Origin: Flavobacterium ammonificans
GTDB lineage: Bacteria > Bacteroidota > Bacteroidia > Flavobacteriales > Flavobacteriaceae
NCBI RefSeq assembly: GCF_020886115.1
Contig: NZ_AP025185.1
Coordinates: 1,054,001-1,118,000 of the forward strand
Length of the DNA: 64,000 nucleotides
Reading direction: 5' to 3'
The translations under genes and the position numbers were made by a program. Of the stretch, positions 1-64,000 are shown one piece after another; position 1 is the first letter of the stretch, and every line of letters starts with the position of its first letter. The notes beneath the pieces are model-generated. The model was not told the origin of the DNA. It worked only from the letters and a program-made list of their open reading frames with translations, and made no database searches.

Positions 1-674
1 TAATTGCATTGACGATTTTAATTGTTTTTACCATTGTTTTTTGGGCTTTATTTGAACAGGCATATACTTCTTTGAATTTATTTGCAGACAGAATTTTGGA
101 CAGAAATGTACTTGGTTTTGAACTTACTGCTGGACAATTCTTAAGTTTTAACGCTTTGTTCATTATTCTTTTAGCGCCAGTTTTTGCTTGGCTTTGGGTT
201 AAATTAGGGAAATACAATCCCAATACTGCCGTAAAGTTTTCTATTGCATTAATTCTTGTAGGATTAGGTTTTGGTTCCTTAGTTTTAGGAATCAATTTGT
301 CAGATACAGGAAAAGTGGCTGCATTTTGGTTAATCTTAACCTATTTATTACATACTTGTGGTGAGTTGAGCTTGTCTCCTGTTGGTTTATCCGCAGTAAC
401 GAAGCTTTCGCCAGTGAAGATCGTAGGATTTATGATGGGAGTTTGGTTTTTGGCTACGGCGAGTTCTGAGTTTATTGCTTCTGTTTTGGCAAATATTGCC
501 TCTATCGATACTTCAAATGGTTTAGCTCCAGATTTGAATTTGGCTAAACAGAGTTACCTGAAATTATTTGAATACCTTTTCTATACAGGAATTGGTTTTG
601 GATTACTTTTATTGATATTATCTCCTGTAATTAAAAAGTTAATGCATGGAGTTGATAAAGAACTAAACAATTAA
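1..674 (+). CDS. POT-family peptide transporter, C-terminal part (cut by window edge)
   Basis: The reading frame is open from the first bases of the window, so the gene starts upstream and only about 224 C-terminal residues are seen. It is very hydrophobic, with about six membrane segments. The motif FWALFEQ near the visible start and SPVGLSAVTKLSP later match the C-terminal half of proton-coupled oligopeptide (POT/PTR2) transporters, and the same motifs recur in the complete paralogue that starts four bases downstream. Both proteins end with nearly the same words (SPVIKKLMHGV against SPIIKKLMHGV), which points to a tandem duplication. The likely role is proton-driven uptake of di- and tripeptides at the inner membrane. 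The substrate is inferred from the family only. Confidence 0.9.
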   Translation, partial: IALTILIVFTIVFWALFEQAYTSLNLFADRILDRNVLGFELTAGQFLSFNALFIILLAPVFAWLWVKLGKYNPNTAVKFSIALILVGLGFGSLVLGINLSDTGKVAAFWLILTYLLHTCGELSLSPVGLSAVTKLSPVKIVGFMMGVWFLATASSEFIASVLANIASIDTSNGLAPDLNLAKQSYLKLFEYLFYTGIGFGLLLLILSPVIKKLMHGVDKELNN

Positions 675-678
675 TATT

Positions 679-2424
679 ATGACTGAAAATTCAACTGATC
701 AATTTTTTAAGAGTACCGTTTTAGGACATCCTGCTGGACTTTTTGTACTATTTTTTACCGAAATGTGGGAACGTTTTTCGTTTTACGGAATGCGCGCTTT
801 ACTTGTCATGTTTTTTACATCAACAGTGGCTAATGGCGGTTGGGATTGGACTAGGGAACAAGCGATGGCAATCTTTGGATCGTATGTAGGTTTAGTTTAT
901 TTGTCTACTATGCTTGGTGGTTATTTTGCAGATAAAATAATTGGGTATCGATGGGCAGTAGTTATAGGTGCTTTATTAATGACCTTAGGGCACGGCTCTA
1001 TGGCATTGGAAACTCCTTTCTTCATCTATTTAGGATTAATTTTATTGGTTTTTGGTAATGGATTCTTTAAACCTAATATGGTTTCCATCGTTTCAGAAAT
1101 GTATAAAGATCGTCCTGAGAAAAAAGATGGCGCTTATACCATATTTTATATGGGTGTAAATTCAGGAGCCTTTTTCGGTATCGTTTTATGTGGTTATCTT
1201 GGAGAGCAAGTAGGATGGAATTGGGGATTTGGTTTGGCTGGAATTTTTATGCTCTTCGGATTAATTCAATTTTGGCTTTCTCGAAATATCTTTGGGGATA
1301 TCGGTTTGAAACCAGTGAAAAAAGAAGTGGCATTGACAGATGAAAATAATGACACTCTTAATCCTTTTTCAATTTGGCAATTGGCTTTAATTGGCATTAT
1401 GATCGTATTAGGTTTGGTGTGGATTATTTTTGAACCTGCTAAAATTATTACAGATGGAGGAGTAGATCTATTCAATTTTGAAGTAATGGGTTTAACAGGA
1501 AATAATTTCACCATTCTTTTAGCGGTAGTCTTATTTTTATTTCTTTTAACCTATCGTTTGTTGACCTATTCTCAGATTACCAAAGAGAAAATGATTGCGG
1601 TTACTTTTTTTGCTTTCTTAACTATTTTCTTCTGGGCTATTTTTGAGCAATCTCCGGGGACCTTAACGATTTTTGCTAATGATTACACGAATCGTATTTT
1701 AGAGGGCAACGCAGGTACTATTTTTATGATTGTAAATGCAGCTATTACTTTAGTTCCTCTAGGAATTATTACTTGGGTTTTATTTCTATTATTTAAGCAA
1801 ACTTTTGCAAAGTATGCAATGGCTAACATTGTTTTGGCTATAAGTTTTATCATTATTTGGGGAATTGCATTTTGGATGTTGAATGATCAGTTTTCTGGGG
1901 AGACACTGGAAGTGCCTGCTTCATGGTTCGCCTCTTTAAATTCGCTTTACATTATCACTTTGGCACCTTTATTCTCTAAATGGTGGGAGAGTAAATACAA
2001 TCCTTCGGCTAATATGAAATATGCAATCGGAATGTCTTTTTTGGCAATCGGAATGATATGTGTTGCTATTGGATCGGACGGAATTGTACCAGGCGCAAAA
2101 ACGGCATCAGTAAGTATGATTTATCTTATTTTAGTGTATCTTTTTATTACTATGGCTGAATTGTGTATTTCGCCAGTTGGTTTGTCGTATGTGAGTAAAT
2201 TAGTGCCAGCTAGAATGATTGGAATGATGTTTGGAATTTGGTATTTAGCTGTTGCGATTGGAATGAAAGGTGCGGCTAAATTTGGAGAAAATATTGACAA
2301 AATTGCCGATGAAAAAGGCTTGAGTTATTTCTTTTGGATGTTAGCAATTGTATCTTTGGCAGTAGCTTTTATTTCTTTAGTTATGTCACCGATTATTAAA
2401 AAGTTAATGCACGGGGTACGATAA
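679..2424 (+). CDS. POT-family proton-dependent oligopeptide transporter
   Basis: A complete 581-residue major facilitator protein with about 12-14 hydrophobic segments. The POT signature ExxER is at residues 28-32 (EMWER), followed by FSFYGMRA in helix 1. The PTR2 motifs GGYFADKIIGYR and FYMGVNSGAFFG follow in the N-terminal half, and SPVGLSYVSKLVP is near the C-terminus. Length and motifs are normal for bacterial peptide transporters of the DtpT type. The start is four bases after the stop of the truncated paralogue, so the two are probably co-transcribed. The inferred role is proton-coupled import of short peptides across the inner membrane. Exact substrate range cannot be read from the sequence. 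Confidence 0.95.
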   Translation: MTENSTDQFFKSTVLGHPAGLFVLFFTEMWERFSFYGMRALLVMFFTSTVANGGWDWTREQAMAIFGSYVGLVYLSTMLGGYFADKIIGYRWAVVIGALLMTLGHGSMALETPFFIYLGLILLVFGNGFFKPNMVSIVSEMYKDRPEKKDGAYTIFYMGVNSGAFFGIVLCGYLGEQVGWNWGFGLAGIFMLFGLIQFWLSRNIFGDIGLKPVKKEVALTDENNDTLNPFSIWQLALIGIMIVLGLVWIIFEPAKIITDGGVDLFNFEVMGLTGNNFTILLAVVLFLFLLTYRLLTYSQITKEKMIAVTFFAFLTIFFWAIFEQSPGTLTIFANDYTNRILEGNAGTIFMIVNAAITLVPLGIITWVLFLLFKQTFAKYAMANIVLAISFIIIWGIAFWMLNDQFSGETLEVPASWFASLNSLYIITLAPLFSKWWESKYNPSANMKYAIGMSFLAIGMICVAIGSDGIVPGAKTASVSMIYLILVYLFITMAELCISPVGLSYVSKLVPARMIGMMFGIWYLAVAIGMKGAAKFGENIDKIADEKGLSYFFWMLAIVSLAVAFISLVMSPIIKKLMHGVR

Positions 2425-2463
2425 AAAAATTATAGTATTTTTGTAAATAAAATTAGCAATAAA

Positions 2464-2925
2464 ATGAAAAAAATAATTATCACTATACTTTTTGTTTTAG
2501 GTTCTGTTTCTCTACAGGCACAAGAATTGTATTGGGAAACCAATGTTACTAAAGCTATCGAAGTTTCTAAAAAGACCAATAAACCTATGCTCTTATTTTT
2601 TACAGGGAGCGATTGGTGTGGATGGTGCATTCGTTTGCAAAAAGAAGTCTTGAAAACACCTGAATTTGCTACTTGGGCAAAACAAAATGTGGTTTTAGTT
2701 GAATTGGATTATCCAAGAGCAAAAGCTCAAACCAATGAAATCAAACAACAGAATGCACAATTGCAACAAATATTTGGTATTCAAGGCTATCCAACGGTTC
2801 ATTTTGCAACCGTTACTGAAACTAAAGGGAAAGTTAACTTTCAATCTTTAGGAAATACTGGTTATTTAGCAGGAGGCCCAACAGCTTGGTTAGGTGTTGC
2901 AAATGGTTTTTTGAAGAAGAAGTAA
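2464..2925 (+). CDS. Secreted thioredoxin-family protein (WCGWC active site)
   Basis: 153 residues. Residues 1-20 are a classic signal peptide (MKKIIITILFVLG then a small-residue cleavage region), so the protein should be periplasmic or lipid-free exported. The redox motif WCGWC has Cys52 and Cys55, and a likely cis-proline is Pro110 in GYPTVHF. The fold resembles the thioredoxin_7/DUF255-like group rather than classic DsbA. The role is probably disulfide reduction or isomerisation in the envelope; the partner is unknown. It lies 39 bases after the peptide transporter and is followed at once by a strong hairpin terminator that overlaps the end of the convergent comEC gene. Confidence 0.85.
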   Translation: MKKIIITILFVLGSVSLQAQELYWETNVTKAIEVSKKTNKPMLLFFTGSDWCGWCIRLQKEVLKTPEFATWAKQNVVLVELDYPRAKAQTNEIKQQNAQLQQIFGIQGYPTVHFATVTETKGKVNFQSLGNTGYLAGGPTAWLGVANGFLKKK

Positions 2926-2930
2926 AAATG

Positions 2931-4967
2931 TTAATTTAGGATATAAAATCCCTTTTCACTTGTTGAGTGAAAAGGGATTTTTGCTTTTACACAGCTTGTT
3001 TCCCAATGCTTTTGAACTGTTTTGTAATTGGATGCATCGGCAATGATTACTTTTGGATGAATGGTTTGTATAAGCCGATCTAAATTTATTTTAGGAGATT
3101 GTCTTAATAGAAGAATATCTGGGTGTATGTTTTTAGGATATACTCCTGTACTATCTACAATAAGAATCCTTTTTCCATGGAAGAATACAGTGTTTTTTAA
3201 TTGTTTGGCTGCAGCCAAATGACTAAAATTTCCAACAAGATAGGCGTTCAAGTTATTGTTTTTCGCACCTATTTTTTGAAGACTATCATTGGCAAATAGA
3301 GTTACTTTCTTGCCGTTGCGTTCAGTAATTAAAGTATTCTTTTTTATATTAAAAACGACCCACTCATTTTGATTTTCAACATTCCACTCGTTCCATAAAT
3401 ACGAACATTGGATGCCAATAACGGAAAATAGAAGAGCTACTAATCGAGAGTAATTTCGTTTTTCGAACCAAAGAATGCCAGCTAAAATCAATGAATAACT
3501 TCCAATTAACAACAATGTATTAAACGGAATATCCTTCAGGATAAATTCTTCGAAAGAAGCAATCGTATGGATAATTTGGTTAATTAGATACAGACTCCAT
3601 TCTAATGCCTTGGATAAAATTAACGGACAAAGATTAAAATAAGCTAATACCATAACCACTAATCCCAATCCCATAATGATACCTGTGAGCGGAATGATAA
3701 CCAAGTTAGTTATAAAAAATAGTCCTGGAAATTGGTGGAAATAATACAAACTTAATGGTAATGTGCCGATTTGAGCCGCAAAGGAAACACTAATTATATC
3801 CCAAACGTATTTTAAGAATTTATTTTTAGGTTCCCAAAGTTGCGCGAGTAATGGCTGCAACCAAACAATGAAAAATAATGCCAAATAGCTTAATTGAAAC
3901 CCAACATCAAATAAAAAAGCCGGTTGCACTACTACTATTAGCAATATAGAAACCAGTAAAGTGTGGTAAATATTTACGCTACGTCTTAAATGTTGTCCAA
4001 TAGCAACAAACGAGAACATGGTAACAGACCTTACCACTGATGGCGATAAACCTGCCAGAATCCCAAATAACCATAGCGAACTTATAATTACAAATAGTTT
4101 TAATAAAGATCCTTTTCTATTGTTTGGAACTGGTTTAAGTATAAAGGTTACAAATAATAAGATGAAACCAATATGCAAACCAGATACCGACAAAATATGT
4201 ACTGCACCTGCATATTGATAATCTTGGATAATTTGGGGGTCAATTTCCTGTTGTTGTCCCAAAAGGAGTGCAATTGCTACATTTAGCTCAGTAGTAGTAA
4301 AGCCGTCTTTTTTTAGATTGTTAATGATCGTATTTCGAATTTGGGCGGCATAATACCAAATGTCTTTTTCAATTAGCGTACTTACTTTAGTTTCAGTAGC
4401 ATCAGCATAAAGCTGACCATAAATTTGTTTTTTTTTCAGGTAGTTGCTATAATCAAATTGATTAGGGTTTTTTGGAGCACTATTGGGGTTTAAATTGCTT
4501 TTGATTTGAAGTCGGTTGCCAATGCTAAAGGAATGATTTAAGCTGTCTTTTTTGATGTTGATGAGAATTTTCCCTGAACAATTTATTGTATCAATTTGTT
4601 GAACTAATCCCACATAGCGATGACTAAAGGCGTTGCTTTTTAATTTTTCGTGGAGAATTACCGTAATGGTATGTGGATGTTCATACACATTTGGAATTTT
4701 GGAATAATGATTATTTTGGTTGGTAGCAGTGTGAATAGTTTGAGTGGTCATACCAATACAGAAACCGGCTACTAACACTGTCCATCCAAAGGGACGAACA
4801 AAATGATATTTTTTGGAATACCAATAATAAAAAATCCCCAAAAGAAGTGAGGAAATAAAAAGGGATGTGAAAACAAGATTGGGACTTGGCTGAATAGTAT
4901 TAGCATATAAAATGCCTACAATAAAAACCAATGTAACTCTTGCTAGGGGGAATTGCAAAACTTTCAT
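2931..4967 (-). CDS. ComEC/Rec2-family competence membrane protein
   Basis: A 678-residue polytopic membrane protein. The N-terminal quarter holds hydrophobic segments and a soluble DUF4131-like domain (SFSIGNRLQIKSNL region). The middle is the Competence domain with the family motif HILSVSGLHIGFI and many further membrane helices. The C-terminal 150 residues are a degenerate metallo-beta-lactamase-like region without a clear HxHxDH site. ComEC forms the inner-membrane channel for single-stranded DNA in natural transformation; in this phylum that function is an extrapolation. A longer frame starts with TTG at 4982, but the ATG at 4967 (MKVLQFP) is the natural start. The gene ends inside a terminator hairpin. 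Confidence 0.88.
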   Translation of the reverse strand: MKVLQFPLARVTLVFIVGILYANTIQPSPNLVFTSLFISSLLLGIFYYWYSKKYHFVRPFGWTVLVAGFCIGMTTQTIHTATNQNNHYSKIPNVYEHPHTITVILHEKLKSNAFSHRYVGLVQQIDTINCSGKILINIKKDSLNHSFSIGNRLQIKSNLNPNSAPKNPNQFDYSNYLKKKQIYGQLYADATETKVSTLIEKDIWYYAAQIRNTIINNLKKDGFTTTELNVAIALLLGQQQEIDPQIIQDYQYAGAVHILSVSGLHIGFILLFVTFILKPVPNNRKGSLLKLFVIISSLWLFGILAGLSPSVVRSVTMFSFVAIGQHLRRSVNIYHTLLVSILLIVVVQPAFLFDVGFQLSYLALFFIVWLQPLLAQLWEPKNKFLKYVWDIISVSFAAQIGTLPLSLYYFHQFPGLFFITNLVIIPLTGIIMGLGLVVMVLAYFNLCPLILSKALEWSLYLINQIIHTIASFEEFILKDIPFNTLLLIGSYSLILAGILWFEKRNYSRLVALLFSVIGIQCSYLWNEWNVENQNEWVVFNIKKNTLITERNGKKVTLFANDSLQKIGAKNNNLNAYLVGNFSHLAAAKQLKNTVFFHGKRILIVDSTGVYPKNIHPDILLLRQSPKINLDRLIQTIHPKVIIADASNYKTVQKHWETSCVKAKIPFHSTSEKGFYILN
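2945..2981 (+). terminator. Bidirectional hairpin terminator inside the 3' end of comEC
   Basis: A perfect 16-base-pair stem (left arm 2945-2960, right arm 2966-2981) with a five-base loop and T/A runs on both sides. It ends transcription after the thioredoxin gene on the plus strand. Its minus-strand copy lies within the last codons of comEC, whose stop codon is at 2931-2933. Confidence 0.85.
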
Positions 4968-5010
4968 TGTACTAAAATACAAAAAAATGAAAATGAAATG
5001 ATAATAAATT

Positions 5011-5043
5011 AAAAAAGCTTCCTGCTTTTAAAAGTAGGAAGCT
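5011..5043 (-). terminator. Terminator after lpxB
   Basis: Hairpin with arms AGCTTCCT and AGGAAGCT around an inner CTTTT/AAAAG stem, at 5016-5043. On the minus strand it is followed by six T. It lies 22 bases beyond the lpxB stop and separates lpxB from comEC. Confidence 0.75.
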
Positions 5044-5065
5044 ATGTGGGTATTTATTTTAAAAA

Positions 5066-6178
5066 TTAGCTTAGATCTTTTACTATTAATTGTGCTGTTT
5101 TTTGACTTGCTCCGATACCTCCTAATTTTTTTTCTAGTTGGTCGTATTGAGCCAAAAGTTTTGCGCGATAGTTTTCTTCAAGAATTTTAGTTAATTCCTC
5201 TTTAATGCGTTCTGTTGTACAGTCGTCTTGAATTAATTCAGTCACAACTTCTTTATCCATAATGAGGTTTACTAATGAAATGTATTTCAAAGTAATGATT
5301 CGTTTAGCAATTTGGTACGAAGCCCAACTTCCTTTGTAGCACACTACCTCGGGAACTTTAAAAAGTGCGGTTTCTAGAGTAGCAGTTCCAGAAGTGACCA
5401 AAGCAGCAGTTGCGATTCCTAATAGTGAATAGGTTTTATTAGAGATGAATTTGATATTATCATTCGTAATAAACTTTTCGTAGAAAGAAAAATCTTGACT
5501 TGGCGCGCCTGCAATTACAAATTGGTAGTCAGGAAAATCATTGGCAACACTCAACATTACGGAGAGCATTTTGGTAATTTCTTGTTGGCGACTTCCAGGT
5601 AAAATAGCGATTATGGGTTGGTCATTTAATTGATTTTCTTTTCTAAAAACAGCATCGTCAACCTTGGGTTGGTTATGAATTGCATCAATCAACGGATGCC
5701 CCACAAAGTGAACTGGATAGTGGTGTTTGTTTTCATAAAACTCTTTTTCGAAAGGTAAAATCACATACATCTGATCTACATCTCGCTTAATGTCTTTAAT
5801 TCTATTCTCTTTCCAAGCCCAAATTTGAGGTGAAATATAATAATGAGTTTTGATGTTTAAGGTTTTTGCCCATTTAGCAATACGCAAGTTAAATCCAGGG
5901 TAATCTATAAATACAAGTACATCAGGTTGGAACTCCAAAATGTCTTTTTTGGCAAGGGTAATATTGTTTAAAATGGTCTTTAAATTGAATACCACTTCAA
6001 TGAAACCCATAAAAGCGAGTTCTTTGTAATGTTTTACTAAAGTTCCGCCCACAGATTGCATCAAATCGCCACCCCAAAACCTAATATCAGCTTTTGGATC
6101 TTCTTGATAGAGGGCTTTCATTAAATTCGATCCGTGTAAATCTCCAGAGGCTTCTCCTGCTATGATATAATATCTCAT
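5066..6178 (-). CDS. lpxB: Lipid-A-disaccharide synthase
   Basis: 370 residues, normal for the glycosyltransferase family 19. The N-terminus carries the family motif GEASGDLHGSNLM. Further conserved stretches include FIDYPGFNLRIAKWA, YISPQIWAWKENR, ILPGSRQQEI and TSGTATLETALF, all diagnostic of LpxB. The enzyme joins UDP-2,3-diacylglucosamine with 2,3-diacylglucosamine 1-phosphate to give the lipid A disaccharide at the cytoplasmic face of the inner membrane. It follows the small membrane-protein gene by 21 bases and is probably translated from the same message. The start fits well, since the protein begins directly with MRYYIIAGEASG. Confidence 0.97.
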   Translation of the reverse strand: MRYYIIAGEASGDLHGSNLMKALYQEDPKADIRFWGGDLMQSVGGTLVKHYKELAFMGFIEVVFNLKTILNNITLAKKDILEFQPDVLVFIDYPGFNLRIAKWAKTLNIKTHYYISPQIWAWKENRIKDIKRDVDQMYVILPFEKEFYENKHHYPVHFVGHPLIDAIHNQPKVDDAVFRKENQLNDQPIIAILPGSRQQEITKMLSVMLSVANDFPDYQFVIAGAPSQDFSFYEKFITNDNIKFISNKTYSLLGIATAALVTSGTATLETALFKVPEVVCYKGSWASYQIAKRIITLKYISLVNLIMDKEVVTELIQDDCTTERIKEELTKILEENYRAKLLAQYDQLEKKLGGIGASQKTAQLIVKDLS

Positions 6179-6199
6179 TGTTTCTTCTTTTGCGGAAGG

Positions 6200-6475
6200 T
6201 TAAACTAACAGCGTAATCAAGGTGAGTGTAATTACGGCTAAAATTACGCCGCGTGCCATAAACTCTTTATTCAATTTTAATAGTCCCCAAAAAAGCACTA
6301 AATCTAAAACAGTTCCTAAGGTAATTATTTTTCCTAATTTACCGTCAGCTTGTAGTAATTCAACTCCAGCGATAAAAGTAAATTTTGTAAACAATTGAAT
6401 GAATAAAAAACATCCAAAAACAGAAGTTATTATTCCTATTGTAAATCCAAGTAGAAGGTCGGTTTTGTTTTTCAA
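6200..6475 (-). CDS. Small hydrophobic protein upstream of lpxB
   Basis: 91 residues with three likely membrane helices (residues about 7-28, 48-63 and 72-90). I do not recognise a named family. It is read in the same direction as lpxB and lies 21 bases before it, so an operon is likely. By memory, related flavobacteria carry a similar small membrane protein between surE and lpxB; surE itself is not present here. No catalytic residues can be seen and I infer no function beyond a membrane location. Confidence 0.7.
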   Translation of the reverse strand: MKNKTDLLLGFTIGIITSVFGCFLFIQLFTKFTFIAGVELLQADGKLGKIITLGTVLDLVLFWGLLKLNKEFMARGVILAVITLTLITLLV

Positions 6476-6656
6476 AAGATATCGGTGTTGGTTTTTAATA
6501 CACTTTAATCAAAATAATGAACAAAGAAAAACAAAAAATACCAACTTCATTCATTTAATTCTTGCCAAAAAGAACAATTTTATATCTTTAACAAAAAATT
6601 ATGCACGCCTTATCATTGTTAAAATAACTTTTACTGTAATTTAGACAAAAAACCGG

Positions 6657-8924
6657 ATGAATACCATTTTACAATTTATGAAAAAAAATTATAAACTACT
6701 CTTAGTAGTCACCTTTGTATCTTTATCCTTACTAGCTTTTAAATCTAATTTTAGTTCTTCTTCAGACCCTGAGAAAGACAAGCTATTGATAGAGCTATTA
6801 ACCTTTGTTTTGGAAAAAGGACATTATAGTCCCGCAACTATGGATGATGAGTTTTCTAAAGGAGTGTACAAGGATTATATCGAAGCTTTGGATCCATCCA
6901 AACGTTTCTTTTTGCAAGCAGATATTGATGAGTTTTCTAAATATGAATTGGAACTTGACGATCAATTATTGAATAAAGACTTGACGTTTTTTGACTTAAC
7001 CTACACGCGATTAATTCAACGTATTGAGGAAAGTAAGTCAATATACAAATCTATTTTGAATCAACCTTTTGACTATACTATTGACGAATCATTCAATACA
7101 GATTATGAAAAAATGCCATACGCTAAAAACACTTCCGAGTTAAAGGAAAGATGGCGCAAGCAAATCAAATTATCTACATTGTCTTCTCTTGTTGATCGTC
7201 AGGAAATTCAGGATAGCAATGGTGTAATTGATAAAGATTTAAAGGCAGTTGCGGCTCCCTTAGACGAGGAATCTGATTTTCAGGATGCAGCAGAAACTGA
7301 AAATAAGAAAGAAGTTGCAGTTACTAAAGACAAGAAAAAATCTTTTGATGAATTAGAAAAAGAAACAAGAGAGAGTTCTCTAAAATCGTTAGATGAATAT
7401 TTTGGCTTTATTAAAGATTTAACTCGAAAGGATTACTTTTCGGTATATCTGAATTCAGTTACCTCAAAGTTTGATCCACATACAAATTATTTGGCACCAG
7501 AAGATAAAGAACGATTTGATGTGAGTATGAGTGGTAAACTAGAAGGAATTGGCGCTCGTTTACAAAAGAAAAATGACTATACTGAAATATCAGAGTTGAT
7601 TTCAGGAGGCCCTGCTTGGAGAGGAAAACAATTGGAGGCTGGAGACATTGTTATAAAAGTAGGTCAGGGTAATCAAGAGCCTATTGATGTAGTAGGAATG
7701 CGATTGGATGATGTGGTTAAGAAAATCAAAGGAACCAAAGGAACTGAAGTACGACTTACGGTTAAAAAAGTGGATGGAACCATCAAAGTAATTTCAATTA
7801 TTAGAGACATTGTCGAAATAGAAGAAACCTATGCCAAGTCAAGTATTGTTGAAAAAAACGGAACGAAGTATGGCGTAATCTATTTGCCTAAATTTTATAT
7901 TGACTTTGAAGATAGAGACGGTAGAGACGCTGGAAAAGACATTGCACTCGAAGTAGCAAGATTAAAGAAGGAAAATGTTAGCGGAATTGTTTTGGATGTC
8001 CGAGATGATGGGGGAGGATCTTTGTCTACTGTGGTTGATATTGCAGGACTTTTTATAGAAGAAGGTCCAATTGTACAAATTAAATCAGCAGGTAAAAGAA
8101 AAGAAGTACTTTATGATCGTGATAAAAAAATTGAGTGGGATGGTCCGTTAGTAATTATGGTGAATAGTTTTTCTGCTTCGGCTTCAGAGATTTTAGCTGC
8201 AGCGATCCAAGACTACAAACGCGGAATCATCATTGGAAGTAAACAAACATATGGTAAAGGAACAGTTCAAAATGTGATTGATTTAAACCAATTTGTTAGA
8301 AGTAGTTCTGTAGGGGATTTAGGAGCACTTAAAACAACTACTCAAAAATTTTATAGAATAAATGGTGGTTCAACACAATTAGAAGGTGTGAGTAGCGATA
8401 TTGTTATGCCAGATCGTTATTCTTATCTTAAAATGGGAGAGCGTGATATGAAAAATGCGATGCCTTGGGATAAAATTGATCCAGCGTCTTATTCTACTTG
8501 GGTAAACAATAAAAACTTCAACCAAGTAATTATGAATAGTAAAAATAGAATCGCCAAAAATGCCCAATTTCAATTAGTAGAGGATAATGCTAAATGGATA
8601 GACAGCAGAAGTGAGGATTATGTATATAGTTTGAACATTGATAAATTTAAATTGGCACAAAAGCAAATTGAAGAACGCGCAAAAATGTACAAGCCGCTTA
8701 AGAATTATTCTAATAAGTTAAAGTTCAATTCGCTTCCTTATGAAATTGAAATTATGGCAAAGGATAATTCCTTGAAAGAAAAAAGACAGCGTTGGCACGA
8801 ATCTTTATCCAAAGATATTTATGTAGAAGAAGCGCTAAATGTATTAGACGATTTACAAGGCAAACCAATTGTCAAAAAACCAATGAATGCAAAATTAAAA
8901 GATGGTAAACTAGTAAAATCGTAA
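6657..8924 (+). CDS. prc: Carboxy-terminal processing (tail-specific) protease
   Basis: 755 residues, the size of E. coli Prc rather than the shorter CtpA type. An N-terminal signal or anchor region (MKKNYKLLLVVTFVSLSLLA) is followed by a helical domain, a PDZ domain near residues 290-375, the S41 protease core and a C-terminal DUF3340-like region. The expected catalytic pair is Ser508 (in SASASEI) and Lys534 (in YGKGTVQ), numbered from the ATG at 6657. It cleaves envelope proteins from their C-termini in the periplasm. A second ATG at 6678 begins exactly at the signal peptide and is an equally good start. A perfect bidirectional terminator follows. Confidence 0.94.
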   Translation: MNTILQFMKKNYKLLLVVTFVSLSLLAFKSNFSSSSDPEKDKLLIELLTFVLEKGHYSPATMDDEFSKGVYKDYIEALDPSKRFFLQADIDEFSKYELELDDQLLNKDLTFFDLTYTRLIQRIEESKSIYKSILNQPFDYTIDESFNTDYEKMPYAKNTSELKERWRKQIKLSTLSSLVDRQEIQDSNGVIDKDLKAVAAPLDEESDFQDAAETENKKEVAVTKDKKKSFDELEKETRESSLKSLDEYFGFIKDLTRKDYFSVYLNSVTSKFDPHTNYLAPEDKERFDVSMSGKLEGIGARLQKKNDYTEISELISGGPAWRGKQLEAGDIVIKVGQGNQEPIDVVGMRLDDVVKKIKGTKGTEVRLTVKKVDGTIKVISIIRDIVEIEETYAKSSIVEKNGTKYGVIYLPKFYIDFEDRDGRDAGKDIALEVARLKKENVSGIVLDVRDDGGGSLSTVVDIAGLFIEEGPIVQIKSAGKRKEVLYDRDKKIEWDGPLVIMVNSFSASASEILAAAIQDYKRGIIIGSKQTYGKGTVQNVIDLNQFVRSSSVGDLGALKTTTQKFYRINGGSTQLEGVSSDIVMPDRYSYLKMGERDMKNAMPWDKIDPASYSTWVNNKNFNQVIMNSKNRIAKNAQFQLVEDNAKWIDSRSEDYVYSLNIDKFKLAQKQIEERAKMYKPLKNYSNKLKFNSLPYEIEIMAKDNSLKEKRQRWHESLSKDIYVEEALNVLDDLQGKPIVKKPMNAKLKDGKLVKS

Positions 8925-8935
8925 CCAAAAGATTT

Positions 8936-8968
8936 AAATAAAAAGCGCTTATAAAGCGCTTTTTATTT
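8936..8968. terminator. Bidirectional terminator between prc and rodA
   Basis: A perfect 15-base-pair stem (8936-8950 with 8954-8968, core AAGCGCTT) with flanking A/T tracts. It sits between two convergent genes and can serve both. Confidence 0.9.
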
Positions 8969-8971
8969 AAA

Positions 8972-10207
8972 CTACCATTCATTAACTTTATTGGCATCCA
9001 TTTTTAAAAAGATAAAGAGCAAAATTGTAAAGCCCCAAAGTCCTGAACCTCCATAAGAAAAGAACGGCAATGGTACGCCTATAGTTGGGAAAATACCTAC
9101 TACCATCGCTATATTCACAAAAAAGTGGATGAACAAAATACCCGCAACACAGTATCCATATACACGACTAAATTTAGTTTTTTGTCGCTCCGCTAAATAG
9201 ATAATACGCAATAGTAAGGTTACAAAAAGTCCAATTACAACTAAAGAACCTAAAAATCCCCATTCTTCTCCAACGGTTGTAAAAATATAATCGGTATGTT
9301 GTGCTGGAACAAAACCTCCTTTAGTTTGGGTTCCTTCGAGGAAACCTTTTCCAAAAAAGCCTCCTGAGCCAATCGCAATTTCAGATTGATTTGTGTTGTA
9401 TCCAATCCCCTTCATATCTACTGTTTTTCCAAGTAAAATATTAAAACGATCTCTGTGATGTTGTTTAAAAATACTTGTAAATACATAATTTACAGATAGT
9501 ACAAAACCTGAAATTATACCCAATAATATTCCGCTAAGAACAATATTTCTATCTGCTAAACGCGATTTAAAGTGAACAAATACGATGACAATTAACGCTA
9601 AAAGAATAACATAAACGGGTTGGAAAAGTAATGTTAATACAAATAAAAGTATTGCTGCAAAACCTGTCCAAATATACCATGAAGGTAAACCCTCTCGGTA
9701 CAATACTAAGAAGAATGCGCTATAAATAAGCGCACTACCTGGATCTGGCTGAGGTAGGATTAATAATACAGGTAAAAAAACAAGTGCTAAAGCTTGAATT
9801 TGTCTATTGGTATGAGACAGATTAATTTGACTGTCACTTAGGTATTTAGCTAGCGCTAATGCGGTCGCTGCTTTTGCAAATTCAGAAGGCTGTAATGTGA
9901 AACTTCCGATACCATACCAACAACGTTGTCCAGCTATCGTTTTTCCAAAAGCAAATAAACCCAAAAGAGAAATTAAACCTACACCATAAATAATTGAGGC
10001 GTATTTTTCATAAAATTTACCGTCTACAAAAAGCACAATAAATATTAATGGTATAGATAAAACAATAAATAAAAATTGCTTTTCAGAAGTTCCTTCCATT
10101 GATGATAAAGAAGAGGAATAAATATTTAGCCATCCTAAAAGAACAAGGATGGTATATATAATTACGCAACTCCAATCAATATTATTGGTTATACTTTGGT
10201 TTTTCAT
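8972..10207 (-). CDS. rodA: Rod-shape-determining protein RodA (SEDS glycosyltransferase)
   Basis: 411 residues with about ten membrane helices. Motifs of the FtsW/RodA/SpoVE family are clear: QPSEFAKAA in the first half, PAQHTDYIFTTVGEEWGFLG, and the C-terminal signature GVPLPFFSYGGSGLW. RodA polymerises lipid II glycan strands together with its partner transpeptidase PBP2 in the elongasome. The gene is last in the mreB-mreC-mreD-mrdA-rodA series, 96 bases after mrdA, and its context separates it from the division paralogue FtsW. It ends against a terminator shared with prc. Confidence 0.96.
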   Translation of the reverse strand: MKNQSITNNIDWSCVIIYTILVLLGWLNIYSSSLSSMEGTSEKQFLFIVLSIPLIFIVLFVDGKFYEKYASIIYGVGLISLLGLFAFGKTIAGQRCWYGIGSFTLQPSEFAKAATALALAKYLSDSQINLSHTNRQIQALALVFLPVLLILPQPDPGSALIYSAFFLVLYREGLPSWYIWTGFAAILLFVLTLLFQPVYVILLALIVIVFVHFKSRLADRNIVLSGILLGIISGFVLSVNYVFTSIFKQHHRDRFNILLGKTVDMKGIGYNTNQSEIAIGSGGFFGKGFLEGTQTKGGFVPAQHTDYIFTTVGEEWGFLGSLVVIGLFVTLLLRIIYLAERQKTKFSRVYGYCVAGILFIHFFVNIAMVVGIFPTIGVPLPFFSYGGSGLWGFTILLFIFLKMDANKVNEW

Positions 10208-10303
10208 ATGTTTAAATTCTATTTTTTAGCGGTAACATATGGTTTCGCTTTTTTATCATTGTGTTTGCTTGCGTAAAATTGTTGTAAATGCCGATTTCAC
10301 AAT

Positions 10304-12253
10304 TTAACGAGCCACTTTTTTAACGGATTGTATTGTGTCTTTTTTTAATTTGGGACTACTCGTTTTACTTTTTATAATAGAGTCTTGTTTTCTCATTTCT
10401 TTTTTAACAGTTTCCGAAAGCCCGCCCAGTTTTGCATATTGACCTTGTAAACTTTTATTTAGAATACGAGTTTCTAGATCAGTTCTTGTTATTTTATTTC
10501 TAAGGTATTTTTCAATCATCAAACTGGCAATTGGACCGGCAATTGTTGCCCCATAACCACCATTTTCTACCATTACGGCTATTGCAATTTTTGGATTATC
10601 TTTTGGTGCAAAGGCAACAAATATTGAATGATCTTCAAGTTGAGTTCTAACTCCTCCAATCTTAGCAAAATTCTCCGCAGTTCCAGTTTTTCCACAAATA
10701 TCGATTCCTTCTACTTTAAGATGATAGGCCGTACCTAAATTATATACATCAAATAAACCATCAATAATTGGTTTAAAATATTTTCTATCAATTGTGGTAT
10801 AATGTTTCGTTGTGAATTTTTTTTCTATTTTTCTCCCTTTAATATTTTTAATAATGTGAGGAGTATAATAATAACCTTGATTCGCTACTGTTGCCATCAT
10901 ATTCGCTAATTGAATAGGTGTCATTAACACTTCTCCTTGACCAATTGCATTAGATACAATAGCTGTACTTCGCCAACCTCCATTTGGATAGATTCTTTTA
11001 TACGTTTTTGAATCCGGAATGTTGCCTTTTCTCCCAGTTGGAAGGTCATATCCCATAAATTGTCCAAGTCCAAAACTTTTTACATGTTTACTCCAAACAT
11101 CAACCGCATAAGCTGGTTTTACATATTTATTGATTGTTTTCATATAAGAAGTTCCGAAAAAGGCATTACAAGATTCATAAATTCCTCTGTGTAATTGCAA
11201 CATTCCACCATGACAGTGACATCTCATGAAACGACCTCTTGCATAACTAAATCCATGATTACAGGCAACAGCTGTCTGTTCATTAATAACGCCTTCTTGT
11301 AAAGCAACTAAACCAGTTAAAATTTTAAAAGGTGATCCTGGCGGATATTCTGCAAGTAGCCCTCTATCATATAATGGTTTGGCAATGGAATCTCGATACA
11401 ACTGGGTATAATTTTTAGAACGTTGTCTACCTACTAATATGGATGGATCATAGGAGGGTGCTGTAATTAATGATAATATTTCTCCTGTTTTGGGTTCGAT
11501 TGCTACAATACCACCGCGTTTATTGATCATTAACTCTTCGCCGTACTTTTGAAGTTCTGCATCAATTGTTAAGTTGATGTCGCTTCCTTGTACTGCAATA
11601 GTGTCGTATTTTCCTTCTTTGAAAGAACCTATTTCTCTGTTGTATTTGTCTTTTTGAATGTATTTTACCCCTTTAATTCCTCGCAAAACTTCCTCATAAC
11701 TTTCTTCCACCCCTTGTTCGCCAATTAAATCACCGCTATTATAATAGGGGTTTTTTGCAATTAAGTTTTCATTTACCTGGGTGATAAAGCCAAAAATATT
11801 TGCGCCATAATTTACTTCATAATCTCGAAGAGAACGTTTTTGAAAATAAAAACCTTGAAATTTTCTAATTTTTTCTTGGAAAGCAGCAAATTCAATTTTG
11901 TTAAGTTGAGTTAAAAATACCGAAGGTAATCTTGGGCTGTATATTGTAGCTTTCTCGATTTTCTTGATAAAATCCTCTTTTGTGATATTGAGAAGTTCAC
12001 AAAATTCGGTTGTGTCAATTTTTTTAACCTCCCTTGGGATTACCATAATATCATAAGAAGCTTGGTTTGAAACCAAAAGTTTGCCTTTTCTATCAAAAAT
12101 ATAACCTCTCTCCGGATAGTCATATTTTATCTTGATGGCATTGTTATCGGATTTCAATTTAAATGAATCATCGACAACTTGTAGAAAAAAAATACGTAAA
12201 ACTAATAATGAAGCTCCAATAATAATTAAGGTAGGTAGCAAGACTTTTCTCAT
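10304..12253 (-). CDS. mrdA: Penicillin-binding protein 2 (elongation transpeptidase)
   Basis: 649 residues. A single N-terminal membrane anchor (about residues 5-25) leads into the dimerisation domain and then the transpeptidase domain. All three active-site motifs are present: SxxK at Ser307-Lys310 (GSPFK), SxN at Ser361-Asn363 (SCN) and KTG at 522-524 (GKTGTAE). The proline after the catalytic serine replaces the more usual threonine. It cross-links peptidoglycan during cell elongation with RodA. Its start overlaps the mreD stop by four bases (ATGA), so the two are translationally coupled. The last 40 residues are a lysine-rich low-complexity tail. Confidence 0.96.
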   Translation of the reverse strand: MRKVLLPTLIIIGASLLVLRIFFLQVVDDSFKLKSDNNAIKIKYDYPERGYIFDRKGKLLVSNQASYDIMVIPREVKKIDTTEFCELLNITKEDFIKKIEKATIYSPRLPSVFLTQLNKIEFAAFQEKIRKFQGFYFQKRSLRDYEVNYGANIFGFITQVNENLIAKNPYYNSGDLIGEQGVEESYEEVLRGIKGVKYIQKDKYNREIGSFKEGKYDTIAVQGSDINLTIDAELQKYGEELMINKRGGIVAIEPKTGEILSLITAPSYDPSILVGRQRSKNYTQLYRDSIAKPLYDRGLLAEYPPGSPFKILTGLVALQEGVINEQTAVACNHGFSYARGRFMRCHCHGGMLQLHRGIYESCNAFFGTSYMKTINKYVKPAYAVDVWSKHVKSFGLGQFMGYDLPTGRKGNIPDSKTYKRIYPNGGWRSTAIVSNAIGQGEVLMTPIQLANMMATVANQGYYYTPHIIKNIKGRKIEKKFTTKHYTTIDRKYFKPIIDGLFDVYNLGTAYHLKVEGIDICGKTGTAENFAKIGGVRTQLEDHSIFVAFAPKDNPKIAIAVMVENGGYGATIAGPIASLMIEKYLRNKITRTDLETRILNKSLQGQYAKLGGLSETVKKEMRKQDSIIKSKTSSPKLKKDTIQSVKKVAR

Positions 12254-12756
12254 CGCTTATTTGGCTTAATTAAATAGATTATAATAACTGAAATGATAAT
12301 TGTTAAGGCTGTACTAGTAATACTTCTCAATAGAATATCAAAAATTAAACTGAATTGAAAAGCTTCTAAAATAAATAAAATCAAATGATGCAATAAAATT
12401 GCAACAAAAAGAAATGAAAATCTCTCTGGAGTTAGAGTATCGTTTAGTTTAATGGTTTGGTATTCATAACTCACTCCAAAAGCAAATTTAAAAATACTAG
12501 GTCTGAAGTAAGCTAATAGTATACTTGCAGTTGTATGTATTCCTCCAGAATTACTAAAAATATCTAGCAATAAACCAAGAAAAAAACTACTAATTAAAAG
12601 CGCCGATTTATTTCCGTTTACAGGAAATAAAATGATGAAAAGTACATAGGGAAACGGACTTACAAAGCCAAATAGATTAATGTTATTGAAAATAATTATT
12701 TGCAATAAGAACAAACTGATAAATCTAAAAATATTTAAAAAAAAGCTGCTATTCAT
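12250..12756 (-). CDS. mreD: Rod-shape-determining protein MreD
   Basis: 168 residues, almost wholly hydrophobic with five or six membrane helices, matching the usual MreD size. The sequence is poorly conserved across phyla, so the call rests on size, topology and position between mreC and mrdA. Its start overlaps the end of mreC by eight bases and its stop overlaps mrdA by four, as in a tightly coupled operon. MreD links cytoplasmic MreB filaments to the periplasmic MreC and PBP2 in the elongasome. Confidence 0.93.
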   Translation of the reverse strand: MNSSFFLNIFRFISLFLLQIIIFNNINLFGFVSPFPYVLFIILFPVNGNKSALLISSFFLGLLLDIFSNSGGIHTTASILLAYFRPSIFKFAFGVSYEYQTIKLNDTLTPERFSFLFVAILLHHLILFILEAFQFSLIFDILLRSITSTALTIIISVIIIYLIKPNKR

Positions 12757-13573
12757 CTTCTTTACTTTTTTCTAGATTGATAATTTCTTGTCGGTCTTTT
12801 CCTTTAATGATGTATACATGTCCTAGATTGGTCATGTCATTGAATAATTTGATATCTAAAGTATAATAATTTGTCTCATTGTCGATATACACTTTATCAA
12901 TAGTTCCAATATTGATATTTTCTGGAAAAATTACAGATTGTCCTCCTGTTACAATAGTATCTCCTTTTCTAACCGAAGCTAATCTTGGGACATCAATTAA
13001 TTGCACATATCCTGTACTTTTTCCATTCCAAATTAATGAACCAAAGTGATTTGATTTTTTTACTTTCGCATTTATTTGCGATTTTTTATTCAAAATACTT
13101 ATTACAGTTGCATAGTTTGGAGACGTATTATCAATTATCCCAACAATTCCCAAACTATTAATAACACCCATGTCGGGTTTAATGCCTTGACGTTCTCCGG
13201 AATTGATGGTTAGATAATTCTCATATACACTGTACGAGTTACGAATAACTTTGGATACAATTATGTCTTGAGAGCGTACTCCTTTTATACTATCTAATCT
13301 TGCTGCTACAGAAGAATCAGCTGTCTTAAATAGTAGGCTTTTTAATGTGGCGTTTTCTTGTGCTAAAGCCTCGTTTTGTGATTTTAAATTCAAGTATTCA
13401 TCAAATTCGCTAAGTTGTTCGTATACTCCTCCGCTTAAGAAATTAGCTGAACTAATTACTCTACTTCTATGAAAAGAATGGGATTGAATAGTTAGTGATA
13501 ACGAAATACCTAAAAGCAGCAAAAACAGTAAGCGATTACTGTTTTTAAATATAAAAGATACTATTTGCTGCAT
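12749..13573 (-). CDS. mreC: Rod-shape-determining protein MreC
   Basis: 274 residues. One N-terminal membrane anchor (about residues 13-28) is followed by a coiled coil (residues about 55-80) and the beta-rich MreC domain with GERQGIKPDMGV and KGDTIVTGGQSVIFP motifs. MreC is a periplasmic scaffold that activates PBP2/RodA. It lies 40 bases downstream of mreB. The acidic tail (EKSKEDE) overlaps the start of mreD. Confidence 0.95.
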   Translation of the reverse strand: MQQIVSFIFKNSNRLLFLLLLGISLSLTIQSHSFHRSRVISSANFLSGGVYEQLSEFDEYLNLKSQNEALAQENATLKSLLFKTADSSVAARLDSIKGVRSQDIIVSKVIRNSYSVYENYLTINSGERQGIKPDMGVINSLGIVGIIDNTSPNYATVISILNKKSQINAKVKKSNHFGSLIWNGKSTGYVQLIDVPRLASVRKGDTIVTGGQSVIFPENINIGTIDKVYIDNETNYYTLDIKLFNDMTNLGHVYIIKGKDRQEIINLEKSKEDE

Positions 13574-13613
13574 TTTTTAAATGTATAATTGATGATTTTC
13601 TTTTAAAAAAATA

Positions 13614-14642
13614 TTATTTAATCAAGATACTTTTGAATCTATTGATATTTTTTAATGCCATTCCAGTTCCTCTTACCACAGCTCTTAATGGATCTTCGGC
13701 TATGTAAACAGGCAGGTCAGTTTTTAACGAAATACGTTTATCAAGACCACGTAACATAGATCCACCTCCAGCAAGATAAATACCAGTATTATAAATATCA
13801 GCGGCTAATTCAGGTGGAGTTTGAGATAGCGTCTCCATGATCGCATCTTCGATACGTTGAATAGATTTATCCAAGGCTTTTGCAATTTCACGGTGAGAAA
13901 CTTCAACTTGTTTTGGTTTTCCAGTTAATAAATCTCGTCCTTGTACTGACATATCTTCTGGAGCAGTTTCCAAATCGTCTAAAGCAGCTCCAATTTGAAT
14001 TTTAATTTTTTCGGCAGTACTTTCTCCAACAAATAAGTTGTGTTGGGTACGCATATAATAAATGATGTCATTGGTAAATACATCTCCAGCAATTTTAACC
14101 GATTTGTCACAAACAATTCCGCCAAGCGCAATTACTGCAATTTCAGTAGTACCACCACCGATGTCGACAATCATATTTCCCTTAGGTTGCATAATGTCAA
14201 TACCAATACCAATAGCAGCTGCCATTGGCTCGTGAATCAAATATACTTCTTTTCCATTTACTCTTTCACAGGATTCTTTCACCGCGCGCATTTCTACTTC
14301 TGTAATCCCTGATGGAATACAAACGACCATTCGTAATGCTGGAGTAAACATTCTTTTTTTCAATGCAGGAATGCTCTTAATAAACATATTAATCATTTTC
14401 TCTGACGCATCAAAATCAGCAATTACTCCGTCTTTTAGAGGGCGAATTGTTTTAATGTTTTCGTGAGTTTTACCCTGCATCATGTTGGCTTCTTTACCAA
14501 CAGCAATTATTTTACCAGAAATTCTATCTCTAGCAACAATAGAAGGGCTATCTATAACAACTTTATCGTTGTGAATAATTAGTGTGTTTGCGGTACCAAG
14601 GTCGATTGCGATATCCTCGGTCATGAAATCAAAAAATCCCAT
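13614..14642 (-). CDS. mreB: Actin-like rod-shape protein MreB
   Basis: 342 residues, standard length. Nucleotide-binding motifs of the actin/Hsp70 fold are clear: DLGTANTLI at residues 14-22 (phosphate 1), IVDIGGGTTEIAV (phosphate 2) and GIYLAGGGSMLRGLD (adenosine site). It forms membrane-associated filaments that place the elongation machinery. It is the first gene of the rod-shape operon and has its own TAnnTTTG element 40 bases upstream, so the operon probably starts here. Confidence 0.98.
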   Translation of the reverse strand: MGFFDFMTEDIAIDLGTANTLIIHNDKVVIDSPSIVARDRISGKIIAVGKEANMMQGKTHENIKTIRPLKDGVIADFDASEKMINMFIKSIPALKKRMFTPALRMVVCIPSGITEVEMRAVKESCERVNGKEVYLIHEPMAAAIGIGIDIMQPKGNMIVDIGGGTTEIAVIALGGIVCDKSVKIAGDVFTNDIIYYMRTQHNLFVGESTAEKIKIQIGAALDDLETAPEDMSVQGRDLLTGKPKQVEVSHREIAKALDKSIQRIEDAIMETLSQTPPELAADIYNTGIYLAGGGSMLRGLDKRISLKTDLPVYIAEDPLRAVVRGTGMALKNINRFKSILIK

Positions 14643-14681
14643 AAGCGTAATTGGGTTTTAAATTTAAAATTAAATAACAAG

Positions 14682-14689
14682 CAAAGTTA
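14682..14689 (-). promoter_or_regulatory. Putative promoter (-7 element) for the mre operon
   Basis: The minus strand reads TAACTTTG, an exact match to the Bacteroidota -7 consensus TAnnTTTG, about 40 bases before the mreB start. A clear -33 TTTG was not found at the proper spacing, so only the downstream half is supported. Confidence 0.5.
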
Positions 14690-14695
14690 AACAAA

Positions 14696-16222
14696 TTAAT
14701 GTTTAAAATGACGTGTTCCTGTAAATACCATTGCTAATTTATTTTCGTTACAATAGTCGATACTCAATTGGTCTTTAATTGAACCTCCTGGTTGAATTAC
14801 AGCAGTGATTCCAGCTTTTTTAGCCAACTCCACACAGTCAGGAAAAGGGAAAAAAGCATCACTTGCCATGGAAGCTCCGTTAAGGTCAAAACCAAAAGCA
14901 CTTGCTTTATCAATAGCTTGCATTAGCGCATCAACTCGAGAAGTTTGCCCTGTTCCAGAGGAAATGAGCGTTCCGTTTTTAGCAAAAACAATCGTATTCG
15001 ATTTAGTGTTTTTACACACTTTTGATGCAAAAATTAAATCTTCTACTTCTTGAGCTGTTGGTGCTGTAATTGTAACTGTTTTTAAATCTTCTTTTGTATC
15101 GGTAATATTATTTCTATCCTGAACTAAAATTCCGTTCAAACAAGTTCGAACTTGTCTTTCTGGCAAGGCAACTTTATTTTGAACCAAAATAATTCTGTTT
15201 TTCTTTTCTTCTAAAATAGTAATGGCTTCTGAATCAAATTCAGGTGCAATAACAACTTCACAAAACAGATGATTAATTTCAGTTGCTGTAGCAACATCAA
15301 TTTTGGTATTAGCAATTAGCACGCCTCCAAAAGCTGATGTTGGATCGCAAGCCAAAGCAGCTAAATACGCTTCACAAATTGTTTTTCTTGAAGCTAACCC
15401 ACAAGCATTGTTGTGTTTTAGAATAGCGAAAGTTGGTCCGTCATTTTGAAATTCATTAATCAAATTGACTGCAGCGTCTACATCAAGTAGGTTGTTGTAG
15501 GATAGTTCTTTTCCGTGGACTTTATTGAACATTTTCTCAAATTCGCCAAAGAAAAATCCTTTTTGATGAGGGTTTTCTCCGTAACGCAATACTTGTCCAT
15601 TGGCAATACTTTCTTTATAAATCGTTTCGTCAGTATTGAAATAATTAAAAATTGCTCCATCATAGTGAGAAGAAACGTGAAATGCCTTGGTTGCTAAAAG
15701 TTTTCTATCTTCTAATGAAGTTGTACCATTTTGATTGGTAATCATATCTAAAAACAAGCTATAATCGTCAACCGAAGCTACAATAACAGTATCTTTAAAG
15801 TTTTTTGCAGCGGCACGAATCAATGAAATTCCGCCAATATCAATTTTTTCAATAATATCTGCTTCACTTGCTCTTGAAGCAACTGTTTTTTCAAAAGGGT
15901 ATAAATCAACAATGACTAAATCAATTTGAGGAATGTCAAATTCTTTCATTTGTTGCACATCACTTTCATTATCCTGACGGTTCAAGATGCCTCCAAAAAC
16001 TTTCGGATGTAATGTTTTAACTCTTCCGCCAAGAATCGATGGATATGAAGTTACATCTTCAACAGGAATTACTGGAATGCCTAAATTTTTGATAAAATCT
16101 TCTGTTCCACCAGTTGAATAAAGTGTTACATTTTGAGAATGCAATTTTCTTACAATTGGTTCAAGACCGTCTTTAGAAAATACTGAAATTAATGCAGATT
16201 GAATGGATTTAGTTGTGCTCAT
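14696..16222 (-). CDS. purH: Bifunctional AICAR transformylase/IMP cyclohydrolase
   Basis: 508 residues from the chosen start at 16222 (MSTTKSIQSALISVF). The N-terminal MGS-like IMP cyclohydrolase domain has SVFSKDGLE and the STGGTEDFIK motif. The C-terminal AICAR transformylase domain has LRYGENPHQKG, ILKHNNACGLA and DAFFPFPD. It catalyses the last two steps of purine synthesis, AICAR to FAICAR to IMP. An upstream in-frame ATG at 16279 would add 19 residues, but that extension runs through a poly-A tract and across a promoter-like element and is unlikely to be translated. The gene stands alone between mreB and the divergent ABC permease. Confidence 0.97.
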   Translation of the reverse strand: MSTTKSIQSALISVFSKDGLEPIVRKLHSQNVTLYSTGGTEDFIKNLGIPVIPVEDVTSYPSILGGRVKTLHPKVFGGILNRQDNESDVQQMKEFDIPQIDLVIVDLYPFEKTVASRASEADIIEKIDIGGISLIRAAAKNFKDTVIVASVDDYSLFLDMITNQNGTTSLEDRKLLATKAFHVSSHYDGAIFNYFNTDETIYKESIANGQVLRYGENPHQKGFFFGEFEKMFNKVHGKELSYNNLLDVDAAVNLINEFQNDGPTFAILKHNNACGLASRKTICEAYLAALACDPTSAFGGVLIANTKIDVATATEINHLFCEVVIAPEFDSEAITILEEKKNRIILVQNKVALPERQVRTCLNGILVQDRNNITDTKEDLKTVTITAPTAQEVEDLIFASKVCKNTKSNTIVFAKNGTLISSGTGQTSRVDALMQAIDKASAFGFDLNGASMASDAFFPFPDCVELAKKAGITAVIQPGGSIKDQLSIDYCNENKLAMVFTGTRHFKH

Positions 16223-16245
16223 TGTGTAGTTAAAATTATAAAGTG

Positions 16246-16253
16246 CAAAAATA
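16246..16253 (-). promoter_or_regulatory. Putative promoter (-7 element) for purH
   Basis: The minus strand reads TATTTTTG, an exact TAnnTTTG match 24 bases before the ATG at 16222. Its position favours the 16222 start over the longer frame. Confidence 0.5.
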
Positions 16254-16388
16254 GTTTTTTTTTGATTATAAATATCCATCTAGAGCTGTAACATTCTACT
16301 AATTATGAAGACAAATTGGAGGGTTAATTTATATTAGGTTTTTGAATAAAATTTGTTCAATTTTACAATAATACAAAAGTGAAATAGT

Positions 16389-17639
16389 ATGTTAGTATAT
16401 CTTCGTTTATTAAAAGAGAGTTTTGGGTTTGCATTGAATGCTTTACGCAATAATAAACTCAGGACCTTACTTTCTTTACTGGGGGTTACTATTGGAATAT
16501 TTTCTATTATAGCAGTGTTAGCTGCGGTAGATTCTTTGGATAGAAAAATTAAAAAAGACCTGAGTAGTTTAGATAAAAACACCATTTATTTAATGCGCTT
16601 TTCTTTTGGACCCTCTGAAATTCCTCAATGGAAAAGAGAACAATTCCCAAATGTAAAGTATGATGAATACGAATATTTAAAAAGTTCATTAAATGATCTC
16701 AATCAAATGGCTTTTCAATTTTTTGTTAATAGAGAAACAATAAAATACCAGTCGGCTACAGTGAGCGATATTAATGTAGTTCCTGTTTCTCACGAATTTA
16801 TAGAAATTGAGGGATTAGAATTTGATGAAGGGCGTTTTTACAATGAATCCGAGTCCAATTCAGGTTCAGCGGTCATCGTTTTAGGAAATGAAATTGCATC
16901 GGGTCTTTTTGAAGGGGCTAGTCCTATTGGCAAAAATGTTAGACTTTATGGACAACGATTTACGGTAATTGGAGTGTTAAAAAAACAGGGCGCTGGAATT
17001 TTTGGGGATAGTAATGACACTTCTGTATTTATTCCAGTTAATTTTTTAAGAAGAATGTATGGTGATAATAACGATGCTTTAACTCCGGTAATTTTAATAA
17101 AGCCTGAAAAAGGAGTCGATATGGATGCTTTTAAAGCAGAACTTACCCAGAAGTTACGTAATTATCGCGGTATGAAAACCGATGAAATAGACAATTTCTT
17201 TATCAATGTTTTGTCTGGTTTTACCGATTTAATTGATGGAATTGTTGGGCAAATGAATGTAGTCGGTTGGATTATCAGCGGATTCTCATTATTGGTAGGA
17301 GGATTTGGTATTGCTAATATCATGTTTGTTTCGGTAAAAGAGAGAACCAATTTGATTGGAATACAAAAATCTTTGGGGGCTAAAAATCGATTTATTTTAT
17401 TTCAATTTTTATTTGAGGCGGTAATTCTTTCAGTAATTGGAGGTGTAGTGGGATTGTTTTTAGTTTGGATTATATCTATAGTGCTAAGTAAAGCTATGGA
17501 TTTTGAATTTGTGTTAAGCATGGGTAATGTAATTTTAGGGACAAGCTTAGCAGCTATAATTGGTTTGATTTCTGGAATTATGCCTGCAATTACAGCATCT
17601 AAATTAGATCCCGTAGAAGCCATTAGAACTGGAATGTAG
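16389..17639 (+). CDS. ABC transporter permease, MacB/FtsX type
   Basis: 416 residues with the four-helix MacB-like topology: one helix near residues 20-45 (LLSLLGVTIGIFSIIAVLAA), a large extracytoplasmic MacB core domain (about 60-285) and three C-terminal helices forming the FtsX domain. The C-terminus carries the typical AITASKLDPVEAIRTG motif. Such permeases work with a separate ATPase and often a periplasmic adaptor in mechanotransmission or lipoprotein/macrolide export. No ATPase gene is adjacent here, so the partner is elsewhere and the substrate is unknown. It is divergent from purH and ends at a shared terminator with accD. Confidence 0.9.
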   Translation: MLVYLRLLKESFGFALNALRNNKLRTLLSLLGVTIGIFSIIAVLAAVDSLDRKIKKDLSSLDKNTIYLMRFSFGPSEIPQWKREQFPNVKYDEYEYLKSSLNDLNQMAFQFFVNRETIKYQSATVSDINVVPVSHEFIEIEGLEFDEGRFYNESESNSGSAVIVLGNEIASGLFEGASPIGKNVRLYGQRFTVIGVLKKQGAGIFGDSNDTSVFIPVNFLRRMYGDNNDALTPVILIKPEKGVDMDAFKAELTQKLRNYRGMKTDEIDNFFINVLSGFTDLIDGIVGQMNVVGWIISGFSLLVGGFGIANIMFVSVKERTNLIGIQKSLGAKNRFILFQFLFEAVILSVIGGVVGLFLVWIISIVLSKAMDFEFVLSMGNVILGTSLAAIIGLISGIMPAITASKLDPVEAIRTGM

Positions 17640-17655
17640 GACTATTTTAAAGTAT

Positions 17656-17694
17656 AAAAAACCCCAAAAAGCAATTTGCCTTTTGGGGTTTTTT
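17656..17694. terminator. Bidirectional terminator between the ABC permease and accD
   Basis: Stem of AAAAAACCCC with GGGGTTTTTT plus an inner AAAA/TTTT section and one mismatch, at 17656-17672 and 17678-17694. It sits between convergent genes. Confidence 0.9.
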
Positions 17695-17712
17695 CTTATT
17701 GTTATTTTTCGA

Positions 17713-18567
17713 CTAGCGAATATCGTTATTCTGAATTAAATCGATATACAAGTTGATCTTGTCTTTTAATTCTTTTCTTGGTGTAATAAAATCAAGGAAA
17801 CCATGTTCTAAAAGAAATTCTGCAGTTTGAAATCCTTCAGGCAAATCTTTTCCAGTAGTATCTCTCACTACACGAGGTCCCGCAAAACCAATTAGCGCGC
17901 CGGGTTCAGAGATGTTGATGTCTCCAAGCATGGCATAAGAAGCAGTAGTTCCTCCGGTTGTTGGGTCAGTACATAATGAAATATAAGGCAATTTAGCATC
18001 TGCTAATTGAACCAATTTTACAGAAGTCTTAGCTAATTGCATTAAAGAAAATGCCGCTTCCATCATACGCGCTCCACCTGATTTCGAAATCATTACAAAA
18101 GGCATTTTGTGTTGGATTGCGTGTTCAATTCCTCTAACTATTTTTTCACCTACAACTCCTCCCATTGATCCTCCAATAAAAGCAAAATCCATACAGCAAA
18201 CCACTATGTCTTTTCCTTTGGATTTCCCAACAGCAGTTCGAACTGCATCGTTCAATTTTGTTTTTGCCGTGACATCTTTAAGACGGTCTGAATATTTTTT
18301 GGTATCCACAAAATTAAGTGAATCCTTAGAAGTCATATTTTTATCTAATTCAACAAACTCATTATTGTCGAATAAAATTTCGAAATAAGTTTCACTTCCA
18401 ATTCGAACGTGAAAATCATCTTCAGGGCTCACATACAAGTTGCGTGCTAATTCCTCTGCGTCAATAATTTTTCCCGTTGGAGATTTGTACCAAAGACCTT
18501 TTGGAACATCCATTTTGTCTTCAGTAGGAGTAGTAATTCCTTTTTCCTGTCTTTTAAACCAAGCCAT
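17713..18567 (-). CDS. accD: Acetyl-CoA carboxylase carboxyltransferase beta subunit
   Basis: 284 residues from the ATG at 18567 ([10 protein letters not shown]), a start typical of AccD. The carboxyltransferase core is well conserved: [39 protein letters not shown] and GFAGPRVV. With AccA it moves the carboxyl group from biotin to acetyl-CoA, giving malonyl-CoA for fatty acid synthesis. The N-terminal zinc ribbon is altered: the four cysteines of E. coli AccD align with Ser29, Gly32, Ser47 and Asp50, so this site should not bind zinc. A 45-base upstream extension is open but was rejected. It lies downstream of fbaA with a hairpin between. Confidence 0.95.
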
Positions 18568-18584
18568 AGTTGTACTAAATAAAG

Positions 18585-18617
18585 AACCATTGACAATTAA
18601 ATAAATCGTCAATGGTT
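18585..18617 (-). terminator. Hairpin between fbaA and accD
   Basis: Perfect 10-base-pair inverted repeat AACCATTGAC/GTCAATGGTT (18585-18594 with 18608-18617), ten bases after the fbaA stop. On the minus strand it is followed by a moderately T-rich stretch, so it may be a leaky terminator or an RNA-processing hairpin. Confidence 0.55.
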
Positions 18618-18626
18618 AATTGTTAA

Positions 18627-19694
18627 TTATAGAGTATTTACATTGTTCAAGTCAGCAAATGCTTGCTCTAATCTTGTGTTGAATGTAACTTCACTTTCGC
18701 GAATCCATTTTCTTGGATCGTAGTATTTTTTATTTGGAACATCTGCCCCTTCAGGATTACCAATTTGAGTTTTTAAATAATCAATATTGGTAACCATATA
18801 ATCACGAATTCCTTCTGTATAAGCAAATTGTAAATCAGTATCAATGTTCATTTTAACTACACCATATCCAATCGCCTCTCTGATTTCTTCCAAAGTAGAA
18901 CCTGATCCACCGTGGAAAACGAAATCAACTGGATTAGCACCTGTATTGTATTTGTTTTGAACGAAATCTTGAGAATTTTTTAAGATTTTTGGAGTTAATT
19001 TTACGTTACCTGGTTTGTAAACTCCGTGAACGTTTCCAAAAGCAGCAGCAATAGTAAATTTAGGACTTACTTTTGATAATTCTTCGTAAGCATATGCTAC
19101 TTCTTCTGGTTGAGTGTATAATTTTGAGCTGTCAACATCAGAGTTATCTACACCATCTTCTTCACCACCAGTAATTCCTAATTCGATTTCTAATGTCATT
19201 CCCATTTTACTCATACGAGCCAAATATTCTTTACAAATTTCGATATTTTCTTCAATTGGCTCTTCTGACAAGTCAATCATATGCGATGAAAACAAAGGTT
19301 TTCCTGTAGCTGCAAAGTGTTTTTCAGACGCGTCTAATAAACCGTCAATCCAAGGTAATAATTTTTTAGCGCAGTGGTCAGTGTGTAAAATTACAGTAGC
19401 TCCGTATGCTTCTGCTAAAGTATGGATATGAAGAGCTCCAGCAATTCCGCCAGCGATAGCTGCTTTTTCTCCTGCATTAGATAATCCTTTTCCAGCATTA
19501 AATTGTGCACCTCCATTAGAAAATTGAATAATAACAGGTGCGTTTAATTTTGCAGCCGTTTCAAGAACTCCATTAATTGAGCTTGATCCAGTAACGTTAA
19601 CCGCAGGAAGCGCAAACCCTTTTTCTTTTGCATAGTTGAAAATTTCTTGCACTTGGTCTCCGGTTGCAACCCCTGGTTTGATGTTGTGTGACAT
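18627..19694 (-). CDS. fbaA: Class II fructose-bisphosphate aldolase
   Basis: 355 residues, the length of E. coli-type (class IIA) enzymes. Zinc and substrate motifs are visible: VILHTDHCAKKLL with the first histidine ligands, ELGITGGEEDGVD, AAFGNVHGVYKPGNV and FHGGSGSTLEEI. It splits fructose 1,6-bisphosphate into dihydroxyacetone phosphate and glyceraldehyde 3-phosphate, and works in reverse in gluconeogenesis. A TAnnTTTG element lies 37 bases upstream. It precedes accD on the same strand. Confidence 0.98.
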   Translation of the reverse strand: MSHNIKPGVATGDQVQEIFNYAKEKGFALPAVNVTGSSSINGVLETAAKLNAPVIIQFSNGGAQFNAGKGLSNAGEKAAIAGGIAGALHIHTLAEAYGATVILHTDHCAKKLLPWIDGLLDASEKHFAATGKPLFSSHMIDLSEEPIEENIEICKEYLARMSKMGMTLEIELGITGGEEDGVDNSDVDSSKLYTQPEEVAYAYEELSKVSPKFTIAAAFGNVHGVYKPGNVKLTPKILKNSQDFVQNKYNTGANPVDFVFHGGSGSTLEEIREAIGYGVVKMNIDTDLQFAYTEGIRDYMVTNIDYLKTQIGNPEGADVPNKKYYDPRKWIRESEVTFNTRLEQAFADLNNVNTL

Positions 19695-19730
19695 TGTAAT
19701 TGTTTTTAGTTGTTTTTAGTTTTTAGACCG

Positions 19731-19738
19731 CAAAAATA
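19731..19738 (-). promoter_or_regulatory. Putative promoter (-7 element) for fbaA
   Basis: The minus strand reads TATTTTTG (exact TAnnTTTG), 37 bases before the fbaA ATG. No convincing -33 TTTG was seen. Confidence 0.5.
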
Positions 19739-19752
19739 AGAATTTATTAGCA

Positions 19753-22314
19753 TTAGAAAGGATAATTTATCCCAAAATTTAAAACAGAGCGTCCAATACC
19801 AAAGTCCTTTAGCCATCTTCTATTCATTTCGTTGGCTGGATTATAAGTTTTAAATCCTAAATCCAATCGAAATACAAACAAACCAAAATCATATCGCATA
19901 CCAAAACCAGAACCAATTGCTATATTTTCCAGATCCTTTAAGCCAGTAAACTGCGCTTTTCGATCTTCTGTGTTGTCCAAAACATTCCAAATATTTCCTG
20001 CATCAACAAATAAAGCGCCTTTAAGATTGCCTACCAATTGAAAACGAAATTCAGCACTAACTGCTAATTTCATATTAGCCTCATTAAAGTCATTTACGCC
20101 TCCTGTACTTCCTGGACCCAAACGAAAAGGATTCCAAGCTCTGTTATCGTTAGAACCTCCAGAATAATAACTTCGAGAAAAAGGAATATTATTAGAGTTC
20201 CCAAAAGGAATCGCAATACCAAAAAAACTACGTAGGGCAAAAACAGTCTCTTTTGAAAACCCCCAATGTTTGATATAATCAAATTCTGTTTTAATGTACT
20301 CTGAATATTCTAAATCGAACAATTCAAAGCGACCATTACTGGATTTGTCCATATTGCTTGCATTCGCAAAAAGTGATAATAGTGAACCGGCAGATTCTAT
20401 TTTTGTTTTAAATAAATAGAAGTTATTATCGCTGATGTCTTTTTTTGTGGTTTTTGAAAAGCTAAAACTTGTTGCTAAAATAAAATCATTTTCAATTAAT
20501 CTAATTCGTCTTTCTTCAATACTTTTAATTGCTGAAAAATCAGTTGGAGTTGTGTTTATCGACGGAGTAGCGCTTAGTACATTTTGAATAAAACTATTCG
20601 TCCCATTTTCAACAATCAAATTTTGCTCTTGATCAAAATAACTAGGGTTAACATTATATTCGGGTTTCTTTGCTATTTCATTTAATGCATCATACGAAGA
20701 AGTATACACATTAAAATAATTCGTAGGATTTAAGTTTCTAACAAATTGCACGTTGAATAAGTCAAAGCGCGCTGTATTATTTTTCTTTGGTGTCCAATTG
20801 TAGGCAATGGCACCAATTAAATTTTCTTTATCCAAACCTATATTCTTTTGAATGGAATATCCTGTTGAAATTAAAGTAGAAGGAAACATATTTTTAGGTA
20901 TGATTCTTTCTGTTTTGAAAGGAAAAACAATTCTTGGAAAATTTAATTTTAAGTCCAATCCTAGTTCGGAGGCATTGAAAAACACATCGTTAGGATTTGC
21001 AAAATCTTGAGAGGAACCTACATTGGCTCTGCCTGAAAATTCTAACGTTTCAGCTCCGTTGAATACATTTCGTATCGAAATTGAAGGGCTAAATCCTATT
21101 CCTAAATTTTGAATGTTAGAATGCGTAATATCAATAGATTGTCCAAAACTGTATTTTTTCTTAGGAGTTAAATAAATTTTAGCAATCAATGATTGAGAGG
21201 TTGAGTCCCTTTTGTCATTTTCATAAATAATAGATGGATAATTAAATATCTTAAGATTACTTATATACCTACTTGTTAGCGATGTGTTGTTATCTGAAAA
21301 AAGACTTCCTTTATAAATAAAGATAGCATTTGTAATTGCTTTTGGTCTGTATTTTAATTTTTGCTTACTCAGCAATGTAAAATTATTGTAGTTTGTACTA
21401 TCAGTTATACTGTAGTTTGCTTCAGCGGCTTTATAATCAGTATATATTTTTACCTCACTAATTTTCATCAACTTAAAAGGAGCTGTTTTAGACGAATCAT
21501 TTTCTTGGAAACTAAAATCACTTATTTTTAAATTGATATTTGCTTTGTGGTTTTTATTAATGGTATCTACATTGAACGTAATATTGTTAGGTTGAAAATG
21601 ATATGCCCCATTATTTCTAAAATAACTAGTTAGCCTGTTTTTTTCATTCTCAAAATCCTCTGTTTTATATTGGATCCCTGATTTTATAATAGAACTTTCA
21701 GCAGTTAAACGATACAACGAATCTATTGCAGGGGATGTTATAAAAGGCGTTATTGAGTCTAATACATAAGGCTTTCCTGTGGTGATAAAATAATTGACCC
21801 TTCCTTTCTTAGATTTCAAGCTATCAATGGTATAATTTGCTTTAATGTCAAAAAAACCTTGGTTGAAATAATAGTATTTTAATCTAAGTAAAGATTTGTC
21901 TGCTCTAGTTTTATCAATAATTTCAGGAGCATCTCCAATTTTTTTTAATACGTTGTGAATCCCTTTATAAAAAAATGAATTTCCTAATTGCTCTACTTGT
22001 TTAGCAGACAACCATTTGGTCATTCGCTCTAATTTTTTTGGATTATTCTTGAATTTTAAAAGGTAGGTAGAGTCTGGATTTGGTTTAGCCCAATTGTAAA
22101 GTGTTAGCGCTAAGGGGAACCCAAATAGTTTAGCATTCGGATTTTGAGACAATTGATTTGAAGTAATTTCGGTCTTAATTACTTTATTATTTTCAAATAT
22201 CTTATTTTCGGTCAATAATAATTTGCCATCTGGAACTCTTTTTACAGAATTACAAGCGGCAATGGCTATTGCAATTAAGATAAATGCGCTTACTTTTGCG
22301 GTATTACTTTTCAA
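19753..22314 (-). CDS. tamL: TamL-type BamA/TamA-family outer-membrane lipoprotein
   Basis: 853 residues. The N-terminus is a lipoprotein signal with lipobox IAAC, the acylated cysteine being Cys21. A POTRA-containing periplasmic half (about residues 30-370) is followed by a C-terminal Omp85 beta-barrel ending in FGIGRSVLNFGINYPF, with RGxW-like barrel motifs such as SGGSNDNRAWNPFRLGPG. Lipid-anchored TamA homologues of this kind are called TamL in Bacteroidota and act with TamB in envelope assembly. No tamB gene is in the window. It is divergent from a SPOUT methyltransferase gene, with a TAnnTTTG element between the two starts. Confidence 0.88.
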   Translation of the reverse strand: MKSNTAKVSAFILIAIAIAACNSVKRVPDGKLLLTENKIFENNKVIKTEITSNQLSQNPNAKLFGFPLALTLYNWAKPNPDSTYLLKFKNNPKKLERMTKWLSAKQVEQLGNSFFYKGIHNVLKKIGDAPEIIDKTRADKSLLRLKYYYFNQGFFDIKANYTIDSLKSKKGRVNYFITTGKPYVLDSITPFITSPAIDSLYRLTAESSIIKSGIQYKTEDFENEKNRLTSYFRNNGAYHFQPNNITFNVDTINKNHKANINLKISDFSFQENDSSKTAPFKLMKISEVKIYTDYKAAEANYSITDSTNYNNFTLLSKQKLKYRPKAITNAIFIYKGSLFSDNNTSLTSRYISNLKIFNYPSIIYENDKRDSTSQSLIAKIYLTPKKKYSFGQSIDITHSNIQNLGIGFSPSISIRNVFNGAETLEFSGRANVGSSQDFANPNDVFFNASELGLDLKLNFPRIVFPFKTERIIPKNMFPSTLISTGYSIQKNIGLDKENLIGAIAYNWTPKKNNTARFDLFNVQFVRNLNPTNYFNVYTSSYDALNEIAKKPEYNVNPSYFDQEQNLIVENGTNSFIQNVLSATPSINTTPTDFSAIKSIEERRIRLIENDFILATSFSFSKTTKKDISDNNFYLFKTKIESAGSLLSLFANASNMDKSSNGRFELFDLEYSEYIKTEFDYIKHWGFSKETVFALRSFFGIAIPFGNSNNIPFSRSYYSGGSNDNRAWNPFRLGPGSTGGVNDFNEANMKLAVSAEFRFQLVGNLKGALFVDAGNIWNVLDNTEDRKAQFTGLKDLENIAIGSGFGMRYDFGLFVFRLDLGFKTYNPANEMNRRWLKDFGIGRSVLNFGINYPF

Positions 22315-22333
22315 GTGGAATAAAAATTTAATT

Positions 22334-22341
22334 CAAAAGTA
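22334..22341 (-). promoter_or_regulatory. Putative promoter (-7 element) for tamL
   Basis: The minus strand reads TACTTTTG (exact TAnnTTTG), 20 bases before the tamL start, in the 36-base gap to the divergent methyltransferase gene. Confidence 0.45.
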
Positions 22342-22350
22342 CATTTTTTT

Positions 22351-23082
22351 ATGGTTAGTAAAAACCAAATAAAGTTTATATCGGGTCTTCAGCAAAAAAA
22401 ACAACGTTTAATTCATAAAATGTTTGTAGCAGAAGGGGTAAAGGTTGTTCAAGAATTACTAGATGCCGATTTTGAATTACATCAGTTATATACCACTGAA
22501 GATGATTTCAAATCTGTTAACGACAGTAAAAAACAAATTGTTTCAGCGGATGATTTAAAAAAAATCAGCGCCTTAACAACAGCTAGTTCTTGTTTAGCAG
22601 TTTTTAAAATTCCTGAACAAAAGGAATTATATCAGTCGGGTTTGATTGTAGCCTTAGATGCTATCAGAGATCCAGGCAACTTAGGAACTATAATTCGCTT
22701 ATGCGATTGGTTTGGCATACAACAATTGATTTGTTCAAATGAAACGGTTGATGTTTATAATCCGAAAGTAGTCCAAGCGACTATGGGTTCAATTTCTCGT
22801 GTCAATGTGAGTTATATTAATTTAGAAGATTTTATTTCCACAACTTCACTCCCTGTTTTTGGAACGTTTATGAATGGCGAAAATATTTATTCTACAACCT
22901 TACCTAAAGAAGGGATTATTGTGATGGGTAACGAGGCAAATGGAATTTCAAAAGAAGTAGAAAATAGCATTCAACATCGATTAACAATTCCTCGTTTTGG
23001 AACTCTTCAAAAAACAGAAAGTTTGAATGTTGCCACAGCCACAGCTATAATTTTAAGTGAATTTAGAAGGGTTTCGCTTTAA
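22351..23082 (+). CDS. SPOUT (TrmH/SpoU) family RNA methyltransferase
   Basis: 243 residues. The N-terminal substrate-binding domain is followed by the SPOUT domain with the three family motifs: DAIRDPGNLGTIIRLCDWFG (motif 1), GIIVMGNEANGIS (motif 2) and ESLNVATATAIILSEF (motif 3), which form the knotted SAM-binding site. It probably 2'-O-methylates a ribose in 23S rRNA or tRNA; the target cannot be told from sequence. The only gene on the plus strand in this section, it sits between tamL and porT and is convergent with porT with a one-base gap. Confidence 0.92.
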   Translation: MVSKNQIKFISGLQQKKQRLIHKMFVAEGVKVVQELLDADFELHQLYTTEDDFKSVNDSKKQIVSADDLKKISALTTASSCLAVFKIPEQKELYQSGLIVALDAIRDPGNLGTIIRLCDWFGIQQLICSNETVDVYNPKVVQATMGSISRVNVSYINLEDFISTTSLPVFGTFMNGENIYSTTLPKEGIIVMGNEANGISKEVENSIQHRLTIPRFGTLQKTESLNVATATAIILSEFRRVSL

Positions 23083-23083
23083 G

Positions 23084-23803
23084 TTAATGAAAAGTAAAGT
23101 TGATAAAGAGTCCTCTTGTTCTCATCGATTCTATATTTCCGGTCCATGGACTCATAGGGTCATTGTCTCGGATTAATTCGTCTTTTAGACTAAATACGCC
23201 TCTAATTGAGGGTGAAAAAATAAAATACTCAGAAAAAATATCTATTCCGAAGCCTAATTCGTAATTCGGACTCCAAGCTTTTACTCTAAACCGTTGGCCA
23301 AGATTATCGTCGGTGGATTTTGAATTGCTCGATAAATTTAGAGTTGTTGAAACGCCTCCTAGTATGAAAGGACGAATATTTCCAGTTCGTAAAGCTGAAA
23401 ATTTCAACAATAACGGAAGATGAATATAGGTGCTGTTTACCTCTCGAATAGTGTCAGATGCTTTTGGAACGAACGAAAAATGAGTAGTGGGGTAATTTAA
23501 AATTCGCTTGGTATAATACAATCCGGGTTCGAAGCGCAAATTAATATATTCTTGTAACCTCAAATCGGCTACCAAACCCACATTGAATCCAGTTGTTTTT
23601 TGAACTTGAATATCTTCGATTTCATTTTTGTAATCAAACTTAAAATCATAGGAGTTCAAGCCCAAGAAAAAACCAAAATACAAAGGCTGTTGTTGCCAAG
23701 TCTCAAGGTGTCTAACAGGGTTTTTGCTAAAAATACTCTCTCTAAATTGAGCCTGAATGCTCATAGAGCAAACTAGTAAAATAAGAGAATAACGTTTTTT
23801 CAT
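23084..23803 (-). CDS. porT: PorT/SprT-type outer-membrane beta-barrel protein (type IX secretion)
   Basis: 239 residues with an N-terminal signal peptide (MKKRYSLILLVCSMSIQAQ) and an amphipathic beta-strand pattern ending in an aromatic residue pair, as in small outer-membrane barrels. Size, the FFLGLNSYDFKFDY opening strand and the position next to ubiE and an RNA methyltransferase match the PorT family (SprT in gliding flavobacteria), a component needed for type IX secretion. The stop of ubiE's upstream partner spacing is short: porT starts one base after the ubiE end, so they form an operon. The family call rests on recalled context plus motifs, not on a search. Confidence 0.8.
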   Translation of the reverse strand: MKKRYSLILLVCSMSIQAQFRESIFSKNPVRHLETWQQQPLYFGFFLGLNSYDFKFDYKNEIEDIQVQKTTGFNVGLVADLRLQEYINLRFEPGLYYTKRILNYPTTHFSFVPKASDTIREVNSTYIHLPLLLKFSALRTGNIRPFILGGVSTTLNLSSNSKSTDDNLGQRFRVKAWSPNYELGFGIDIFSEYFIFSPSIRGVFSLKDELIRDNDPMSPWTGNIESMRTRGLFINFTFH

Positions 23804-23804
23804 A

Positions 23805-24536
23805 TTATTTTTTAGATGCTGAATAAATAGTAGCTACCCCAAAGGTTTGTGGTAAAGCTACAACATCTATAAACCCAATTTTTCGTAAAATATTGTTTAA
23901 CTTTTCACCGTAAGGGAAAGCTGCTGCAGATTCTGACAAATATCCGTACGCCACATTGTCTTTTGAAAATAATTTTCCAATTAATGGTAAAATATTTTTA
24001 CTGTAAAATTCATAACCTTGTTTATAAGGTGTTTTGTCAGGCACAGAGGTTTCTAAAATCACGAAAGTACCATTAGGTTTTAAAACGCGTAAAATTTCAG
24101 ACAATCCTTTTTCTAGATTCTCAAAATTACGAACCCCAAAAGCAACAGTTATTGCATCAAAATAGTCATCCTCAAAGGGTATGTTTTCTGAATCTCCTAA
24201 AACCATCTCGATAGTTTTGGATAAGTTTTTGTTGGCTATTTTTTGCACACCTACTTCTAACATTCCAGCAGAAATATCCAGACCAATGATTTTGTCTGCT
24301 TTGGTTTGTGCCATCAAAATGGCTAAATCTCCGGTACCAGTTGCGATGTCTAAAATGGTTTTTGGATGAGATTTCCCTATCATTTTTAGCACTTTTTTGC
24401 GCCATTTTACATCGATTCCGAAAGAAATGACACGATTTAAATTATCGTAGTTTCCCGAAATAGTGTCAAACATTTGAGCAACCTGTTCTTTTTTACTTAA
24501 AGAAGAGTCTTTGTAAGGGGTAATTTTGCTGGCCAT
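23805..24536 (-). CDS. ubiE: Demethylmenaquinone/ubiquinone C-methyltransferase
   Basis: 243 residues from the ATG at 24536 ([16 protein letters not shown]). SAM-binding motif I is [11 protein letters not shown], and the UbiE signatures [21 protein letters not shown] (part) and [17 protein letters not shown] are present. In this phylum the quinone is menaquinone, so the enzyme most likely makes menaquinone from demethylmenaquinone (MenG activity). A nine-codon upstream extension from 24563 overlaps a TATATTTG promoter element and was rejected. porT follows after one base. Confidence 0.96.
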
Positions 24537-24550
24537 TTTTAAAGTTTGTG

Positions 24551-24558
24551 CAAATATA
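24551..24558 (-). promoter_or_regulatory. Putative promoter (-7 element) for ubiE-porT
   Basis: The minus strand reads TATATTTG (exact TAnnTTTG), 14 bases before the ubiE ATG. This implies a very short leader of under ten bases. Confidence 0.5.
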
Positions 24559-24563
24559 AGCAA

Positions 24564-24924
24564 ACAACTTTAAATTAAAGGATTTAGTGGGTTTCTAACT
24601 CGCTTTTTTAATTCTAAAATATCACTAAATGTTGGTATTGTAGCCTTTAAAATTTATTATGAATTTTACAAAATGAAAATTATTTTCAATGATTTATTGG
24701 GAGAGGAAAAAGAAAGCAAATAATAATTTAGTGTTATTGTTATTTGTGTCTTCAGGTTTTACAAACTCCTATTCTTTTTAAGGGGTTTTTAACGCTAATA
24801 CGTTCTTAAGAATTAATTTGTTTTTGGAAACTTTAATTTATTACGATCTATTGCCTTTGTGGTATTTGGTAATGGAATCAGTATAAACCAAAAGACATTT
24901 ACTCTCCCGATACATTGAAAGTAA
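24564..24924. other. Gene-free 361-base intergenic region between ubiE and folA
   Basis: AT-rich sequence without a convincing gene on either strand. The longest plausible start is ATG at 24674 with only 16 codons. No RNA fold of a known class and no strong terminator was recognised. It may hold the remnant of a lost gene, but nothing in it supports a specific origin. Confidence 0.5.
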
Positions 24925-25407
24925 TTATTTTCTGAGATAAGTTTGATAAGTGAAGGAAAACAAGTGTTTTTCGTCTTTTTCGTTAAACTTTGATGTTACC
25001 AATTCCCAATTAGATAAATCAATTTCTGGAAAAAAAGTATCGGCATCAAAATGGCCGTGTACTTTTGTAATTTCTATTTTATCAGTATATTCTAATCCTT
25101 GTTGGTAAATTTCTCCACCACCAATAATAAATACGGGAGCATCTTTTGGACACACTTTAATTGCATTTTCGATACTATTGACTACTATACAGCCTTCAGG
25201 CGAATACTCTTTTTGTCTTGTAATTACTACATGGGTTCTATTTGGTAGTGGTTTAGGAAAACTTTCAAATGTTTTTCTCCCCATGATTATGTAGTGACCA
25301 GTCGTAAGCTCTTTAAACCTTTTAAAGTCATTTGGCAAATGCCAAACTAGTTCATTATCTTTTCCTAAAGCATTGTTTTCGGCTACAGCCGCAATCATTA
25401 TAATCAT
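24925..25407 (-). CDS. folA: Dihydrofolate reductase
   Basis: 160 residues, a standard chromosomal DHFR. It begins MIIMIAAVAENNALGKDNELVWHLP (only in part shown in the family signature: ALGKDNELVWHLP), followed by FKELTTGHYIIMGRKTFESF and the cofactor loop VFIIGGGEIYQQ. It reduces dihydrofolate to tetrahydrofolate with NADPH. thyA lies 37 bases upstream in the same direction, the usual partner because thymidylate synthase produces the dihydrofolate that this enzyme recycles. Confidence 0.98.
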   Translation of the reverse strand: MIIMIAAVAENNALGKDNELVWHLPNDFKRFKELTTGHYIIMGRKTFESFPKPLPNRTHVVITRQKEYSPEGCIVVNSIENAIKVCPKDAPVFIIGGGEIYQQGLEYTDKIEITKVHGHFDADTFFPEIDLSNWELVTSKFNEKDEKHLFSFTYQTYLRK

Positions 25408-25444
25408 GCTACTAAATATATAGATGGATTTCTTAAAAGTTTAT

Positions 25445-26269
25445 TTATACCGCCACACTTCCTTTAATTGCCGGATGTGGGTCATATCCTTCTAATGTGA
25501 AATCATCAAAGATAAAATCAAAAATATTTGTAATTGCGGGATTTAAAATCATTTTAGGTAAAGGCTTCGGTTCTCTAGAAAGCTGAAGTTCTAATTGTTC
25601 AAAATGATTATTGTAAATATGGGCATCACCAAACGTATGGATGAATTCTCCAACTCCTAAATTACACACTTGAGCAATCATCATCGTCAGTAAAGCATAG
25701 GAGGCAATGTTGAATGGCACTCCAAGGAAAATATCAGCTGAGCGCTGGTATAATTGACACGAAAGCTTACCATCTGCTACATAAAATTGAAAAAAAGCAT
25801 GACAAGGTGGTAAAGCGGCTTTATTATTTGCTACATTTTCAGTAAATGATTTAGTGGTATCTGGAAGCACAGATGGATTCCATGCAGATACTAAAAGTCG
25901 TCTACTATTCGGGTTTGTTTTTAATTCTTTGATTAGGTCTTCAATTTGATCAATTTCTTCACTATTCCAGTTGCGCCATTGATGACCATATACTGGCCCA
26001 AGATTTCCATTTGCATCTGCCCAATCATCCCAAATTTTAACTCCGTTTTCTTGCAAGTATTGAATGTTGGTGTCGCCTTTTAAAAACCATAGTAATTCAT
26101 GTATTATGGATTTCAAATGTAGTTTTTTTGTTGTCACCATTGGAAAACCCTCATTTAAATCAAAACGCATTTGGTAACCAAAAACACTTTTGGTTCCTGT
26201 TCCTGTTCGGTCTCCTTTTTGGCAACCATTTTCCATTACATGCTTTACTAAGTCTACATATTGTTTCAT
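25445..26269 (-). CDS. thyA: Thymidylate synthase
   Basis: 274 residues. The catalytic cysteine is Cys156 in [13 protein letters not shown]. Other signatures are [40 protein letters not shown] and the C-terminal [10 protein letters not shown]. It is the folate-dependent ThyA class, making dTMP from dUMP and methylene-tetrahydrofolate. A short insertion around residues 139-150 ([11 protein letters not shown]) is present before the active site. It precedes folA on the same strand. Confidence 0.98.
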
Positions 26270-26309
26270 CTGAGGAAATTTAATTGTCTTTTAATTGGGA
26301 TAGAATATA

Positions 26310-27599
26310 TTAAAGGTTTTTATATACCACCCCATTTTTCATTACAAATTGAACGTTTTCTAATGTTTTAATATTGTTAAGTGGATTTTCGTCAACTGCA
26401 ATAATGTCTGCAAAGAAATTCGGTTTAATTTGACCAATTTCGTTTGAAACTCCTAAAAGCATTGCATTAGTTGTAGTAGCAGATTGAATCGCTGCCAAAG
26501 TCGGCATTCCGGCTTCCACCATATAGCCAAACTCTTTACCATTTTTTCCATGGTCATATACTCCAGCATCGGTGCCAAAAGCTATTTTAACCCCTTTTTT
26601 ATATGCTTTTGCAAAAGTAGACTGTATTTGAGGTCCAACTTCCTTCGCTTTAGGCACAATAATAGCTGGATAAAACCCTTCAACTTCCGCTTTTATAGCT
26701 ACTTCTTTTCCTGCAGTAATTGTGGGAACTAAATAGGCATCGTACTTTTTCATTAATTCCATAGTCTCTTCACTCATAAAAGTTCCGTGCTCTATAGTTT
26801 TAATTCCGCCAAGAATCGCTCTTTGCATTCCTTCGTCGCCATGAGCATGAGCTGCAGTTAGCATGTTGTAATCTTTAGCAGTTGTAGTTATTGCTTTTAT
26901 CTCTTCAATTGAAAATTGAGGATTTTTTCCATTTTTTGCCACACTTAAAACACCGCCTGTTGCTGTAATTTTAATGACATCAGCACCTTCTTTGTAGCGT
27001 TGGCGTACTGCTTTTACTCCGTCTTCTGGCGAATTTACAACACCTTCATGAGGTCCCGGATCACCCATCAAAGAACGATTACTTCCATTGGTTGGATCAG
27101 CATGTCCACCAGTTGAAGCGATAGATTTTCCTGCGGTGTACACTCTAGGCCCTTTAGCAATTCCTTTATTAATTGCATTTCGTAACGCAATATTTACTCC
27201 GGTTCCTCCCAAATCACGAACAGTTGTGAATCCGGCAAGTAAGGTAATTTCGGCAAAGCGAGCTGCTTCAAAAGCCACGTCTGCTTCGTTATTTGTATAC
27301 TTTGCAGCATAGCTTTTTGGATTTTGTTCACTTTCCAAATGTACATGCAAATCAATTAAACCAGGAAGTACGTGTTTATTTTTTAAGTTGATTTCAATAT
27401 CAGATGCATTGTCTTTAGAAACAAACCCTTCTTTAATTGTACTAATTTTATTGTTTTTAACAATAATAGTAGCATTTTTAGTTGATTGACCTGTTTGCGT
27501 GTCTAAAATAGAACCACAGTGTAGGTAATAATCTTGGGAAAATGCACTAAATGAAACGAATCCAATAAAGAACAACGAAATTACATTTTTGACTTTCAT
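26310..27599 (-). CDS. Exported amidohydrolase-family protein (imidazolonepropionase/prolidase-like)
   Basis: 429 residues with a signal peptide (residues 1-22, ending SFSAFSQ). The metal-binding motif LPGLIDLHVHLES near residue 77-89 and later histidines in TAAHAHGDEG and IEHGTFM, plus FGTDAGVYDHG, mark the amidohydrolase superfamily subgroup that includes Xaa-Pro dipeptidases and imidazolonepropionase-like enzymes. A lysine in GADVIKITATGG may bridge the metals. The likely place is the periplasm, and a peptide or amide substrate is probable, but the reaction is not determined by the sequence. Confidence 0.9.
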   Translation of the reverse strand: MKVKNVISLFFIGFVSFSAFSQDYYLHCGSILDTQTGQSTKNATIIVKNNKISTIKEGFVSKDNASDIEINLKNKHVLPGLIDLHVHLESEQNPKSYAAKYTNNEADVAFEAARFAEITLLAGFTTVRDLGGTGVNIALRNAINKGIAKGPRVYTAGKSIASTGGHADPTNGSNRSLMGDPGPHEGVVNSPEDGVKAVRQRYKEGADVIKITATGGVLSVAKNGKNPQFSIEEIKAITTTAKDYNMLTAAHAHGDEGMQRAILGGIKTIEHGTFMSEETMELMKKYDAYLVPTITAGKEVAIKAEVEGFYPAIIVPKAKEVGPQIQSTFAKAYKKGVKIAFGTDAGVYDHGKNGKEFGYMVEAGMPTLAAIQSATTTNAMLLGVSNEIGQIKPNFFADIIAVDENPLNNIKTLENVQFVMKNGVVYKNL

Positions 27600-27617
27600 A
27601 GTTTGTATTTTTAAAAT

Positions 27618-28247
27618 TTATAAATCTCTTTTTGAAATTTCGTCTCTGATTTTAGCTGCTTTTTCATAATCTTCATTTTCTACAGCACCATCTAATAAAT
27701 CATTTAAATCATTTAAACTCAATTGGCTATAAGTATCGCCAGAACGATTTGATTCCATTTCGTTCGCGTAATTTTCTGAACGGGACAGGAAATCATCAAC
27801 GGTTTGAGGCTCATTGTTGGTTTCTGCTGCGTTTGGGTTTAGAAATATACCAGCCTTGTCTAAAATATTTTTATAAGTAAAAATTGGAGCTCCAAATCGA
27901 AGTGCCAAGGCAATTGCATCTGAAGTTCTTGCGTCAATTATTTCTTCAATTTTATCACGCTCACAAATTATGCTCGAATAAAACACACCATCTACTAGTT
28001 TGTGAATGATAACTTGCTTTACAGCGATGTCAAAACGATCTGCAAAATTTTTAAACAAATCGTGTGTAAGTGGGCGAGGAGGTTTAATTTCTTTTTCTAA
28101 TGCTATAGCAATGGATTGGGCTTCAAAAGCACCAATAACAATTGGTAATTTTTTATCGCCATCCACTTCATTTAGGATTAGAGCATAGGCTCCATTTTGT
28201 GTTTGACTATACGAAATTCCTTTAATTGATAATTTTACTAAACTCAT
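27618..28247 (-). CDS. Bifunctional nuclease (DUF151) family protein with UvrB/C motif
   Basis: 209 residues from the ATG at 28247 (MSLVKLSIKGISYSQ). The N-terminal 130 residues form the BFN/DUF151 domain, with LPIVIGAFEAQSIAIALE and DARTSDAIALALRFGAPIF. The C-terminal 40 residues resemble a UvrB/UvrC interaction motif (LNDLLDGAVENEDYEKAAK, then IRDEISKR). In other phyla the domain has weak nuclease activity; the role in Bacteroidota is not settled. A ten-codon upstream extension was rejected. Its promoter-like element is in the loop of the etf terminator. Confidence 0.88.
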   Translation of the reverse strand: MSLVKLSIKGISYSQTQNGAYALILNEVDGDKKLPIVIGAFEAQSIAIALEKEIKPPRPLTHDLFKNFADRFDIAVKQVIIHKLVDGVFYSSIICERDKIEEIIDARTSDAIALALRFGAPIFTYKNILDKAGIFLNPNAAETNNEPQTVDDFLSRSENYANEMESNRSGDTYSQLSLNDLNDLLDGAVENEDYEKAAKIRDEISKRDL

Positions 28248-28285
28248 AACATTTGAATGTGATTTGAAGGTATTCAAAAAAAAGA

Positions 28286-28328
28286 CTACCTAAAAAGCAA
28301 ATATACAAATATCCAACTTTTTAGGTAG
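28286..28328 (-). terminator. Terminator of the etfBA operon, with a promoter element in its loop
   Basis: Perfect 12-base-pair stem CTACCTAAAAAG/CTTTTTAGGTAG (28286-28297 with 28317-28328), followed on the minus strand by TCTTTTTTTT. It lies 22 bases beyond the etfA stop. The 19-base loop contains TATATTTG (minus strand, 28298-28305), which could be the -7 element for the downstream DUF151 gene. Confidence 0.85.
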
Positions 28329-28350
28329 CCTTTTGACCAATAATTTAAAA

Positions 28351-29316
28351 TTACTGTTGCGCTTTGAATGTTTTAAATTTCTCAATCAATTTTGGCACAA
28401 TTTCAAAAGCATCTCCTACAACTCCGTAGTCAGCAACCTTAAAGAAAGGCGCTTCAGGATCACTATTGATTACCACTTTGATTTTAGACGAATTGATTCC
28501 TGCAATATGTTGAATTGCTCCAGAAACACCAATAGCAATATATAAGTTAGTTGCAACAGGTTTTCCTGTTTGACCAACGTGTTCTCCATGTGGTCTCCAA
28601 CCTAAGTCAGATACCGGTTTTGAACAAGCTGTAGCGGCACCAAGAACTCCTGCCAATTCCTCAATCATACCCCAATTTTCTGGCCCTTTTAATCCTCTAC
28701 CTCCTGAAACAACTACATCAGCATCAGCAATTGAGATTTTTCCAGAACTTTTTTCTACAGAATTGATTTTTACATTAAAATCAGCAGCATCAATTGAAGG
28801 ATTAAAATCTTCTTCAGAACCAGTTACCGCACTTTCGAAAATACCAAAAGAGTTTTTCGCAAGTCCGATTATTTTAGTTTCAGAAGTCATTTCAGTAACT
28901 GTAAATGCTTTGTTAGAAAAAGCAGTTCTCTTTACTTGAAAAGGCGAAATGCTTATTGGAAGACCAACTACATTGGATGCTAAACCCGCATTTAATTTCA
29001 CAGCCAAAATGGATGAAAGATAAATACTATCCGTTGTTGATGATACAACAACTATAGTGCTACTTTCTTTTTTAGCAGCTTGAGCAATTACATTAGCATA
29101 AGCTTTTGCAGAAAACCCTGATAAAGATTCGTTAGTTACTTTAAGGACTTTATTTACACCGTACTTTGATAATTCTGATACGTCATTCATATTGATAGTG
29201 ACTGCAGTCACAGTAGTTCCAGTTGTTTCGGCTATTTTTTTAGCGTAGGAAGCCAACTCAAAAGCTACTTTTTTAAATTTTCCATCTGATGATTCAGCGA
29301 ATAGTAATACAGACAT
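28351..29316 (-). CDS. etfA: Electron transfer flavoprotein alpha subunit
   Basis: 321 residues. The C-terminal FAD-binding domain is diagnostic: GGRGLKGPENWGMIEELA, SKPVSDLGWRPHGEHVGQTG and the AIGVSGAIQHIAGI signature. The N-terminal domain I pairs with EtfB. Together they pass electrons from acyl-CoA and other dehydrogenases to ETF-quinone oxidoreductase. It lies 45 bases after etfB and is followed by a strong terminator. Confidence 0.97.
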   Translation of the reverse strand: MSVLLFAESSDGKFKKVAFELASYAKKIAETTGTTVTAVTINMNDVSELSKYGVNKVLKVTNESLSGFSAKAYANVIAQAAKKESSTIVVVSSTTDSIYLSSILAVKLNAGLASNVVGLPISISPFQVKRTAFSNKAFTVTEMTSETKIIGLAKNSFGIFESAVTGSEEDFNPSIDAADFNVKINSVEKSSGKISIADADVVVSGGRGLKGPENWGMIEELAGVLGAATACSKPVSDLGWRPHGEHVGQTGKPVATNLYIAIGVSGAIQHIAGINSSKIKVVINSDPEAPFFKVADYGVVGDAFEIVPKLIEKFKTFKAQQ

Positions 29317-29361
29317 GTTTATATTTTTAAATTTTTTATACTAATTTAATTATTTGTAGGA

Positions 29362-30108
29362 CTAAATTACTTTAGCTTCATTGTGTAACAAATTGATTAA
29401 TTCATCAAGGTTGTCAGCATCAACAAGTTTTACAGCAGATTTAGCTGCCGGTTTTTCAAATTGGATTGATTTGGTTTTTGCGTCAGCATGAACAGGTTCT
29501 AAAATAGTTAAGGCTTTAGTTCGTGCCGTCATAATTCCTCTCATGTTTGGAATTTTTAAGTCTTTTTCTTCCACCAATCCTTTTTGGCCACCAATAATTA
29601 ATGGTAAAGAAGAAGATAAAATTTCTTTACCTCCGTCAATTTCTCTACTTGCAGTAGCACTAGCACCATCTACAGTTAATCCAACACAAGAATTAATAAA
29701 GTTATAGTCTAGTAATGAAGCTATCATCCCCGGAACCATTCCACCATTATAATCCAAAGATTCTTTTCCAGCAATAATTAAATCGTAGCCTCCGGTTTGA
29801 ATAACTTGCGCTAATTGTTTAGCTACAAAAAAACCATCTGTTGGATTAGCATTGATTCGAATTGCTTCATCTGCACCAATAGCTAGTGCTTTTCTCAATG
29901 TAGGTTCGGTTTCTGGTCCACCAACATTAATTACAGTAACGTGAGCGCCTTGTTGCTCATGAAACCAAATAGCTCTTGTTAAACCAAATTCATCGTTAGG
30001 ATTGATCACAAATTGAACCCCATTAGTATCAAATTCGGTATCGCCGTTAGTAAAATTAATTTTCGAAGTAGTATCAGGTACATGGCTGATGCAAACTAAT
30101 ATTTTCAT
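29362..30108 (-). CDS. etfB: Electron transfer flavoprotein beta subunit
   Basis: 248 residues. Typical EtfB features are the N-terminal MKILVCISHVPDTTSK, NPNDEFGLTRAI, the AMP-binding stretch IIAGKESLDYNGGMVPG and the LPLIIGGQKGLVEEKDLKIP region. It is the partner of EtfA. It is the first gene of the two-gene operon. An exact TAnnTTTG element lies 33 bases upstream on the minus strand. Confidence 0.97.
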   Translation of the reverse strand: MKILVCISHVPDTTSKINFTNGDTEFDTNGVQFVINPNDEFGLTRAIWFHEQQGAHVTVINVGGPETEPTLRKALAIGADEAIRINANPTDGFFVAKQLAQVIQTGGYDLIIAGKESLDYNGGMVPGMIASLLDYNFINSCVGLTVDGASATASREIDGGKEILSSSLPLIIGGQKGLVEEKDLKIPNMRGIMTARTKALTILEPVHADAKTKSIQFEKPAAKSAVKLVDADNLDELINLLHNEAKVI

Positions 30109-30140
30109 AAGAATACGTTTTTTTTATCTTTTGTATTGTA

Positions 30141-30148
30141 CAAATCTA
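30141..30148 (-). promoter_or_regulatory. Putative promoter (-7 element) for etfBA
   Basis: The minus strand reads TAGATTTG (exact TAnnTTTG), 33 bases before the etfB start. A perfect palindrome TATGCGCGCATA lies 23 bases further upstream (30171-30182), at the place where a -33 box or an operator would be. Confidence 0.5.
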
Positions 30149-30330
30149 TAGAATAAAAATGAATATTTACTATGCGCGCATAATATTTTTATTTAATTTA
30201 TTATTTTTTTAACTTTTTACCTAATTTGCCTTATTTCAACTATTAAACTAGTTGAACAAATCCAATAAATAGTGAAATACAACTTTTGATATTTTAGTAG
30301 ATTTTATGCATTTAAGTAATATAAAATATT

Positions 30331-30338
30331 TATTTTTG
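30331..30338 (+). promoter_or_regulatory. Putative promoter (-7 element) for pdhB
   Basis: TATTTTTG, an exact TAnnTTTG match, 34 bases before the pdhB ATG. An 8-base inverted repeat (TTCAACTA, six bases, TAGTTGAA; 30235-30256) lies about 75 bases upstream and could be a regulator site. Confidence 0.5.
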
Positions 30339-30371
30339 CGCTTTCGAAATTACATATATAACTAAACAATT

Positions 30372-31349
30372 ATGAGAACGATTCAATTTAGAGAGGCTAT
30401 TTGTGAGGCGATGAGTGAAGAAATGCGCCGAGATGAATCCATATATTTAATGGGTGAAGAAGTTGCTGAATACAATGGTGCTTATAAAGCTTCTAAAGGA
30501 ATGCTAGCTGAGTTTGGCGAAAAGAGAGTTATAGACACTCCAATTGCAGAACTTGGTTTTTCTGGGATTGCAGTAGGTTCAGCAATGAATGGTTGTCGTC
30601 CAATTGTAGAGTACATGACATTCAATTTCTGTTTAGTGGGAATTGATCAAATTATAAGTAATGCTGCTAAGATGCGTCAAATGTCTGGTGGTCAATTTAA
30701 TGTGCCAATAGTTTTTAGAGGACCAACAGCCTCTGCAGGACAGTTAGGAGCAACTCACTCTCAAGCTTTAGAGAATTGGTTTGCCAATACACCGGGTCTT
30801 AAAGTGGTAGTACCATCAACTCCTTATGATGCTAAAGGTTTATTGAAAGCAGCCATTCGTGATAACGATCCTGTAATTTTTATGGAATCAGAACAAATGT
30901 ATGGTGATAAAGGAGAGGTGCCTGATGGAGAATATACCATTCCACTTGGAGTTGCAGATATCAAACGTGAAGGAACCGATGTAACAATAGTTTCTTTTGG
31001 AAAAATTATTAAAGAAGCTTTTATTGCTGCAGATGAATTAGCAAAAGAAGGAATATCTTGCGAGATAATTGATTTAAGAACGGTACGTCCAATGGATTAT
31101 GATGCTATTTTAACTTCGGTTAGAAAAACAAATAGATTGGTTGTTCTTGAAGAAGCTTGGCCGTTTGCAAGTGTTGCTTCTGAAATTACGTACATTGTTC
31201 AAGAACGTGCTTTTGACTTTTTAGATGCCCCGATTCAGCGTATCACAACAGCAGATACTCCTGCTCCATACTCTCCTGTATTATTGAAAGAATGGTTGCC
31301 TAATGCTGATGATGTTATCAAAGCAGTAAAAAAAGTGCTAAATAGATAA
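30372..31349 (+). CDS. pdhB: Pyruvate dehydrogenase E1 component, beta subunit
   Basis: 325 residues, standard for the alpha2beta2-type E1 beta chain. Motifs include RTIQFREAICEAMSEEM, EVAEYNGAYKASKGML, DTPIAELGFSGIAVGSA and the C-terminal transketolase domain with VVLEEAWPFASVAS. With the alpha subunit it decarboxylates pyruvate using thiamine diphosphate. pdhA and the E2 gene are not adjacent, so the complex genes are split in this genome. Paralogous branched-chain E1 beta chains look similar, but the YNGAYKASKG region favours the pyruvate enzyme. Confidence 0.92.
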   Translation: MRTIQFREAICEAMSEEMRRDESIYLMGEEVAEYNGAYKASKGMLAEFGEKRVIDTPIAELGFSGIAVGSAMNGCRPIVEYMTFNFCLVGIDQIISNAAKMRQMSGGQFNVPIVFRGPTASAGQLGATHSQALENWFANTPGLKVVVPSTPYDAKGLLKAAIRDNDPVIFMESEQMYGDKGEVPDGEYTIPLGVADIKREGTDVTIVSFGKIIKEAFIAADELAKEGISCEIIDLRTVRPMDYDAILTSVRKTNRLVVLEEAWPFASVASEITYIVQERAFDFLDAPIQRITTADTPAPYSPVLLKEWLPNADDVIKAVKKVLNR

Positions 31350-31390
31350 ATACAATTCATTTATTGTTTTTTAAACAATGATATAAAGAT

Positions 31391-31398
31391 TACCTTTG
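31391..31398 (+). promoter_or_regulatory. Putative promoter (-7 element) for the DUF5686 gene
   Basis: TACCTTTG, an exact TAnnTTTG match 45 bases before the ATG at 31443. A TTG at 31364-31366 is 24 bases upstream, slightly far for a -33 box. Confidence 0.4.
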
Positions 31399-31442
31399 AA
31401 TCTTCATCAGATGTTCTATTTGATGGAGATTTTTTTTAAATT

Positions 31443-33932
31443 ATGACAGCCAAATTCTCTAAAATCATTCTATTTGTTTTTCTGATTCTAAGTCAGTGGA
31501 TTGTAGCACAGACCAAAGTCAGCGGAATTGTTTTGGATAAATCAAAACAGCCAATTCCTTTTGCCAACGTTGTGTTCAAAAAATCAAATATAGGTGTAGT
31601 GGCCAATGAGGATGGGCGATTTTATATTGAGTCTCCTCAAAAACATAGCGTTTTAATTATTTCGTCAGCGGGATATTCAGAAAGAGAAATTATCCTAGAA
31701 AATAGTGTTGTTTACAATTTAAAAGCAATCTTAAATGAAGCTGAATCTTTAAACGAGGTAGTTATATTTACTGGTAAAACGTCTAAAAAAAATAATCCGG
31801 CTTTGGATATTCTTCGAAAAATTTGGGAACGAAAACGTAAGAACGGCTTGTATCAGTTCAATCAATACCAATTTGAAAAGTACGAGAAGGTAGAGTTTGA
31901 CATGAACACTATTGATAGTGCTTTCATGAAAAATAAAATTTTCAAGGGTATGGAGTTTGTTTTCAAACATGTGGATACTTCTAAAGTTACGGGGAAAACC
32001 TACTTGCCTATCTTTATCAACGAATCTTTATCTGATGTTTTCGGGGATAACCGCCAAAAAAAGGTGAAAGAAAAACTGAAAGCAAATAAAACTTCAGGCT
32101 TTGAGGGAAATCAACAGATTTTATCTTTTATCAAAGATTTATATACCGATTATTCGATTTATAACAATTACTTGACTTTTTTCGACAAGAGTTTTACAAG
32201 CCCATTGTCTCGAACGGGTATTGATGTCTATAATTATGTATTAAGAGACAGCGCTTATATTGACAATAAAAAATGCTACAATATTTTATTTTATCCAAGA
32301 CGCAAAAACGAATTGACATTCAAAGGTGATTTTTGGGTGAATGATACTACGTTTGCCATTAAAAAAATTAATATGGCAGTAACTAAAAGTGCTAACATTA
32401 ACTGGATTAAAGACATTTATATTGAACAAGAATTTGAAGTTGTTAACGATTCTGTTTTCTTGTTGACAAAAGATTATATGATGTCTGATTTTGCCTTAAA
32501 TAAGAAAGAAGACTCAAAAGGGGTGTATGGAAAAAGAACTACTTTGTATCGCAATCATGAATTCAATAAAGAAAAACCGCTCGCTTTTTATAAAGAGGAA
32601 GTGAATTTCATTGACAACGATGTGTACAAAAAGTCAGAAGAATATTGGCATGAAAACCGTTTCGAAAAATTAAATAAAGACGAGGCCGGAGTCTATAAAA
32701 TGCTGGATACGCTTCAAACCGTCAAAAAGTTCAAACAGATGTACAGTTTGGTTTCTATTTTGGGTAGCGGTTATGTCGAGTTTAAGAATTTTGATTACGG
32801 ACCTATCTTTTCTTCATTAGGTTTTAACGAAGTAGAAGGAGTTCGATTGCGTGTTGGTGGAAGAACCTATTTTGGACCTAATGATCCATGGCGAATTCAA
32901 GCGTTTACCGCTTATGGATTGAAAGACCAACAATTTAAATACGGCTTTTCAGGGAAATGGATGGTGGATAAGAAAAACCGACTTATTCTCTCAGGAGGTA
33001 ATCGACGTGATATTGAGCAAATAGGAGCGAGTTTAACTACTACTAATGATGTGATGGGGCGAAGTTTTGCTTCATCCGCTTTATTTACTACTGGAAATAA
33101 TGGGAAGTTAACCAATATCAATCTAACGACCTTTTCAGTTGAAATTGAGCCAGTGAAAAATCTAATCTTTCAAGCAGGGATTTCTCATCGTACTTTAGCA
33201 TCCGCATCGCCTACTTTTAGTTTGGATTATTATACAGATGCTTCGAGAACGGCTACTCAGAGTGAGGTAAAACAATCGGAAGCCAATATTCAAATTGAGT
33301 TCATGCCTAAAAGAAAGACGATTGGTTACGGAGTAGAAAGAGATGTCGTAGACAATCCTTACAGTCGCTTTTTTGTCAATTACAGTCACGGATTCAAAGG
33401 AGTGTTGAACAGTGATTTCAAGTATGATAAATTGCAATTGTATTATAAACAACCTTTCATCATTGGTCCATTGGGTAGAACGAATATTACTATGGAGTTA
33501 GGGAAAACTTTTGGCACTATTCCACTTGGATTAATGAGTGTGATTCCTGGGAACCAAACCTATTTTATAATTGAGAACACCTTTAACAATCTTAATTTTT
33601 ACGAATTTTTAAGCGATCAGTATGCCACTTTTAAATGGGATCATAATTTTAACGGTCGCATTTTTTCTCGCATTCCTTTTATGCGAAAGTTAAACTGGCG
33701 CGAAATCATAGGAATACGAGCTGTTTATGGAACAATATCGGAGGAGAACCGATTGATCAATGCTTCTGGATTGGCTTACAATGCTCCTGAAAATGTCTAT
33801 TGGGAATACAGTGCGGGCATTGGGAACATATTTAAAGTATTTCGTATTGATTTTTCATGGCGAGGCAGCTATTTAAATACTCCAGATGCCAATAAATTTG
33901 CCATTAAAGGCGCTTTTGGATTTCACTTTTAA
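31443..33932 (+). CDS. DUF5686 family outer-membrane protein with carboxypeptidase-like regulatory domain
   Basis: 829 residues. A signal peptide (about residues 1-22, ending WIVAQ) is followed by a CarboxypepD_reg-like/peptidase-associated beta-sandwich (VSGIVLDKSKQPIPFANVVF, residues about 25-110). The rest matches the DUF5686 layout, with a central region and a long C-terminal beta-strand-rich part ending in FAIKGAFGFHF, a typical outer-membrane barrel end. Family members are common in Bacteroidota and their function is unknown. It stands alone between pdhB and ppa and is followed by a strong terminator. Confidence 0.88.
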   Translation: MTAKFSKIILFVFLILSQWIVAQTKVSGIVLDKSKQPIPFANVVFKKSNIGVVANEDGRFYIESPQKHSVLIISSAGYSEREIILENSVVYNLKAILNEAESLNEVVIFTGKTSKKNNPALDILRKIWERKRKNGLYQFNQYQFEKYEKVEFDMNTIDSAFMKNKIFKGMEFVFKHVDTSKVTGKTYLPIFINESLSDVFGDNRQKKVKEKLKANKTSGFEGNQQILSFIKDLYTDYSIYNNYLTFFDKSFTSPLSRTGIDVYNYVLRDSAYIDNKKCYNILFYPRRKNELTFKGDFWVNDTTFAIKKINMAVTKSANINWIKDIYIEQEFEVVNDSVFLLTKDYMMSDFALNKKEDSKGVYGKRTTLYRNHEFNKEKPLAFYKEEVNFIDNDVYKKSEEYWHENRFEKLNKDEAGVYKMLDTLQTVKKFKQMYSLVSILGSGYVEFKNFDYGPIFSSLGFNEVEGVRLRVGGRTYFGPNDPWRIQAFTAYGLKDQQFKYGFSGKWMVDKKNRLILSGGNRRDIEQIGASLTTTNDVMGRSFASSALFTTGNNGKLTNINLTTFSVEIEPVKNLIFQAGISHRTLASASPTFSLDYYTDASRTATQSEVKQSEANIQIEFMPKRKTIGYGVERDVVDNPYSRFFVNYSHGFKGVLNSDFKYDKLQLYYKQPFIIGPLGRTNITMELGKTFGTIPLGLMSVIPGNQTYFIIENTFNNLNFYEFLSDQYATFKWDHNFNGRIFSRIPFMRKLNWREIIGIRAVYGTISEENRLINASGLAYNAPENVYWEYSAGIGNIFKVFRIDFSWRGSYLNTPDANKFAIKGAFGFHF

Positions 33933-33954
33933 TTATAACAGACTATTTATACAC

Positions 33955-33987
33955 AAAGCTTCCAACCTTCACAAGGCTGGAAGCTTT
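33955..33987 (+). terminator. Terminator after the DUF5686 gene
   Basis: Stem AAAGCTTCCA with TGGAAGCTTT and an inner CCTT/AAGG section, 23 bases after the stop codon. A very similar GGCTGGAAGCTTT arm is found in the metF-gldA terminator near 63460. Confidence 0.8.
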
Positions 33988-34084
33988 GTTCGTATTTTGA
34001 ATAATGGAAGCGTTGTTGTTTTTTCTAATTATTGGCTAAAATGCAACGGTTTTAAAATATTCTAGAGATATCTTCAATTTACTC

Positions 34085-34114
34085 TTGTAAAAACGTATAG
34101 TTTCCTTACTTTTG
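34085..34114 (+). promoter_or_regulatory. Promoter for ppa
   Basis: TTG at 34085-34087 and TACTTTTG at 34107-34114, separated by 19 bases. This matches the Bacteroidota TTTG/TAnnTTTG promoter well and lies 35 bases before the ppa start. Confidence 0.65.
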
Positions 34115-34148
34115 CACCAAATTTTAAAAGAAAAATACAACAAATACA

Positions 34149-34679
34149 ATGACTGCAGACAAATTAAAAACTTTCGATGTTTTAATCGAAATACCAAGAG
34201 GAAGTAGAAACAAATACGAATACGATTTTAAGATTAGAAGAATGCGTTTTGATAGAATGTTATTCTCGTCTATGATGTACCCAGCTGATTACGGATTTAT
34301 TCCTGAAACCTTAGCTTTAGACGGAGATCCACTAGACGTTTTGGTATTGATTAACGAGCCTACTTTTCCGGGTTGTGTAATGGAAGTAAAACCAATTGGT
34401 GTTTTCCACATGGCAGACGATAAAGGACCAGATGAGAAAGTAATTTGTGTTCCGGTTTCTGATCCAATTTGGAATTCATTAAATGATTTAAGCGATGTAA
34501 ACCCACACTTAATCAAAGAAATTGAGCATTTTTTCCAAGTCTACAAAGACTTAGAAAACAAGCAAGTTGATGTTGAAGGTTGGGGAGATGTGAACGAAGC
34601 GTACGCTATCATTAAAGAATGTACAGAGCGTTTCGATGCGATTGAAAACAAACCTAAAAACTTATTTAGTATTAAATAA
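34149..34679 (+). CDS. ppa: Inorganic pyrophosphatase, soluble family I
   Basis: 176 residues. The family I signature DGDPLDVLVL holds the metal-binding aspartates. Other active-site stretches are EIPRGSRNKYEYD, YPADYGFIPETLA and DVEGWGDVNEAY. The enzyme hydrolyses cytoplasmic pyrophosphate to phosphate. A strong promoter lies upstream and a hairpin terminator separates it from the membrane pyrophosphatase hppA, so the organism pairs a soluble and an ion-pumping enzyme at the same locus. Confidence 0.97.
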   Translation: MTADKLKTFDVLIEIPRGSRNKYEYDFKIRRMRFDRMLFSSMMYPADYGFIPETLALDGDPLDVLVLINEPTFPGCVMEVKPIGVFHMADDKGPDEKVICVPVSDPIWNSLNDLSDVNPHLIKEIEHFFQVYKDLENKQVDVEGWGDVNEAYAIIKECTERFDAIENKPKNLFSIK

Positions 34680-34700
34680 TTTTTTTAGTTAATTGATATA

Positions 34701-34736
34701 AAAAAAGCAATATTCTGAAAAGAGTATTGCTTTTTT
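34701..34736 (+). terminator. Terminator between ppa and hppA
   Basis: Stem AAAAAAGCAATA with TATTGCTTTTTT around a GAAAA-type loop, followed by T-rich sequence, about 22 bases after the ppa stop. Confidence 0.85.
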
Positions 34737-34789
34737 GTTTAAATTCGTTCGTTATCAATGAATTATTAATTAAACCAAAATTATTTTTT

Positions 34790-37351
34790 ATGAATGCATT
34801 TATGATTTATTTGCCAATAGTAATGGCAATTATTGGACTTTTGTTCATGGCGGTTAAAAGAGCTTGGGTACTAAAACAAGACGCTGGAGATGGAAAGATG
34901 AAAGAGATTTCAGATTACATTTACGAGGGTGCATTAGCTTTCCTTAAAGCAGAGTACAGATTATTAACTTTCTTCGTTATTGGCGCAAGTGCCGTTTTAG
35001 CGGGGATTTCTTTTATAGTGCCTACTACACATATTTTAATAGTAGTCGCGTTTGTTTTTGGTGCATTCTTTTCTGCTTTAGCAGGAAATATGGGGATGAA
35101 AATTGCTACCAAAACCAATGTAAGAACAACACAAGCTGCTCGTACGAGTTTGCCTCAAGCCTTAAAAGTTTCATTTAGCGGTGGAACCGTAATGGGATTA
35201 GGAGTTGCTGGTTTAGCAGTTTTAGGTCTAACAGCTTTCTTTATTTTCTTCTTTCATTTCTTTATGGATGGAGTTTGGGGAGTTGATGGAACTGAAAAAA
35301 TGACTATTGTATTAGAAACCTTAGCAGGATTCTCATTAGGTGCAGAATCAATTGCTTTATTTGCTCGTGTGGGTGGTGGTATTTATACTAAAGCTGCCGA
35401 TGTTGGTGCTGACTTAGTTGGTAAAGTAGAAGCAGGTATTCCAGAGGATGATCCGCGTAACCCAGCGACTATTGCTGATAACGTTGGTGATAATGTGGGT
35501 GACGTTGCTGGAATGGGTGCCGATTTATTTGGTTCGTATGTAGCGACCGTTTTAGCTGCGATGGTGCTTGGAAATTATGTGATTAAAGATATGGGTGGTA
35601 AAATCGAAGATGCTTTTGGCGGAATCGGACCAATTTTGTTACCAATGGCGATTGCTGGTTTCGGAATTTTATTTTCGATCATCGGAACGATGTTAGTGAA
35701 AATTTCAAGTGATGATGCTAAAGAGGCACAAGTACAAAAAGCGTTGAACATTGGAAACTGGGTTTCTATAGCATTGACTTTAGTAGCCTGTTACTTTTTA
35801 GTTGCATATATGTTGCCTGCTACTATGAAAATGGAATTCTATGGCGAAGGATTGAAAGACATTTCATCTATGCGTGTATTCTATGCTACTATTGTAGGTT
35901 TAATTGTGGGTGGAGCGATTTCATCAGTAACCGAATATTATACAGGATTAGGTACAAAACCCGTTTTGGCGATTGTTCAAAAATCTTCAACAGGTGCTGG
36001 AACTAACGTAATTGCAGGTTTGGCAACAGGAATGATTTCTACTTTCCCAACTGTGATTTTATTCGCTGCAGCCATTTGGTCTTCTTATGCTTTTGCAGGA
36101 TTCTACGGGGTAGCTTTAGCAGCTTCGGCTATGATGGCTACAACAGCTATGCAATTAGCAATTGATGCTTTCGGACCTATTTCAGACAACGCTGGAGGTA
36201 TTGCAGAAATGAGTGAATTACCAAAAGAAGTACGTACACGTACTGATATTTTGGATTCTGTTGGAAACACAACTGCAGCAACCGGAAAAGGTTTTGCAAT
36301 TGCTTCGGCTGCCTTGACTTCCTTAGCTTTGTTTGCGGCCTATGTAACCTTTACAGGTATTGACGGAATCAATATATTCAAAGCACCAGTTTTAGCTATG
36401 TTATTTGTAGGAGGAATGATTCCAGTTGTATTCTCTGCTTTGGCAATGAACTCGGTTGGAAAAGCGGCTATGGATATGGTATATGAAGTGCGTCGTCAGT
36501 TCAAAGAAATTCCAGGAATTATGGAAGGAACTGGCAAACCAGAATACGGTAAATGCGTGGAGATTTCTACTAAAGCGGCTTTACGCGAAATGATGTTGCC
36601 AGGAATCTTAACGATTGGTTTCCCAATTGCGATTGTTCTTTTAGGTAAATTAGTATATGCAGATAACAACCAATTGATCGCGGAAATGTTAGGAGGTTAT
36701 ATGGCGGGAGTTACCGTTTCAGGTGTGCTTTGGGCAGTGTTCCAAAACAACGCTGGAGGTGCTTGGGATAATGCTAAAAAATCTTTTGAAGCAGGTGTAG
36801 AAATCAATGGCGAAATGACCTACAAAGGTTCTGACGCACACAAAGCAGCTGTAACTGGTGATACTGTTGGAGATCCGTTTAAAGACACTTCTGGACCTTC
36901 AATGAACATTTTAATTAAATTGACGTGTTTGATTGGATTAGTAATTGCGCCAATTTTAGGCGAAGGAAGTACAACTCACAAAGAAATGACTTGTACAGTT
37001 GAAATGAAATCGTGTGAAGAAGGAGAAATGATGGGTAATTGTGATATGAGCAAATGCGCTACTATGACTAAAGACGAATGTGCTAAAATGTGCGACAGTC
37101 TTAAATGTACTCCAGAGCAAAAAGCAATGTGTTTATCTAAATATGATGCTAATGGTAAATATATAGCGAAAGAAGAAAAAGCCTGTTGTGCAAAAAAAGG
37201 AGAGGCTAAAAAGCAAGTGAATGTTCAAATGACCAATGAAAATGGTAAAGTAAAAGCAACAGTTACTGTTTCTGAAAACGGAAAACAAATTGTTCAAGTT
37301 TTTGAAGGAACAGAAGCTGAAGTGAAAGCCAAAGTTGAAGCTATTAAATAG
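34790..37351 (+). CDS. hppA: Membrane-bound ion-pumping pyrophosphatase with cysteine-rich C-terminal tail
   Basis: 853 residues from the ATG at 34790 (MNAFMIYLPIVMA); an upstream extension passes through the ppa terminator and was rejected. About 16 membrane helices and the family motifs KAADVGADLVGKVEAG, DNVGDNVGD and DAFGPISDNAGGIAEMS define a membrane pyrophosphatase. GNTTAATGKGFAI with alanines at the key position is typical of the potassium-dependent class; sodium or proton specificity is not resolved here. After the last helix (near residue 722) there is an unusual tail of about 125 residues with ten cysteines from Cys735 on, then a small beta-rich lysine-containing segment. Most homologues end soon after the last helix. 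Confidence 0.95.
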   Translation: MNAFMIYLPIVMAIIGLLFMAVKRAWVLKQDAGDGKMKEISDYIYEGALAFLKAEYRLLTFFVIGASAVLAGISFIVPTTHILIVVAFVFGAFFSALAGNMGMKIATKTNVRTTQAARTSLPQALKVSFSGGTVMGLGVAGLAVLGLTAFFIFFFHFFMDGVWGVDGTEKMTIVLETLAGFSLGAESIALFARVGGGIYTKAADVGADLVGKVEAGIPEDDPRNPATIADNVGDNVGDVAGMGADLFGSYVATVLAAMVLGNYVIKDMGGKIEDAFGGIGPILLPMAIAGFGILFSIIGTMLVKISSDDAKEAQVQKALNIGNWVSIALTLVACYFLVAYMLPATMKMEFYGEGLKDISSMRVFYATIVGLIVGGAISSVTEYYTGLGTKPVLAIVQKSSTGAGTNVIAGLATGMISTFPTVILFAAAIWSSYAFAGFYGVALAASAMMATTAMQLAIDAFGPISDNAGGIAEMSELPKEVRTRTDILDSVGNTTAATGKGFAIASAALTSLALFAAYVTFTGIDGINIFKAPVLAMLFVGGMIPVVFSALAMNSVGKAAMDMVYEVRRQFKEIPGIMEGTGKPEYGKCVEISTKAALREMMLPGILTIGFPIAIVLLGKLVYADNNQLIAEMLGGYMAGVTVSGVLWAVFQNNAGGAWDNAKKSFEAGVEINGEMTYKGSDAHKAAVTGDTVGDPFKDTSGPSMNILIKLTCLIGLVIAPILGEGSTTHKEMTCTVEMKSCEEGEMMGNCDMSKCATMTKDECAKMCDSLKCTPEQKAMCLSKYDANGKYIAKEEKACCAKKGEAKKQVNVQMTNENGKVKATVTVSENGKQIVQVFEGTEAEVKAKVEAIK

Positions 37352-37370
37352 GTTTCAATTTTAAACCAAT

Positions 37371-37400
37371 AAAAATGCCTCAATTTCTTGAGGCATTTTT
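37371..37400. terminator. Bidirectional terminator between hppA and the nucleoside kinase gene
   Basis: Perfect 13-base-pair stem AAAAATGCCTCAA/TTGAGGCATTTTT with a TTTC loop, between convergent genes. Confidence 0.9.
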
Positions 37401-37424
37401 TTATGAATATAATTTTGATTTAGA

Positions 37425-38039
37425 TTAAAACAAACCGTTGATTTCAGCGTCAATTCGGTTAATGATGTTTCCTAAATCTTCTGGATTGTCAACAAAATTA
37501 ATATTGTCTACATCGATAATTAACAATTTTCCTCGGTCATAGGTATGAATCCAAGCCTCATAACGTTCGTTCAAACGGCTTAAGTAATCAATTGAAATCG
37601 AGTTTTCGTACTCGCGACCACGTTTGTGAATTTGACCTACTAAATTAGGTATAGAACTACGCAAATAAATCAATAAATCAGGTGCTTTTACCAAAGATTC
37701 CATCAACTCAAAAAGCGAAGAGTAGTTTTGGAAATCACGATTGGTCATCAAGCCCATCGCGTGTAAGTTGGGAGCAAAGATGTGAGCATCTTCGTAAATC
37801 GTTCTGTCTTGAATGATTTTTTTACCGCTTTCGCGAATTTGCATTACTTGACGAAAACGACTGTTTAAGAAATAAATTTGCAAGTTGAATGACCAACGCT
37901 CCATTTGGTGATAGAAATCATCCAAATACGGATTGTCAACCACGTCTTCAAAATGCGGTTCCCATTTGAAATGTTTAGCCAATAAATTAGTTAATGTTGT
38001 TTTTCCTGAACCTATGTTTCCTGCTACTGCTATATGCAT
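37425..38039 (-). CDS. Deoxynucleoside kinase
   Basis: 204 residues. The P-loop GNIGSGKTT is at residues 7-15, followed by FEDVVDNPYLDDFY and the active-site motif QDRTIYEDAHIF. A lid-like arginine stretch occurs near QIHKRGREYE. The fold is that of the dGK/dAK/dCK family, which phosphorylates deoxynucleosides for salvage. The nucleoside preference (deoxyadenosine or deoxyguanosine) cannot be assigned. It is a single gene, convergent with hppA. Confidence 0.93.
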   Translation of the reverse strand: MHIAVAGNIGSGKTTLTNLLAKHFKWEPHFEDVVDNPYLDDFYHQMERWSFNLQIYFLNSRFRQVMQIRESGKKIIQDRTIYEDAHIFAPNLHAMGLMTNRDFQNYSSLFELMESLVKAPDLLIYLRSSIPNLVGQIHKRGREYENSISIDYLSRLNERYEAWIHTYDRGKLLIIDVDNINFVDNPEDLGNIINRIDAEINGLF

Positions 38040-38237
38040 TACGGTAGTGTGATTTAATAATTGATAAATTTCTAAAGGGGTAAAAATAGATAAAAATTAA
38101 TGTTTGCCACACATTTTATCGAATGATTTATTCACAATTGAAGAATTAAACACTTAGTTTTTATTTTGCTGTTATTTTATGTATTGGTATTAAACCATTT
38201 GATTTTCAACTAGTCTAAAATATGTATTTAACATTTT

Positions 38238-38272
38238 TTTGGTAACAAATCGAAGTTTATTCGACATATTTG
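38238..38272 (+). promoter_or_regulatory. Putative promoter for the GLPGLI operon
   Basis: TTTG at 38238-38241 and CATATTTG (seven of eight to TAnnTTTG) at 38265-38272, spaced by 23 bases, 27 bases before the ATG. Confidence 0.45.
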
Positions 38273-38299
38273 CACAAATAACCCATAAATCAATACCTG

Positions 38300-39220
38300 A
38301 TGAAAAAAACAATTCTACTATTTTTCTTTGCATTAGTTTACACTAATTCTTTCGCCCAAAAAGATTTCCAAGGGATGGCGGTGTACGAATCAAAAACCAG
38401 CACCTCAGATTTTAAAGCGCGCTTTGAAGGAAATAAAAGCATAACTCCGGATATGCAAAAAATGATGGAAGAGCGAATGAAAAAAATGTTTGAAAAAACC
38501 TTTGTTTTAAATTTTGACAAATCGGCTTCAATTTATAAAGAAGAAGAAAAATTAGAGGCTTCAAATCAAGGAGGAGGATTTCGTATGATGAGTTCAATGA
38601 CAGGTGGCGGAGGTACTTACTATAAAAACGTAAAAGATAAAACGTATAGTGTTGACAAAGATTTTATGGGTAAGGAATTTTTAGTTAAAGATTCGTTAGC
38701 CAGTTTGAATTGGAAAATGGAAGCTGAAACCAGAGTAATTGGCGGATACACCTGTTACAAAGCTACTGCAGTGAAAGCCGCTAGTAAAACAGATTTTAGA
38801 AACTTCCGTCCAAAAAAAGAAGAGGCAGCACAAAAAGATTCGCCTAAAAAAGAAGAAACTGCACAACAAGAAAAACCAAAGGAAGCACCTAAAACTAGTT
38901 TTATGGACGCCCTTGAATTGCCAAAAGAAATTACGATTACAGCTTGGTATACTCCTGAAATTCCAGTAAGTCAAGGACCTGAAGGATATTGGGGTTTACC
39001 TGGTTTGATTTTAGAGGTAAACGATGGTAAAACAATTATTCTTTGTTCTAAAGTAGTTTTGAATCCAAAAGAAAAAACTGAAATTAAAGCGCCTTCAAAA
39101 GGCAAAACAGTCTCTCAAAATGAATATGATGAAATTGTAGTGAAAAAAATGGAAGAGTTTAGAGAAATGAACCAAGGTCGTAGTGGTGGTGGCGGATTCC
39201 AAATACGAATGGGGCAATAA
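38300..39220 (+). CDS. GLPGLI family exported protein
   Basis: 306 residues with a signal peptide (MKKTILLFFFALVYTNSFAQ). The name-giving motif GLPGLI is at residues 232-237 (GYWGLPGLILEV). A lysine/glutamate/glutamine-rich repeat-like section (about residues 172-197, with two KKEE and two KEAP-like units) interrupts the domain. The C-terminus is glycine-rich (GRSGGGGFQIRMGQ). GLPGLI proteins are specific to Bacteroidota, and their biochemical role is unknown. It lies 33 bases before a TonB-receptor-like gene in the same direction, a recurrent pairing in this phylum. Confidence 0.92.
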   Translation: MKKTILLFFFALVYTNSFAQKDFQGMAVYESKTSTSDFKARFEGNKSITPDMQKMMEERMKKMFEKTFVLNFDKSASIYKEEEKLEASNQGGGFRMMSSMTGGGGTYYKNVKDKTYSVDKDFMGKEFLVKDSLASLNWKMEAETRVIGGYTCYKATAVKAASKTDFRNFRPKKEEAAQKDSPKKEETAQQEKPKEAPKTSFMDALELPKEITITAWYTPEIPVSQGPEGYWGLPGLILEVNDGKTIILCSKVVLNPKEKTEIKAPSKGKTVSQNEYDEIVVKKMEEFREMNQGRSGGGGFQIRMGQ

Positions 39221-39253
39221 AATCTAAAAGACTTTAATTAAAAATTGATTGGA

Positions 39254-42004
39254 ATGAAAAAAATAATTCTGTTTATCATATTGTTCGTAATGCCTTTCGT
39301 TTACGGTCAGAATGTACGTTTTGAAGGGATTGTTCTCGACTCTGAAAAAGCGCCACTCGAAATGGCTAATGTTATGGCAGTCAATCAAACGTCTAAAGCG
39401 ATGGATGCCTATGCCATTACTAGTGATAAAGGGAAGTTTGTTTTGAATCTAAAATCGAATACGTCTTACATTGTAAAGCTGAGTTATATTGGAATGCAAA
39501 ACAAAGAAATTTCAGTTACTACAAAATCAGAAAATATAGTTCAGAATATCACAATGGAATCGGGCGGAATTGAATTGGCAGGTGTTGAAATTGTTCGTGA
39601 AATGCCTGTTTCTATCAAAGGCGATACTATCGTTTACAACACAGATTCATTCAAAACTGGGGAAGAACGAAAATTAGAAGACGTCTTTAAAAAACTGCCT
39701 GGATTTGAAGTGTCGTCAGATGGACAAATTCAAGTGGAAGGAAAGCAAGTCAAAAAACTTTTTGTGGACGGAAAGCCATTTATGGAAGGCGATACAAAAT
39801 TGGGTTCTAAAAACATTCCTTCTGATGCGGTAGATAAGGTACAAGTGATGCGTAATTTCAATGAAGTTTCGCAAATGAAAGGGATTGAAAATAACAATGA
39901 TGATATCGCAATTAATATTAAACTAAAAAAAGGAAAAGATAAATTTTGGTTTGGAGATATAAGTGCTGGTGCAGCTAATGATAGAGGATATATTGTTAAT
40001 CCAAAATTATTTTATTATTCTCCAAAAACGAGTGTCAATACTATTGTTAACTTGAATAATATTGGAGAAGTTTCTTTAACATCCGCTGATTTTTTCAGAA
40101 TAACAGGAGGAGCAAGAAATACTATCGGTAGAAACGGGACTTCATTGAATTTGAATCGAAACTTCTTCGGTTTATCTGGTGGAGATAATGTGGCTAAAAT
40201 GACGGATAAATTCGGGGCACTGAATTTGAATCATTCGTTTTCAAAAAAATGGACGGTTTCAGGATTCGGAGCCTATTCTTCAACCTATAATCAGTCCATT
40301 ACTAATTCAGAGCGCGGTATTTTTCAACCCAATACTACTCAAATCGCAACCCTTGAAAATAGAAAAAATCAAACCGATTCAAAAAATATAGCCTTTATTT
40401 CTAAATTCGGATCCAAGTTCAAACCCAATGATAATTTTCAATTGGATTATGATGCCTTTTTAAGAAAAAATGGGCAACAAGAAGACAACGTTAACCAAAC
40501 GAATTATACGTCATTTATTAATTCAACTCCAATTAACAGCTCGAATTCTATTTTTTCTTTTCAAGAACAAGATCCTATTTCATTCAATCAAAGTTTAAAC
40601 TTGTTTTATACTCAAAATCCAAAAAGCACTTGGGTAGTTGAGATGCAACATCAGTATGAGGATGAAGATCCATTTTACAATCCTCAATTGTCAGTAAATC
40701 CATATCAAAACTCAAATACATCAAACCCTAATGATCCTAGCTCTATTTTTGTAAGGGAAAGCACCTTAAATATAGAGCAATCCAGATTTGTTAAAACGAA
40801 TAAGTTGGATGCTAAATTGGATTACTTCTATCAAATTACCAATAAAAGTATTTTGAACTTAACGGTGGGGAATACCAATGCTTTCCAATCGTATAACTCC
40901 AGTTTATTACAAATATTACAAGACAAGTCTGTCGTTGAAATAGACAATGCATTATATAGTAATCAAGTTCGTTATTCATTTAACGACTCTTTCTTAGGAG
41001 TTCACTACAAGTTCATGTTAGGTAAATTTACCTTTAATCCTGGGATATCCTACCATCAATACCGTACCAATAACACTCAGTTTAACAGACCGTTTCAATT
41101 GAATTTCAATCGATTTTTACCAGATGTGTTTGCGAGATGGGATATGAAAAAATCAGAAAACATTACCTATAATTATAGTGTTAAAAACGGCTTTAACGAC
41201 ATTAACTCTTTGGTTGAAGGATATGTATTTACTAATTTTAATAGTATAGCAAGAGGGAATTCGGGATTAGAAAATTCATTAATTACCTCACACCGATTGA
41301 ATTATTCAAAATACAATTTGTATAATTTTACCACTATTTTTGGGAATATATCCTACACTACTACTAAAAATCCTGTTGTCAATGGAATTTTATTCCAAGG
41401 GATTTATTCTACTTCTGATCGATTGAATTTAGATGCTGAAAATGAAAATTTGAATAGTACTCTTTTTTATTCTAAAAGTTTTAAAAAATATTACAAGATA
41501 TCTGGTGGAGTAAATGCCAGTTGGAATAGAAATTTTGTCCTTAACAGAGCTATTATTGGTGGAGCCGTTAAAGAATTTATTCAAGGAATTGAAAATGTTA
41601 ATCACGGGTACAATCTAACGTTGGGTACTCAATTCAAGAAGTTACCCAATATAGATTTAGGGTATAGAATCAATTTTTCTGAACAAGCAAATAATGCATT
41701 TACCACTCAGAGTCCAAATGTGAAATTGAATTATTATTTCTTAGAAGGATTGAATATCAATTGGGATTATTCGTTCAACCGATTTAGAAATGAAACATCT
41801 GGGTTAACCAATGATTTTAAAATTATGGCAGCAAGTATCAATTATGCTAAAAAAGATGCCAAATTGGAATACAGAATTCAAGCGAATAACTTATTGAATA
41901 CCAAGTCAAGATTGAACAATTCATTTAGCGTGAATGGATACAATGCCAATGAGACGATTATCCTTCCTAGGTTTGTTACATTCGTATTGAAATACAACAT
42001 ATAA
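39254..42004 (+). CDS. TonB-dependent-receptor-like outer-membrane beta-barrel protein
   Basis: 916 residues from the ATG at 39254 (MKKIILFIILFVMPFVYGQ signal peptide); an in-frame TTG at 39245 is less likely. A CarboxypepD_reg-like beta-sandwich (FEGIVLDSEKAPLEMANVMA, residues about 22-105) is followed by a plug-like domain with LEDVFKKLPGFEVSSDGQI and VDGKPFMEGDTKLG, and a long barrel ending in a conserved aromatic/hydrophobic strand (PRFVTFVLKYNI). This is the outer membrane beta-barrel family that accompanies GLPGLI proteins. The transported ligand, if any, is unknown. A strong terminator follows. Confidence 0.9.
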   Translation: MKKIILFIILFVMPFVYGQNVRFEGIVLDSEKAPLEMANVMAVNQTSKAMDAYAITSDKGKFVLNLKSNTSYIVKLSYIGMQNKEISVTTKSENIVQNITMESGGIELAGVEIVREMPVSIKGDTIVYNTDSFKTGEERKLEDVFKKLPGFEVSSDGQIQVEGKQVKKLFVDGKPFMEGDTKLGSKNIPSDAVDKVQVMRNFNEVSQMKGIENNNDDIAINIKLKKGKDKFWFGDISAGAANDRGYIVNPKLFYYSPKTSVNTIVNLNNIGEVSLTSADFFRITGGARNTIGRNGTSLNLNRNFFGLSGGDNVAKMTDKFGALNLNHSFSKKWTVSGFGAYSSTYNQSITNSERGIFQPNTTQIATLENRKNQTDSKNIAFISKFGSKFKPNDNFQLDYDAFLRKNGQQEDNVNQTNYTSFINSTPINSSNSIFSFQEQDPISFNQSLNLFYTQNPKSTWVVEMQHQYEDEDPFYNPQLSVNPYQNSNTSNPNDPSSIFVRESTLNIEQSRFVKTNKLDAKLDYFYQITNKSILNLTVGNTNAFQSYNSSLLQILQDKSVVEIDNALYSNQVRYSFNDSFLGVHYKFMLGKFTFNPGISYHQYRTNNTQFNRPFQLNFNRFLPDVFARWDMKKSENITYNYSVKNGFNDINSLVEGYVFTNFNSIARGNSGLENSLITSHRLNYSKYNLYNFTTIFGNISYTTTKNPVVNGILFQGIYSTSDRLNLDAENENLNSTLFYSKSFKKYYKISGGVNASWNRNFVLNRAIIGGAVKEFIQGIENVNHGYNLTLGTQFKKLPNIDLGYRINFSEQANNAFTTQSPNVKLNYYFLEGLNINWDYSFNRFRNETSGLTNDFKIMAASINYAKKDAKLEYRIQANNLLNTKSRLNNSFSVNGYNANETIILPRFVTFVLKYNI

Positions 42005-42006
42005 AA

Positions 42007-42041
42007 AAAACGAGTTTTCTTAATTTAAGAAAACTCGTTTT
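42007..42041. terminator. Bidirectional terminator between the TonB-receptor-like gene and metK
   Basis: Almost continuous inverted repeat AAAACGAGTTTTCTTAA/TTAAGAAAACTCGTTTT (42007-42023 with 42025-42041) between convergent genes, with flanking A and T runs. Confidence 0.9.
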
Positions 42042-42061
42042 ATATTTTTGGATAAAAAGAT

Positions 42062-43312
42062 TTATAATTTGAAAGCTGTTTTTACAGCATCTACAAAATC
42101 TAATTTTTCCCAAGTAAATAAATCTACAGTAACGGTTTTTGTTAATCCGCCAGGAGCAGAGAAAGTTTTAGTAACTGTTTCAGGAGTACGTCCCATATGT
42201 CCGTAAGCTGCTGTTTCACTATAAATAGGATTTCTTAATTTCAAACGTTGCTCAATAAAGTACGGACGCATATCAAAAATACCTTCCACTACTTTACTTA
42301 TTTCTCCATCTGTCAAACTTACTTTAGAAGTTCCGTAAGTGTTTACGTTGATTGATGTTGGTTTTGCCACACCAATAGCGTACGATACTTGAACTAAAAC
42401 TTCGTCACACAATCCCGCTGCTACTAAGTTTTTAGCAATATGACGGGTTGCATACGCTGCAGAACGGTCAACTTTAGATGGATCTTTTCCGGAGAATGCC
42501 CCACCACCGTGAGCACCTTTTCCACCATAAGTATCCACAATGATTTTTCTTCCTGTCAAACCAGTATCTCCGTGAGGTCCTCCAATAACGAATTTTCCTG
42601 TTGGGTTGATATGATAGGTAATATTATCATTGAATAAATGTGCATATTGTGGGTATTTAGCTTTAATACGCGGAATCAAAATACTAACCAAGTCTGATTT
42701 GATTTTAGCTAACATTTTAGCTTCTTCATCAAAATCGTCGTGTTGTGTAGAGATTACAATCGCATCAATACGAACGGGTTTATTATCATCTGAATATTCA
42801 AGCGTTACTTGCGATTTAGCATCTGGACGCAAGTATTTGATTTCGTTGTTCTCTCTTCTCAAGTTCGCCAACTCGATCAAAATTGCGTGAGATAAATCCA
42901 AAGCCAAAGGCATGTAGTTCTCCGTCTCATTAGTAGCGTAACCAAACATCATTCCTTGGTCACCTGCTCCTTGTTCTTCTTTACTGGCTCTATCCACTCC
43001 TTGATTGATATCAGCTGATTGTTCGTGAATAGCTGAAAGAATTCCACAAGAATTCGCTTCAAACATGTATTCGCTTTTAGTGTAACCAATTTTCTTGATC
43101 ACATCACGAGCAATTTGTTGCACATCTAAGTAGGTATTGGATTTAACTTCTCCAGCCAAGATTACCTGACCGGTAGTTACCAAAGTTTCACAAGCTACTT
43201 TTGAATCGGCATCAAATGCCAAAAAATTATCGATTAATGCATCGGAGATTTGGTCAGCTATTTTGTCTGGATGTCCTTCACTCACAGATTCTGACGTAAA
43301 TAAATAAGCCAT
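42062..43312 (-). CDS. metK: S-adenosylmethionine synthetase
   Basis: 416 residues. Family motifs are [17 protein letters not shown] at the N-terminus, [16 protein letters not shown] (the hexapeptide-type ATP motif), and [19 protein letters not shown] near the methionine/ATP site. It makes S-adenosylmethionine from methionine and ATP. The start codon at 43310-43312 is preceded by a leader with a SAM-II-type riboswitch and a perfect Bacteroidota promoter, so synthesis is probably feedback-regulated by SAM. It is divergent from the metX operon. Confidence 0.98.
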
Positions 43313-43318
43313 AATGAT

Positions 43319-43338
43319 TTAATTTTATTTAAAATTAA
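43319..43338 (-). promoter_or_regulatory. Start-proximal hairpin of the metK leader
   Basis: Perfect 9-base-pair inverted repeat TTAATTTTA/TAAAATTAA (43319-43327 with 43330-43338), beginning seven bases before the metK ATG. It covers the region where the ribosome would bind and may be part of the riboswitch expression platform. Confidence 0.4.
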
Positions 43339-43381
43339 GCGAGGAAAAAAGGGTATTGCCACGAAATGCTAAAGGGAAGTT

Positions 43382-43433
43382 CCTGCTTTAGCATTTTTTA
43401 ATGAGGTTGCAATCAGTTCAAATTTTTCCTCTG
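43382..43433 (-). promoter_or_regulatory. SAM-II riboswitch in the metK leader
   Basis: On the minus strand the leader reads GAGG at the 5' side, then ATTTGAACTGATTGCAA, CCTC closing stem P1 (43403-43406 with 43428-43431), then TTAAAAAATGCTAAAGCAGG. Order and core words match the SAM-II (SAM-alpha) aptamer known from alphaproteobacteria and Bacteroidota (ATTTG..., TTGCA, P1, A-rich linker, GCTAAAG). CTG in the loop can pair with CAG downstream to give the pseudoknot. The match is from memory of the family consensus. The transcription start predicted from the promoter is only a few bases upstream of the aptamer. Confidence 0.8.
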
Positions 43434-43444
43434 AAATTAGAGTG

Positions 43445-43474
43445 CAAAGTTATAAAACGATTTTGATTTCCAAA
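43445..43474 (-). promoter_or_regulatory. Promoter for metK
   Basis: On the minus strand TTTG (43471-43474) and TAACTTTG (43445-43452) are spaced by 18 bases, an exact match to the Bacteroidota promoter. Transcription should start near 43439, just before the SAM-II aptamer. Confidence 0.75.
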
Positions 43475-43719
43475 TTAAACTTTCTCTTTTTTTTAAAATT
43501 TAAATAGTTTAACTAATACGAAATAAAAAAAAATGAGTTCATTTTTAATTTTCTTTCATTTTGATGAATTCATAATAAAACGATTTGATTCTGTTGTAAA
43601 GTTGTATTATAGGGGTAAAATTGATTCTTATAAATGAAAAATAACTAAAATTTTCACAGTTGGCAAGAGAAACATTACCGCTATCAGAGCTATGTTAGGT
43701 TGAATATAAGTCGGCGAGA
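43475..43719. other. Central part of the metK-metX divergent region
   Basis: About 245 bases of AT-rich sequence between the two promoters. A 34-codon open frame (43533-43637, plus) is the only ORF of note and has no detectable features. I see no further RNA or protein gene. Confidence 0.5.
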
Positions 43720-43751
43720 TTTGTTTCTTTAATAATTATGACGTTAATTTG
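43720..43751 (+). promoter_or_regulatory. Promoter for the metX operon
   Basis: TTTG at 43720-43723 and TTAATTTG (seven of eight) at 43744-43751, spaced by 20 bases, just upstream of the S-box riboswitch. Confidence 0.55.
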
Positions 43752-43781
43752 CAATTCAAAGTTCAAATAAACGTATTGAAA

Positions 43782-43886
43782 TGTTATAAAGAAAGGTAGA
43801 GGGATTAGACCCAGTGAAGCCTTAGCAACCCTTCGGTAAATCGAAGAAGGTGCTGCATTCTACCACATTAATGTGGAAAGATAACA
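43782..43886 (+). promoter_or_regulatory. SAM-I (S-box) riboswitch upstream of metX
   Basis: The conserved S-box core is clear: AGAGGGATTAGACCCAGTGA, then AAGCCTTAGCAACC, then AAGGTGCTGCATTC. Closing stem P1 is TGTTAT (43782-43787) with ATAACA (43881-43886). P3 is the CTTCG...CGAAG hairpin near 43831-43846 and P4 is CCACAT/ATGTGG at 43863-43876. SAM binding should lower expression of metX and perhaps the genes after it. A small TCTAG/CTAGA stem followed by a T-rich run (43897-43920) is the only terminator-like element after the aptamer. Confidence 0.95.
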
Positions 43887-43958
43887 CGAGATTTTTTCTA
43901 GTTTACTTCTAGATTTTCTTTCTAATATTTCCAGCACAAATCAATATTTACAACCGAT

Positions 43959-44927
43959 TTGACATTGGAAAATAAATTCAACCAAATACAAATACATAAT
44001 TTCATCACAGAAAGTGGTGCGCATTATCCTATAATCAATTTAAGTTACCAAGTTTTTGGACCTCAATTGAATACAGCGCCTGTTGTTTTGGTCAATCATG
44101 CCTTGACGGGAAATTCTCAAGTTATTGGAGAACAAGGTTGGTGGAATGATCTTATTGGCGAAAGCAAAACCATAGATACATTGAAATATACTGTTTTAGC
44201 TTTCAATGTTCCAGGAAACGGATATGATGGTTTCCTGATAGAAAATTACAAAGATTTCAATGCAAGAGATGTTGCACGGTTATTTAACCAAGGAATTAAA
44301 GACTTGCAAATTAAACAGTTGTTTGCGATAATTGGAGGTTCTGTTGGTGGTGGAATTGCTTGGGAAATGGCAGCTTTAGAAACTAAAATTACCCAACATT
44401 TAATTCCGATTGCAACTGATTGGAAATCGACAGATTGGTTGATTGCGAATTGTTTTTTGCAAGAGCAAATTTTAGCCAATTCGTCAAAACCAATTGAAGA
44501 CGCTCGCATTCACGCTATGTTATGTTATAGGACACCAGCCTCTTTTTCGGCTAAATTTCAACGGACACTAAATGAAGAATTGCAAATGTATAATGTAGAA
44601 AGTTGGTTAGCGCATCACGGAAATAAGTTGCAAAAGCGTTTTCAGCTTTCGGCTTATAAAATGATGAACCAGTTATTAAAGACGATTGATATTACAAGAG
44701 GAAGAGATTCTTTCGAAGCAGTAGCCTCAAAAATTGAAGCGAATATTCATATTATTGGAATTGATTCTGATTTGTTTTTTACGGCAAATGAGAACCGAGC
44801 TACCTATGAAGAATTAAAAAAATATAAAGAAAGTGTATCCTATCAAGAGATTGTTTCCATTCACGGTCACGATGCTTTTTTGATAGAATACCAACAATTA
44901 CATAATTTATTGGCTACCATTTTTTAG
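43959..44927 (+). CDS. metX: Homoserine O-acetyltransferase-like alpha/beta hydrolase
   Basis: 322 residues, somewhat shorter than the usual 350-380. The alpha/beta-hydrolase fold of MetX is visible: LVNHALTGNSQV (oxyanion region), the nucleophile elbow GGSVGGGIAWEMAALE, IDSDLFF with the acid and HGHDAFLIE with the histidine. It acylates homoserine, the first committed step to methionine. There is no ATG near the start; the frame opens with TTG at 43959 (a second TTG at 43965), and an in-frame stop at 43923 blocks a longer protein. It lies just downstream of the S-box riboswitch and is followed by thrA after 24 bases. Confidence 0.9.
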   Translation: MTLENKFNQIQIHNFITESGAHYPIINLSYQVFGPQLNTAPVVLVNHALTGNSQVIGEQGWWNDLIGESKTIDTLKYTVLAFNVPGNGYDGFLIENYKDFNARDVARLFNQGIKDLQIKQLFAIIGGSVGGGIAWEMAALETKITQHLIPIATDWKSTDWLIANCFLQEQILANSSKPIEDARIHAMLCYRTPASFSAKFQRTLNEELQMYNVESWLAHHGNKLQKRFQLSAYKMMNQLLKTIDITRGRDSFEAVASKIEANIHIIGIDSDLFFTANENRATYEELKKYKESVSYQEIVSIHGHDAFLIEYQQLHNLLATIF

Positions 44928-44951
44928 TGGTATAACCAAAAATCAAATACT

Positions 44952-47363
44952 ATGAAGATTTTAAAATTTGGAGGAAAATCATTATCCAATGGAGAAGGAT
45001 TAGATAAAGTAGTTGCAATTATTTTAGACAAGGTGAACCAAGGCGAAAAAATTGCTGTGGTGGTTTCGGCACGTGGCAATGCCACTGATGAATTGGAGGG
45101 AATATTGGATAGTGCTGCTAAAAATGAAAGTTATAAGATAATGTTGGACCAATTCAAATTGGAACAGCAAAATGGTTTTATAGATGTTGATTTTTCAGAG
45201 GAATTTACTGTTCTTGAAAAATTATTTGAAGGTGTAAGCTTAATTGGAGATTACAGCAGCAAAATTAAAGACCAAATTTTGTCGATTGGCGAATTACTTT
45301 CGGCAAAATTACTGACGGCTATTTTGCTAAATAATGGAGTTAACGCGCGTTTTGCTGATAGTAGAGAATTGATAAAAACCGATTCGAAATTTGGCGATGC
45401 ACAACCCATCGAACAAGCCTCTAAGAAAAATGTAATTCAGTATTTCAAAGAGAATGAAGATGCGGTGAATATTGTAACCGGTTTTATTGCTTCGAATGCT
45501 AAAAACGTTACGACTACTTTAGGAAGAAACGGAAGTAATTATACCGCTTCTTTGATTGCTAATTATTTGGATGCGGAAGAATTACAAAACTACACACACG
45601 TAGATGGAATCTACACTGCAAATCCTGATTTAGTGCCTGACGCCAAGAAAATTGATTATTTGACGTTTAACGAGGCAAATGAGTTGGCTAATTTTGGAGC
45701 TACCATTTTACACGCTAAAACGATCATTCCGTTATTGGAAAAAAATATTCCACTTCGTATTTTGAATACTTTCAATCACGAAAATAAAGGAACCTTAATT
45801 CGTTCTACAGCAAGCAAAGAAGGAATCAAAACACTTTCTGTGCTTGAAAATGTAGCTCTGGTCAATTTAGAAGGACGCGGATTACTTGGTAAAACAGGTG
45901 TCGATGCCCGAATTTTCAAAGTAATGGGCGATAATGATATTAGTGTAAGTATCATTTCGCAAGGTTCTTCAGAGAGAGGAATTGGTTTAGTAGTTGATGC
46001 GGATAAAGCATCTTTAGCGATGATCCAATTAGAGAAAGAATTTGAAAATGATTTCTATTCGAAAGACGTGAATAAAATTTCGGTGACGGATAATGTGTCG
46101 GTGATTTCTATCATTGGACAAGATTTAAGCACTTTCCACAAACCATATACCGCTTTGATTAAGAACAAGATTGTTCCGATTTTGTTCAACAACACGGTTA
46201 CGGGTAAAAACGTGAGTTTGGTAGTAAAGAAATCCGAATTGAATCGTGCCTTGAATGTAATTCACGGAGAGATTTTTGGGGTTTCTAAAAAAATCAACAT
46301 TGCTATTTTTGGACACGGATTAGTAGGCGGAACTTTGATTAATCAAATTTTGGAATCGGCTACTGCAATTGAGAAACGTAAAGATGTGAAGTTGAATATT
46401 TTTGCTATCGCCAATTCACAAAATGTACTTTTAAATAAGAATGGAGTAACACCCAACTGGAAAAACGAAATCCAAAACAAAGGAACTTTATATACTATTC
46501 AAGATGTAATTGATTATGCTAATGAGCACCATTTGGAAAACCTAATTGCAGTAGATAATACTGCTAGTGCTGAATTTGTTGAGAATTACATTCCGTTGAT
46601 AGAAAGTAGTTTTGACTTAATTTCGTCAAACAAAGTAGCGAATACCTTGAGCTACAGTTTCTACAAAAAACTGCGTAAAGTATTGGCAGACAATCAAAAA
46701 ACCTATTTGTATGAAACCAATGTTGGTGCTGGTTTGCCATTGATTGATACGATTAAATTATTACACCTTTCAGGAGAAAATATCACTAAAATTAAAGGAG
46801 TGTTTTCAGGTACCTTGAGTTATTTGTTCAATAATTACTCAGCCAAAGACGTTCCGTTCAGTGACATCTTGAAAGAGGCTATTGATAACGGTTATACAGA
46901 ACCCGATCCAAGAGAAGATTTATGTGGAAATGATGTGGGTAGAAAATTGTTAATTTTAGCGCGTGAATTGGATTTGCAAAATGAATTTGAAGAAATTGAA
47001 ATTCAGAATTTAATTCCAGAACATTTGCGTGAAGGAAGCGTATCTGAATTTTTGACTAAATTAAAAGAATTTGATGCGGTCTACGCCAAAATAAAAGCAG
47101 AACAACAACCGAATCACGTGTTGAGATATATCGGCGAATTGTCAGGCGATTTGCAAAGCGACAAAGGAAATTTAGAAGTAAAATTAGTTTCAGTTCCATC
47201 AGATACGGCATTAGGCGGATTGAAAGGATCGGATTCATTCTTCGAAATTTACACAGAATCCTATGGAGATAGACCGATTGTAGTTCAAGGCGCAGGCGCA
47301 GGGTCGGCAGTAACTGCAAGAGGTGTTTTTGGAGATATTTTGAGGTTATCGGATAAAGGATAA
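44952..47363 (+). CDS. thrA: Bifunctional aspartate kinase/homoserine dehydrogenase
   Basis: 803 residues. The N-terminal aspartokinase part starts MKILKFGGKSLSNGEG and has TTLGRNGSNYTASLIA; a pair of ACT-like regulatory domains lies near residues 290-440. The C-terminal homoserine dehydrogenase begins near residue 460 with NIAIFGHGLVGGTLI (NAD(P)-binding) and has TNVGAGLPLIDTIKLLHLSG and GNDVGRKLLILARE. It supplies homoserine for metX, just upstream, and for threonine. The position in the methionine operon suggests it is the methionine-linked enzyme of this organism. Confidence 0.96.
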   Translation: MKILKFGGKSLSNGEGLDKVVAIILDKVNQGEKIAVVVSARGNATDELEGILDSAAKNESYKIMLDQFKLEQQNGFIDVDFSEEFTVLEKLFEGVSLIGDYSSKIKDQILSIGELLSAKLLTAILLNNGVNARFADSRELIKTDSKFGDAQPIEQASKKNVIQYFKENEDAVNIVTGFIASNAKNVTTTLGRNGSNYTASLIANYLDAEELQNYTHVDGIYTANPDLVPDAKKIDYLTFNEANELANFGATILHAKTIIPLLEKNIPLRILNTFNHENKGTLIRSTASKEGIKTLSVLENVALVNLEGRGLLGKTGVDARIFKVMGDNDISVSIISQGSSERGIGLVVDADKASLAMIQLEKEFENDFYSKDVNKISVTDNVSVISIIGQDLSTFHKPYTALIKNKIVPILFNNTVTGKNVSLVVKKSELNRALNVIHGEIFGVSKKINIAIFGHGLVGGTLINQILESATAIEKRKDVKLNIFAIANSQNVLLNKNGVTPNWKNEIQNKGTLYTIQDVIDYANEHHLENLIAVDNTASAEFVENYIPLIESSFDLISSNKVANTLSYSFYKKLRKVLADNQKTYLYETNVGAGLPLIDTIKLLHLSGENITKIKGVFSGTLSYLFNNYSAKDVPFSDILKEAIDNGYTEPDPREDLCGNDVGRKLLILARELDLQNEFEEIEIQNLIPEHLREGSVSEFLTKLKEFDAVYAKIKAEQQPNHVLRYIGELSGDLQSDKGNLEVKLVSVPSDTALGGLKGSDSFFEIYTESYGDRPIVVQGAGAGSAVTARGVFGDILRLSDKG

Positions 47364-47402
47364 GATTTCAAATTTCAGATTTACGATTTTAAAAACAAAC
47401 AA

Positions 47403-47828
47403 ATGAAAATAACATTAGAAAGAGTAAATGATAACTTTCATTTTCAATTAAAAAATGATAGAGGGCATCTTGTCAATGTGGATGCGCGTCCAGAGTATGG
47501 AGGAAACGATATGGGGCCAAGTCCAATGGAATTGGTTTTGATGGGTGTTGCGGGTTGTAGCGGAATTGATATGATTTCAATTTTGAAAAAACAACGTCAA
47601 GAAATCACGTCTTTTAAAGCTGAGGTAGAAGGGGAACGAGTTCCTGTTGGAGAGGCAAATCCTTTCAAAACAATCCACGTGGTTTTCTTTTTGGAAGGCC
47701 CAATTAATGAAGACAAAGCAGCTAAAGCGGCAAAATTATCCTTTGAAAAATATTGTTCGGTTTCCAAAACATTGGAGCCAACGGCAACCATTTTGTACAA
47801 AGTAGTATTGAATAACAAACCATTGTAG
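47403..47828 (+). CDS. OsmC family thiol-dependent peroxidase-like protein
   Basis: 141 residues. The two conserved cysteines of the OsmC/Ohr fold are Cys52 (VAGCSGIDMISIL) and Cys118 (KYCSVSKTL). The N-terminal beta-rich half and MGPSPMELVLMGVAGC motif fit the YhfA-like subgroup. It may reduce peroxides or act on reactive sulfur species, which would suit its place between thrA and metZ in a sulfur operon, but that role is inferred. A GATTTACGATTTT repeat-type sequence lies in the gap before it. Confidence 0.9.
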   Translation: MKITLERVNDNFHFQLKNDRGHLVNVDARPEYGGNDMGPSPMELVLMGVAGCSGIDMISILKKQRQEITSFKAEVEGERVPVGEANPFKTIHVVFFLEGPINEDKAAKAAKLSFEKYCSVSKTLEPTATILYKVVLNNKPL

Positions 47829-47896
47829 TTTAGGCAAGATGTCTGGATTTAATAGTCCAACAACTTTAAACCTTAAACTTTAAACAAATAAATGAA

Positions 47897-49069
47897 ATGA
47901 ACGAACACGATTTTGGTTTTGAAACTCAAGCGATACGCGGTCAATTAGAAAGAACACAATATTTGGAGCATTCAGTGCCTTTGTACTTAACCTCTAGTTT
48001 TGTTTTTGAAGATGCTGAAGATATGCGCGCTTCTTTTGCAGACGAAAAAGAGCGCAATATTTATAGCCGTTATAGTAATCCTAATACGATTGAATTCATT
48101 AATAAAGTGTGCCAAATGGAAGGTGCCGAAACCGGTTTTGCTTTTGCATCAGGTATGGCAGCCGTGTATTCTACTTTTGCCACTCTATTGAAATCTGGAG
48201 ATCATATTGTTTCAGCAAGTAGTGTTTTTGGAGCAACGCATTCGTTGTTTGTAAACTATTTTCCGAAATGGAATATTGAAACTACTTATTTTGACATTAA
48301 TGCTCCAGAGACAATAGAAAGTTGTATCCAACCCAATACTAAAATTTTATTTGCAGAGTCGCCAACGAATCCTGCGGTAGATATTATCGATTTGGAATTG
48401 TTGGGAAATATTGCCAAAAAACACAATTTGATTTTAATCATTGACAACTGTTTTGCAACGCCGTATTTGCAACAGCCTATCAAATGGGGAGCAGATTTGG
48501 TGATCCATTCCGCTACTAAATTGATGGATGGACAAGGGCGTGTTTTGGGCGGAATCACAGTTGGTAGAGCTGATTTGATTAAAGATATTTATCTTTTTTC
48601 TCGATTAACAGGACCTACTTTATCTCCGTTTAATGCGTGGGTTTTGTCAAAAAGTCTGGAAACATTAGCCGTTCGTTTAGAGAAACATTGCGAAAATGCG
48701 TTAAAAGTAGTCGAGTTTTTAGAAAACCATCCTCAAGTAAATAAAGTTAAATATCCCTTCTTGAAATCGCATCCTCAGCACGCTATTGCGCAAAAGCAAA
48801 TGAAGTTAGGAGGCAATATTGTCGCTTTCGAAATCAAAGGCGGAATCGAAGCTGGAAGAGCCTTTTTGGATAAAATAAAATTATGCTCTCTGTCGCCAAA
48901 TCTTGGAGACACCAGAACAATTGTTACTCATCCAGCATCAACAACACATAGTAAATTATCTGTTCAAGAACGTTTAGCGGTAAGCATAACTGATGGTTTA
49001 GTTCGTGTTTCGGTAGGTTTAGAAACGGTTGCGGATGTAATTGCTGATTTGGAACAAGCCTTGTCTTAA
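47897..49069 (+). CDS. metZ: O-acyl-homoserine sulfhydrylase (Cys/Met metabolism PLP enzyme)
   Basis: 390 residues. The pyridoxal phosphate lysine is Lys208 in HSATKLMDGQGRVLGG. Other family features are SRYSNPNTIEF, AFASGMAAVYSTF, DNCFATPYLQQP and the C-terminal TRTIVTHPASTTH and RVSVGLETVADV. It belongs to the trans-sulfuration group; the operon with metX and the lack of a cystathionine beta-lyase nearby favour direct sulfhydrylation of O-acetylhomoserine (or O-succinylhomoserine) with sulfide to homocysteine. The ATGA-like leader begins with a short T/A-rich gap. Confidence 0.9.
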   Translation: MNEHDFGFETQAIRGQLERTQYLEHSVPLYLTSSFVFEDAEDMRASFADEKERNIYSRYSNPNTIEFINKVCQMEGAETGFAFASGMAAVYSTFATLLKSGDHIVSASSVFGATHSLFVNYFPKWNIETTYFDINAPETIESCIQPNTKILFAESPTNPAVDIIDLELLGNIAKKHNLILIIDNCFATPYLQQPIKWGADLVIHSATKLMDGQGRVLGGITVGRADLIKDIYLFSRLTGPTLSPFNAWVLSKSLETLAVRLEKHCENALKVVEFLENHPQVNKVKYPFLKSHPQHAIAQKQMKLGGNIVAFEIKGGIEAGRAFLDKIKLCSLSPNLGDTRTIVTHPASTTHSKLSVQERLAVSITDGLVRVSVGLETVADVIADLEQALS

Positions 49070-49070
49070 A

Positions 49071-49142
49071 ATTTACGATTTGAATATTGGATTTACGATT
49101 TAGTGTTATAATTTAGCACATCGTAAATCCCACATCGTAAAT
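49071..49142. repeat. Nested palindrome of ATTTACGAT repeats between metZ and the Rrf2 gene
   Basis: Two direct copies of ATTTACGAT (49071-49079 and 49091-49099) face two inverted copies (49120-49128 and 49134-49142). The inner arms extend to a perfect 11-base-pair stem (49089-49099 with 49120-49130). The structure fills the gap between the metZ stop and the regulator gene. The same word is found once near 47378-47390 before the OsmC gene. Confidence 0.8.
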
Positions 49143-49156
49143 CGTACATATAATTC

Positions 49157-49567
49157 ATGTTATCAAAGAAAACAAAATACGGAATAAAAGCATTGACTTT
49201 CTTGGCGCGCCAAGAGAATCAAACGCCAGTGCAAATTGCTGAAATAGCAAAGAGCGAGCATATTTCGATTAAGTTTTTAGAAAGCATTTTATTATTGTTA
49301 CGTCATTCCGGTTTTTTGGGTGCCAAAAAAGGAAAAGGGGGCGGATATTATTTAATTAAAGATCCCAAAGACATCAATATGGCGCATGTGTATCGTATTT
49401 TAGAAGGCCCCATTGCATTACTACCTTGCGTAAGTCACAATTTTTATGAAAAATGTGATGATTGTGTGGACGAAGCTAGTTGTTCAGTACACAAATTAAT
49501 GACCGAAGTCCGCGATAACACGCTGATGATACTCGAAAACAACACCCTCGCAGACGTCTCTTTTTAA
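49157..49567 (+). CDS. Rrf2-family transcriptional regulator with four cysteines
   Basis: 136 residues. The winged helix-turn-helix of the Rrf2 family has MLSKKTKYGIKALTFLA, VQIAEIAKSEHISIKFLESI and KGKGGGYYLIKDP. The C-terminal part has Cys91, Cys100, Cys103 and Cys109 with His113, reminiscent of IscR/NsrR/CymR-type sensor sites. It lies at the head of the sulfate-assimilation genes, before a separate strong promoter, and is therefore a good candidate to control them in response to cysteine supply or iron-sulfur status. Regulation of the operon is an inference from position. Confidence 0.9.
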   Translation: MLSKKTKYGIKALTFLARQENQTPVQIAEIAKSEHISIKFLESILLLLRHSGFLGAKKGKGGGYYLIKDPKDINMAHVYRILEGPIALLPCVSHNFYEKCDDCVDEASCSVHKLMTEVRDNTLMILENNTLADVSF

Positions 49568-49590
49568 ATCTAAACTTTTTTAAATTTCAT

Positions 49591-49620
49591 TTTGTATTTA
49601 GTAAAAAAGTACTATTTTTG
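49591..49620 (+). promoter_or_regulatory. Promoter for the sulfate-assimilation operon
   Basis: TTTG at 49591-49594 and TATTTTTG at 49613-49620, spaced by 18 bases: an exact match to the Bacteroidota promoter. The predicted start is near 49627. A CTAGTCCGATAG inverted repeat (CTA, six bases, TAG) lies just downstream (49634-49645) and could be an operator for the adjacent Rrf2 regulator. Confidence 0.7.
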
Positions 49621-49688
49621 CACTTTAATCTACTAGTCCGATAGGGAAATAGATTTTAACGAATCAATTTTATGAAAAAGTAGTACTA

Positions 49689-50591
49689 ATGAGTCAAGAA
49701 GTTAAAGAAAATACAGTTTCAGTAAACGCAAAAGTACCTTTCAAACAACGTTTGTGGGTTATTATTCCAGTTGCTTTATTGGTAGGCTTGATTTCTAATT
49801 TAATCTACAACCATCATGCGGAGTTTTCTTGGGATGGTTTAGTCGCAGATTTTGATCAAGAATTTTTAATCTTTTTCTCAATTGGAGTATTTGCTCAGTT
49901 AGTAGACGGCACTTTAGGAATGGGGTATGGAGCTACTTCCACTTCGTTTTTATTGGCTTATGGTATTCCGCCTGCAATCAGCAGTACAGGAGTTCACGTT
50001 GCAGAGATGTTTACTACGGGAGTTTCGGCTATATCGCACCATCGTTTTGGAAATATCAACAAAAAACTAGTGCGACATTTGTTAATTCCTGGAGTTTTGG
50101 GTTCTGTTACAGGAGCCTATTTGCTGTCTGATGTGATTGACGGAGATGTAATAAAGCCATTTATTGCGGTGTATATGATTGCATTGGCGATCATCATTAT
50201 CAGAAAAGCAGCTCAAAAGAAGATAGTCAAAAAGAAGACCAAACGATTAAGTATTCTTGCTTCTTTTGGAGGTTTTATGGACGCTGTTGGTGGTGGTGGT
50301 TGGGGACCAATTGTAACCTCTACATTGTTAGGACGTGGTAGAAATCCACGCTACACAATTGGTTCTGTAAATGCTGCCGAGTTTGCTGTTTCTTTCGCCA
50401 GTGGGGTAACTTTTATGCTTTTTGGTGGAATAGAAGGTTGGCAGGTAATTATTGGTTTGATTTTAGGTGGCGTAATTGCAGCACCTATTGCAGCAATTTT
50501 AGTAAATAAAATTAAAAGGCAACCCATGATGATTGCAGTAGGAATTTTAATTATCATTTTAAGTTTACGAACCTTATATAAATTACTATAA
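49689..50591 (+). CDS. TauE/SafE family sulfite/sulfur-anion transporter
   Basis: 300 residues, about eight membrane helices. The TauE/SafE motif GTLGMGYGATSTSFLLAYGIPP near residues 76-97 and its repeat in the second half (FGGFMDAVGGGGWGPIVTSTLLG) are clear. Family members move sulfite, sulfoacetate or related anions. At the head of a sulfate-reduction operon with no other sulfate transporter in the window, it might import sulfate or export excess sulfite; the direction is not shown by the sequence. Its last base overlaps the cysH start (TAATG). A start-stop mini-frame MKK lies just before it. Confidence 0.9.
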   Translation: MSQEVKENTVSVNAKVPFKQRLWVIIPVALLVGLISNLIYNHHAEFSWDGLVADFDQEFLIFFSIGVFAQLVDGTLGMGYGATSTSFLLAYGIPPAISSTGVHVAEMFTTGVSAISHHRFGNINKKLVRHLLIPGVLGSVTGAYLLSDVIDGDVIKPFIAVYMIALAIIIIRKAAQKKIVKKKTKRLSILASFGGFMDAVGGGGWGPIVTSTLLGRGRNPRYTIGSVNAAEFAVSFASGVTFMLFGGIEGWQVIIGLILGGVIAAPIAAILVNKIKRQPMMIAVGILIIILSLRTLYKLL

Positions 50592-51292
50592 TGAGTACAT
50601 CAGTCGTAGCCAGTTTATTGGAAAAAACAAAGGACTTCTCTATTGAGGAAACGCTTGCTTTTTTGGCTAAGGAATATCCAAATCAAGTGGTTTTTTCTAC
50701 TTCTTTTGGGCAAGAAGATCAGGTAATTATCGATTTTATTGGTCAAAATCAGTTGCCAATAACGGTTTTTACTTTAGATACAGGACGTTTGTTCCAAGAA
50801 ACCTACGATGTTTTTCATAAGACTGTGAAAAAATATAAAACGGAAATTAAAACCTATTTTCCTGATACTGCTGCGGTAGAAACTTTGTTGAATCAGAAAG
50901 GACCGAATAGTTTTTATGATTCGGTAGAAAATAGAAAAGAATGTTGTTTCATTCGAAAAGTAGCGCCCTTAACCAAAGCTTTGAAAGGCAATGCCATTTG
51001 GATAACCGGTTTAAGAGCAGAGCAATCAGAGAATAGAAGTGATTTGAACTTTTTTGAATACGACGCCCATTTTGATATTGTCAAATTCAATCCATTGTTA
51101 AAATGGACGTTACAAGAAGTGGAAGCACATCTAGAAAAGAATAACGTACCTCAAAACACCTTGCACAAACAAGGCTTTGTAAGTATTGGTTGCGCACCTT
51201 GTACCAGAGCGATTTTGCCAGGAGAAGATATCAGAGCAGGAAGATGGTCTTGGGAATCGAGCCACAAAGAATGTGGGTTACACCAAAAATAA
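50591..51292 (+). CDS. cysH: APS/PAPS reductase of the iron-sulfur (CysH) type
   Basis: 233 residues. It has the four cysteines of the [4Fe-4S]-containing adenylyl-sulfate reductases: Cys118-Cys119 (KECCFIRKV) and Cys201-Cys204 (GCAPCTRAI), plus the catalytic C-terminal cysteine Cys228 in KECGLH. The nucleotide site includes FSTSFGQEDQV and TLDTGRLFQET. The cysteine pairs point to APS as substrate, and no cysC kinase is seen here, in agreement. It reduces the activated sulfate to sulfite. It overlaps tauE by one base and lies 75 bases before cysD. Confidence 0.93.
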   Translation: MSTSVVASLLEKTKDFSIEETLAFLAKEYPNQVVFSTSFGQEDQVIIDFIGQNQLPITVFTLDTGRLFQETYDVFHKTVKKYKTEIKTYFPDTAAVETLLNQKGPNSFYDSVENRKECCFIRKVAPLTKALKGNAIWITGLRAEQSENRSDLNFFEYDAHFDIVKFNPLLKWTLQEVEAHLEKNNVPQNTLHKQGFVSIGCAPCTRAILPGEDIRAGRWSWESSHKECGLHQK

Positions 51293-51367
51293 ATTATGAA
51301 TTATGAGTTTTGAAAGGTGAATTCTAAATCTTTCAATCTTTTAATTTTTCAATATTAAATTAATAAA

Positions 51368-52267
51368 ATGAGTTCAATAGTAAAAACAAATGCTTTAGAA
51401 TGCGAAGCGATCTATATTTTTAGAGAAGTAATTGCTCAATTTGAAAAACCCGTATTGCTTTTTTCAGGTGGAAAAGATTCAATTACATTAGTACGTTTAG
51501 CACAAAAAGCCTTTTTTCCTGCCAAAATTCCTTTTCCATTGTTGCACGTAGATACTGGACACAACTTTCCTGAGACGATTGAATTTAGAGATAAATTGGT
51601 AGCCGAATTAGGGTTAGAATTAATTGTTCGCAATGTACAAGATGCTATTGATCAAGGAAAAGTAGTTGAAGAATCTGGGAAATATTCGAGTAGAAATAGC
51701 TTACAGACGACTACACTTTTGGATGCGATTGAAGAATTCAAATTTGATGCTTGTATTGGAGGAGCGCGAAGAGATGAAGAAAAAGCAAGAGCGAAAGAAC
51801 GAATTTTTTCGGTACGTGATGATTTTGGTCAGTGGGATGAAAAAAACCAACGTCCTGAATTGTTTGATTTGTTGAACGGAAAAATTGAGTTGGGACAAAA
51901 CGTTCGTGTTTTCCCAATTTCGAACTGGACAGAATTAGACGTTTGGAGTTATATCGAACAAGAAGGAATCGAAATTCCATCGATTTATTTTTCACACAAA
52001 CGTAAAGTATTTTTGAGAGACGGGTTGATTTGGTCGCATTCGCCATTTGTTTACCAAGAGGAAGATGAAGAAATTGAAGAGAGAATTGTTCGTTTTAGAA
52101 CGGTAGGTGATATGAGTTGTACGGCGGCTGTTGAATCATATGCAGCTACTATTCAAGAAGTAGTAGGAGAAATTCGATCCTCAACCATTTCTGAAAGAGG
52201 GGCTAGAATTGACGATAAACGTTCAGAAGCGGCAATGGAGAAAAGAAAACAACAAGGGTACTTTTAA
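51368..52267 (+). CDS. cysD: Sulfate adenylyltransferase subunit 2
   Basis: 299 residues. The PP-loop of the N-type ATP pyrophosphatase fold is FSGGKDSITLVRLA, with HVDTGHNFPETIEFRD, GGARRDEEKARAKER and the C-terminal KRKQQGYF typical of CysD. With the GTPase CysN it forms APS from sulfate and ATP. The stop is directly followed by a G/C-rich palindromic element that forms the entire spacer to cysN. Confidence 0.97.
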   Translation: MSSIVKTNALECEAIYIFREVIAQFEKPVLLFSGGKDSITLVRLAQKAFFPAKIPFPLLHVDTGHNFPETIEFRDKLVAELGLELIVRNVQDAIDQGKVVEESGKYSSRNSLQTTTLLDAIEEFKFDACIGGARRDEEKARAKERIFSVRDDFGQWDEKNQRPELFDLLNGKIELGQNVRVFPISNWTELDVWSYIEQEGIEIPSIYFSHKRKVFLRDGLIWSHSPFVYQEEDEEIEERIVRFRTVGDMSCTAAVESYAATIQEVVGEIRSSTISERGARIDDKRSEAAMEKRKQQGYF

Positions 52268-52376
52268 GCCACCTAACCCCATAGGGGGAACGAAGGAGTA
52301 ATATACAATAAACAAAATATTAATTTAAAATCAAAACTCAGCTCCCTCCCTTTTGGGGAGGGCTGGGGAGGGGCTT
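52268..52376 (+). repeat. Palindromic intergenic element, copy 1 (cysD-cysN spacer)
   Basis: About 109 bases, starting on the base after the cysD stop and ending on the base before the cysN ATG. The left end is C-rich then G-rich (CCTAACCCCATAGGGGG, 52274-52288 region), the middle is AT-rich (TTAATTTAAAATCA), and the right end (52341-52374) is the imperfect inverted counterpart CTCCCTCCCTTTTGGGGAGG. Each end also folds on itself. It is closely related to copy 2 at 53622-53731. No transposase is present. Confidence 0.85.
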
Positions 52377-53621
52377 ATGGAAGTTTTAAAAATAGCAACA
52401 GCAGGAAGTGTAGATGACGGAAAGAGTACTTTAATCGGGAGGTTATTGTATGACACCAAATCATTGACTACGGATAAAATTGAAGCAATAGAAAAAAGCA
52501 GCAAGCAAAAAGGCTACGATTATCTTGACTTTTCTTTGGCTACGGATGGTTTAGTTGCCGAAAGAGAGCAGGGGATTACGATTGATGTGGCTCATATTTA
52601 TTTTTCGACTGCAAAGAAAAGTTACATTATTGCCGATACTCCAGGTCACGTAGAATATACGCGTAATATGGTAACAGGAGCTTCGACTTCTCAAGTGTCG
52701 ATCATTTTGATTGATGCTCGTAAAGGAGTGATTGAGCAAACTTACCGACACTTCTTTATCAATAATTTATTGCGTGTGAAAGAGGTAATTGTTGCAGTAA
52801 ACAAAATGGACTTAGTCGATTATTCAGAAGAAGTTTTTAACAAAATCAAAGCCGACTTCCAAGCTTTGAATGCCAAAAGTTCATTCAAAGAACAAAACGT
52901 AAGTTACATTCCCTTAAGTGCTATTAACGGCGGAAATGTAGCTGATAAATCAGAAAATATGCCTTGGTACACTGGGCAAACAGTTTTGGAACATTTAGAA
53001 GATTTATCTCCAGAAGATGTGTTCGAAACTGGTAAAACACGTTTTCCTGTGCAAACAGTGATTCGTCCAAAAACCGAAGAATACCACGACTTTAGGGGTT
53101 ATGCTGGAAAATTATATGGAAACTCAATTCAAGTTGGCGATGCCGTTACGGTATTACCTTCGTTAACCGAATCTAAAGTGTCCAAAATTCACTTCTTTGA
53201 CCAACAATTTGATGAAGCCAAAGCGGGTTCGTCTATTGTAGTTGAATTGGAAAACGACATCAATGTGACTCGTGGCGACATGATTGTAAAATCAGGAGAA
53301 TTACCGCAAGTAGAAAAAGATATTAATGCGACTATTTGTTGGATGGACAGCAAGAAATTAGTGCCAGGAACCAAGTATTTGGTGCAACACAATACGAACA
53401 GAGTTTTGGCTAAAATTGACGCTATCAAAAATGTAATTGCAACGGATTATTCCGGAGCTGTTCCTGCTACACAATTAGCCATAAACGAAATTGGAGAAGT
53501 GACTATCAAATTAAGCAAAGCATTGTATTTTGATAAATACAACGATAATAAATCAAATGGAGCGTTTATTTTAATTGACGCTAATACCAACACAACAGCG
53601 GGAGTTGGATTTATAAAATAA
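52377..53621 (+). CDS. cysN: Sulfate adenylyltransferase subunit 1 (GTPase)
   Basis: 414 residues from the ATG at 52377; an upstream frame through the repeat element was rejected. The G-domain motifs are GSVDDGKST (residues 10-18), DTPGHVEY and NKMD, followed by the elongation-factor-like domains 2 and 3. The length shows CysN alone, without a fused CysC kinase. It drives APS synthesis with CysD. The gene is bracketed by two related palindromic elements, and its start codon directly follows a G-rich repeat end that could act as a ribosome-binding sequence. Confidence 0.97.
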   Translation: MEVLKIATAGSVDDGKSTLIGRLLYDTKSLTTDKIEAIEKSSKQKGYDYLDFSLATDGLVAEREQGITIDVAHIYFSTAKKSYIIADTPGHVEYTRNMVTGASTSQVSIILIDARKGVIEQTYRHFFINNLLRVKEVIVAVNKMDLVDYSEEVFNKIKADFQALNAKSSFKEQNVSYIPLSAINGGNVADKSENMPWYTGQTVLEHLEDLSPEDVFETGKTRFPVQTVIRPKTEEYHDFRGYAGKLYGNSIQVGDAVTVLPSLTESKVSKIHFFDQQFDEAKAGSSIVVELENDINVTRGDMIVKSGELPQVEKDINATICWMDSKKLVPGTKYLVQHNTNRVLAKIDAIKNVIATDYSGAVPATQLAINEIGEVTIKLSKALYFDKYNDNKSNGAFILIDANTNTTAGVGFIK

Positions 53622-53731
53622 CAGCCCCCTAACCCCCAAAGGGGGGATGAAGGAGCTACACAAACTAAAGAATAGTAATTTAAAATCAGAACTCGGCTCC
53701 CTCCCCTTTGGGGAGGGCTGGGGTGGGGCTT
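53622..53731 (+). repeat. Palindromic intergenic element, copy 2 (cysN-sulfite reductase spacer)
   Basis: About 110 bases filling the whole gap from the cysN stop to the next ATG. The left end 53624-53656 (CCCCCTAACCCCCAAAGGGG core) is an imperfect inverted repeat of the right end 53696-53729 (CTCCCCTTTGGGGAGGGCTG core). The middle shares TAATTTAAAATCA with copy 1. The two copies are in the same orientation with cysN between them. Confidence 0.88.
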
Positions 53732-55822
53732 ATGGAAAGTTTTAGAACCGAAATAGAAAATCCGATTGTCCAAAAAGACATTATCGATTTAGAAAGAAAA
53801 ATTCGATTATTCAAAGAAGGAAAAATTGATGACGAACGTTTTCGTAGCCTTCGTTTAGCCAGAGGAGTGTATGGTCAGCGTCAAGAAGGGGTGCAAATGA
53901 TTCGTATCAAATTGCCTTTTGGTAAAGTGAGCAGCGAACAATTAGTGCGAATTACTAAAGTGTCTGACGAATATTCGACAGGACGTTTGCACATTACTAC
54001 GCGTCAGGATATTCAAATCCACTACGTAAGTTTGGATAGAACGCCGCAGCTTTGGGCTGATTTGGAAAAAGACGATATCACGCTGAGAGAAGCTTGCGGA
54101 AATACGGTTAGAAATATTACAGCGAGTGAAAATGCGGGGATTGATCCGGAAGAACCATTTGATGTGTCGCCTTATGTACACGCTTTGTTTCAGTTTTTCT
54201 TAAGAAATCCAGTGTGTCAAGAAATGGGACGTAAATTCAAAATGTCTTTTTCTTCTTCTGATAAAGATACAGCTTTGAGTTATTTGCACGATTTAGGATT
54301 CATTCCAAAAATTGTCAATGGAGAGCGCGGATTCAAAGTGATGTTAGGCGGTGGGTTAGGTTCACAACCAAGCCATGCCGAATTACTTTCTGAATTTGTT
54401 CCGGTCAATCAAATCATTCCGATGACAGAAGGTGTGTTGCGTATTTTTGATCGCTATGGCGAAAGAGCCAAACGCTTGAAAGCCCGTATGAAATTCTTAA
54501 TTAAAGATATTGGTAAAGACGAATTCTTGCGATTGGTAGAAGAAGAGAAAAAAGCCTTGTCTTTTCAGACAGTAGAAATTGACACTACTGCTTTTGAAGG
54601 TCCAATTCCAGCACCATTAGTAACTGCTCCAAAAGTAACTATCGAAGATGTTGCAGCTTTTGAGGCTTGGAAAAAATCAAACGTCATTGCTCAAAAACAA
54701 GCGGGATATGTGGCTATCGGAATCAAAGTAGCGTTAGGCGATTTTTATACGGATAAAGCAAGAGCTTTAGCTGATTTGATTAAAAATTATGGTGCCAATG
54801 AATTGCGTTTTACCTTGCGTCAAGACATTTTGATTCGTAACATTAAAGAAGAAAACTTGCCATTCTTTTACCAAGAATTAGCCAAGTTGGATTTTGTTAC
54901 TTTAGGGTACAACACCATCAATGATGTTACGGCTTGTCCTGGAACCGATACCTGTAATTTAGGGATTGCCAGTAGTACTGGAATCGCAGTAGAATTAGAA
55001 CGCGTTTTAGCAACAGAATATCCGCAATACAGCAACAATCAAGAAATCACGATTAAAATCAGTGGTTGTATGAATGCTTGTGGACAACATAATATGGCAG
55101 AAATTGGTTTTCAAGGAATGTCAATCAATTCTGGAAAATTAGTAGCACCAGCCCTTCAGGTATTGTTGGGTGGAGGAAACTTAGGAAACGGTCAAGGTCG
55201 TTTTTCAGATAAAGTAATTAAAATTCCAAGTCGAAGAGGACCTGAAGCCTTGCGTTTGATCTTAAATGATTTTGAAGCAAATGCCAACGGACAATCGTTC
55301 TTGAATTATTATGATGCCAAAGGAGAAAAATATTTTTACGAATATTTGAAACCTTTGGCTGATGTAACCAATTTAACAGAAGCTGATTTTGTCGATTGGG
55401 GAAATGCAGACAACTACGTAAAAGCAGTTGGTGTAGGTGAATGTGCGGGAGTTGTTATTGACTTAGTAGCTACATTATTGGTAGAAGCCAAAGACAAATT
55501 GACGTTTTCTCAAGAAGCGGTGAACGATCAAAAATGGTCGGATTCCATTTATTTGACTTACGCAGGATTTGTGAATGCTGCCAAAGCGTTATTGCTTGCT
55601 GAAAATCAAAAAACAAACCACCACGCCGGAATCATCGATTTGTTTGACACCGTTTTTGTGGAAACCAATACCATTCAACTAGCAACTGCTTTCAAAGATT
55701 TGGTGTACCAAATTAAAGCGAACGAAGCTTCAGAAGTATTTGCGAAAGAGTATTTAGAACAAGCAAAAGCATTCTTCGAAACGATTGAAAAATATAGAGA
55801 AAAAGATTTAGCTGATGCATAA
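53732..55822 (+). CDS. Siroheme-dependent sulfite (nitrite) reductase
   Basis: 696 residues from the ATG at 53732. The siroheme-[4Fe-4S] ligands are Cys402 and Cys408 (ACPGTDTCNLG) and Cys446 and Cys450 (SGCMNACGQHN). Two ferredoxin-like half domains are seen, with GRLHITTRQDIQIHYV in the first and LRFTLRQDILIRNI in the second. The last 130 residues (after about 565) are a helical extension, perhaps HEPN-like, not part of the usual fold. In this operon the substrate should be sulfite, reduced to sulfide with electrons from ferredoxin; nitrite reductases look alike. It overlaps cobA by eight bases. Confidence 0.92.
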   Translation: MESFRTEIENPIVQKDIIDLERKIRLFKEGKIDDERFRSLRLARGVYGQRQEGVQMIRIKLPFGKVSSEQLVRITKVSDEYSTGRLHITTRQDIQIHYVSLDRTPQLWADLEKDDITLREACGNTVRNITASENAGIDPEEPFDVSPYVHALFQFFLRNPVCQEMGRKFKMSFSSSDKDTALSYLHDLGFIPKIVNGERGFKVMLGGGLGSQPSHAELLSEFVPVNQIIPMTEGVLRIFDRYGERAKRLKARMKFLIKDIGKDEFLRLVEEEKKALSFQTVEIDTTAFEGPIPAPLVTAPKVTIEDVAAFEAWKKSNVIAQKQAGYVAIGIKVALGDFYTDKARALADLIKNYGANELRFTLRQDILIRNIKEENLPFFYQELAKLDFVTLGYNTINDVTACPGTDTCNLGIASSTGIAVELERVLATEYPQYSNNQEITIKISGCMNACGQHNMAEIGFQGMSINSGKLVAPALQVLLGGGNLGNGQGRFSDKVIKIPSRRGPEALRLILNDFEANANGQSFLNYYDAKGEKYFYEYLKPLADVTNLTEADFVDWGNADNYVKAVGVGECAGVVIDLVATLLVEAKDKLTFSQEAVNDQKWSDSIYLTYAGFVNAAKALLLAENQKTNHHAGIIDLFDTVFVETNTIQLATAFKDLVYQIKANEASEVFAKEYLEQAKAFFETIEKYREKDLADA

Positions 55823-56585
55823 AACAATACAACCCAAAGTAACTTTAGTTGGTGCTGGTCCAGGCGATCCAGACTTGCTAACTATCAAAGGAGCCAATGC
55901 TTTAGCAGAAGCTCAGGTGGTTTTGTATGATGCCTTGGCAAACGAAGAAATTCTAACCTATGCACCAAAAAAATCAATCAAGATTTTTGTGGGAAAAAGA
56001 AAAGGATGTCACGCGTATTCGCAAGACGAAATCAATCAATTGATTGTGGACAATGCCCTGACTTATGGACACGTAGTGCGTTTAAAAGGAGGCGACCCGT
56101 TTATTTTTGGTCGTGGAAGTGAAGAAATTGATTTTGTTGAGAGCTTTGGAATTCCTACAGCCGTAGTGCCTGGAATATCTTCTTCGGTAGCAGTGCCGGC
56201 TTATCAAGGAATTTCATTAACTAAACGCGGAGTTTCAGAAAGTTTTTGGGTAATTACAGGAACTACTTCGGATAGAAAATTGTCAACTGATGTAGCTTTA
56301 GCTGCACAATCATCAGCCACGGTGGTGATTTTGATGGGAATGAGTAAATTGGCGCAGATTGTGAGTTTGTTCCAAAACGAATCAAAAGGAACAACTCCGG
56401 TAGCCATTATTCAAAACGGAACGACTCCAAAAGTAAAAATAGGAGTGGGAACCATTGATACGATTCAAAACGTAGTAGCAGAAAAGAAATTAAGTTCACC
56501 TGCCATTATTGTTATTGGCGAAGTGGTAAGAGAAAGTAATAAACTAAAAGATTTCTATCACGACTATTTGATAGAAAAAAGATAA
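55815..56585 (+). CDS. cobA: Uroporphyrinogen-III C-methyltransferase
   Basis: 256 residues. SUMT motifs are VTLVGAGPGDPDLLTIKG at the N-terminus, VVLYDALANEEIL, VVRLKGGDPFIFGRGSEE and the later VVPGISSSVAVPAYQGI. The enzyme adds two methyl groups from SAM to uroporphyrinogen III, giving precorrin-2, the precursor of the siroheme needed by the sulfite reductase just upstream. The start overlaps the reductase stop by eight bases, so expression is tightly coupled. Confidence 0.96.
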   Translation: MHKTIQPKVTLVGAGPGDPDLLTIKGANALAEAQVVLYDALANEEILTYAPKKSIKIFVGKRKGCHAYSQDEINQLIVDNALTYGHVVRLKGGDPFIFGRGSEEIDFVESFGIPTAVVPGISSSVAVPAYQGISLTKRGVSESFWVITGTTSDRKLSTDVALAAQSSATVVILMGMSKLAQIVSLFQNESKGTTPVAIIQNGTTPKVKIGVGTIDTIQNVVAEKKLSSPAIIVIGEVVRESNKLKDFYHDYLIEKR

Positions 56586-56616
56586 ACAGCGTTCCTTTGG
56601 CGAAAGCTAAAAAAAT

Positions 56617-57201
56617 ATGGAAGAAAGAAACGAACTATATCCTGTGTTTTTAAAACTACATCAATTGAATGTGTTGATTGTGGGTGGCGGAAATGTAGGT
56701 TTAGAGAAGTTATCATTTATGTTGAAATCCAGTCCGAATGCCAATGTTGAAGTAGTAGCGCCACGATTTCTTCCTGAACTGGAAGCTTTGGTTGCACAAC
56801 ATCCTTCGGTTAAGCTAACAGCAAAGAAATTCAATCGTTGGATGCTTCGCAAACGCCATTTGGTAATTGCGTGTACGGATGATTTGAAGGTAAATAAAAG
56901 AGTATTTGATTTGTGTCGCAAGCGTCATTTGATTTGCAATATTGCCGACACACCTCTGTTGTGTGATTATTATTTGGGGGGAATTGTAACCAAAGGAAAT
57001 GTAAAAATTGCTATTTCAACCAACGGAAAATCACCCACAACAGCTAAGCGATTGCGAGAATTTTTTGAAGAAATAATTCCAGACGACATCAATACAATGG
57101 TCGAAAATTTGAATGAATACCGAAAAACCTTAAAAGGAAATTTTGAAGAAAAAGTCCAAAAAATGAATGAAATTACCGAATCGTTGAAAAATAAGAAATA
57201 G
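56617..57201 (+). CDS. Precorrin-2 dehydrogenase/sirohydrochlorin ferrochelatase-like protein
   Basis: 194 residues, similar to the N-terminal part of CysG and to Met8. The NAD-binding start LNVLIVGGGNVGLEKL is at residues about 14-29, followed by RHLVIACTDDLKVNK and CNIADTPLLCDYYLGG, and ISTNGKSPTTAKRLREF of the siroheme synthase domain. It oxidises precorrin-2 and inserts iron to give siroheme, completing the cofactor path after cobA. It lies 31 bases downstream of cobA in the same operon. Confidence 0.93.
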   Translation: MEERNELYPVFLKLHQLNVLIVGGGNVGLEKLSFMLKSSPNANVEVVAPRFLPELEALVAQHPSVKLTAKKFNRWMLRKRHLVIACTDDLKVNKRVFDLCRKRHLICNIADTPLLCDYYLGGIVTKGNVKIAISTNGKSPTTAKRLREFFEEIIPDDINTMVENLNEYRKTLKGNFEEKVQKMNEITESLKNKK

Positions 57202-57304
57202 TGATTGAATTGAAAAAGTGATAAATGTTACCTTTAAAAACTAAAATCATTCGTTCATTTGCATAAAATTAGATAAGAATAATTAAAGGATAAAACCTAA
57301 TAGC

Positions 57305-58357
57305 ATGATTAAAACAGACATACTTATAATTGGAGCAGGCCCAACAGGTTTATTTGCCGTATTCGAAGCGGGATTATTAAAATTAAAATGTCATATTCTA
57401 GATGCTTTGCCACAACCGGGTGGACAGCTTTCCGAATTATATCCTAAAAAACCCATCTATGATATTCCAGGTTTTCCTGAAGTATTGGCAGGTGACTTGG
57501 TAGATAATTTGATGGAGCAAATCAAGCAATTCGAACCAGGATTTACGCTTGGGGAGCGTGCTGAAACCATTGTAAAACAAGAAGACGGAACCTTTATCGT
57601 AACCTCTAATGCAGGAACACAATTCCACACACCAGTAGTTGCCATTGCAGGTGGTTTAGGAAGTTTTGAACCTCGTAAACCCTTAATTGAAAATATCGAA
57701 TTCTACGAAGATAAAGGAGTAAAATACTTCATTAAAAATCCAGAAGAGTTCAGAAATAAAAGAGTCGTAATTGCTGGTGGAGGAGACTCGGCTTTGGATT
57801 GGAGTATTTTCTTGGCTGATGTAGCTTCAGAAGTAACTTTAATTCATAGACGAAATGAGTTTAGAGGTGCTTTAGATTCAGTAGAAAAAGTACAAGAGTT
57901 GAAAAACGAAGGTAAAATCCGAATGATTACGCCTGCAGAAGTAGTGGGTATAAACGGTGCGAATCATATTGAATCGATTGTAATTGAAGAAGATGGAGTG
58001 CAAAGAACGATCGAAACAGATTATTTCATTCCGCTTTTTGGTTTGACACCTAAATTAGGTCCAATCGCTGATTGGGGATTGGAAATCGAGAAAAATGCGA
58101 TCAAAGTAAACAACGCTTTGGATTACCAAACGAACATTCCCGGAATTTTCGCCATTGGTGACGTTAATACTTATCCGGGTAAATTGAAATTGATTCTTTG
58201 TGGTTTCCACGAAGCCACTTTGATGTGCCAGGCGGCCTACCAAATCATCAACCCAGGAAAACGTTATGTGTTGAAATACACTACCGTTTCTGGGGTAGAC
58301 GGATTTGATGGAACTCGTAAAGAAGCGCCAAAAGCAGTAGTAAAAGCGATCGTGTAA
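57305..58357 (+). CDS. Ferredoxin-NADP(+) reductase-like flavoprotein (thioredoxin-reductase fold)
   Basis: 350 residues. The FAD motif GAGPTGLF lies at residues 10-17, with ALPQPGGQLSELYPKKPIYD, then the NADP-binding VVIAGGGDSALDWSIF and the second FAD motif GIFAIGDVNTYPGKLKLI. It lacks the CxxC redox pair of thioredoxin reductase, as in the Bacillus YumC/type-2 ferredoxin-NADP reductases. In this operon it probably delivers electrons through ferredoxin to the sulfite reductase. The ending is followed by a clear terminator. Confidence 0.92.
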   Translation: MIKTDILIIGAGPTGLFAVFEAGLLKLKCHILDALPQPGGQLSELYPKKPIYDIPGFPEVLAGDLVDNLMEQIKQFEPGFTLGERAETIVKQEDGTFIVTSNAGTQFHTPVVAIAGGLGSFEPRKPLIENIEFYEDKGVKYFIKNPEEFRNKRVVIAGGGDSALDWSIFLADVASEVTLIHRRNEFRGALDSVEKVQELKNEGKIRMITPAEVVGINGANHIESIVIEEDGVQRTIETDYFIPLFGLTPKLGPIADWGLEIEKNAIKVNNALDYQTNIPGIFAIGDVNTYPGKLKLILCGFHEATLMCQAAYQIINPGKRYVLKYTTVSGVDGFDGTRKEAPKAVVKAIV

Positions 58358-58377
58358 AAACTTTTGCATAACAATAC

Positions 58378-58411
58378 AAAGCGCTATTACTTTCGAGTTT
58401 TAGCGCTTTTT
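58378..58411 (+). terminator. Terminator after the flavoprotein gene
   Basis: Stem AAAGCGCTA/TAGCGCTTT (58378-58386 with 58401-58409) with an inner ACT-TTCG-AGT hairpin, followed by a T run. It separates the sulfate-reduction genes from methionine synthase. Confidence 0.85.
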
Positions 58412-58672
58412 GTTTGTTGGCAACTGACGCAATTCCAAATTTTTAAAAGGATCGTTACTAATATTTTTTTAAAGCAAAGGAATGGCGTATTTTTGCCAAG
58501 ATTTTTTCCTGCTGTACGCTGTATCTTTTTTCTGAAACCCAGAATAAAAGGATGCCGCTTCCACCTGCCTTTCGGCAGACAGGTCAGGGCTAAAGGGCAG
58601 AAAGGGATTTTTTGCCAAGAAATAAACAACATAATAGTTTGATGAAGTGCCTTTTCGGCCAAAATAAAAAAT
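58412..58672 (+). promoter_or_regulatory. Leader region of the split methionine synthase operon
   Basis: A 261-base gap. It contains TATTTTTG (exact TAnnTTTG) at 58488-58495, a likely -7 element for the metH pair. A G/C-rich imperfect palindrome ACCTGCCTTTCGGCAGACAGGT at about 58563-58584 (written here in two parts: ACCTGCCTTTCGG and CAGACAGGT) is followed by GGGCTAAAGGGCAG. I looked for a cobalamin or SAM riboswitch and did not recognise one. Confidence 0.55.
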
Positions 58673-59659
58673 ATGTCAAAAATTCAACAAGCCATAAAAG
58701 AAAGAATCTTAGTCCTAGACGGGGCGATGGGAACCATGTTGCAACGTAACAATTTCTCTGAAGATGATTTTCGTGGCGAACGCTTCAAAGATTTTCCACA
58801 TCCGTTAAAAGGAAATAACGATTTACTTTCGATTACACAACCCGAAGCCGTAAAACAAGTCCACCGTTTGTATTTTCAAGCGGGAGCTGATATTGTAGAA
58901 ACCAATACATTTTCTGGAACGACTATCGGTATGGCCGATTATCATTTGGAAGATTTAGTGTACGAGTTGAATTACCAATCGGCTAAAATTGCCCGAGAAG
59001 TAGCTGATGAATTTACAGACCGTCCCCGATTTGTAGCTGGTTCTATCGGACCAACTAACAGAACGGCTTCGATGTCGCCTGATGTAAACGATCCGGGTTA
59101 TCGTGCAGTTACTTTTGACGATTTGCGTGTGGCGTACAAGCAACAAGTAGAAGCCTTGATTGATGGTGGTTGCGATGTGTTATTAGTAGAAACTATTTTT
59201 GATACTTTGAATGCTAAGGCTGCTCTTTTCGCCATTGAAGAAGTAAAAGAAGAACGTAAAATAGATATGCCAGTAATGGTTTCAGGAACGATTACCGATG
59301 CTTCAGGAAGAACACTTTCGGGCCAAACGGTGGAGGCTTTTTTAATTTCGATTTCACACATTCCGTTATTGAGCGTTGGTTTTAATTGTGCTTTAGGAGC
59401 CGACCAATTGAAGCCGTATTTGAAACGTTTGTCGATGAATACGCAATTGAATATTTCAGCTCATCCGAATGCAGGTTTGCCTAATGCCTTTGGACATTAC
59501 GATCAAACCCCAGAAGAAATGCAGGCTTTGATTAGAGAGTATTTACAAGATAATTTAATCAATATCATTGGAGGTTGTTGCGGAACGACTCCAGATCACA
59601 TCAAAGCAATTGCTGATGTAGCGAGAGAGTTTAAACCCAGAACTATTGAATTAAACTAA
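58673..59659 (+). CDS. metH: Methionine synthase, homocysteine-binding part (split MetH N-terminus)
   Basis: 328 residues. Zinc ligands for the homocysteine thiolate are Cys239 ([10 protein letters not shown]) and Cys302-Cys303 ([11 protein letters not shown]), matching the positions in the full-length E. coli enzyme closely. It starts with the typical [19 protein letters not shown]. The homocysteine S-methyltransferase domain is complete and stops at 59659; the other MetH modules are in the next gene, 40 bases downstream. Together they methylate homocysteine to methionine with methyl-tetrahydrofolate. The split is a genuine gene boundary with its own start, not a frameshift, as both parts are intact. 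Confidence 0.94.
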
Positions 59660-59692
59660 ACCGGAAAGGTTTTCAAAACCTACTAGGTTTTT
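59656..59692 (+). repeat. Palindromic repeat in the spacer of the split metH
   Basis: The 40-base gap reads AACCGGAAAGGTTTTC then AAAACCTACTAGGTTTTT. AAGGTTTT/AAAACCT forms a short inverted repeat. It resembles another dispersed flavobacterial intergenic repeat in style. Confidence 0.5.
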
Positions 59693-59699
59693 ATACGAT

Positions 59700-62378
59700 A
59701 TGAGTACACACGAAAAGAAATATTTACAATTATCCGGTCTAGAGCCATTAATTATTACCCCAGAAACTAATTTTGTGAATGTGGGGGAACGAACTAATGT
59801 TACCGGTTCCCGAAAATTCCTTCGATTAATCAAAGAAGAGCAATACGAAGACGCCTTAGATATCGCTAGAAATCAGGTTGAAGGTGGTGCGCAAATCATT
59901 GATGTCAACATGGATGAAGGAATGTTGGACGGGGTGTATGCCATGACCAAATTCCTGAATTTAATTGCTGCCGAACCCGATATTTCTCGTGTTCCTGTAA
60001 TGATTGATAGCTCTAAATGGGAAATCATCGAAGCGGGATTGAAAGTAGTTCAAGGAAAAGGGGTGGTGAATTCTATTTCGCTTAAAGAAGGAGAAGAAAA
60101 ATTCATTGAATACGCTAAAAAAATCAAACGTTACGGTGCTGCGGTAATTGTAATGGCATTTGACGAAAAGGGTCAAGCTGATAATTACGAGCGACGTATC
60201 GAAATTTGTAAAAGAAGTTACGATGTATTAGTCGATAAAGTTGGTTTTCCTGCTCAAGACATTATTTTCGACCCGAATATTTTCCCAGTGGCAACAGGAA
60301 TGGAAGAGCATAAATTAAATGCTTTGGACTTTTTCCGTGCGACCAAATGGATTAGAGAAAACTTGCCGTATGCTCATATTTCGGGAGGAGTAAGTAATGT
60401 TTCTTTTTCGTTTAGAGGAAATGACAAAGTGCGTGAGGCAATGCACTCCGCATTTTTATACCACGCCATTAAGAATGGAATGACAATGGGTATCGTGAAT
60501 CCTGAAATGTTAGAGATTTACGACGAAATTGATCCTGTTTTGTTAGAACATGTAGAAGATGTTTTGTTAAACAGAAGAGAGGATGCTACAGAGCGTTTAT
60601 TGGATTTAGCAGAAAGTTTCAAAGGGGATTTCAAAGCCAATGAAAAAGCAATTGCAGAATGGCGTTCAGGAACAATACAAGAACGTTTAACTCATTCGTT
60701 AGTAAAAGGAATTGACGAATTTATAGAAATAGATGTAGAAGAAGCAAGACAAGCGGCTTCGAAACCCATTGAAGTTATCGAAATCAATTTGATGGCAGGA
60801 ATGAATGTGGTAGGCGATTTATTCGGAAGCGGAAAAATGTTCTTGCCACAGGTAGTTAAATCAGCACGTGTAATGAAAAAAGCGGTAGCGTATTTATTGC
60901 CTTTCATTGAAGCGGCTAAAGACGGTTCGGCTTCCTCAAGTGCTGGAAAAGTATTGATGGCGACTGTGAAAGGTGATGTTCACGATATTGGAAAAAACAT
61001 TGTTTCAGTTGTTTTAGCTTGTAACAATTACGAAATAGTCGATTTAGGTGTAATGGTAGCGCCTGAGAAAATTATTGCAGCAGCTATCGAGCATAATGTA
61101 GATGTTATTGGATTGAGTGGTTTGATTACGCCTTCGCTGGACGAAATGGTATATTTAGCCAAAGAATTGGATAAATTGAATGTTCAAATTCCAATTATGA
61201 TTGGTGGAGCAACCACTTCGCGTGCGCATACAGCCGTGAAAATTGCACCTCAATATAAAGCGACAGTAGTTCACGTAAACGATGCTTCTAGAGCAGTAAC
61301 AGTTGCTGGAAACTTATTGAATTCAGAAACTAAAGAAAAATACACACAAGACATTCGTACCGAATACGATGCGCTTCGTGAAGGCTACTTGAATCGTAGT
61401 AGGGATAAAAATTTCCTAACGATTGAGCAGGCAAGAGTAAATAAATTAAAGTTAGATTGGAGTACCTATACGCCAACAAAACCTAATTTCATTGGTACAA
61501 AAACCGTTGAGGTTGCGATTGCTGATTTAGTAGATTTTATCGATTGGACACCATTTTTCAATTCTTGGGAATTGTACGGAAAGTATCCAGCTATTTTAAC
61601 CGATGAGGTGGTTGGAGAACAAGCTACGTCTTTATTTGCGGATGCACAAAAAATGTTACATCAGTTAATTCAAGAAAATTGGTTGACTGCCAAAGGTATT
61701 TTAGGAATTTACCCTGCCAATACGATTAATGATGATGACATTCAGTTGACAACTAATAATGGACAACAATTCACTTTTTTAACGCTACGTCAACAATCCC
61801 AAAAAACGGCTGGCGCGCCTAATATCGCCTTAGCTGATTTTATTGCGCCAAAAGATTCAGGAGTTCAAGATTATATGGGTTGTTTTTGTGTAACCACTGG
61901 TTTTGGAGTAGAAGAAAAAGCCAAAGCATTTGAAAAAGACCTAGACGATTATAATTCGATTTTGGTCAAAGCCTTAGGCGATCGTTTGGCGGAAGCCTTT
62001 GCTGAATATTTGCATTTGCAAGTTCGTAAGGAAATTTGGGGTTATGCCTCTGAGGAAAATTTATCAAATCAAGATTTGATCGCTGAAAATTATAAAGGAA
62101 TTCGTCCTGCACCAGGATATCCAGCTTGTCCAGACCATTTAGAAAAACCAACGATTTGGAAACTCTTAAATGTGGAACAAGAAATTGGAGTAACTTTGAC
62201 TGAAAGTATGGCCATGTGGCCGGCTTCATCGGTCTCAGGGTATTATTTTGCCAACCCAGAAAGTAAGTATTTTGGTTTGGGTAAAATAAAACAAGATCAA
62301 GTAGAAGATTATTCGAAACGAAGAAATACAACACTGGAGCAAGCTCAAAAATGGTTGGCTCCGAATATTGCAGATTAA
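59700..62378 (+). CDS. metH: Methionine synthase, folate-, cobalamin- and SAM-binding part (split MetH C-terminus)
   Basis: 892 residues. In order: pterin-binding domain ([17 protein letters not shown] and [18 protein letters not shown]), cobalamin-binding cap and domain with His428 in [13 protein letters not shown] as the lower cobalt ligand, [14 protein letters not shown], and the C-terminal activation domain with [17 protein letters not shown], [14 protein letters not shown] and [16 protein letters not shown] motifs. It transfers the methyl group from methyl-tetrahydrofolate through cobalamin to the homocysteine held by the separate N-terminal protein. The organism therefore needs cobalamin for this enzyme. 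Confidence 0.96.
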
Positions 62379-62387
62379 TTCAGTTCT

Positions 62388-62455
62388 CGGTTGACTGTTG
62401 TCAGTTTTAAAGTAAAACGACAACTAACAACCGACAACCAACAACCAACAACCGA
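62388..62455 (+). repeat. Cruciform-like palindrome and CAACC repeats between metH and metF
   Basis: Nested arms CGGTTG (62388-62393), GTTGTC (62397-62402) and GTTTTA face TAAAAC, GACAAC (62419-62424) and CAACCG (62428-62433). The right side continues as CAACCGACAACCAACAACC-type units up to 62455, five bases before the metF ATG. Confidence 0.8.
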
Positions 62456-62459
62456 TACT

Positions 62460-63416
62460 ATGAAAGTAACAGACCATATAGCAGCAGCCAAAGGAGAAAC
62501 TTTATTCTCATTTGAAATTGTGCCGCCTACCAAAGGAACAAGTATCCAGGAATTGTATGATAATATAGATCCGTTAATGGAATTCAAACCGCCATTTATA
62601 GATGTAACCACTTCTCGTGAGGAATATGTTTATGTGAATAAAGGCAATGGTTTACTAGAAAAAAAATTAACCAGAATGCGTCCAGGAACTTTGGGAATTT
62701 GTGCGTCTATTAAACACAAGTATAATGTGGATACTGTACCTCACGTACTTTGTGGCGGATTTACCAAAGAAGAAACGGAGTACCTTTTAGTAGACTGTCA
62801 TTATTTGGGTATTGATAACGTAATGGCCTTGCGTGGCGATGCCATGAAAGACGAACAATCTTTTATTCCGAAAGAAGGCGGAAACCATTATGCAGCTGAT
62901 TTGGTGAGCCAAATTCACCAATTGAATCAAGGGAATTATTTACACGGTTTGAAGGATATCGAACATAAATCCGATTTTTGTATTGGAGTAGCGGGTTATC
63001 CAGAAAAGCATTTGGAGGCACCATCGTTAACTTCTGACTTGAAACGTTTGAAAGAAAAAGTAGATGCAGGAGCTGATTATGTAGTAACTCAAATGTTTTT
63101 TGACAATTCAAAATTCTTTGAATTTGTTGCCAAAGCAAGAGAAATTGGAATCAACGTTCCTATTATTCCGGGGATAAAACCGATTGCAGTACAAAGGCAT
63201 TTGCAAATCTTACCTCAAATCTTTAGAATTGACTTACCAGAAGATTTAATCAATGCAGTGGAAAAATGTAAAACACCAGCTGATATTAGACAAGTAGGAG
63301 TGGAATGGGCAATACAACAGTCATTAGAATTAAAAGCTGCTGGAGTGCCGTTTTTACATTATTATTCTATGGGTAAATCAGAGAATATCCGTCAAATAGC
63401 GAGTAAAGTTTTTTAA
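62460..63416 (+). CDS. metF: Methylenetetrahydrofolate reductase
   Basis: 318 residues from the ATG at 62460 (MKVTDHIAAAKGETLFSFE). A longer frame from 62391 runs through the palindromic repeat and is rejected. Family features are the active-site glutamate in FSFEIVPPT, FIDVTTSREEY, NVMALRGDAMKDEQ, VAGYPEKH, GADYVVTQMFFDN and IPGIKPI. It makes 5-methyl-tetrahydrofolate for methionine synthase just upstream. It ends the long plus-strand sulfur and methionine block and faces gldA with a terminator between. Confidence 0.97.
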   Translation: MKVTDHIAAAKGETLFSFEIVPPTKGTSIQELYDNIDPLMEFKPPFIDVTTSREEYVYVNKGNGLLEKKLTRMRPGTLGICASIKHKYNVDTVPHVLCGGFTKEETEYLLVDCHYLGIDNVMALRGDAMKDEQSFIPKEGGNHYAADLVSQIHQLNQGNYLHGLKDIEHKSDFCIGVAGYPEKHLEAPSLTSDLKRLKEKVDAGADYVVTQMFFDNSKFFEFVAKAREIGINVPIIPGIKPIAVQRHLQILPQIFRIDLPEDLINAVEKCKTPADIRQVGVEWAIQQSLELKAAGVPFLHYYSMGKSENIRQIASKVF

Positions 63417-63435
63417 TTGAAACCTATAGATATTT

Positions 63436-63470
63436 AAAGCTTCTAATCTTTCAAAGGCTGGAAGCTTTTT
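63436..63470. terminator. Terminator between metF and gldA
   Basis: Stem AAAGCTTC/GAAGCTTT (63436-63443 with 63461-63468) plus an inner CTTT/AAAG section, followed by T on the plus strand and A on the other side. The gldA stop codon is at its right edge. Confidence 0.8.
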
Positions 63471-64000
63471 TATTTTGTAACCTCTCTGAACACCGTTTCT
63501 AGGTTTTTATTTTTCTGGTTGAGTTGTAATGTTTTCAATCCGTTGGCAGTAGCAAAATCAAATACTACAGGGCGCATGTCTTTATCGGCAGCAAAAGTCA
63601 ATTCCCAAATAGTACCATTGGTATTGGTATACGAACTAATGTTTTCAATCGTGGCAATTTGGGTTTCGGTTACTTCTTGGTCAAACTCTACTTCGATAAT
63701 TTGAGTAGAGGTTTCTGAGATTAATTTTTCCAATTTTGTATCGGCTACAATTTTCCCTTTGTCAATAATAATGACACGGTCGCAAATCGCTTCTACTTCT
63801 TGCATAATATGCGTAGAAAGGAAAACAGTTTTGTCTTTACCTGCGTTTTTAATCACATTTCGAATCTCTATCAATTGATTGGGATCCAAACCTGTTGTAG
63901 GTTCGTCCAAAATCAAAACGTCAGGGTTGTGCAATAATGCATTGGCTAAACCCACACGTTGGCGGTATCCTTTAGAGAGTTGTCCAATTTTTTTATGACT
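63470..64000 (-). CDS. gldA: Gliding-motility ABC transporter ATP-binding protein GldA, C-terminal part (cut by window edge)
   Basis: About 176 C-terminal residues are visible; the frame is open to the right edge. The ABC signature LSKGYRQRVGLA is followed by Walker B (VLILDEPTTGLDP) and the switch histidine in FLSTHIMQEVEAICDR. The C-terminal 75 residues (after DTKLEKLI) form a small beta-rich extension ending LETVFREVTK, as in GldA and related ATPases. In Flavobacterium the protein works with GldF and GldG. The GldA identity is based on this tail and on the genus; a generic ABC ATPase is possible. Confidence 0.8.
   Translation of the reverse strand, partial: SHKKIGQLSKGYRQRVGLANALLHNPDVLILDEPTTGLDPNQLIEIRNVIKNAGKDKTVFLSTHIMQEVEAICDRVIIIDKGKIVADTKLEKLISETSTQIIEVEFDQEVTETQIATIENISSYTNTNGTIWELTFAADKDMRPVVFDFATANGLKTLQLNQKNKNLETVFREVTK

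Follow-up and report, generated by a model that had tools for sequence, protein, structure and literature searches.

The window, a 64,000-nucleotide stretch of the Flavobacterium ammonificans genome, probably holds two SAM-sensing OFF switches that share the intergenic region between two divergent genes: metK would be under a SAM-II riboswitch and a metX-like gene under a SAM-I riboswitch, both with mirror-strand expression platforms and the latter acting through a stem at the metX start. In the mechanism we propose, each leader RNA would have two folds that exclude each other. In the absence of SAM, the aptamer would be consumed by pairing with a mirror (anti-aptamer) strand lying downstream of it, while with SAM the aptamer would keep its own strands and the mirror would be freed. 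In the metX leader, the freed UUUCCA would then close the UUG start to ribosomes by pairing with the UUGGAAA there, with no Shine-Dalgarno sequence involved. In the metK leader, the freed mirror would lower expression, and the candidates for this step are lineage-specific start occlusion, Rho and mRNA decay. The OFF direction is presumed because of pathway logic, and that the folds truly exclude each other in the cell, like the metK output, belongs to the model. The new element is that each leader has, downstream of its aptamer, a mirror strand complementary to that aptamer; these platforms, the family-wide coexistence of the two classes split by gene and the recurrent divergent arrangement are what make the region notable.

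Rfam cmscan of the whole window gave three matches above the gathering score, namely SAM-I, SAM-II long loop and Flavo-1. The SAM-II aptamer (RF01726, long loop) lies at 43378-43437 on the minus strand, where the covariance model is significant (63.7 bits against a gathering score of 44; E 6e-10), and the plus strand carries the SAM-I aptamer (RF00162) at 43781-43887 (76.8 bits against 44.4; E 3e-16), matched over model positions 1-108 of 108. The original prediction had placed two unrelated SAM aptamers divergently, about 350 bases apart, one on SAM synthesis and the other on methionine synthesis; the search agrees on all of this, with coordinates off by at most 4 bases and a gap of 343 bases between the aptamers on opposite strands. 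Its family for the minus strand, RF00521, had no match over the gathering score in the window, and RF01726 takes its place. The SAM-II alignment contains P1 and the conserved 3' pseudoknot strand AAAUGCUAAAGC, the pseudoknot pairs not being scored by the model. By sequence, the two aptamers qualify as members of RF01726 and RF00162, which confirms them as real and as predicted SAM binders, and both leader RNAs would be expected to bind SAM. The 2.41-Mb genome has one RF01726 match and one RF00162 match, both those of the window. The idea that the 343-nt gap is a repeat was rejected: besides itself it has in the genome a single match of 39 nt (82%), and a 24-nt probe from it matches, among 321 loci, only the window's own two. 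Just 5' of SAM-I, at 43757-43780 (+), the pattern AAAGUUCAA..UGAA is kept in relatives and by eye may form a small 5' hairpin. The Flavo-1 RNA (RF01705) is at 58501-58595 (-), with 52.2 bits against a gathering score of 42.

The gene behind the SAM-II aptamer is metK (42062-43312, minus strand), encoding an S-adenosylmethionine synthetase of 416 aa with three Pfam domains and 518.8 bits to TIGR01034 (cut-off 309.4). The aptamer ends 66 nt before its ATG. The metX-like gene (43959-44927, plus strand; 322 aa from UUG 43959) encodes a short alpha/beta hydrolase with Pfam Abhydrolase_1, whose best NCBIfam model is MetX_acetyl (E 8e-53, yet 179.7 bits, below the cut-off of 500). The open frame opens at UUG 43959, the in-frame UUG 43965 is an alternative start candidate, and this UUG region is conserved among relatives. 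Its neighbours are an aspartokinase/homoserine dehydrogenase, OsmC, a Cys/Met-metabolism PLP enzyme, Rrf2 and TauE, which fits methionine and sulfur metabolism.

According to the original prediction, each aptamer follows its own Bacteroidota-type promoter, and this holds well for the minus strand. The metK promoter (43445-43474, minus strand) lies just upstream of the aptamer and consists of TTTG at 43474-43471, 18 nt, and TAACTTTG at 43452-43445, so that the -7 element begins 15 nt ahead of the aptamer. TAnnTTTG is the flavobacterial -7 box (PMC9723704), and of 180 loci, 173 have it starting 30-8 nt upstream of their SAM-II aptamer, compared with 1.75% of mononucleotide-shuffled flanks, which makes the metK promoter convincing and implies that the metK transcript starts almost at the aptamer. 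On the plus strand, the likely -7 element of the SAM-I/metX transcript, TAATTTG then C (43745-43751), is a weaker and inexact match to TAnnTTTG. The letters at 43745-43752 (+) are TAATTTGC, and TACTTTGC stands there in five other loci (L067, L080, L090, L288, L306). The fit is closer to TAnnTTGY (SM5 in F. psychrophilum, PMC9723704) than to the housekeeping TAnnTTTG, and different sigma factors may therefore serve the metK and metX promoters.

On the metX side we folded the leaders with a model that, here and throughout, ignores pseudoknot, ligand and kinetics. In the ligand-free fold of the window, the SAM-I mirror strand UCUAGUUUACUUCUAGAUUUUCUUUCUAAUAUUUCC (43897-43932, +) pairs with its target GAAAUGUUAUAAAGAAAG (43778-43795, +), which is the 5' flank of the aptamer and the 5' part of P1. 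The end of this mirror also forms the start stem (43928-43971, +), in which an outer helix joins UUUCCA (43928-43933) to UUGGAAA (43965-43971) and an inner helix joins CAAAUC (43937-43942) to GAUUUG (43956-43961). The letters of both helices were checked, and the stem is conserved in relatives. The probability that the start is unpaired is 0.37 in the free leader and 0.10 with the aptamer set aside.

The duplex of SAM-I mirror and aptamer recurs, being significant (p<=0.05) in 48 of 50 metX leaders with a mean z of -4.1. These leaders, mostly from the genus Flavobacterium, are 50 of 59 metX-adjacent SAM-I loci, and several of the nine excluded (L125, L126, L127, L129, L131, L139, L140, L158, L182) are near-duplicates. 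For a wider flavobacterial set, made of 30 family SAM-I loci and 34 of 53 further matches and excluding matches cut by the locus end, some genus loci and L001, the duplex is significant in 32 of 64 leaders and misses significance in the other 32. Of the 50 metX leaders, 45 have UUGGAAA at the start, preceded by UUUCCA (42), AUUCCA (2) or UUUCCU (1), while the start stem was not found in the remaining five (L149, L171, L179, L183, L188). The best inner helix in 43 leaders has 6 pairs in 34 and 5 pairs in 9. Over the same number of leaders, the UUUCC:GGAAA helix has a probability of 0.22 in the free leader and 0.86 with the aptamer set aside, and UUUCC is paired with the aptamer side at 0.61 in the ligand-free ensemble. 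UUGGAAA is unpaired at 0.39 free against 0.14 bound; the drop exceeds 0.2 in 31 of 45 leaders, and an equal rise occurs in none. Over the broader region from -18 to +12 of metX the unpaired probability changes little (0.55 to 0.50; a drop of more than 0.1 in 7 of 50), closure of the window's start compared with mononucleotide shuffles gives a borderline 0.063, and the UUGGAA letters are constrained by the protein as well. We also considered whether the SAM-I mirror pairs with the metX coding sequence in general and rejected this, as the coding windows showed nothing special and the local start stem alone stood out. In F. johnsoniae, of a phylum without Shine-Dalgarno sequences, structure near the start is reported to lower initiation (PMC6847099). 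The pairing of the mirror's 3' end with the UUG start in metX leaders is a predicted Shine-Dalgarno-free translational OFF switch, and this leader would serve as a concrete model of riboswitch translational control in such a phylum.

The metK leader carries a mirror of its own. At 43341-43374 on the minus strand, letter by letter, stands the complement of the aptamer in reverse order: alpha CUUUAGCAUUU (43374-43364) complements aptamer 43396-43386, AAAUGCUAAAG; beta GCAAU (43359-43355) complements 43413-43409, AUUGC; and gamma UUUUUCCUC (43349-43341) complements 43431-43423, GAGGAAAAA. This duplex has a z of -5.2 against 200 dinucleotide shuffles. In the ligand-free ensemble of the window, with pseudoknot and ligand outside the model, the pair probability of alpha and gamma is 0.97 and that of P1 is 0.00. 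When the leader is grown from the aptamer start, alpha pairs with the pseudoknot strand already at 80 nt, and at 95 nt the minimum-energy fold swaps P1 for the mirror hairpin.

We computed the same duplex for 175 metK leaders against 200 dinucleotide shuffles each (the short locus L071 was omitted). It turned out that 121 reach p<=0.05, 64 of them p<=0.01, with a mean z of -2.6, and 54 miss p<=0.05; the significant ones are 73 of the 95 leaders from the family and 48 of the 80 from the genus. Alpha words occur in 28 of 95 family and 75 of 80 genus leaders, far above shuffles. The beta word GCAAU is found in 64 of 80 genus leaders, far above shuffles, and in 27 of 95 family leaders, while another beta word, UCAAAUC, is found in 34 of 95 family leaders, far above shuffles, and in 0 of 80 genus leaders. 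Of the leaders with both words, all 62 from the genus and 35 of the 41 from the family have alpha ahead of beta, the order that one hairpin needs. For gamma-type words, the genus shows an enrichment (57 of 80 against 17.6 in shuffles) that is absent from the family sample (12 of 95 against 11.8). In a swap test over 122 leaders, a leader's own downstream part paired at -22.4 kcal/mol, compared with -19.8 kcal/mol for the parts of others (Wilcoxon p 1e-8). The own part had a median rank of 0.30, stood in the best 5% in 17 of 122 leaders and was worse than the median in 36, so the covariation is modest.

These last figures could be read in another way, in which the complementarity is a by-product, A/U-rich leaders with conserved pyrimidine runs looking like the complement of a purine-rich aptamer, and the riboswitches work otherwise. 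The absence of gamma-type enrichment in the family sample and the modest swap test suit such a by-product, and the mirror does pair with purine-rich coding stretches as well. However, the dinucleotide shuffles preserve composition and are beaten all the same, in 121 of 175 SAM-II leaders and 48 of 50 SAM-I leaders, and the alpha and beta words are both far above shuffles and in hairpin order, so that we consider a mere by-product improbable and keep to mirror strands as expression platforms.

Start sequestration is predicted for the metX leader and unsupported for the metK leader. Over 174 leaders (L013, which contains N, was omitted from the start-closure tests), the metK start in the bound fold is unpaired at 0.519, compared with 0.514 in shuffled leaders, and thus shows no extra closure; closure of the metK start is not supported as a general mechanism. 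Changes of more than 0.1 make 28 of the 174 starts more closed and 7 more open. In the window itself the start is unpaired at 0.40 in the bound fold against 0.53 in shuffled leaders (rank 0.10). Besides, the window folds have freed SAM-II gamma pairing with metK codons (GUGAGUGAAGG), and we followed this pairing by duplex energies along metK in 36-nt windows for 173 leaders. No peak at the start over other purine-rich stretches was found, and this candidate was rejected. By eye, a different-looking design unlike the window's is present in five loci (L004, L006, L013, L275, L321), where a hairpin ends beside the metK AUG, such as GUUGCUUUUA..UAAAAGCAAC in L004, and holds an aptamer-complementary loop stretch.

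The question of output brings in a rival explanation, namely that both riboswitches are transcriptional and the SAM-bound fold ends the transcript, through a weak hairpin after SAM-I (UCUAG, 7 nt, CUAGA, then UUUUCUUUCU) and through Rho loading onto the freed pyrimidine-rich mirror after SAM-II. The hairpin CUAG..CUAG with a pyrimidine run is seen by eye in the SAM-I leaders of many relatives, the failure to find start sequestration in the 174 metK leaders leaves room for transcription, and SAM-II riboswitches elsewhere are often terminator-based (PMC1273637, PMC2258182). Against this, positions 43200-44050 contain 0 terminator-like sites (0.2 expected in shuffles) in a scan that asks for 3 G-C pairs and could overlook a weak A/U-rich terminator; the CUAG hairpin has few G-C pairs and is absent from some leaders, such as L134 and L159; and a mirror rich in pyrimidines says nothing independent about Rho, because pairing with a purine-rich aptamer strand already dictates pyrimidines. 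An intrinsic terminator, a common though not universal SAM-I platform, is likewise not found here. We regard the transcriptional explanation as rather unlikely and retain translational control for metX. The original prediction had allowed for transcription on one side against translation on the other; this division finds no support, since no terminator-like site was found in 43200-44050 and both leaders share a mirror strand.

To see how common the two classes are, we searched genome samples at three levels; searches over more than 40 genomes ran with stricter filters, by which weak matches are lost. Among 249 Flavobacteriaceae genomes, 245 have SAM-II, 212 have SAM-I and 210 have both, and the 81 Flavobacterium genomes all have SAM-II, with SAM-I, and hence both, in 71. 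Across the phylum (118 genomes), SAM-I occurs in 102 and SAM-II in 16, all 16 of which also have SAM-I; these carriers comprise 12 from the family, 2 more from the order and 2 more from the class, one of the 16 lying under the cut-off. In a control genome, Bacteroides ihuae, the phylum searches detected SAM-II and not SAM-I. A 2007 survey had counted zero species with both SAM-I and SAM-II, and RF01726 was described after it (PMC2864571). The presence of both in one genome is the usual state in Flavobacteriaceae and no oddity.

The two classes are divided by gene. The 180 fetched SAM-II loci are a non-random sample, 81 from genus genomes and 99 from the 150 best-scoring listed family matches, to which a few genomes contribute two loci; metK follows SAM-II in 176 of them, with the ATG 38-107 nt past the aptamer. 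SAM-I is present in 79 of 80 metX loci, directly ahead of metX in 59 of these. Three small genomes (G003, G047, G204) have two SAM-II each, and no SAM-I was found in them by the family-sample search. In L018 (G003) and L260 (G204), SAM-II is followed by a mirror-like AGUCAAAUC or GUCAAAUC and then by a Cys/Met PLP-type enzyme gene, an assignment for which Pfam was run on L018 alone; in other genomes it is SAM-I that leads genes of this type. The other SAM-II of G003 (L255:2001-2651) precedes a DUF6580 membrane-protein-like gene, whose product might be a transporter connected with methionine or SAM, and the second SAM-II locus of G047 is L256. SAM-II matches of L214-L252, from larger Flavobacterium genomes, are about 101-109 nt long (45-51 bits), their P1 and pseudoknot strand being separated by additional hairpins, while most others are 57-63 nt.

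A broader reading, tenable though tentative, is that flavobacteria in general would use a Shine-Dalgarno-free mirror-strand output and split SAM sensing by gene between two classes, SAM-II for SAM synthesis and SAM-I for methionine synthesis. The mirror would consume the aptamer without ligand and clamp the start codon with it, and in some lineages with small genomes and no detected SAM-I, SAM-II would have taken charge of a methionine gene. Most of the sampled flavobacterial genomes have both classes and so offer a natural test of why there are two RNA solutions for one metabolite, with affinity, speed or output as candidate reasons. For RNAs of other organisms, published affinities lie far apart, with about 4 nM for the SAM-I of yitJ versus about 10 uM for the minimal SAM-II of metA (PMC1273637).

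A survey of flavobacterial metK and metX regions, suggested with the original prediction, shows coexistence of the classes to be usual (210 of 249), while the close divergent placement, with SAM-I within 350 nt of SAM-II, occurs in 22 of 180 loci. This count omits the short locus L071, from a genome (G249) in which a divergent pair, separated by about 190 nt, is present too. From the N-terminal sequence judged by eye, the SAM-I-led gene in the 22 loci is Cys/Met PLP-type in 10 and metX-like in 3, and in 9 it carries a motif that we take to mark metH-like genes. A further 14 loci have both on one strand, with SAM-I following SAM-II at about 1.4-1.5 kb. The closest named MetX relative is that of Flavobacterium ammonificans L122 (95% identity), and L122 and L123 both have a SAM-II core a few hundred bases ahead of SAM-I, on the other strand. 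The divergent placement might itself matter if promoters or leaders were coupled and the pair formed one regulatory unit. The gap in the close divergent loci is indeed 115-152 nt in 17 of 22 and 125-129 nt in 11, despite differing SAM-I-led genes. We nevertheless find such coupling very improbable: the window's own gap of 343 nt is outside this cluster, most genomes with both classes have their aptamers farther apart or elsewhere, and like gap sizes may merely reflect ancestry and the room needed for two promoters. Two OFF switches that share a divergent region remain the preferred explanation.

Among known systems, the SAM-I (S box) family RF00162 is represented here by an aptamer that also exceeds its gathering score. 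S boxes have a strand that competes with the outer helix of the aptamer, and a similar competing strand exists here; unlike the S box, no terminator was found, and the strand takes the 5' flank and 5' part of the aptamer and alternates between these and the UUG start. The SAM-II long loop family RF01726 (Weinberg et al. 2010, PMC2864571) resembles the present case in its occurrence in Bacteroidota before a SAM-pathway gene, with an aptamer above the gathering score and a promoter adjoining it; the relevant passages of that paper describe no expression platform, whereas in the window and its relatives a conserved mirror strand follows. For metA and metZ of S. meliloti, a SAM-II aptamer is likewise proposed as an OFF switch (PMC9373788), with the Shine-Dalgarno sequence at the aptamer or a terminator, while here the aptamer and the ATG are 66 nt apart and no terminator was found. 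In the open-licence PubMed Central literature we found neither a divergent SAM-I/SAM-II pair nor a flavobacterial SAM-II expression platform described, and the available parts of PMC13273304, PMC12452182 and PMC12121620 hold nothing on either. The F. psychrophilum transcriptome lists five Rfam cis-RNA predictions, which may include these riboswitches (PMC9723704). The closest parallel for two SAM classes near each other is the tandem arrangement of SAM-II/SAM-V and SAM-II/SAM-I-IV (PMC9481103); in those tandem (bi-mechanism) riboswitches the two aptamers share one transcript, whereas those of the window are on opposite strands, each serving its own gene.
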